Source of the DNA: a virus
Length of the DNA stretch: 21,633 nt
IMG/VR virus record: IMGVR_UViG_3300046675_000322
Span: 1-21,633 of that record
Reading direction: 5' to 3' (one strand)
The notes under the pieces were generated by a model. The model did no database searches. It was not told the DNA's origin and saw only the letters and a list, made by a program, of their open reading frames with translations. A program made the translations under genes and the position numbers. The first letter of the stretch is position 1, and each line of letters starts with the position of its first letter. Positions 1 through 21,633 of the stretch are shown in pieces.

Positions 1-1
1 C

Positions 2-217
2 CTGACAGCGGAGGCCGGGTCTTACACCCGTGAGCGAGAACTTCACCGCCAGTTCGGCCGCCTTCGCGTTTTGGGGAAGAAGGAATGGTTCTACGCCAAC
101 GCGGCCATGAATCCCGGACTACGTGACGATATCGAGAAACTGATGACGCACATCGACAGTGTCATAGACCGTAATGGCGTGCCACCGGCTGGGTGGTTCA
201 CCAGGACGCTCCGATAG
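2..217 (+). CDS. GIY-YIG / T5orf172-like endonuclease, C-terminal part (cut by window edge)
   Basis: The frame is open from the first bases and ends in TAG at 215-217, giving 71 residues with no start codon of its own, so the gene begins outside the window. The residues contain the pattern YTRERELHRQF, then GKKEWFYA. This matches the end of the MUG113/T5orf172 branch of GIY-YIG nucleases, where a conserved Glu-x2-Leu-His-x2-Phe segment is followed by Gly-x-x-Glu-Trp-Phe. The GIY-YIG motif itself would lie upstream and cannot be seen. Such genes in phages are usually free-standing homing-type nucleases or small nicking enzymes. A promoter lies just after this gene, so it probably closes a separate transcription unit upstream of the packaging genes. 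The family assignment rests on a short motif and is moderate. Confidence 0.6.
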   Translation: MTAEAGSYTRERELHRQFGRLRVLGKKEWFYANAAMNPGLRDDIEKLMTHIDSVIDRNGVPPAGWFTRTLR

Positions 218-254
218 CCTGAAAAACTTCTTCCTTCCCGGATGCCAGTAGGGC

Positions 255-283
255 TTGACAAGCAAATGACGCCACTGTACGGT
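255..283 (+). promoter_or_regulatory. Sigma70-type promoter upstream of the packaging genes
   Basis: A perfect -35 box TTGACA lies at 255-260. A 17-base spacer follows, then TACGGT at 278-283, which fits the actinobacterial -10 consensus (TAnnnT). Transcription would begin near 290 and give a leader of about 50 bases before the small terminase start at 341. The stretch 218-340 holds no other convincing gene. Confidence 0.65.
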
Positions 284-340
284 ACCAACCAGGTGCAGGC
301 AGTCATGCCCAAAACCGAGTTTTAGCCTGGGGAGGCGTCC

Positions 341-1003
341 ATGTCCACCGAGCAACCCCCCGTCTCGGATGACGACAGCGGCCCCGCCGACGACGCCTCC
401 CCACACATCTCGCCTCTCCTCCCCGACCCCATCGACGCCCTCTTCCCCGCCAAGCGTCCCCTCACCCCGGAGTACGTGCCCGGCTCCCCCCGCATCGACT
501 GGGAACGCGACGCCGAAGCCGCGCGCCTGGCAGCCACCGGCCACACCTACCCGCAGATCTGCTTCAAGCTCGGGATCCTCAAGCGCGACGGCACCCCTGC
601 GGTCGGCAAGGCGGTGGAGGCGGTGCGCCGCGCACTGGGCGCCCAGTACCGCTTCACCTCGGACGAGATGCGGCACACCCAGCTCCAGAGCCTGGACGAG
701 CAGGAGTCCTTGCTGTGGCGGGAGCTGGAGGACAAGCAGATCCTGGTGCAGCAGGGCAAGGTCATCCACGACGACGACGGCCTCGCCATGGAGGACAAGC
801 GCCTCGCGCTGGAGATCCACGACCGCATCCTGAAGGTCAAGGAGCGGCGTGCGAAGCTGATGGGCCTGGACGCCACCACCCGGATTTCTGTGGAGGCCGA
901 CCAGATCGGCAGCGAGATCATCGGCCTGATCGGGATGATCAACGACGACACACCCATGAAGCCCTCGACTCCGGCCCTTCCGCCGGGCGAGAATGAGGCA
1001 TGA
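341..1003 (+). CDS. terS: Terminase small subunit (putative)
   Basis: The predicted protein has 220 residues; the ATG at 341 follows GGGGAGG (about 329-335). Small terminase subunits bind the packaging site on phage DNA and load the large subunit. Residues 1-50 are acidic and proline-rich, probably disordered. Residues about 57-100 (from RDAEAARLAATG through VEAVRRAL) read as a helix-turn-helix of the type seen in small terminases. Residues 110-175 are a charged helical stretch (LQSLDEQESLLWRELED), suitable for oligomerisation. Length is within the normal range for the family. Position supports the call: it directly follows a promoter and lies upstream of the large terminase, though about 1.7 kb away, which is unusual. 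The stop overlaps the next start (ATGA at 1000-1003). No single diagnostic motif exists for this family, so the call is mainly domain pattern plus context. Confidence 0.7.
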   Translation: MSTEQPPVSDDDSGPADDASPHISPLLPDPIDALFPAKRPLTPEYVPGSPRIDWERDAEAARLAATGHTYPQICFKLGILKRDGTPAVGKAVEAVRRALGAQYRFTSDEMRHTQLQSLDEQESLLWRELEDKQILVQQGKVIHDDDGLAMEDKRLALEIHDRILKVKERRAKLMGLDATTRISVEADQIGSEIIGLIGMINDDTPMKPSTPALPPGENEA

Positions 1004-1197
1004 CCTCTCCCTCCCTCGATGAGCCCGACTGCTGCGGCTCCGAACCGCCAGCCACCTGGGTCACCGCTGACGGCATCCCCGGACAGTACGGCGACTGCTG
1101 GTGCACCCTCTCCCCAGGGCATGACGGCCTATGCCTGTGCGGCCCATGTGCATCGCATTGCGGCGCACCCGGCTGGAACGCGGAGGCCTCCTCATGA
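1000..1197 (+). CDS. Small cysteine-rich protein, unknown function
   Basis: The predicted protein has 65 residues. Its start overlaps the small terminase stop by four bases (ATGA), which implies translational coupling. It has eight cysteines and several histidines, including a CC pair near residue 11 and the cluster DCWC...GLCLCGPCASHC, a pattern that suggests one or two bound zinc ions. It has no signal peptide or membrane segment. Small cysteine/histidine-rich proteins are common beside terminase genes in actinobacterial phages, but I do not know a function. Its stop again overlaps the next start. Confidence 0.6.
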   Translation: MTSPSLDEPDCCGSEPPATWVTADGIPGQYGDCWCTLSPGHDGLCLCGPCASHCGAPGWNAEASS

Positions 1198-1490
1198 CCG
1201 GCTGCATCCCCGGCTCCACGGACGAGCAGCTCCCTGCGCATATCCTGGACCTGCTGTCTCCGTACTCGCTTACATACCGGTCCACGGCATGCGAAGCGGC
1301 CGGTCAACTGGCCCGGCTCCATGGAGATCTGTACTTCCGGTCGCAGCACACCGACAAGCCTCTCCCCGACCCGTACCTTCTGGGGCAACTGAACTCCTGG
1401 CGGAAGACCATGCACAACCGTTGCCGCCTGACCAACAAGTTCACGGGCGTCCCCTGCGCATGCGCCTGCCATCACCCGGATGCCTCGTGA
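1194..1490 (+). CDS. Small conserved hypothetical with C-terminal Cys/His cluster
   Basis: The predicted protein has 98 residues. I chose the ATG at 1194 over the upstream in-frame ATG at 1131. The 1194 start has GGAGG at 1182-1186 and overlaps the preceding stop by four bases, whereas the 1131 start would lie inside the previous gene. The product is mostly hydrophilic, with a helical middle (ACEAAGQLARLHGDLYF) and ends in PCACACHH, a compact metal-binding-like cluster (C88, C90, C92, H93, H94). I do not recognise a named family. It belongs to the same coupled run as its neighbours. Confidence 0.6.
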   Translation: MTGCIPGSTDEQLPAHILDLLSPYSLTYRSTACEAAGQLARLHGDLYFRSQHTDKPLPDPYLLGQLNSWRKTMHNRCRLTNKFTGVPCACACHHPDAS

Positions 1491-1702
1491 GCAGCATCCG
1501 GCACACCCCCTGGCGCTACGGACCCACCCTGGTCTCCTACGTCTCCGCCGGACGCCTGTGGCACCGCGAATGCCCCTCCCAGCGCGTCTCAGGCCGCGTC
1601 GCCGAAGTCTGGAAGGACACCTGCGGCTGCCTGTACTGCTTGGGCTGCCACGTGGTGCAGACCGGCGAGAACTGCGGATCGGACGGAGGGGGAGACGCGT
1701 GA
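1487..1702 (+). CDS. Small zinc-finger-like protein, unknown function
   Basis: The predicted protein has 71 residues and starts at a GTG that overlaps the previous stop (GTGA, 1487-1490). The frame is longer upstream, but those codons run inside the preceding gene, and the overlap matches the pattern of the whole run. It begins with RHTPWRYGPTLVSYVSAGRLWH and has a cysteine cluster C-G-C-L-Y-C-L-G-C at residues 46-54 plus C29 and C63, consistent with a zinc knuckle. No clear ribosome binding site precedes it, so translation probably depends on coupling. No family is recognised. Confidence 0.5.
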   Translation: MSSIRHTPWRYGPTLVSYVSAGRLWHRECPSQRVSGRVAEVWKDTCGCLYCLGCHVVQTGENCGSDGGGDA

Positions 1703-1857
1703 GCACAGTGGGGAAAGACATGGTGCGCGGTCTGGTGGCCGGGGTGGTCGTTTTTCCGCTGGCCCGGTTCGGGGCGCACTGGGGTTTCGGTGATGCGGTG
1801 GGTGTCGGCGTATTCTGGGCTCTGATGGTCTTCATGATCGCGAGGATGATGCCATGA
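1699..1857 (+). CDS. Small membrane protein, unknown function
   Basis: The predicted protein has 52 residues from a GTG at 1699 that overlaps the previous stop. A strong purine-rich binding site (GGAGGGGGAG, 1685-1694) precedes it and supports this start over the longer frame. Two hydrophobic segments (about residues 9-23 and 31-49) suggest two membrane-spanning helices joined by a short loop with R23 and H27. No enzymatic motif is seen. It might be a membrane-acting accessory protein; the sequence gives nothing more specific. Confidence 0.5.
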   Translation: MSTVGKDMVRGLVAGVVVFPLARFGAHWGFGDAVGVGVFWALMVFMIARMMP

Positions 1858-1892
1858 ATGACATCTTTGATGACGGACCCGACTGCGAATAG
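1854..1892 (+). CDS. 12-residue micro-ORF, acidic
   Basis: ATG at 1854 overlaps the stop of the membrane protein gene by four bases, exactly like the four junctions before it, and is followed by 12 sense codons (MNDIFDDGPDCE) and TAG. The conserved overlap geometry is the only reason to call it. It may be a genuine micropeptide or only a means of carrying ribosomes to the next binding site, GGAGGAGG (1896-1903). Confidence 0.3.
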   Translation: MNDIFDDGPDCE

Positions 1893-1908
1893 GCCGGAGG
1901 AGGCCGAC

Positions 1909-1932
1909 ATGCGCAAAGACTACGTCTGGTAG
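1909..1932 (+). CDS. 7-residue micro-ORF before a terminator (candidate leader peptide)
   Basis: ATG at 1909 encodes MRKDYVW followed by TAG (1930-1932). It is preceded at ideal distance by GGAGGAGG (1896-1903), one of the strongest ribosome binding sites in the window, which is odd for a chance 7-codon frame. Only 12 bases separate its stop from the foot of the terminator hairpin at 1945, so a ribosome on the stop codon would touch the stem. That is the geometry of a translation-coupled attenuator. A role as a modified-peptide precursor is a more remote possibility. No function is proven. Confidence 0.4.
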   Translation: MRKDYVW

Positions 1933-1944
1933 ACACCACTATCA

Positions 1945-1974
1945 GAAAGGCCGCCTGGGCTCCGGGCGGCTTTT
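1945..1974 (+). terminator. Intrinsic terminator between the small-gene chain and the anti-defence genes
   Basis: The arms AAAGGCCGCC (1946-1955) and GGCGGCTTTT (1965-1974) pair over about ten positions, with one G-T wobble, around a 9-base loop, and the stem runs into TTTTCTGCTTTCT. This is a good rho-independent terminator. It lies inside what otherwise looks like a continuous packaging operon, so it probably lowers or conditions transcription of the large terminase and anti-defence genes. Confidence 0.7.
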
Positions 1975-1997
1975 CTGCTTTCTACATCTGGGGAGAC

Positions 1998-2174
1998 ATG
2001 GCAAACCGAACTTTCACCGTGACGTACTTGACCTCTTTGGGCGAGGTCTCCAAGGACGTCACCGCGCAGGACTTCCGGCATGAGCCCAACTTCACGATCT
2101 TCGCTGACGAAGAGGGGTTCGACGTCTTCTCCGTTCACAACGATTCGCTCCTTCTCGTGGACGGCGGAGCATGA
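1998..2174 (+). CDS. Small conserved hypothetical protein
   Basis: The predicted protein has 58 residues from ATG at 1998, preceded by GGGGAGA (1990-1996). The stop overlaps the Tad2 start (ATGA, 2171-2174). The sequence has alternating hydrophobic residues (RTFTVTYLTSLGEV, then FTIFADEEGFDVFSVHNDSLLLVDG). This suggests a small all-beta fold of about five strands that begins with the modified base or backbone-exposed hairpin typical of tiny phage proteins. It has no known motif. Because it is translationally coupled to two anti-defence-like genes, it is a candidate third accessory factor, but this is by association only. Confidence 0.6.
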   Translation: MANRTFTVTYLTSLGEVSKDVTAQDFRHEPNFTIFADEEGFDVFSVHNDSLLLVDGGA

Positions 2175-2401
2175 ATTTCGGAGATGCGCTCACAGTGCTG
2201 AAATCCGGAGGCCGTGTTTACCGGTCAAACTGGAACGGCCGCAACATGTGGCTGGAACTTCAGGTGCCGGACGAGGATTCCAGGATGACGCTTCCCTACA
2301 TCTACATCAAGACAGTGGATGACCACCTTGTCCCTTGGGTGGTTTCACACAGTGATGTCATGGGTGAGGACTGGAGAGCTTCGGACGTGTGGAATGGTTG
2401 A
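2171..2401 (+). CDS. tad2: Tad2 family (DUF2829) anti-Thoeris protein
   Basis: The predicted protein has 76 residues. The sequence follows the DUF2829 pattern from end to end: MNFGDALTVLKSG at the start, then VYRSNWNGRNMWLEL (family: W-N-G-x-x-M-x-L), then PYIYIKTVDDHLVPWV and SHSDVMGEDW at the C-terminus. Established knowledge: Tad2 proteins form small oligomers that bind and hide cyclic ADP-ribose-type second messengers made by Thoeris TIR proteins, and some homologues bind cyclic dinucleotides too, so that the host's abortive response is not triggered. This copy is compact but contains all core blocks. It overlaps the previous gene by four bases and the next by eight, so it is made as part of a three-gene coupled unit. 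The family call is strong; activity against a particular Thoeris type is inference. Confidence 0.85.
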   Translation: MNFGDALTVLKSGGRVYRSNWNGRNMWLELQVPDEDSRMTLPYIYIKTVDDHLVPWVVSHSDVMGEDWRASDVWNG

Positions 2402-2645
2402 CAACCCGATCCTGGCGCACTTCGTCTACGACCACCTGCCGCCACATCTACGGGACGTCTCCAAGCCGATCTGCATCCTGGCGAAGAAATACGCGGCCGA
2501 GCTTCCGCCCTGCGCCGAACTCTCCGCCGGGCTACGGCTTCTCCTTCAGGCGAAAGACGCGCTGGTCCGCGCTGCGGTCGAGAAGGCTGCCGCCGACCCG
2601 AAGATGAACGCCCCTGCTGCGAAGCACTGGGGCGGCGCCACATAG
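2394..2645 (+). CDS. Acb2/Tad1-type hairpin-domain protein (candidate anti-CBASS/anti-Thoeris sponge)
   Basis: The predicted protein has 83 residues. I chose ATG 2394 rather than the in-frame ATG at 2319, which would lie deep inside tad2. The body is two amphipathic helices: LRDVSKPICILAKKYAAELP (residues 19-38) and AELSAGLRLLLQAKDALVRA (41-60). They are preceded by HFVYDHLPPH. This resembles the common phage family with a final (R/A)ELSxALxxLxxAxxxxxxA helix, which is related to Acb2 and Tad1. Known members soak up cyclic oligonucleotides made by CBASS and, for Tad1, Thoeris signals. The tail after residue 65 is probably disordered. The family match is from pattern memory and is moderate; the neighbouring tad2 raises its likelihood. 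Alternatively it is a related small helical protein with a different ligand. Confidence 0.55.
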   Translation: MVDNPILAHFVYDHLPPHLRDVSKPICILAKKYAAELPPCAELSAGLRLLLQAKDALVRAAVEKAAADPKMNAPAAKHWGGAT

Positions 2646-2671
2646 TCACCACCTGACCTGGGGAGGCCAGC

Positions 2672-4210
2672 GTGAGCAACGAGCTGGCCGAATACGGTCT
2701 GGACCCCGAGCAGCTGGATATCGGGCAGCTGAAGAACCTGGTCGAGCGCCTCACCCGGATGGGCGACACCAAGCGCCTGAAAGAGGTGCTGTCGCTCACC
2801 AAATCCGCTGTGGACAAGAAGCAGGCGCTGGGCCGCCAGGAACGCTGGGCGGCAAGCCCTGCGGTATGGGCTCAGGAACGTCTGGGGCTCACCCCGTGGT
2901 CTAAGCAGCGCGAGATCATGGAGTCGGTGCGGGACCGGCGCAAGACCGCCGTGCGCTCCTGCCACTCCATCGGCAAGTCTTTCGTCGCCGCCATGATCGT
3001 GTGCTGGTGGTTGGACTCCTCGCTTCCCGGCGACGCTTTCGTGGTGACGACCGCTCCTACGGCTGCGCAGGTCCGGGCGATCCTCTGGCGGTATATCCGC
3101 CGGATGCACAAGGACGCCGGTCTTCCCGGCCGCACCAACCAGACCGAGTGGTTCATCGACGATGAGCTGGTGGCCTTCGGCCGCAAGCCCGCTGACGACA
3201 GCGAATCCTCTTTCGTCGGTATCCATGCACCTCGGGTGTTGTGTCTCATTGACGAGGCCTGCGGCGTGGCCGACAACCTGTGGATTGCCGCTGAGGCTAT
3301 TACGACGGGCCCCGAATGCCGCATCCTGGCCATCGGGAACCCCGACAACTCCGCCAGCCATTTCTTCACCGTTTCCCAGCCGGGCAGCGGATGGAGCACG
3401 CTGAAGGTCTCCGCATACGACTCCCCGAACTTCACGGGCGAGAAAGTCTCCGAACGCGCCGCTCTTTCCCTTATCTCCCCGGAATGGGTGGAGGACAAGA
3501 AGCTGGAGTGGGGCGAGGACAACCCACTCTACCGCTCCAAGGTTCTCGGGGAGTTCTCCGAGGACGCGGTCGATACCGTGGTGCGGGCTTCCGACGTGGC
3601 GGCCTGTCGGTTGGACTCCGAAATACTGTACAGCCCCGCTGACCTTTCCCCCGTGGAACTCGGCGTGGACGTCGGCGGCGGCCAGGACGAAACGGTGATC
3701 CGGGAACGGCGCGGAATGCTGGTCGGCCGGGAGTGGAAACTGCGCTCCGACCGGCCGGAGAAGATCGCCCCGCTGATCCTTCGCGCTATCCGGGAAACCG
3801 GCGCCACTGCGGTGAAGATCGACTCCATCGGTGTGGGATTCGGCGTGATCGGCGAACTCCGCAACGCTGCCTCCCGGCGTGAGCACAACGCGCAGATCAT
3901 CGGCATCAACGTCTCGAACACCCCGCTGGACAAGAAGAAGTTCGTCAACTTGCGGGCGGAACTGTGGTGGAACATCGGCCGCGAGATGTCTTCCTCGGGT
4001 GCCTGGGATCTGTCGAAGATGGAAAGCGCTGATGACACCTGCGCCCAGCTGCTGATGCCCCGGTGGGACCTGGATTCCAAGGGCCGTATCCGGGTGGAAC
4101 TGAAGGACGATATCCGTAAGCGCCTGAGCGGGAAGTCTCCGGACTCTGCCGACGCGTTGCTCTTGGCCTACGCAAGCGGCCTCCGTCCGAGGATAAGGAT
4201 TCTCCGATGA
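2672..4210 (+). CDS. terL: Terminase large subunit (ATPase and nuclease)
   Basis: The predicted protein has 512 residues from GTG at 2672, preceded by GGGGAGG (2660-2666). It is the motor that pumps DNA into the prohead and cuts the concatemer. Residues 1-55 form a charged helical N-terminus. The ATPase part has a Walker A-like loop, RSCHSIGKS (95-103), and a Walker B, VLCLIDEA (189-196), with D194-E195 as the metal and catalytic acids. It also has a coupling-type segment around RILAIGNPDN. The C-terminal RNase H-like nuclease shows the expected acidic residues: D333 in GVDVGGGQDE, D384 in KIDSIGVGFG, and D491/D494 in SPDSADALLLAYA. Length is typical. The stop overlaps the next gene (ATGA). 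Confidence 0.95.
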   Translation: MSNELAEYGLDPEQLDIGQLKNLVERLTRMGDTKRLKEVLSLTKSAVDKKQALGRQERWAASPAVWAQERLGLTPWSKQREIMESVRDRRKTAVRSCHSIGKSFVAAMIVCWWLDSSLPGDAFVVTTAPTAAQVRAILWRYIRRMHKDAGLPGRTNQTEWFIDDELVAFGRKPADDSESSFVGIHAPRVLCLIDEACGVADNLWIAAEAITTGPECRILAIGNPDNSASHFFTVSQPGSGWSTLKVSAYDSPNFTGEKVSERAALSLISPEWVEDKKLEWGEDNPLYRSKVLGEFSEDAVDTVVRASDVAACRLDSEILYSPADLSPVELGVDVGGGQDETVIRERRGMLVGREWKLRSDRPEKIAPLILRAIRETGATAVKIDSIGVGFGVIGELRNAASRREHNAQIIGINVSNTPLDKKKFVNLRAELWWNIGREMSSSGAWDLSKMESADDTCAQLLMPRWDLDSKGRIRVELKDDIRKRLSGKSPDSADALLLAYASGLRPRIRILR

Positions 4211-4422
4211 TCTTCGACCACGGCATCCGCGTTTTCGACGGCGTCACCAAGGCCAAGTTCAAGGCCATCATGGACGGCAACCCGAACTGCGCCGTCTGCC
4301 CGAACAACAAGGCTGTCGGGATGTGGATGAACCCACGGACGCAGCACATCATTCCCATGTGCCAGAACCACCTGACCGAATATTACGAGGATGACGAGAA
4401 CGCTGGTGACTTAGTCCAATGA
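4207..4422 (+). CDS. Small zinc-finger-like protein
   Basis: The predicted protein has 71 residues, with ATG overlapping the large terminase stop (4207-4210) and its own stop overlapping the next start (4419-4422). Cysteines C28 and C31 (NCAVCPNN), C52 and H55 (MCQNH) form a C-x2-C...C-x2-H zinc-binding pattern around a short beta region. Similar little zinc proteins follow large terminase genes in other actinobacterial phages, where their role is unknown. A role in nucleic-acid binding during packaging is possible but not shown. Confidence 0.65.
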   Translation: MIFDHGIRVFDGVTKAKFKAIMDGNPNCAVCPNNKAVGMWMNPRTQHIIPMCQNHLTEYYEDDENAGDLVQ

Positions 4423-4916
4423 GCGTGAAGCAGCCTCCTGTCTACGTGTACACCCTGATGGACACTCCTGGAGTGGTGGCCGCCAACACGTTCATCTCGT
4501 TCTTCAACCCTGCCAACTCGGGCAAGGTGATGTTCGCTATCCAGGGATCGGTCACCACATACTCCAGTGCGGCGGCGGGATCTGCTAACTCGATGGGCAC
4601 GTACCGGATTTCGGCTGCCAGTGGCGGCACACTGATTGCCGCCAGCACAGTGTACCGAGTGGCGAGTTTCTGGCCAGACCCAGGGACCGAAATACGTATC
4701 GGAAACCCGACTAATACCGTCTCGTCGCTCCCCTTGGCCGTGTTTCCTCCCGTCATCTCCTCAGGGGGCGGAGGCGACGCCGTGGCGAACATTTCCGCGC
4801 CGACCAACCCGGGTTCCCCGTTTTTCCCCGGCGAGGGGTTCATTTTCAAGACGCTGGGCGGGGACGTAGACCAGGTCTGGAACATCACGTTCATTTTCAG
4901 TGAAGCCAGTATCTGA
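4419..4916 (+). CDS. Beta-rich virion-type protein, unknown role
   Basis: The predicted protein has 165 residues, starting in an ATGA overlap. It is rich in Ser, Thr, Gly and Val, with alternating hydrophobic residues throughout and the ending VDQVWNITFIFSEASI. This looks like a beta-sandwich of the decoration or fibre-tip kind. Its general style and its Trp-x-hydrophobic final strand resemble the two tandem proteins at 10959 and 11483, but a real relationship needs a profile comparison. It sits between terminase and portal, so a capsid-associated role is likely. No signal peptide is seen. Confidence 0.6.
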   Translation: MSVKQPPVYVYTLMDTPGVVAANTFISFFNPANSGKVMFAIQGSVTTYSSAAAGSANSMGTYRISAASGGTLIAASTVYRVASFWPDPGTEIRIGNPTNTVSSLPLAVFPPVISSGGGGDAVANISAPTNPGSPFFPGEGFIFKTLGGDVDQVWNITFIFSEASI

Positions 4917-4934
4917 TGCAGGAGAGGAGGGCAT

Positions 4935-5168
4935 ATGAGTCCCAAAGCATTGATCGGACGGATCGACTGGTCCTCCGTAGGGCCCAACACACTTTCCTGG
5001 CTCCTGGCGCTGCTGTCCATCGGGCTGATCGCACTGGGGATCGGGCTGATTTTCGTGCCAGCGGGAATCATCGCCGCAGGCCTTGGCGGAGTCTGGCTCC
5101 AGTCCCGCCTTTTCACAGCGCCTGAACCCGAACCAGAAGAGCCAACGATGGACAACCGCCGTCGTTGA
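4935..5168 (+). CDS. Small two-helix membrane protein
   Basis: The predicted protein has 77 residues from ATG 4935 after GGAGAGGAGGG (4921-4931). Residues about 20-55 form two closely spaced hydrophobic segments (SWLLALLSIGLIALGIGLIF and GIIAAGLGGVWL), followed by a charged tail with PEPEPEEP. The predicted arrangement is a membrane hairpin with both ends on the same side. I do not recognise a family. Small membrane proteins occur before portal genes in actinobacterial phages, but no function is established. Confidence 0.65.
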   Translation: MSPKALIGRIDWSSVGPNTLSWLLALLSIGLIALGIGLIFVPAGIIAAGLGGVWLQSRLFTAPEPEPEEPTMDNRRR

Positions 5169-5193
5169 ACATCTGTAGCCAGGAGGAGACCGA

Positions 5194-6573
5194 ATGGCCC
5201 GTCCGCTGCTCGGTCCCCTCTTCGGATCACGGGACCGCACGATCCAGAACAAGGTTCCTGTCCCGCTGACCATCCACCGTGGCGGATACGCGGGCGGACG
5301 CGGATATACCGGAGCGACCACGCCGACTGCGAATATGCAGGCGATGATGCGGGCGCAGTCCAGCGTCGGGACCCTGTTCGCCATCTGCGACCGCATCACC
5401 ACCGCGTACAGTCAGGTCGAATGGGGTCTGTACCACAAGTCCACGGATGCCCGCCGCGTCTATGACAACGGACAGGACACCCGCCGTCAGGTCAGGAAGC
5501 ACCCTGCGCTGGACCTGTGGAACATGCCGAACCCGTTCTTCGGGGGCAGCGAATTCCGGGAGTCCACGCAGCAGCACGAGGAACTCACAGGCGAGCAGTA
5601 CTGGCTGATTGTCAAGAACCAGTTCGGTTTCCCTCAGGAGATGTGGTTCGTGCGGCCCGATCGCATGGAGCCCATTCCTGACAGGGAGAACTACCTGGCT
5701 GGATACGTCTACCACGGCCCCGGCGGCGATGACGTCCCGCTGGCCAAGGAAGACGTCATCTTCTTGCGCAGGCCGAATCCTCTGGACCCGTACCGGGGAA
5801 TCGGAGCGGTGCAGACAATCATGGGTGAGCTGGAATCCCAGCGGCTGAGCACGGAGTGGAACCGGAACTTCTTCAGCAACGGTGCCATTCCCGGTGCAGT
5901 GATCGAGGCCGACCAGAACATCTCGGACGACGACTTCAACGAATTCCAGCGCCGCTGGGCAGAAACCCACAAGGGCGTGGCCAACGCGCACCGTGTGGCG
6001 ATTCTCGAAGCGGGCATGAAGTTCCGTGAGATCAAGTACACGATGGACGACATGCAGTTCGTTCAGCTGCGTGACGCAAGCCGCGAGACCATTCGTGAGG
6101 CTTTCGGGTTCCCCAAGGCGATGCTCGGATCCACCGATGACGTGAACAAGGCCAACGCCTATGCGGGTGAGGTCATGTTCGCCCGGTGGATGACCAAGCC
6201 ACGGCTCCAGCGCTGCAAGGAAGCGCTCAACCGCTACATCCTGCCGATGTACGGACCGAGTGCCGCGAACCTGGAATTCGACTACGTCAACCCGGTACCG
6301 GAGGACGAGGAGATCGCCGCGACGGTTCTTCTGGACCGTGCGACAGCCGCTCAGGCTCTGGCCTCCACCGGCCTGTGGGAGCCCTCCGACATTCTCATGA
6401 CGGTCGGACTTCCGTCCATGGCGGAAGTTCCGCTGCCCGAGCCTGTGACGCCAGCCGAACCCGGTGCACCCGCAGCTCCTGGCGCGCTCCCACCAGGCCG
6501 CGAGGACGCTCCGCAGCACAACGACCCGGGGCATCTCCCCCACGCGAAGCCCGGCAAGAAGGTTCGCGAGTGA
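5194..6573 (+). CDS. Portal protein, HK97-type
   Basis: The predicted protein has 459 residues from ATG 5194 after AGGAGGAG (5181-5188). Portal proteins form the ring at one capsid vertex through which DNA passes. Recognisable stretches include HPALDLWNMPNPF, EELTGEQYWLIVKNQ, FVRPDRMEPIPD, DVIFLRRPNPLDPYRGIGAV, and the stem/crown region with QFVQLRDASRETIREAFGFP and MLGSTDDVNKANAYAGEVMF. These fit the HK97 portal family layout. Length is normal for the family. The last 40 residues are rich in Pro, Ala and Gly and probably disordered. Placement between terminase and protease/capsid is the canonical order. Confidence 0.93.
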   Translation: MARPLLGPLFGSRDRTIQNKVPVPLTIHRGGYAGGRGYTGATTPTANMQAMMRAQSSVGTLFAICDRITTAYSQVEWGLYHKSTDARRVYDNGQDTRRQVRKHPALDLWNMPNPFFGGSEFRESTQQHEELTGEQYWLIVKNQFGFPQEMWFVRPDRMEPIPDRENYLAGYVYHGPGGDDVPLAKEDVIFLRRPNPLDPYRGIGAVQTIMGELESQRLSTEWNRNFFSNGAIPGAVIEADQNISDDDFNEFQRRWAETHKGVANAHRVAILEAGMKFREIKYTMDDMQFVQLRDASRETIREAFGFPKAMLGSTDDVNKANAYAGEVMFARWMTKPRLQRCKEALNRYILPMYGPSAANLEFDYVNPVPEDEEIAATVLLDRATAAQALASTGLWEPSDILMTVGLPSMAEVPLPEPVTPAEPGAPAAPGALPPGREDAPQHNDPGHLPHAKPGKKVRE

Positions 6574-6601
6574 TTCCTGATCCGCCTGAGGAGGGCGCCC
6601 T

Positions 6602-8254
6602 ATGAGTTTCATCGAGCTGGTGGCTCAGGCCCCGCCTGGAATGCAGGCGCAGGGTCCTGAGACTTCCCAGCAGAAGACACAGTGGTACCGCATCGAGAAT
6701 GCTGCCGAAGAGATCGCAGACGTCTATGTCTACGACTCGATCGGCGGCTGGTCCGGTGTGGCACCCGAAGACTTCATCAACGACCTGAAGGGCATCTCCG
6801 CCCGGAAGATCAATCTGCGGATCAATTCCCCGGGTGGCAGCGTTTTCGACGGTATCGCCATTGCCAATGCCATCCGGTCGCATCCCGCACATGTCACTAC
6901 GCACGTGGACGGCCTGGCGGCTTCCATCGCTTCGGTGATCGCGCTGGCCGGTAACCGCGTGGTGATGCAGCCTTCTTCGCAGATGATGATTCACGACGCC
7001 GCTGGCGGCTGTTTCGGAAATGCCACCGAGATGACCGAGATGGCCGCGCTGCTGGACAAGCAGAGCGACAACATCGCCGCCGCGTACGCCGCCCGAGCCG
7101 GTGGGACTTCCGCTGAATGGCGCGACGTCATGCGTGCGGAAACCTGGTATCTGGCGGATGAGGCAGTTAAGGCCGGTCTCGCGGATGAGGCAGTTCCGCT
7201 GCCGAAGTCCGATGACCAGCAGGCTGCTGCCGCTGCCCGAGCATCCCGGCCAGTCCTGAACACCTGGGACCTGTCAGTCTTCCGCTACGCAGGCCGTCAG
7301 GCAGCTCCTGAGCCCGTCAACCTGGCTGTCGAACCTCCTCCCGTCGCACCCGTGGCGGCCGAGCCGCCTCCGCTCACTGATGACGTGCTGGCAGCTCTCC
7401 GGAACGTCATCCGGGAAGAGCTGGCGCAGGTCATCCAGGACGCTGCTTCCCCATCGCATTCCACGGCGGTCAAGGAAGGCACCTGGGACAAGGGTGCCAA
7501 CGAGGGCAAACTTCCCAGCCCCATGCCAGTAGCCACGGCGAAGAAGTTCTACGCAGCATACGACTCCGATGCTGTGCAGGACGGCGAGATGCCGAAGTCG
7601 GCCGGGCACCTGCCTCACCACTTCGTTTCTGCCGACGGGACTCCTGGTGCCGCGTCCATCTCTGGTGTACGGAACGCCCTGGCCCGTCTGAATCAGACAC
7701 AGGAAATCTCCGCAGCCGACAAGGCTGCCGCCAAGGCTCACCTTCAGAAGCACCTGAAGGACGGTGGCGGAAGCAGCGAAGACGACACCGCCGATTCCGG
7801 CGACACACACGTTCACGCTCACCGCGAACCGCAGATCGTCAATGTGATGCGGCAGTTCGATGAGGGCGACATCGTCTGTGTTATCGGTGTTCCGCATGAG
7901 CCGGAGCACACTGGTCAGGGCGTTATCGAGATCGTCAACGGAAACGCTTACGGCGTCCGGTTCAGCAATCCCGATGACGACACCATGATGACCGGCGAAT
8001 GCCACAAGTGGTACGTCGATGACGAACTCCAGTTCGTGGCTGAAGGCCCGGACCGGGAGAACGAAGAGGAAGACGCCTACGAAGGCGGCCAGGAAGAGCC
8101 GGGCGAAGTCATGCCCGGGGATTCCCACCCGTACGGCGTTCCACGTTCCGAGACTGACGACTGGGATTCCCTGGTCGCCAATCTGATGTCAGATGATCCG
8201 CAGCCGTCTAGCGCGGACGAAATCCTCCACAACCTCTTTAAGGAGGTCTCGTGA
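6602..8254 (+). CDS. Three-part head maturation protease: ClpP-type (S14) domain, phage-specific domain, SH3/KOW-like domain
   Basis: The predicted protein has 550 residues from ATG 6602 after GAGGAGGG. Residues about 28-200 are a ClpP/S14-type serine protease: INSPGGSVFDG (74-84), nucleophile S108 in GLAASIAS, H131 in MMIHDAAGG, and an Asp probably at 152 or 156. It should cleave scaffold and capsid precursor segments inside the prohead. Residues about 290-390 (AKKFYAAYD, GHLPHHFVSADGTPG, GVRNALARLNQT) match a domain often found in phage proteases and related proteins. Residues 418-480 (GDIVCVIG...GVRFSNPD...YVDDELQFV) look like a small SH3/KOW barrel. The acidic tail 481-550 could act as scaffold, since no separate scaffold gene is visible. 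The stop overlaps the capsid start (GTGA, 8251-8254). Confidence 0.88.
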   Translation: MSFIELVAQAPPGMQAQGPETSQQKTQWYRIENAAEEIADVYVYDSIGGWSGVAPEDFINDLKGISARKINLRINSPGGSVFDGIAIANAIRSHPAHVTTHVDGLAASIASVIALAGNRVVMQPSSQMMIHDAAGGCFGNATEMTEMAALLDKQSDNIAAAYAARAGGTSAEWRDVMRAETWYLADEAVKAGLADEAVPLPKSDDQQAAAAARASRPVLNTWDLSVFRYAGRQAAPEPVNLAVEPPPVAPVAAEPPPLTDDVLAALRNVIREELAQVIQDAASPSHSTAVKEGTWDKGANEGKLPSPMPVATAKKFYAAYDSDAVQDGEMPKSAGHLPHHFVSADGTPGAASISGVRNALARLNQTQEISAADKAAAKAHLQKHLKDGGGSSEDDTADSGDTHVHAHREPQIVNVMRQFDEGDIVCVIGVPHEPEHTGQGVIEIVNGNAYGVRFSNPDDDTMMTGECHKWYVDDELQFVAEGPDRENEEEDAYEGGQEEPGEVMPGDSHPYGVPRSETDDWDSLVANLMSDDPQPSSADEILHNLFKEVS

Positions 8255-9627
8255 CCACTCCGGTTATTCCGCGCAATGACGACGAACTCGCGGAGATGCT
8301 CGGTGATACCGCCAATCTGAAGAAGATTGCGGCATCCAAGGACTCGCTCAAGGAGTTCATCTCCGCCTATGCCCGCAAGGCGCAGGCTGAGGGAACCGAC
8401 CTTTCGGACCAGATCGAGGCTGAGGTTCAGCGCGGCCTGGTCAAGTACCTGGCTGACAATGGGGCCAAGGACGCCAAGGGCGACGCCAAGCGTCTGAACA
8501 TGGCTCCCGACACCAACCCGATGGTCAACGGTGCGAAGCTGGGCAGCCAGTACAACCCGAAGGCCCCCGGCGCGGCCATCAACGACCTCTTCGGCTCGAC
8601 CGCTGAGTACCTGAAGGCCATCTGGCACGGCGCGCGCTCCGCTGAGGCCGCCAAGGCCCAGTCGGACATCCGCTCCATCCAGAACTCCTTCGGTTCCATC
8701 GTTCCTTCCGACGGTGGCTTCCTCATCCCCGAGTACCTCCGGGCTGAGCTGCTGCGCGTCGCCCTGGAGCGGTCGATGGTGCGCCCTCGCGCGCGTATCG
8801 TACCCATGGAAACCCTCACCGTCCCGTTCCCGACCATCGATGACACCAGTCACGCATCGAACGTCTACGGTGGTGTCACGGCCTACTGGACCGAGGAATC
8901 CGGCGCGCTCACCACGACCAGTGCCACATTCGGTCGTGTGCGTCTGGAAGCGAAGAAGCTCACCACTTACACCGAAGTCCCGAACGAGCTGTTCCAGGAC
9001 TCGGTCCTGTCGCTCCAGATGTTCATCAACCAGATCTTCCCCGAGGCCATGGCCTGGTTCGAGGACGTGGCGTTCATCTCGGGTACCGGTGTCGGTGAGC
9101 CTCTCGGCTTCCTGAACGCCGATGCTGCTGTCGCCGTCACCGCCGAGAGCGGCCAGGCTTCCAGCACCATCCTGTGGGAGAACATCGTCAAGATGTACTC
9201 CCGCATGCTGCCGACTTCGCTGGACCGTGCGGTGTGGATTGCCCACATCGACACCTTCCCCGAACTGGCGACCATGGCGCTCTCGGTCGGTACTGGCGGC
9301 TCCGCCGTCTGGATCGGTCAGGGTCTCAACCAGCCCGGTTCGGCTGGCCCGCCCATGAGCATCCTGGGTCGTCCGATCTTCTTCACGGAGAAGGTTCCTT
9401 CGGTCGGAACTACCGGAGATATCAACTTCGTAGATCTGGGATACTATCTCGTTGGTGACCGGCAGACCATGAGTGCGGACACTTCTCCGCACTTCAAGTT
9501 CTCCAACGATCAGACAGCCCTCCGGTTTATCCAGAGGGTGGACGGGGTGCCGTGGCTCCAGAGTGCCATTACGCCGCACCAGGGAAGTAACTCGCTCACA
9601 CCGTTCGTCCGGCTCGCAACCAGGTAA
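8251..9627 (+). CDS. Major capsid protein, HK97 fold
   Basis: The predicted protein has 458 residues, from a GTG overlapping the protease stop and preceded by AAGGAGG (8239-8245). It is the main shell subunit. Residues 1-145 are helical, charged and low in beta structure, like the delta/scaffold region removed during maturation. The conserved shell begins near GSIVPSDGGFLIPEYLR (148-164). Later hallmarks are VTAYWTEESGALTTTSATFG, the segment FISGTGVGEPLGFLN and the final strands GYYLVGDRQTMS and FIQRVDGVPW. Length fits a capsid protein that carries its own scaffold domain. The first HNH cassette starts only 24 bases after its stop. Confidence 0.95.
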   Translation: MTTPVIPRNDDELAEMLGDTANLKKIAASKDSLKEFISAYARKAQAEGTDLSDQIEAEVQRGLVKYLADNGAKDAKGDAKRLNMAPDTNPMVNGAKLGSQYNPKAPGAAINDLFGSTAEYLKAIWHGARSAEAAKAQSDIRSIQNSFGSIVPSDGGFLIPEYLRAELLRVALERSMVRPRARIVPMETLTVPFPTIDDTSHASNVYGGVTAYWTEESGALTTTSATFGRVRLEAKKLTTYTEVPNELFQDSVLSLQMFINQIFPEAMAWFEDVAFISGTGVGEPLGFLNADAAVAVTAESGQASSTILWENIVKMYSRMLPTSLDRAVWIAHIDTFPELATMALSVGTGGSAVWIGQGLNQPGSAGPPMSILGRPIFFTEKVPSVGTTGDINFVDLGYYLVGDRQTMSADTSPHFKFSNDQTALRFIQRVDGVPWLQSAITPHQGSNSLTPFVRLATR

Positions 9628-9635
9628 CATCCTCA

Positions 9636-9644
9636 TGATACACT
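9636..9644 (+). promoter_or_regulatory. Extended -10 promoter for the first HNH gene (near-leaderless)
   Basis: TGATACACT (9636-9644) matches the extended -10 form TGnTAnnnT. No -35 box is clear at 16-18 bases upstream. Only six bases separate the hexamer from the GTG at 9651, so transcription should start at or next to the start codon. No ribosome binding site lies between them. Confidence 0.5.
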
Positions 9645-9650
9645 CTCAGA

Positions 9651-10376
9651 GTGACGAAGAAAAAGTGCTCTGAAGGGTGTACCTGCGGTCGGCATAAGAC
9701 CCGAGGAACACAGTGTCCTCCGATGTGTCGCTGTCGGCGACACATGAATCACCACGCGTTGCGGCTCTCTCCCGCAAACATCAAGGAGAGGGCCGCTACG
9801 TACCCGCACCGCACCAGCGAGGGAGCGTTCACCAGGACGTATACCTCCTGGCATGGCATGGTGCAACGGTGCTACGACTCCGGAGCGACGTGGTACCACC
9901 GTTATGGCGGTCGTGGCATCACGGTGTGCGATCGCTGGCTCGGTCCTGATGGCTTCAAGAACTTTCTCGAAGACATGGGCGAACGGCCAGAAGAGCGAAG
10001 CATCGACCGGATCGACAACAACGGGAACTACGAGTTGTCGAACTGCCGGTGGGCGACGCGCAGTGAACAGCAGCAGAACAAGGCTTCTTTTCGTAAGGAC
10101 CGCTGCGGGAAGGGTCACCTGTTTGATGAGGTTGGCGTATACGTCAACAAAACCGGTGGCCGACAGTGCCGTAAATGCGCGCTTGATCGCGCAGCGGCTC
10201 GACAGGATGCGCTACTGGTGCAGCCGAAGCGGTACAAGCTCACCATTGAAGATGTCGCATGGATTCGTGCGAACAAAGACGTGGTGAAGCAGTCTGAGAT
10301 GGTCGAGCGCTTCGGCGTCTCCAAGTTGACCATACGGAAGGCTGCGAACGGCGAAGGCCGATTCAGCGACATCTGA
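9651..10376 (+). CDS. HNH homing-type endonuclease with zinc knuckles and C-terminal HTH
   Basis: The predicted protein has 241 residues from GTG 9651. It begins with two near-identical metal motifs, C6-x3-C10-x-C12-x2-H15 and C22-x3-C26-x-C28-x2-H31. The nuclease core includes SWHGMVQRCYD, HRYGGRGITVCDRW, FLEDMGERP and the signature DRIDNNGNY...NCRW (119-134). A zinc ribbon follows (C152, H156, C173, C176), then a helix-turn-helix (about 196-229, FGVSKLTIRKAANG) likely to set target specificity. This architecture is typical of free-standing phage HNH endonucleases. It lies between the capsid gene and its decoration gene, lacks a ribosome binding site, and has its own apparent promoter and hairpin terminator. 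It is a paralogue of the gene at 19550. Confidence 0.88.
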   Translation: MTKKKCSEGCTCGRHKTRGTQCPPMCRCRRHMNHHALRLSPANIKERAATYPHRTSEGAFTRTYTSWHGMVQRCYDSGATWYHRYGGRGITVCDRWLGPDGFKNFLEDMGERPEERSIDRIDNNGNYELSNCRWATRSEQQQNKASFRKDRCGKGHLFDEVGVYVNKTGGRQCRKCALDRAAARQDALLVQPKRYKLTIEDVAWIRANKDVVKQSEMVERFGVSKLTIRKAANGEGRFSDI

Positions 10377-10389
10377 GATCTGCCCCACC

Positions 10390-10421
10390 AGAAGGCCCTG
10401 AGGATCCGCTCAGGGCCTTCT
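10390..10421 (+). terminator. Perfect 13-bp hairpin after the first HNH gene
   Basis: AGAAGGCCCTGAG (10390-10402) and CTCAGGGCCTTCT (10409-10421) are perfect inverted repeats around the loop GATCCG, starting 13 bases after the HNH stop. The run of T expected after an intrinsic terminator is weak, which is common in high-GC actinobacteria. Termination is likely; transcript-end protection is an alternative. Confidence 0.65.
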
Positions 10422-10432
10422 GCATGTCCGGT

Positions 10433-10464
10433 GGCCCTCCAGGCAATAAGCCCCCTGGGAGGCC
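10433..10464 (+). repeat. Second imperfect hairpin downstream of the first HNH gene
   Basis: GGCCCTCCAGG (10433-10443) pairs with CCTGGGAGGCC (10454-10464), with one C-A mismatch and one wobble, around a 10-base loop. Together with the preceding hairpin it may form a tandem terminator separating the HNH gene from the decoration gene. The rest of 10465-10528 holds no recognisable signal other than a weak AGCAGG before the next start. Confidence 0.45.
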
Positions 10465-10528
10465 GTTAGCAAGCTCGCAGTGACGCCCGAGCCCAAGAAC
10501 CCCATGTCAGTTCGAAAGCAGGTCCAGC

Positions 10529-10945
10529 ATGTCCATGCAGACTCTGGGACGCCGCGTTAACGTCGTCCCAATCGCTGCTGGTGTGGCTGTGTCGATGAAG
10601 CAGGCTTCCGGCATTCTCTTCGTGTGCACCGGAAACGACACCTTCACGCTCACCACTTCGGCGACATTCGGCGGCTCGTACGCCACCCCCGGCAACATCA
10701 TCGTCCAGAAGTGGACCAACACCGCCACCAACGGCACCGCGAAGTGGGTCACCGCTTCTCAGAGCGCCTCGAACGCGGTCACGATCTCTTCGGGCACCGT
10801 TGCCTTCTACATCCCCAGCACTTCGCTGGCCGATCCCCTGGTGTACGCCAAGGTCTCGGTCGGATCCGCCGGTCTCGTGACCGCCATCCTCGGCGACCTG
10901 GACGTTCAGCGCAAGCCGGACAACCTCGCCGCCGTCTCGGCGTAA
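10529..10945 (+). CDS. Capsid decoration-like protein (putative)
   Basis: The predicted protein has 138 residues from ATG 10529 (a second ATG two codons on is possible). It is almost entirely short beta strands rich in Thr, Ser, Ala and Gly (VNVVPIAAGVAVSMKQASGI, GNDTFTLTTSATFGG, AKWVTASQSASNAVTISS), ending with a short charged tail. Position shortly after the major capsid gene, composition and size fit a head decoration or minor capsid protein that binds the shell surface. No catalytic or metal motif is seen. The ribosome binding site AGCAGG is modest compared with neighbouring genes. Confidence 0.65.
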   Translation: MSMQTLGRRVNVVPIAAGVAVSMKQASGILFVCTGNDTFTLTTSATFGGSYATPGNIIVQKWTNTATNGTAKWVTASQSASNAVTISSGTVAFYIPSTSLADPLVYAKVSVGSAGLVTAILGDLDVQRKPDNLAAVSA

Positions 10946-10958
10946 GGGGGACTGAAAC

Positions 10959-11450
10959 ATGTCTTCCGGAATCAAGGGCAACGCCCTCCGTACGAACACT
11001 CTCGGCATTCACGTCAACAAGTCGTACGCTCTGGTTACAGAGACCAAGACGCTGTTTACCGTGAGCGGCCTGGTGTATGTACACGCCATCGTCGGCGAGG
11101 TCACTACGGTCATCACCGTAGCGAACACCGTGAAGCTCCAGGCGAATCCCACAGTGGGCACAACCTCGGACATCTTCGCGGCCACCGACATCGGCACCAC
11201 TGACACCCCTGCCGGAAACCTGCTCAGCATCACAGGAGCAGCGGCGGACGGTCCTGTCAGTGGCATCGGCAAGGTCTCGATGTACGGCCAGCCTGTGACC
11301 ACTCCGACCGCCGGTTCCGCTGGCGTCGGCCTGATCATCAACACAGGCACCATCGAGCAGGTCACCACAGGTACCAGCCCAGACGGTGTCATCAACTGGC
11401 ACATCTGCTACGTGGCAATCACCGATGGCGCCACCATCGTGGCTGCCTGA
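10959..11450 (+). CDS. Beta-sandwich structural protein, tandem copy 1
   Basis: The predicted protein has 163 residues from ATG 10959 after AGGGGG. The middle reads LFTVSGLVYVHAIVGEVTT...LQANPTVGTTSDIF, and the end reads INWHICYVAITDGATIVAA. This layout (LFTVSGG, a VTSxxGEVTT strand, PTVGT, then a final W-x-x-x-Y strand) is a recurring small structural family I recall from the head modules of phages of high-GC bacteria. It is a paralogue of the following gene. A capsid-surface role is inferred from location. Confidence 0.65.
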   Translation: MSSGIKGNALRTNTLGIHVNKSYALVTETKTLFTVSGLVYVHAIVGEVTTVITVANTVKLQANPTVGTTSDIFAATDIGTTDTPAGNLLSITGAAADGPVSGIGKVSMYGQPVTTPTAGSAGVGLIINTGTIEQVTTGTSPDGVINWHICYVAITDGATIVAA

Positions 11451-11482
11451 TCCCACGCACTGAGAAAGGTGGCGGTTAGCCC

Positions 11483-11941
11483 GTGTCTGTATTCCTTCAT
11501 CCCCCAGGTCTTCTGGGCATCAGGGTGGACCGGGCTACCGCCACTCTTCCTCAGACCGCTACTGGAACGATTTTCACCGTCTCCGGCGGCCGGATTATTC
11601 TCACAAGCATTATCGGGCAGGTGACCACAGCCCTGGGTGCTACGGCTACCAGCATGAACCTGGTACATACTCCAACAGTTGGCACTGTTGCGGATATTAC
11701 TGGACCAGCCGTGGTTACCAGTGATGAAGTCGGTACGCTATACGGCATCTCGGGACTGATTACCGACAGCTTCAGTAACAACTTGCCACCCACATCGGCT
11801 CTCGCGTCGATCCCGGCTCGTCCCCTCCTCCTTGCAGTTGGGAATGTCGGACTGAAGACGGATGCCAGCGACACCGGTTCGGTAAAATGGCATCTCACGT
11901 ACTGGCCGTTTGATGACGGTGCATCCGTGGCTGCGGCCTGA
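11483..11941 (+). CDS. Beta-sandwich structural protein, tandem copy 2
   Basis: The predicted protein has 152 residues from GTG 11483; GAAAGGTGG lies about ten bases upstream. It aligns along its length with the previous gene: IFTVSGGRIILTSIIGQVTT matches LFTVSGLVYVHAIVGEVTT, TPTVGTVADI matches NPTVGTTSDI, and KWHLTYWPFDDGASVAAA matches NWHICYVAITDGATIVAA. Divergence is high, so the duplication is old or the copies were acquired separately. It probably sits on the capsid surface or forms part of a short fibre; no receptor-binding motif can be identified by eye. Confidence 0.65.
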   Translation: MSVFLHPPGLLGIRVDRATATLPQTATGTIFTVSGGRIILTSIIGQVTTALGATATSMNLVHTPTVGTVADITGPAVVTSDEVGTLYGISGLITDSFSNNLPPTSALASIPARPLLLAVGNVGLKTDASDTGSVKWHLTYWPFDDGASVAAA

Positions 11942-11967
11942 GCAATAACTCTGGGGAGAGTCCAATC

Positions 11968-12495
11968 ATGATTGTTTACAAGTGCACGACATGCCCGGCC
12001 CGGTACGGCGGCCCCCTGGTCGATTGCCCACGGTGCCGTAGTGGAAAGGCTCTGGTCATGGCCCTGAATGAGTGCGAAGGCTGCACAACTCTTTTCGCGG
12101 TGGGTCTGCGGATGTGCCCGAACTGCCGCTCCAAGGACTTCCACGAGGAGGGCGAAATGCCCAAGATCACTGTTCACGGCGGACCCTCGAACGCGGCCCT
12201 GGACGCTGAAAACGCGCGTCTGGCAGCCGAGAATGACACCTCCGCAGCGGCTATCTCCCCGGCTGCTCCGGAGGTAGAGCCCCTGGTCGGTTCCGTTCCT
12301 GACCAGGGGCCCGTCTTCGCCCCCCTCGATGACGCCCCAGCCGACGACGCGCCCGCCGTGGTGACCGAGGAGAGCGACGACTCCGGCGAGGAGATGACCC
12401 TCTCGGAACTCCGCAAGGAGTGCGAGAAGCAGGGTCTTCCCACCTACGGCAACAAGGCTGCTCTCAAGATGCGCCTGAACGGCCCGGCGGAGTAA
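11968..12495 (+). CDS. Double zinc-ribbon protein with C-terminal SAP domain
   Basis: The predicted protein has 175 residues from ATG 11968, preceded by GGGGAGAG. Residues 1-60 hold two C-x2-C pairs twice: C6/C9 with C20/C23, and C36/C39 with C50/C53, reading as two small zinc ribbons. Residues 65-140 are acidic, Pro/Ala-rich and probably disordered. Residues 143-170 (TLSELRKECEKQGLPTYGNKAALKMRL) are a SAP motif, a helix-extended-helix element that binds DNA. A second in-frame ATG at 12157 has its own GAGGAGGG (12145-12152). It would give a 112-residue product (MPKITVHGGPSNA...) without the zinc ribbons. SAP proteins starting like this occur alone in related phages, so the long form may be a fusion. 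Confidence 0.75.
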   Translation: MIVYKCTTCPARYGGPLVDCPRCRSGKALVMALNECEGCTTLFAVGLRMCPNCRSKDFHEEGEMPKITVHGGPSNAALDAENARLAAENDTSAAAISPAAPEVEPLVGSVPDQGPVFAPLDDAPADDAPAVVTEESDDSGEEMTLSELRKECEKQGLPTYGNKAALKMRLNGPAE

Positions 12496-12498
12496 CCC

Positions 12499-12723
12499 AT
12501 GACCACGGGCACCGGAAACTGGTACGCCCTGTTGTCCATCGTCCGTGAGGGCATGGGTTACGTGGCGATCGAACCGCAAATGCGGCTACTGGCCTGCCCC
12601 AACGACGGCGAGCCGTACAGCCAGGGCCCTGACGGAATGCTGTTCTGCCGGTATGACGGATACCGGCCCGATGGCACCTACGTCGGAGAGTACGAGCAGC
12701 ACCGGACGTTCACGCGGTACTAA
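12499..12723 (+). CDS. Small conserved phage protein with zinc-ribbon-like pattern
   Basis: The predicted protein has 74 residues from ATG 12499, three bases after the previous stop, with GGCGGAG just upstream. Its centre reads LLACPNDGEPYSQGPDGMLFCRYDGYRPDG, where the first CPNDG and the later CRYDG form a two-part, ribbon-like arrangement with only two cysteines. Small proteins with this CPxDGEP...FCxYDGY pattern are familiar in actinobacterial phage head modules. No role has been assigned to them as far as I know. Confidence 0.65.
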   Translation: MTTGTGNWYALLSIVREGMGYVAIEPQMRLLACPNDGEPYSQGPDGMLFCRYDGYRPDGTYVGEYEQHRTFTRY

Positions 12724-12741
12724 TGCCTGGAGGTGGCTGAC

Positions 12742-14811
12742 ATGAGCGCAGTCGGTTATGTCAGCGTCCTGGGTGACCCGCTGAAGGTCGCCAAGGCTGG
12801 CGACACCATGACGGGTGATCTCGTCCTCAATGACGACACCCCCGATACCAGTCACTCCGCAGGCAGCAAGACGTACATCGACACGCAGGTGGCGACGAAG
12901 GCCAGTACCAGCACCCAGATCATCGCGGGAACCGGTCTGACTGGTGGCGGAACTCTGGCCGCTGACCGTACTCTGACCGTGGCGTACGGGGCCACCAGTA
13001 CGACTGCATGCGTCGGCAACGACTCGCGGTTGTCGGATTCTCGCACCCCGAGCGGAACCGCTTCTGGCGACCTGTCCGGCCCGTACCCAGGGCCGACTGT
13101 TTCCAAAGTCAATGGCGTCACGATCTCGGGTACTCCGGCTGTTGGCTACGCCCCGGTGGCCACAAGTTCTTCTGCCGCCACCTGGGCAGCTATCTCCAGT
13201 TCCAGTGCCTGGATCTTTGACGTCACGTCCACCACGTACGGCGCCGTTGGTGATGCACAGGTTGTAACCGATGGCGCGATGCTTTCTGGAAGCGCTGTTC
13301 TGACGAGCGCTTCCGGTCTGTTCACCGCCGGAGATGTCGGCAAGTCGATCCAGGTCAAGGGCGCCGCCGCTACTGGGGTCACCACGCTGGTGACCACCAT
13401 TCTTTCCCGGCAGAGCGCCACCCAGGTTACGTTGTCCACCACCAATGCGTCTGGTGGAAACATCACTGGCGTCCAGGTGATCTGGGGGACTGACGACACC
13501 GTAGCCATCCAGGCGGCGATCACTGCCGCTGAGGCCTACCTGGTGGCTCACACGTACGCTCAGGTGTTCTTCCCTCCGCGCATGTATGTAGTTGCTGGCG
13601 CACTGAATACCACCAAGTCCGGCAACGGCCAGCTGGTATTCGGCGTATACAGCACGACAGCCGACAAGCGTATCCTGGAATTCGCCGGGGCCACGAATGG
13701 CGCCCCGGCTGTCCGGCACTGGCAGCAGACCGTTCCGCAGACAGCTGGATCGTGCCTGATCAGCTTTGGTGTCTACGCATCCACCAGTGCGCAGACTTCC
13801 GATATCAACGCCCACGGCAATCCTGGTGTGATCTCCGGACCGAACGAGGGTTCCGGATACGGCGTCAATGCTGTCTACAGCAACGTCATGCCAGTCATCA
13901 CCAACCTGTCCATCATCACCACCCATAGCTCTTTCGGCATCACGTACGGCGCTGCGAATCTCTGGGGATGTGCCAATGCGCACCTGGAGAACTTCGCTTA
14001 TGGGACAGCCGGGACAGTAGCCTCGCCGTCCACCGACTACTCCTCGCCCGGAACGTTCGGCACTGGGCTCTCCATCGGTCTGCTCCTTCCAGCTCCTGGC
14101 AACAACGACTATGTCATTGCCAAGAATGTTTCCTGCGGCGGCGGCTACACCTACGCCATGTTCCTCACGGAGCACGCAGTGGTTGACCGCTACATGGCCC
14201 TGTACTGCTGGGCGGGCCTGTGCGCCGTCGGAAACTACGCCAGCTCGGTCGGTTCCGTTCACTCCATGCATGTCACTTCAGCGTCCATTGAAGCGTGTAC
14301 ACACGAGCTGTACATCATCGGTGCTGGGTCGCAGGGTGTCGGGCCGACGATCTATATCAACATCTCCACCGAGTCCAGCACCCCCAACATCGCCGGGAAC
14401 TCGGCGGGGGCCATGAATGCCGCCCTCGGCCGGGTCACCTGGACTGGCCTGTTCACCGAGTCCGGTGTCAGCGTCTCCAACCCGACCGGCATCGAACTCG
14501 TCAACGGCCAGGTACCGCGCGCCATCAAGCGGAAGACCACCACATTCACCGCCTCGCCCATCGACCGCACCCTGGTTTGCGACACCACCTCCGCCGGATT
14601 CACCGGAACGCTCCCTGCCGCCGACTACAACCCGGTCGAGTACGTATTCAAGAACGTTGGCTCAAACACGCTGACTGTAGATACCACCAGTAGCCAGCTC
14701 ATCTACACGACCAGCGGCACCGGAGCCACCTCAACTACGGCAGCTACCGGAGTGACCCTGCGCGTGCAGGCCCTATACAACGGGACCGCATGGGGTTGGT
14801 ACGCCGTCTAA
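12742..14811 (+). CDS. Head-module fibre with pectate-lyase-like beta-helix
   Basis: The predicted protein has 689 residues. ATG 12742 is preferred because GGAGG (12729-12733) is eight bases upstream; the in-frame GTG at 12733 overlaps that site. The N-terminus has the fibre motif [15 protein letters not shown]...[11 protein letters not shown] repeat-type shaft segment follows ([31 protein letters not shown]). The segment [17 protein letters not shown] and, after an inserted stretch, [12 protein letters not shown] are the start of a pectate-lyase-3 type right-handed beta-helix running to about residue 600. The C-terminal about 90 residues form a beta-domain ending in [10 protein letters not shown]. 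It may bind or cut surface polysaccharide. It lies between capsid and adaptor genes, so it may be a capsid or collar fibre rather than a tail fibre. Confidence 0.8.
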
Positions 14812-14838
14812 TGACGGTCCCCACCCCAGCAACCCCAT
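14790..14838 (+). repeat. Nested inverted repeats around the fibre stop codon
   Basis: ATGGGGTTG (14790-14798) is perfectly complementary to CAACCCCAT (14830-14838). Inside it CCGTC (14804-14808) pairs with GACGG (14813-14817), leaving the TAA stop in the loop. No T run follows, so an intrinsic terminator is doubtful. It may be a transcript-stabilising fold or simply chance. Confidence 0.3.
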
Positions 14839-14850
14839 AGGAGGACCAGG

Positions 14851-16251
14851 ATGGCCAGCGTTACCGCCGGGGACACCCTGGTCCTGCTTTCGCAGTGGTA
14901 CACCTTCTCGGGTGGCGTTCTTGTAGACCTGGACGCCACCCCGAGTATCACCATCACCAATATCGGTACAGGCGCTACCGCACTGGCCACCACCACAACC
15001 GGTGTGACACACCCAGGGACTGGCGCTTACGGCTACTCCTGGGTGACCTCCTCCTCGCTGGCCGCAGGCTCCTACCTGGTCACCTGGGCGGGCCTGAAGA
15101 GCAGCGTCGCGGTCAACAGCGATGAGACAGTCACAGTCACAGTGGCTGGCGCGACGCCGACAACTGCCGACAAAGAATTCGCCGTCTACACCACACGCGA
15201 GACGATCAAGCGCGCCCTGGAAATCCAGGAGACCGCGCGTAGCAACCATCAGATCGATCGCGCTATCCGGGCGTCTTCCAGGATCGTGGAGGGTATCACC
15301 CACCGTACTTTCTACCCCGAGTACGCCACCAAGAAGTTCGACTGGCCGAATATCCAGGGCGCTCTCCCCTGGCGGCTCTGGCTGGACAGCGCCAACTTGG
15401 TGGAACTAACTTCATTGAGCAGCACGGGTGGTGGCGTAGTTGGGGCATCTGATGCCCTCCTGGAGCCCAACCGAACCGGTCCTCCATACAGCAGGATCGA
15501 ACTCAAACTCTCCAGCGCATCCGCATTCGGTGGCGGCAGCACCTACCAGCAGTCCATTCTCGTCACCGGAATCTTCGGTTACTCCAACGAGGAAACCACG
15601 ACGGGACTCACCACGACTGTCAACCTCAGTGCCACTGCCACATCGGTCAATGTGGACGGTACGACGTCCTCCATGGTGGGCGTCGGTTCCATCATCCGCA
15701 TGGACGACGAACGCTGCATCGTAACCGAGCGGTCTTTCCTGAACACGAGTGTGGTGCTGGCCTCAGCGCTGACCAACAGCGTCACAGGCACCGACACTAT
15801 GGTGGCCGTGGCCGACGGTACGCAGTTCTCACCAGAAGAGATACTTCTCATCGACTCCGAGAAGTTCCTGATCGTGGATATCGTCGGGAACAACCTGCTG
15901 ACCCGCCGGGCTTTCGACGGAACAACGACTGCCGCGCATACGATCAGTACTCCTATTTATGCCAACCGGACTCTTCAGATCCGCCGTGGCGCCCTGGGTA
16001 CGACAGCCGGGATCCACTCCACCGGTACCACCGTGTACCTCTGGGAAGTCCCGTACGGCATCAGGGAATTCGTTACGGCTTATGCGATCTCGGATCTCCT
16101 GGAGGAGCAGACCGGATGGTTCCGCACGATGTCGGCTGCTTCCAGTACGGGTGGCGCGGCCAAGCGCCCAGCGACGATGGTGGCGCTCCAGGATCTCCGC
16201 GACCGGGTCAGCCAGCAGTACACGCGTAAGGCACGTCAGAGGACGATCTAG
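14851..16251 (+). CDS. Head-tail adaptor with N-terminal Ig-like domain
   Basis: The predicted protein has 466 residues from ATG 14851 after AGGAGGA (14840-14846). Residues 1-105 are a beta-rich, Ig-like module (YTFSGGVLVDLDATPSITIT, AGSYLVTWAGLKSSVAVNSDE). From about 115 the helical segment ETIKRALEIQETAR, the pattern IDRAIRASSRIVEGITHRTFYP and the Trp-rich strand region WRLWLDSANLVELTSLSS match the gp6-like head-tail connector/adaptor family. A large beta insertion (about 250-390) precedes the C-terminal helices (REFVTAYAISDLLEEQTGW...QDLRDRVSQQYTRKARQRTI). It should sit under the portal ring. Adaptors are usually much shorter; the extra domains explain its length. Confidence 0.75.
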   Translation: MASVTAGDTLVLLSQWYTFSGGVLVDLDATPSITITNIGTGATALATTTTGVTHPGTGAYGYSWVTSSSLAAGSYLVTWAGLKSSVAVNSDETVTVTVAGATPTTADKEFAVYTTRETIKRALEIQETARSNHQIDRAIRASSRIVEGITHRTFYPEYATKKFDWPNIQGALPWRLWLDSANLVELTSLSSTGGGVVGASDALLEPNRTGPPYSRIELKLSSASAFGGGSTYQQSILVTGIFGYSNEETTTGLTTTVNLSATATSVNVDGTTSSMVGVGSIIRMDDERCIVTERSFLNTSVVLASALTNSVTGTDTMVAVADGTQFSPEEILLIDSEKFLIVDIVGNNLLTRRAFDGTTTAAHTISTPIYANRTLQIRRGALGTTAGIHSTGTTVYLWEVPYGIREFVTAYAISDLLEEQTGWFRTMSAASSTGGAAKRPATMVALQDLRDRVSQQYTRKARQRTI

Positions 16252-16263
16252 TCAGGAGGGCCG

Positions 16264-16677
16264 ATGACCACTCCCCCCAACTGGGATCCGCATCCGCAGG
16301 TGCGCAGCGGCAGTGACCTCACCTTCGGGGAGCGCGCTGCGGACATGGTGCGCAACGGGATGGGATCCTGGGTCTTCGTCATCTCGTTCTTCGCGTTCAT
16401 GGCGGTCTGGGCTGGACTGAACGTCGTCTCCTTTATCGGTCACTGGGACGGTTATCCATTCACGTTTCTGAACCTGGTGCTTTCGATGCTGGCCTCCGTT
16501 CAGGGAGCCATCCTCCTGATCGCGGCCAAGCGTTCCGACCAGATCTCCGCAGAACTGGCGAACGCCAACTACGAGAGCAGCATCGAGGATCAGGCGACGG
16601 GAGCCGAGTCCCTGAGGCTCGTCCAGAAGCTGTGCAAGGCGCTGGGCGTGGACGTAGCAGTGGACGAGGAGAGCTGA
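16264..16677 (+). CDS. DUF1003-type membrane protein
   Basis: The predicted protein has 137 residues from ATG 16264 after AGGAGGG. Two membrane helices lie at about 35-57 (GSWVFVISFFAFMAVWAGLN) and 65-87. The conserved DUF1003 phrase D-x-Y-P-F-x-x-L-N-L-V-L-S appears as DGYPFTFLNLVLSMLASVQ, followed by the expected short basic stretch (AKRSDQ) and a helical cytoplasmic tail. The family is widespread in bacteria, and its biochemical function is not known to me. Here it sits between the head-tail adaptor and a neck protein, where no membrane protein is expected. The stop overlaps the next start (TGATG). Confidence 0.8.
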   Translation: MTTPPNWDPHPQVRSGSDLTFGERAADMVRNGMGSWVFVISFFAFMAVWAGLNVVSFIGHWDGYPFTFLNLVLSMLASVQGAILLIAAKRSDQISAELANANYESSIEDQATGAESLRLVQKLCKALGVDVAVDEES

Positions 16678-17063
16678 TGCCCGGCTTGGAAATAGAGGCC
16701 TATGTTCGGGCCGAAGGACCCGTCTGGCGTCGCCTGATCAATCGCAAGATGGACCTTGCCTCCGAGGAGATCTCCAAGCAGCTGGCGGAGAAGGGCAAGG
16801 AGCTGGTCCTTGGGCACCTTGCGGCAGTCCTGGTAAACCCGACCGGGTACTACGAGAGCCAGATCGACATCGAGCCTGTCGGCGTCGGCTACCGTGTGTC
16901 CGATTCGGACGTTATATACGGAAATTGGCTGGAAGGTACCGAAAGCCGGAACAAGCCGCGCCCAGGTTTCCCTGGTTACCACACTTTCCAGACCGTAAAA
17001 GATCAACTGGAAGAGGAAGCCCCCAGGACTGCGCGTCTCGTGGTTCGAGAGTATCTCGTCTGA
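16677..17063 (+). CDS. Neck / head-tail joining protein, HK97 gp10-like
   Basis: The predicted protein has 128 residues. The ATG at 16677 overlaps the DUF1003 stop; the longer frame from 16632 is rejected because it lies in the previous gene. The motif YGNWLEGTESRNKPRPGFPGYHTF is characteristic of gp10-like neck proteins in actinobacterial siphophages (family: YGxWLEGTGSRN...F.GYxxF). It is preceded by a helix (DLASEEISKQLAEKGKELVLGHL) and a short strand pair. It probably completes the connector between head and tail. Position before the tail terminator supports this. Confidence 0.75.
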   Translation: MPGLEIEAYVRAEGPVWRRLINRKMDLASEEISKQLAEKGKELVLGHLAAVLVNPTGYYESQIDIEPVGVGYRVSDSDVIYGNWLEGTESRNKPRPGFPGYHTFQTVKDQLEEEAPRTARLVVREYLV

Positions 17064-17075
17064 TGGAGGTGACAC

Positions 17076-17531
17076 ATGGCTCTTGACATCACAGGAATTT
17101 TGGACGCCGTGGTCACTCATGCCTCCGAGATCGGGTACTTCGATGTCGTGAACCGTCACGAGACGAAACGTGCTCCTGGCCAGGGCATGACGGCATCCAT
17201 CTGGGTCAATAGCGTGAACCCGATCCAGACCTCAGGGCTCGCCACCACAACGACACGCATTGAGTTCATGGTGCGTATGTACCTGAACTCCCTGCAACAG
17301 CCTTACGACGACAACGATATGCTGCTGACGCAGACGCTGGACGCCCTGTTCGCCGCGTATATCGCAGACTTCACCCTGGGCGATCTCATCCGTCATGTCG
17401 ATGTGTTTGGCGCTTACGGTGCGGGACTTTCTTCACGTGCTGGGTATATCAACCAGGACGGGCACGAGTTCAGGGTGTTCTCAATCGTGCTTCCGGTCGT
17501 GGTTGATGACCTCTGGACACAGGCTCCATAA
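17076..17531 (+). CDS. Tail terminator protein (putative)
   Basis: The predicted protein has 151 residues from ATG 17076 after GGAGGTGAC (17064-17072). It begins with an alpha helix (LDITGILDAVVTHASEIGYF), continues with beta strands (GMTASIWVNSVNPIQ, TRIEFMVRMYLNSLQQ), has a second helix (DDNDMLLTQTLDALFAAYI) and ends with long strands (YINQDGHEFRVFSIVLPVVVDD). This helix-sheet order, size and location match siphophage tail terminators (lambda gpU-like), which cap the finished tail tube and join it to the head. There is no single diagnostic motif, so assignment depends on fold pattern and order. Confidence 0.7.
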   Translation: MALDITGILDAVVTHASEIGYFDVVNRHETKRAPGQGMTASIWVNSVNPIQTSGLATTTTRIEFMVRMYLNSLQQPYDDNDMLLTQTLDALFAAYIADFTLGDLIRHVDVFGAYGAGLSSRAGYINQDGHEFRVFSIVLPVVVDDLWTQAP

Positions 17532-17559
17532 AAGCTTTCTATCCCCTTAGGAGGGTGAC

Positions 17560-18939
17560 GTGGCAAAATCCTCGGGCTTGGGGGATGCGTTTTACCTGTC
17601 AGGTTACGACCTGAGCACTGACATCGGAAGTCTCGGTAGCATCAGCGGCGGACCGGCACTCCTGGATGTCACCTCCATCGACAAGTCCGCCTACGAGCGA
17701 ATCGGTGGCCTGCGCAACGGCAACCTGGAGTTCATGGCGTTCTTCGACACCGCTGCCGGAAAGGCGCACCCACGCCTCTCGACTCTGCCGACCACTGACG
17801 TCATTGCTACGTACGCACGCGGAACGACGCTCGGGAACGACGCCGCGTGCATGGTCGCCAAGCAGATCAATTACGACGGCACCCGAGCCGCTGACGGTAT
17901 GTTCACTTTCGCCGTCCAGGCGCAGTCGAACGCATACGGCATCGAGTGGGGCACACAGCTCACCGCCGGATTGCGCACGGATACTGCGGCGACGAATGGT
18001 ACAGCGGTCGCTCTCGACAACGACGGTGTCCCTTACCTTCAGCTGCCTGGCAGCTCTGGCAATACCGCCACCACTCCGGATGCCGCGTCTCTCGATATCG
18101 TCGGGGATATCGACCTGCGCGCCAAGGTGGCCTTGGACGACTGGACACCAGCGGCGGAGTCCACGATTATCGCGAAGTACACCGCCACCGGCAACCAGCG
18201 CTCTTACGCGCTGGCGGTGACGGCTGGCGGCAACTTGATCCTGCGCTGGTCGGAAGACGGGACGGTCGAGAAGACCGCCACATCAAGCGTGGCAACCGGC
18301 GTCACCGACGGGGCCGTCAAGTGGGTGCGGGCCACGATGGATGTAGACAACGGCTCGTCGAATGCGGCGATCGTTTTTTACACCTCCGACGACGGCACCA
18401 CGTGGACGCAGCTGGGCGCGACGCAGCTGAACGGGGCGACGACCAGCATCTTCGCGTCCACCGCCGTGCTGGAACTCGGCGGCCGGACGGTGGGTACCAC
18501 ACAACTTCTCGCCGGAAAGATTTTCCAGGCGCAGGTACTGAGCGGTATCGCAGGCACTTCCGTGGCACACCCGATCGCTACGAACTCCACGCTCTCTGAC
18601 GCCACGCCCCTCACCTGGACGATCAATGGCACCGCATTCCTGTCGAACCAGTCGTACTACGGCCTCCAGGCGTACCTCCAGGTCACTTCGTTCACCGGCA
18701 CCGACGTCACCATCAAGCTCCAGGAGTCCAAGGACAACGGCTCCACTGATGCTTTCGCTGATGTGACCGGCGGCGGATTCACTCAGGTGACAGCCGGACC
18801 GACCTCCGAGCGCATCGCCACCAGTAACACGCAGCAGGTGGAGCGCTACCTCCGCGCGGTCACGACAACGAGTGGCGGATTCACCAGCCTCTCCTTCAAC
18901 GTGGTCGTTGTACGGAATCTCGTCGCCACCGTGTTCTAA
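17560..18939 (+). CDS. Tail tube-like protein with inserted LamG-like domain
   Basis: The predicted protein has 459 residues from GTG 17560 after TTAGGAGGGTGA. Residues 1-140 (SSGLGDAFYLSGYDLSTDIG, LLDVTSIDKSAYERIGGLRNG, VIATYARG, VAKQINYD) are a conserved tail-protein core. It shares the pattern DVT-x-DKSA-x-ER with the tail tube gene at 20171. Residues about 145-335 read as a LamG/concanavalin-like sandwich: IDLRAKVALDDWTP, SYALAVTAGGNLILRWS, VKWVRATMDVDNG, VLELGGR, GKIFQAQVLSG. Residues 350-459 (YYGLQAYLQVTSFTGTDVTIKLQESKDNG...FTSLSFNVVVVRN) return to the core family. The LamG part appears inserted between two halves of a smaller protein and could bind a surface glycan. Confidence 0.7.
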   Translation: MAKSSGLGDAFYLSGYDLSTDIGSLGSISGGPALLDVTSIDKSAYERIGGLRNGNLEFMAFFDTAAGKAHPRLSTLPTTDVIATYARGTTLGNDAACMVAKQINYDGTRAADGMFTFAVQAQSNAYGIEWGTQLTAGLRTDTAATNGTAVALDNDGVPYLQLPGSSGNTATTPDAASLDIVGDIDLRAKVALDDWTPAAESTIIAKYTATGNQRSYALAVTAGGNLILRWSEDGTVEKTATSSVATGVTDGAVKWVRATMDVDNGSSNAAIVFYTSDDGTTWTQLGATQLNGATTSIFASTAVLELGGRTVGTTQLLAGKIFQAQVLSGIAGTSVAHPIATNSTLSDATPLTWTINGTAFLSNQSYYGLQAYLQVTSFTGTDVTIKLQESKDNGSTDAFADVTGGGFTQVTAGPTSERIATSNTQQVERYLRAVTTTSGGFTSLSFNVVVVRNLVATVF

Positions 18940-18959
18940 ATCAGTCTGGGGAGACTCTC

Positions 18960-19400
18960 ATGCAGGAAATGAACCGCATCGCACCGCAGATGCCAGCGAG
19001 CGCGTACAAGACCTATACGGTCGTCGCACCGCTCGCTACGCATTTCCGTCCGGCCACCTGTGCGGAGGTCGAGTGCGACAAGTACCTGAAGGGCTGGCGC
19101 ATCCGGGCTGATGTCCTGGATGAGCAGATGATCCATACAGCCACGCACGCCGGACGGAAGTACCAGTGGCTGCATGTGTCTGAGATGGAGAACTGGCTCG
19201 TCTTCGAGGCTGGCCAGGACTGCTTCCAGACCTCCATGCACCGCACCCGAATCGACAAGCCGGAGCTGTTCATCGTGCGTGACGGCGACCACCGGGGAAA
19301 CCCTCGTGGCACTGAGCCGCAAAAGCACAACGCGGATACCTGGATCGATTCTTTCGCGGAACACCAGGACAGGCTTTCCCAGGCACACCAGGCAGGTTAG
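18960..19400 (+). CDS. Conserved actinobacterial phage tail-region protein, unknown function
   Basis: The predicted protein has 146 residues from ATG 18960 after GGGGAGA (18948-18954). The recognisable pattern is HFRPATCAEVECDKYLKGWRIRAD, then LVFEAGQDCF, KPELFIVRDGDHRGNPRG and DTWIDSFAEHQDRL. This set of motifs recurs in a protein found between the tail proteins and assembly chaperones of many actinobacterial phages. Cysteines at about 38, 43 and 87 and nearby histidines might bind metal. I know no assigned function. The stop codon TAG is followed directly by a stretch of +1-frame coding sequence described as a remnant. Confidence 0.75.
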   Translation: MQEMNRIAPQMPASAYKTYTVVAPLATHFRPATCAEVECDKYLKGWRIRADVLDEQMIHTATHAGRKYQWLHVSEMENWLVFEAGQDCFQTSMHRTRIDKPELFIVRDGDHRGNPRGTEPQKHNADTWIDSFAEHQDRLSQAHQAG

Positions 19401-19512
19401 TACTTGGGCGATCTACTACATCTCCGCGCGGACAGCCGCTACGTCTTTCACGGTGACGGGAACAGCCGGTGACACCTCCGTGCTGGCATGGGTGATCCTG
19501 GAGCCTGCGTGA
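19399..19512 (+). pseudogene. Remnant 3' end of a beta-rich structural gene
   Basis: In the +1 frame relative to the preceding gene, 37 codons run to TGA at 19510-19512. They give the alternating beta-strand text TWAIYYISARTAA, then SFTVTGTAGDTS and VLAWVILEPA. This looks like the last strands of a virion beta-sandwich. No start codon or binding site fits it. The likeliest reading is a leftover end of a gene cut off when the neighbouring HNH cassette or another recombination arrived. A +1 frameshift at the GGT-TAG end of the previous gene, extending it by this tail, is a less likely alternative. Confidence 0.45.
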
Positions 19513-19513
19513 G

Positions 19514-19542
19514 TGGACACAATCTCAAGTTTGATCTACGCT
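19514..19542 (+). promoter_or_regulatory. Promoter for the second HNH gene (leaderless)
   Basis: TGGACA (19514-19519), a 17-base spacer and TACGCT (19537-19542) form a good sigma70-type promoter. Seven bases separate the -10 box from the ATG at 19550, so the transcript should begin at the start codon or one base before it. No ribosome binding site is present, consistent with leaderless translation. Confidence 0.6.
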
Positions 19543-19549
19543 TACCCAC

Positions 19550-20098
19550 ATGCCAGATGAAGTTTCTGAAGTAAAACTCTGCGAATGCGGATGTGGCGAA
19601 CCAACTCGCGTCTATCCACGAACAGGTGCACGTCGCTTCCGTAGTGGCCATGCCAGCCGGACACAGCACCCGATGCAGAAGCATGGACTGTCATGCACTC
19701 CAACGTGGTACTCGTGGTCTTCGATGATCGCACGCTGTACTAAGACGTATAAGCCTGAATACCCACGTTACGGCGGCCGTGGCATCACAGTGTGCGCCTG
19801 GTGGAGCGGCGAGGACGGATTCGTCAACTTCCTTGAAGACATGGGCGAGCGGCCGGATGGCTTCACACTGGACCGCATCGACAACGACGGGAATTACACT
19901 CCCGAGAACTGTCGATGGGCGACCAAAAAGCAGCAAGCCCTCAACACCCGTAGCGTGACCCTGACGGACGAGGACGTAGAGAAGATTCGGTCTCTACCAC
20001 TCCTTTCCCGGCAAACACTCGCAGAGATGTTCGGGGTGACCACCACCACGATTTCCAACGTGCGTAATCGAAAGCATCGATTCGCGGATCCAGAATAA
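19550..20098 (+). CDS. HNH homing-type endonuclease, second copy
   Basis: The predicted protein has 182 residues from ATG 19550. The N-terminal metal motif is of the C-x-C-x-C...H kind: LCECGCGEPTR with RFRSGH (C11, C13, C15, H34). The core matches the HNH at 9651 block for block: YSWSSMIARC, RYGGRGITVCAWW, FLEDMGERP, and the signature DRIDNDGNY...NCRW (108-123). A C-terminal helix-turn-helix (about 137-170, LAEMFGVTTTTISNVRNRKHRF) probably helps target choice. It has its own promoter and terminator and lies directly upstream of the tail tube gene. The two copies share strong similarity in the nuclease core but differ completely at their N-termini, suggesting domain shuffling. Confidence 0.88.
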   Translation: MPDEVSEVKLCECGCGEPTRVYPRTGARRFRSGHASRTQHPMQKHGLSCTPTWYSWSSMIARCTKTYKPEYPRYGGRGITVCAWWSGEDGFVNFLEDMGERPDGFTLDRIDNDGNYTPENCRWATKKQQALNTRSVTLTDEDVEKIRSLPLLSRQTLAEMFGVTTTTISNVRNRKHRFADPE

Positions 20099-20116
20099 CC
20101 AATCAGCAGTATAGAT

Positions 20117-20149
20117 AAGGGCCATTGCATTCATGCAGTGGCCCTTTTG
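20117..20149 (+). terminator. Intrinsic terminator after the second HNH gene
   Basis: AAGGGCCATTGCA (20117-20129) pairs with TGCAGTGGCCCTT (20134-20146), with one T-G wobble, around the loop TTCA. The stem is followed by a run of T (TTTTGC), making a textbook rho-independent terminator. It lies only 22 bases before the tail tube start, so the tube gene must be reached by readthrough or have its own promoter. Confidence 0.85.
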
Positions 20150-20170
20150 CTATGCCATAAACAGAAGTTG

Positions 20171-20581
20171 GTGAGCAAAATTTCCAAAGCATCGGGATTG
20201 GGTTGGACCACGCTTTCGGCCGACGATAGCGCTGGAACTCCTGTAGTCATTAAGAATGACTGTACCAACCTCAGCTTTGCCACACCTCGTGGCGTCCAGG
20301 ACATTACCGGTGTGGACAAGAGCGCCTTCGAGCGGCTCCTCCTGCTGGCGGACTTCTCGGTCACGCTGAACGGCGTCTACAACACCGCCGTGTCCCACTC
20401 GGTCTTCAAGACCGTTCCGAGTACCTCGGTCAACCGCACGCTGTCCATGACGGTGAATGCGGTGTCGCTCAACAACGAGGTCATCTTCACCGACTACCCG
20501 CTGACTCGCGCGCAGTCCGGTGAACTCACGTGGGCCGTGCCTGGGTCGCTTTCCGACGGAACTGTCCCGACTTGGGCGTAA
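20171..20581 (+). CDS. Major tail tube protein
   Basis: The predicted protein has 136 residues. GTG 20171 is chosen because the family begins (M)SKISKASGLGWTTLSADDS; the ATG at 20138 lies in the terminator stem. Hallmarks are LSFATPRGVQDITGVDKSAFERLLLLADFSVTLNGVYN, then KTVPSTSVNRTLSMTVN, then FTDYPLTRAQSGELTWAVPG and the ending GTVPTWA, all features I recall from siphophage tail tube proteins of high-GC hosts. It should form stacked hexamer rings making the tail tube. The location before the chaperones and tape measure is canonical. There is no clear ribosome binding site in front of this start, which is unexpected for a very abundant protein. Confidence 0.85.
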   Translation: MSKISKASGLGWTTLSADDSAGTPVVIKNDCTNLSFATPRGVQDITGVDKSAFERLLLLADFSVTLNGVYNTAVSHSVFKTVPSTSVNRTLSMTVNAVSLNNEVIFTDYPLTRAQSGELTWAVPGSLSDGTVPTWA

Positions 20582-20621
20582 TGTCCGTTTCCTAGTAGAT
20601 TCACCAAAGGGGAGAACCACC

Positions 20622-21029
20622 ATGGGCTTCAAGGCGAAGCGCAAGATCTACAAGCTCAAGTTCGCGGACGAGGATCTGGCCGGGCTGGAAGTCATGGCCC
20701 GGTCGGTCTCGCTCGGCCAGATGCTCGACCTCTCCAGCTCCGAGGGCGTCGGCAAGGTGGACAGGGACGACACCGAGCAGACGAACGGAATGTTCGACCT
20801 GTTCATCAGCGCCCTGGTGAGCTGGAATCTGGAGGACGAGAACCCTGACGGTTCGGTTTCGCCCGTCCCCGCCACCCTGGAAGGCCTGAGGGCGCAGGAC
20901 ACCGAGTTCGCCATGGCCCTGGTGAACGCCTGGTCCGAAGCGATTTCGAGCGTGTCCGCCCCTTTGGCGAGGCCGTCGAACTCTGGCGAGACTCCCCTGG
21001 AGGCGTCGCTCCCGATGGAAGCTTTGTAA
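20622..21029 (+). CDS. Tail assembly chaperone, short form (gpG-like)
   Basis: The predicted protein has 135 residues. ATG 20622 has AAGGGGAGAA upstream; the in-frame ATG at 20520 lies inside the tube gene. The product starts MGFKAKRKIYKLKF and is mainly helical (LGQMLDLSS, GMFDLFISALVSWNLED, FAMALVNAWSEAISSVSAPL). This is the normal-frame product of the frameshifting chaperone pair found in siphophages, which keep the tape measure soluble while the tube polymerises around it. The reading frame runs past the slippery site to TAA at 21027-21029. Confidence 0.88.
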   Translation: MGFKAKRKIYKLKFADEDLAGLEVMARSVSLGQMLDLSSSEGVGKVDRDDTEQTNGMFDLFISALVSWNLEDENPDGSVSPVPATLEGLRAQDTEFAMALVNAWSEAISSVSAPLARPSNSGETPLEASLPMEAL

Positions 21030-21202
21030 CCAAGCCGAACGATCTGACACATGCCGAATTCATCCTCGGCGTCTGCGACCGCTTCAAGTGTCTTCCGAGC
21101 CAACTGCTCGAAGAGGACGCGTCATTCCTGCGCATGCTGGCACTAGAAGAGCTGGGAAGGAGGCCGGACGATGGACGTAGTGGAGATCCTGATTACGGCT
21201 AA
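20622..21202 (+). CDS. Tail assembly chaperone, frameshifted long form (gpGT-like)
   Basis: The same start is used, but a -1 slip at CCCTTTG (20960-20966) moves ribosomes into the frame that continues GEAVELWRDSPGG, then FVTKPNDLTHAEFILGVCDR and LLEEDASFLRMLALEELGRR, ending at TAA 21200-21202. The fusion would have 115 plus 78 residues. The motif ILGVCDRFxCLPSQLL is typical of the T part of this family. The minus-one frame has no start of its own near the junction. Its last 32 bases overlap the tape measure start. Efficiency of the slip cannot be read from sequence. Confidence 0.85.
20960..20966 (+). promoter_or_regulatory. -1 programmed frameshift slippery heptamer CCCTTTG
   Basis: Read in the normal frame the bases divide as C CCT TTG, a perfect X-XXY-YYZ heptamer. 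The new frame reads CCC TTT GGC GAG, entering the conserved chaperone T segment. The downstream stimulatory structure was not resolved by eye. Confidence 0.85.
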
Positions 21203-21633
21203 GAACCTGACCGGACCGGCTTTCGCCCAGGCTCGCGCTGGAATGTCCGGTGTGGAGGCTGCCACCGCCAAGCTCCACAAGACCGCTGGTCTCGCCGCAA
21301 TCGGCATGACAGCCTTCCTCGCCGCGTCCGTCACCATGGCCAGCAAGTTCGACGCGCAGATGACCCGCCTGGAAACTCAGGCGGGTGTCGCGCACAGCAA
21401 GATCGGCGTACTGTCCGACGGAATCCTGAAGCTCTCCTCGCAGGTAGCCCAGAGCCCACAGTCGCTGGCGAACTCGCTGTATCACGTCGAGTCCAACTTC
21501 GAATCGATGCACGCGAAGGGCCTCACCAGTGCCAAGGCCCTGGAACTCGTCAAGGTAGCTGCCCAGGGCGCTACTATCGGTGGCGCGGACCTGGTGGACG
21601 TCACCAACGCCCTGACGGCGGCCGTGGCGTCGA
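21171..21633 (+). CDS. Tape measure protein, N-terminal part (cut by window edge)
   Basis: ATG 21171 follows GGAAGGAGG (21155-21163) and the frame stays open to the window end, giving 154 residues. The start MDVVEILITAKNLTGPAFAQ with GMTAFLAASVTMASKFDAQMTRLETQAG and a Ser/Ala-rich helical run (LSSQVAQSPQSLANSLYHVESNF) is the usual N-terminus of siphophage tape measures. A hydrophobic segment, AGLAAIGMTAFLAASVTMA, precedes the TP901-type core (ELVKVAAQGATIGGADLVDVTNALTAAV). This protein sets tail length and is probably ejected with the DNA. The rest lies outside the window. Confidence 0.9.
   Translation, partial: MDVVEILITAKNLTGPAFAQARAGMSGVEAATAKLHKTAGLAAIGMTAFLAASVTMASKFDAQMTRLETQAGVAHSKIGVLSDGILKLSSQVAQSPQSLANSLYHVESNFESMHAKGLTSAKALELVKVAAQGATIGGADLVDVTNALTAAVAS

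Follow-up and report, generated by a model that had tools for sequence, protein, structure and literature searches.

Two kinds of phage proteins that sequester nucleotide signals of host defence are relevant to the genes described here. Tad2 is understood to act as a tetramer whose intersubunit pockets would take up cyclic ADP-ribose-type signals of Thoeris, so that the effector ThsA would not be switched on, and a long insertion enables certain Tad2 proteins to bind cyclic dinucleotides as well (PMC12043709). In T4 Acb2, Y8 is required for dinucleotide binding, which is abolished by Y8A, and F82 near the C-terminus stacks on the ligand (F82C; PMC12657218). Comparisons of pocket residues were based on these two reports, for Tad2 and Acb2, respectively.

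The window, that is, the whole stretch of 21,633 nucleotides analysed here, represents a 21.6-kb virus (IMGVR_UViG_3300046675_000322) having no near relatives among isolated phages. Its terminase large subunit (TerL) shared 39–43% identity with TerL of Arthrobacter phages and one faecal phage, the nearest isolates by this protein being mostly Arthrobacter phages at about 40% identity; the host is probably an actinobacterium. Upstream of the TerL gene, three small ORFs were joined by end-to-start overlaps (Table 1), the first 4 nt of tad2 overlapping the stop of the 58-aa ORF. The original prediction, made from the letters of the window, had described the latter two as overlapping genes for a Tad2 protein and an Acb2/Tad1-like protein, and both were located where it had placed them. 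It had also set them between the two terminase subunits, which held on the TerL side but not on the other: ORF 341–1003, the expected small subunit (TerS), had no match in Pfam and a single PHROG match, phrog_645, labelled RNase E, so that one of the two, this label or the assignment as TerS, is in error. Further small ORFs lie between ORF 341–1003 and the TerL gene. The 58-aa ORF, once put forward as a third member of a signal-sponge unit, had no match in the Pfam or PHROG libraries and no link to any known family, and that proposal was not borne out.

Table 1. Features of the tad2 region (positions in the window)
Feature	Position (nt)	Strand	Basis or remark
ORF, 58 aa	1998–2174	+	Kept in the relative L003; no known family
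tad2, Tad2-like (DUF2829, PF11195), 76 aa, ATG start	2171–2401	+	PF11195 and PDB Tad2 matches; predicted sequestering of Thoeris cyclic-ADPR-type signals
Helical-hairpin protein, phrog_1761/phrog_5120 family, 83 aa, ATG at 2394	2394–2645	+	PHROG match, profile-profile comparison, AlphaFold2
8-nt overlap of tad2 and hairpin gene (ATGGTTGA)	2394–2401	+	Sequence
Terminase large subunit (context)	2672–4210	+	phrog_2, E=2.5e-35

The product of tad2 matched PF11195 (Tad2-like) with E=1.3e-22 and 80.6 bits, against a curated cut-off of 25 bits, over positions 1–71 of 73. It also matched the solved structures of SPO1 Tad2 Gp34.65 (E=3.8e-14) and of Tad2 in 8v3e (E=4.9e-11), which confirms the DUF2829/Tad2 identity that had been predicted. 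In an alignment of 25 sequences including that of the window, the residues R18, W21-N22-G23, M39, L41-P42-Y43, P55-W56, S59, D62, and D67-W68 were invariant; the conserved motifs WNG, PW, SxxD, and DW were thus present in the window protein, which carried substitutions at two otherwise conserved places, N20 for G and H60 for Q. By sequence, the 76-aa protein is a member of the Tad2 family, and it very probably works in the known manner.

The 83-aa protein matched phrog_1761 (E=1.5e-23) and phrog_5120 (E=5e-18), a family represented by at least 264 records of isolated phages and by more than 550 virus contigs, including phages of proteobacteria and of actinobacteria, with genes situated variously beside capsid, lysis, or early genes. 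The family is annotated as of unknown function; nearly all listed records read "hypothetical" and one "structural protein", and no earlier functional assignment for phrog_1761/5120 was found. The AlphaFold2 model comprised helices at residues 5–9, 17–36, and 41–67, with pLDDT of 96–98 at residues 11–60; the two-helix form that had been predicted was thereby supported by the two long helices, but the signature given for it, ELSxALxxLxxA, actually reads ELSAGLRLLLQA, with G in place of A, and this glycine (G46) is invariant in the family. Among 52 members, the invariant set consisted of F10, H14, S23, E42, G46, R48, K54, D55, and R59, while the window protein deviated from near-invariant residues by K49L, unique among the 52, and E52Q. 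Comparison with the 88%-identical relative in L003 gave a dN/dS of 0.08, indicating purifying selection. The C-terminal helix was much more tightly conserved than that of Acb2, and this could reflect a different function. A search of PDB sequences with the 83-aa protein returned designed proteins only, and a PDB search with the 52-member profile gave nothing convincing, the best match being 8jaj Gp22 (E=0.009). Two longer ORFs of the family, L017:3004–3513 and L082:2761–3189, may be fusions with extra C- or N-terminal regions, their start sites being putative.

Searched against Pfam, the 83-aa protein had no match at E<=10, including to PF24729, the Acb2/Tad1 hairpin domain (cut-off 27 bits), a result that the original prediction had itself named as speaking against the Acb2/Tad1 assignment. 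Weak matches to PF24729, all below the cut-off, were given by 8 of the 52 family members (best E=0.046), whereas the control, T4 Vs.4 (Acb2), scored 71.4 bits (7e-20) against the same library. These results, and the generic helical matches obtained with the hairpin model in Foldseek and VIA-align (designed and unrelated hairpins at the top, Acb2 not listed, the fold being very simple), fit the view that the protein is unrelated to Acb2/Tad1 and resembles them only as any amphipathic hairpin carrying an LRKL motif would. A search of Tad2-carrying records with PF24729, however, led to L176, a genuine PF24729 protein in which the segment LAKEILRLVPDCADRSAALRKLREVRMDC resembles LAKNMDLELPDCAEKSAGLRKLLEAKDC of the hairpin family. 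When the 52-member hairpin alignment (A5) was compared by hhalign with an alignment of 17 PF24729 proteins, the relatives of L176, the probability was 92.6% (E=4.5e-7) and the score 36.1, that is, 12 standard deviations above 200 column-shuffled controls (mean 10.0, sd 2.1, maximum 18.6); the reversed profile scored 11.3. In the stored version of the PF24729 alignment (A6, 16 members), all 16 matched PF24729 (best 1.4e-14). Reciprocal hmmsearch of 16,193 stop-to-stop ORFs from all loci was nearly exclusive: after its own members, the A6 profile retrieved almost only hairpin-family proteins, the exceptions being in L177, itself a weak PF24729 match, and L130, and beyond its own members A5 retrieved A6-type proteins only, barring one fragment in L079. 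A PF24729 member used alone as query recovered L198, a hairpin-family locus. The AlphaFold2 model of a PF24729 member had helices at 8–11, 19–42, and 47–68, so that, as in the hairpin model, a short helix came first and two long ones followed, and Foldseek with this model placed T4 Vs.4 and Acb2 near the top. Since hhalign of the hairpin profile with the PaMx33/T4 Acb2 set detected no similarity (0.2%), the connection to Acb2 is made solely by way of the other PF24729 subfamily. On the shuffled controls and the reciprocal retrieval, an unrelated hairpin is very improbable and already disfavoured. The profile comparisons indicate that the phrog_1761/5120 hairpins are divergent, distant relatives in an Acb2/Tad1 hairpin superfamily that extends beyond the Pfam model; the predicted Acb2/Tad1 likeness thus survives as distant homology but not as a Pfam match of the protein's own.

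Residues of the Acb2 pocket were retained in part. Y8 of T4 Acb2 aligned with Y12 of the hairpin, a position at which 50 of 52 members have Tyr or Phe. F82 had no counterpart, the tails of 49 of the 52 members being free of aromatic residues, and W80 of the window protein falls in a non-conserved tail modelled with low confidence by AlphaFold2. Binding of a signal exactly as in T4 Acb2 appears unlikely, but with an invariant set of its own, no F82 counterpart, and purifying selection, a sponge having a pocket unlike that of Acb2 is plausible. The putative binding surface would consist of the N-terminal F10-x-Y12-x-H14-L-P together with E42, G46-L-R48, A-K54-D55, and V-R59 of the C-terminal helix.

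Gene neighbourhoods were compared for evidence of coupling. The closest relative, L003, aligned with nt 1935–2143 and 2394–2638 of the window, which flank tad2, but had no tad2 itself, and its hairpin gene starts directly after the homologue of the 58-aa ORF. On the other side, between the hairpin and TerL genes, L003 carries a WDGH-domain gene (L003:3254–3526; PF25311, 34.1 bits) that the window does not have. Cassettes of one gene are thus gained and lost on either side of the hairpin gene. PF11195 was found in 2 of 50 hairpin-family records (L005 and L085) and phrog_1761 in 1 of 50 Tad2 records. In both of the former, Tad2 lies within 1 kb of the hairpin gene, an arrangement expected at about 0.002 by position alone, the numbers being small: in L085, a prophage, an Acb2 gene (PF24729, 9.8e-16), a Tad2-domain gene (7e-16), and the hairpin gene are consecutive, and in L005 the Tad2-domain gene is two genes upstream of the hairpin.

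PF24729 exceeded its cut-off in 9 of 79 Tad2 records versus 1 of 71 for the hairpin family (P=0.02, Fisher test). Of 8 independent co-occurrences, 6 had the genuine PF24729 gene at most 1 kb from tad2 and 5 had it within about 200 bp, where position alone would give 1.2 (P about 1e-4) and 0.4, respectively, these being small counts from relatives of one Tad2 query, with uniform positions assumed and with virus contigs that may be fragments. In L109, L113, L122, L156, and L174, Tad2 genes adjoin genuine PF24729 genes, some overlapping or a few bases apart. Genes for Tad2 and for Acb2/Tad1 hairpins are thus found near each other in various phages, and the window adds a further example in which the hairpin is a divergent one. 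The co-occurrence that had been expected for this pair was thus seen between Tad2 and PF24729 genes but hardly with phrog_1761. Likewise, of the coupled, broad-spectrum unit originally proposed, the clustering of Tad2 and PF24729 genes beyond chance speaks in favour, whereas the hairpin gene without tad2 in L003 and the scarcity of PF11195 in hairpin-family records speak against it.

A systematic third partner was sought in 50 hairpin records, of which 4 had PF13876 and 1 had PF25311 over the cut-off; neighbour clustering around hairpin genes was mostly among related phages. The gene just upstream of the hairpin in L025, L026, L070, L043, L040, and L056 encodes a Gp49-like protein related by BLAST to the PF13876 protein that L005 carries. 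An N-terminal domain, MTRGxYNxYRGWxxPxDENPxDxGYLVxY, is carried by the Gp49-like protein in L025, L026, and L070 and is fused to Tad2 in L005 (L005:1855–2955) and L085 (L085:2499–2927). It seems that one and the same position can be taken by either a PF13876 or a Tad2 domain, and by this exchange PF13876 may be a candidate counter-defence domain. In L130, a gene for a 193-aa protein (L130:1032–1613) follows a Tad2-fusion gene; it had a sub-threshold match to PF24729 (E=0.024) and a match to the A6 profile (4e-6), and is possibly an enlarged Acb2/Tad1-type sponge.

On balance, we regard the two genes as a probable counter-defence pair, by a modest leaning, in which a Tad2 sponge is accompanied by a divergent relative of the Acb2/Tad1 hairpins that would also hold a small nucleotide signal. 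A single-gene tad2 cassette would have come to lie directly upstream of, and overlapping, a gene from a widespread phage hairpin family, the overlap would let both proteins come from one message, and the 83-aa protein would oligomerise through its antiparallel hairpin, possibly serving as a second sponge beside Tad2. The hairpin family could, on the other hand, descend from the Acb2/Tad1 superfamily and have another conserved phage job, for example as an oligomeric adaptor or as a regulator with a host protein or nucleic acid as its target, with Tad2 alone as the sponge. Such a role would agree with the charged and polar residues H14, S23, E42, R48, K54, D55, and R59 being invariant across phages of proteobacteria and actinobacteria, with the varied settings of the genes, with the rarity of Tad2 in these phages, and with the missing ligand-stacking aromatic; weighed against the clear homology to PF24729 proteins, the retained N-terminal aromatic, and the nearness of Tad2 or Acb2 genes in the window, L005, and L085, we consider it possible but on the doubtful side.

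The adjacency itself may be accidental, a mobile tad2 cassette having inserted by chance in front of a hairpin gene already in place, and the two genes being functionally independent. L003, with both flanks matched around an absent tad2 and a WDGH-domain gene beyond the hairpin gene, and the single phrog_1761 among 50 Tad2 records are as expected from such an insertion; the close spacing in both hairpin-family records with Tad2, few as they are, and the clustering of Tad2 and PF24729 genes across phages speak against it, and an accident of this kind is quite conceivable while falling somewhat short of an even chance. Extending the reading as a sponge pair, we tentatively propose, with less than even confidence, that phrog_1761/5120 may form a third branch of the hairpin sponges beside Acb2 and Tad1, with a conserved binding surface peculiar to it and perhaps a separate signal molecule, and that phages may assemble interchangeable sponge modules of the Tad2, Acb2, and phrog_1761 types side by side.

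If the hairpin binds a nucleotide signal, a widespread "hypothetical" phage protein gains a testable function, and the close conservation of its sequence among phages whose hosts differ greatly would indicate a widely shared signal. Even if it is not a sponge, the neighbourhoods common to Tad2 and Acb2/Tad1-hairpin genes provide a simple rule for finding signal-sequestering proteins from gene neighbourhood.

Compared with the known systems, the window Tad2 resembled SPO1 Gp34.65 and its relatives in the full-length domain match and the strongly conserved motifs. The long beta-strand insertion with a cyclic-dinucleotide site that some Tad2 proteins possess (PMC12043709) was not visible in the short 76-aa protein; with so short a beta region, the simplest prediction, judged from length, is a sponge for Thoeris signals only, and a broad spectrum by way of this protein is unlikely. 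The 83-aa protein is a direct member of phrog_1761/phrog_5120. With Acb2 (T4 Vs.4 and the PaMx33 type/PaP2 p26) it shared a short N-terminal helix, a long antiparallel hairpin, and the N-terminal aromatic aligned to Y8, whereas the C-terminal aromatic/KP tail of Acb2 was missing and similarity of the sequence profiles was undetectable. With Tad1 it had the hairpin domain superfamily in common, PF24729 being named for both Acb2 and Tad1, but lacked the N-terminal beta domain. The stand-alone PF24729 hairpins of L178–L197, of the type FxYHxP...AALRKLRE...MTANASI, were homologous to the hairpin family by profile comparison, with equal helix order and the common segments F-x-Y, LA, and [ED]-x-[ST]-A-[AG]-L-R-K-L-x-E; the hairpin family differed from them in having Y-x-H-L-P instead of Y-H-x-P, a shorter first long helix, and, past the common core, AKDC-hVRA instead of MTANASI.
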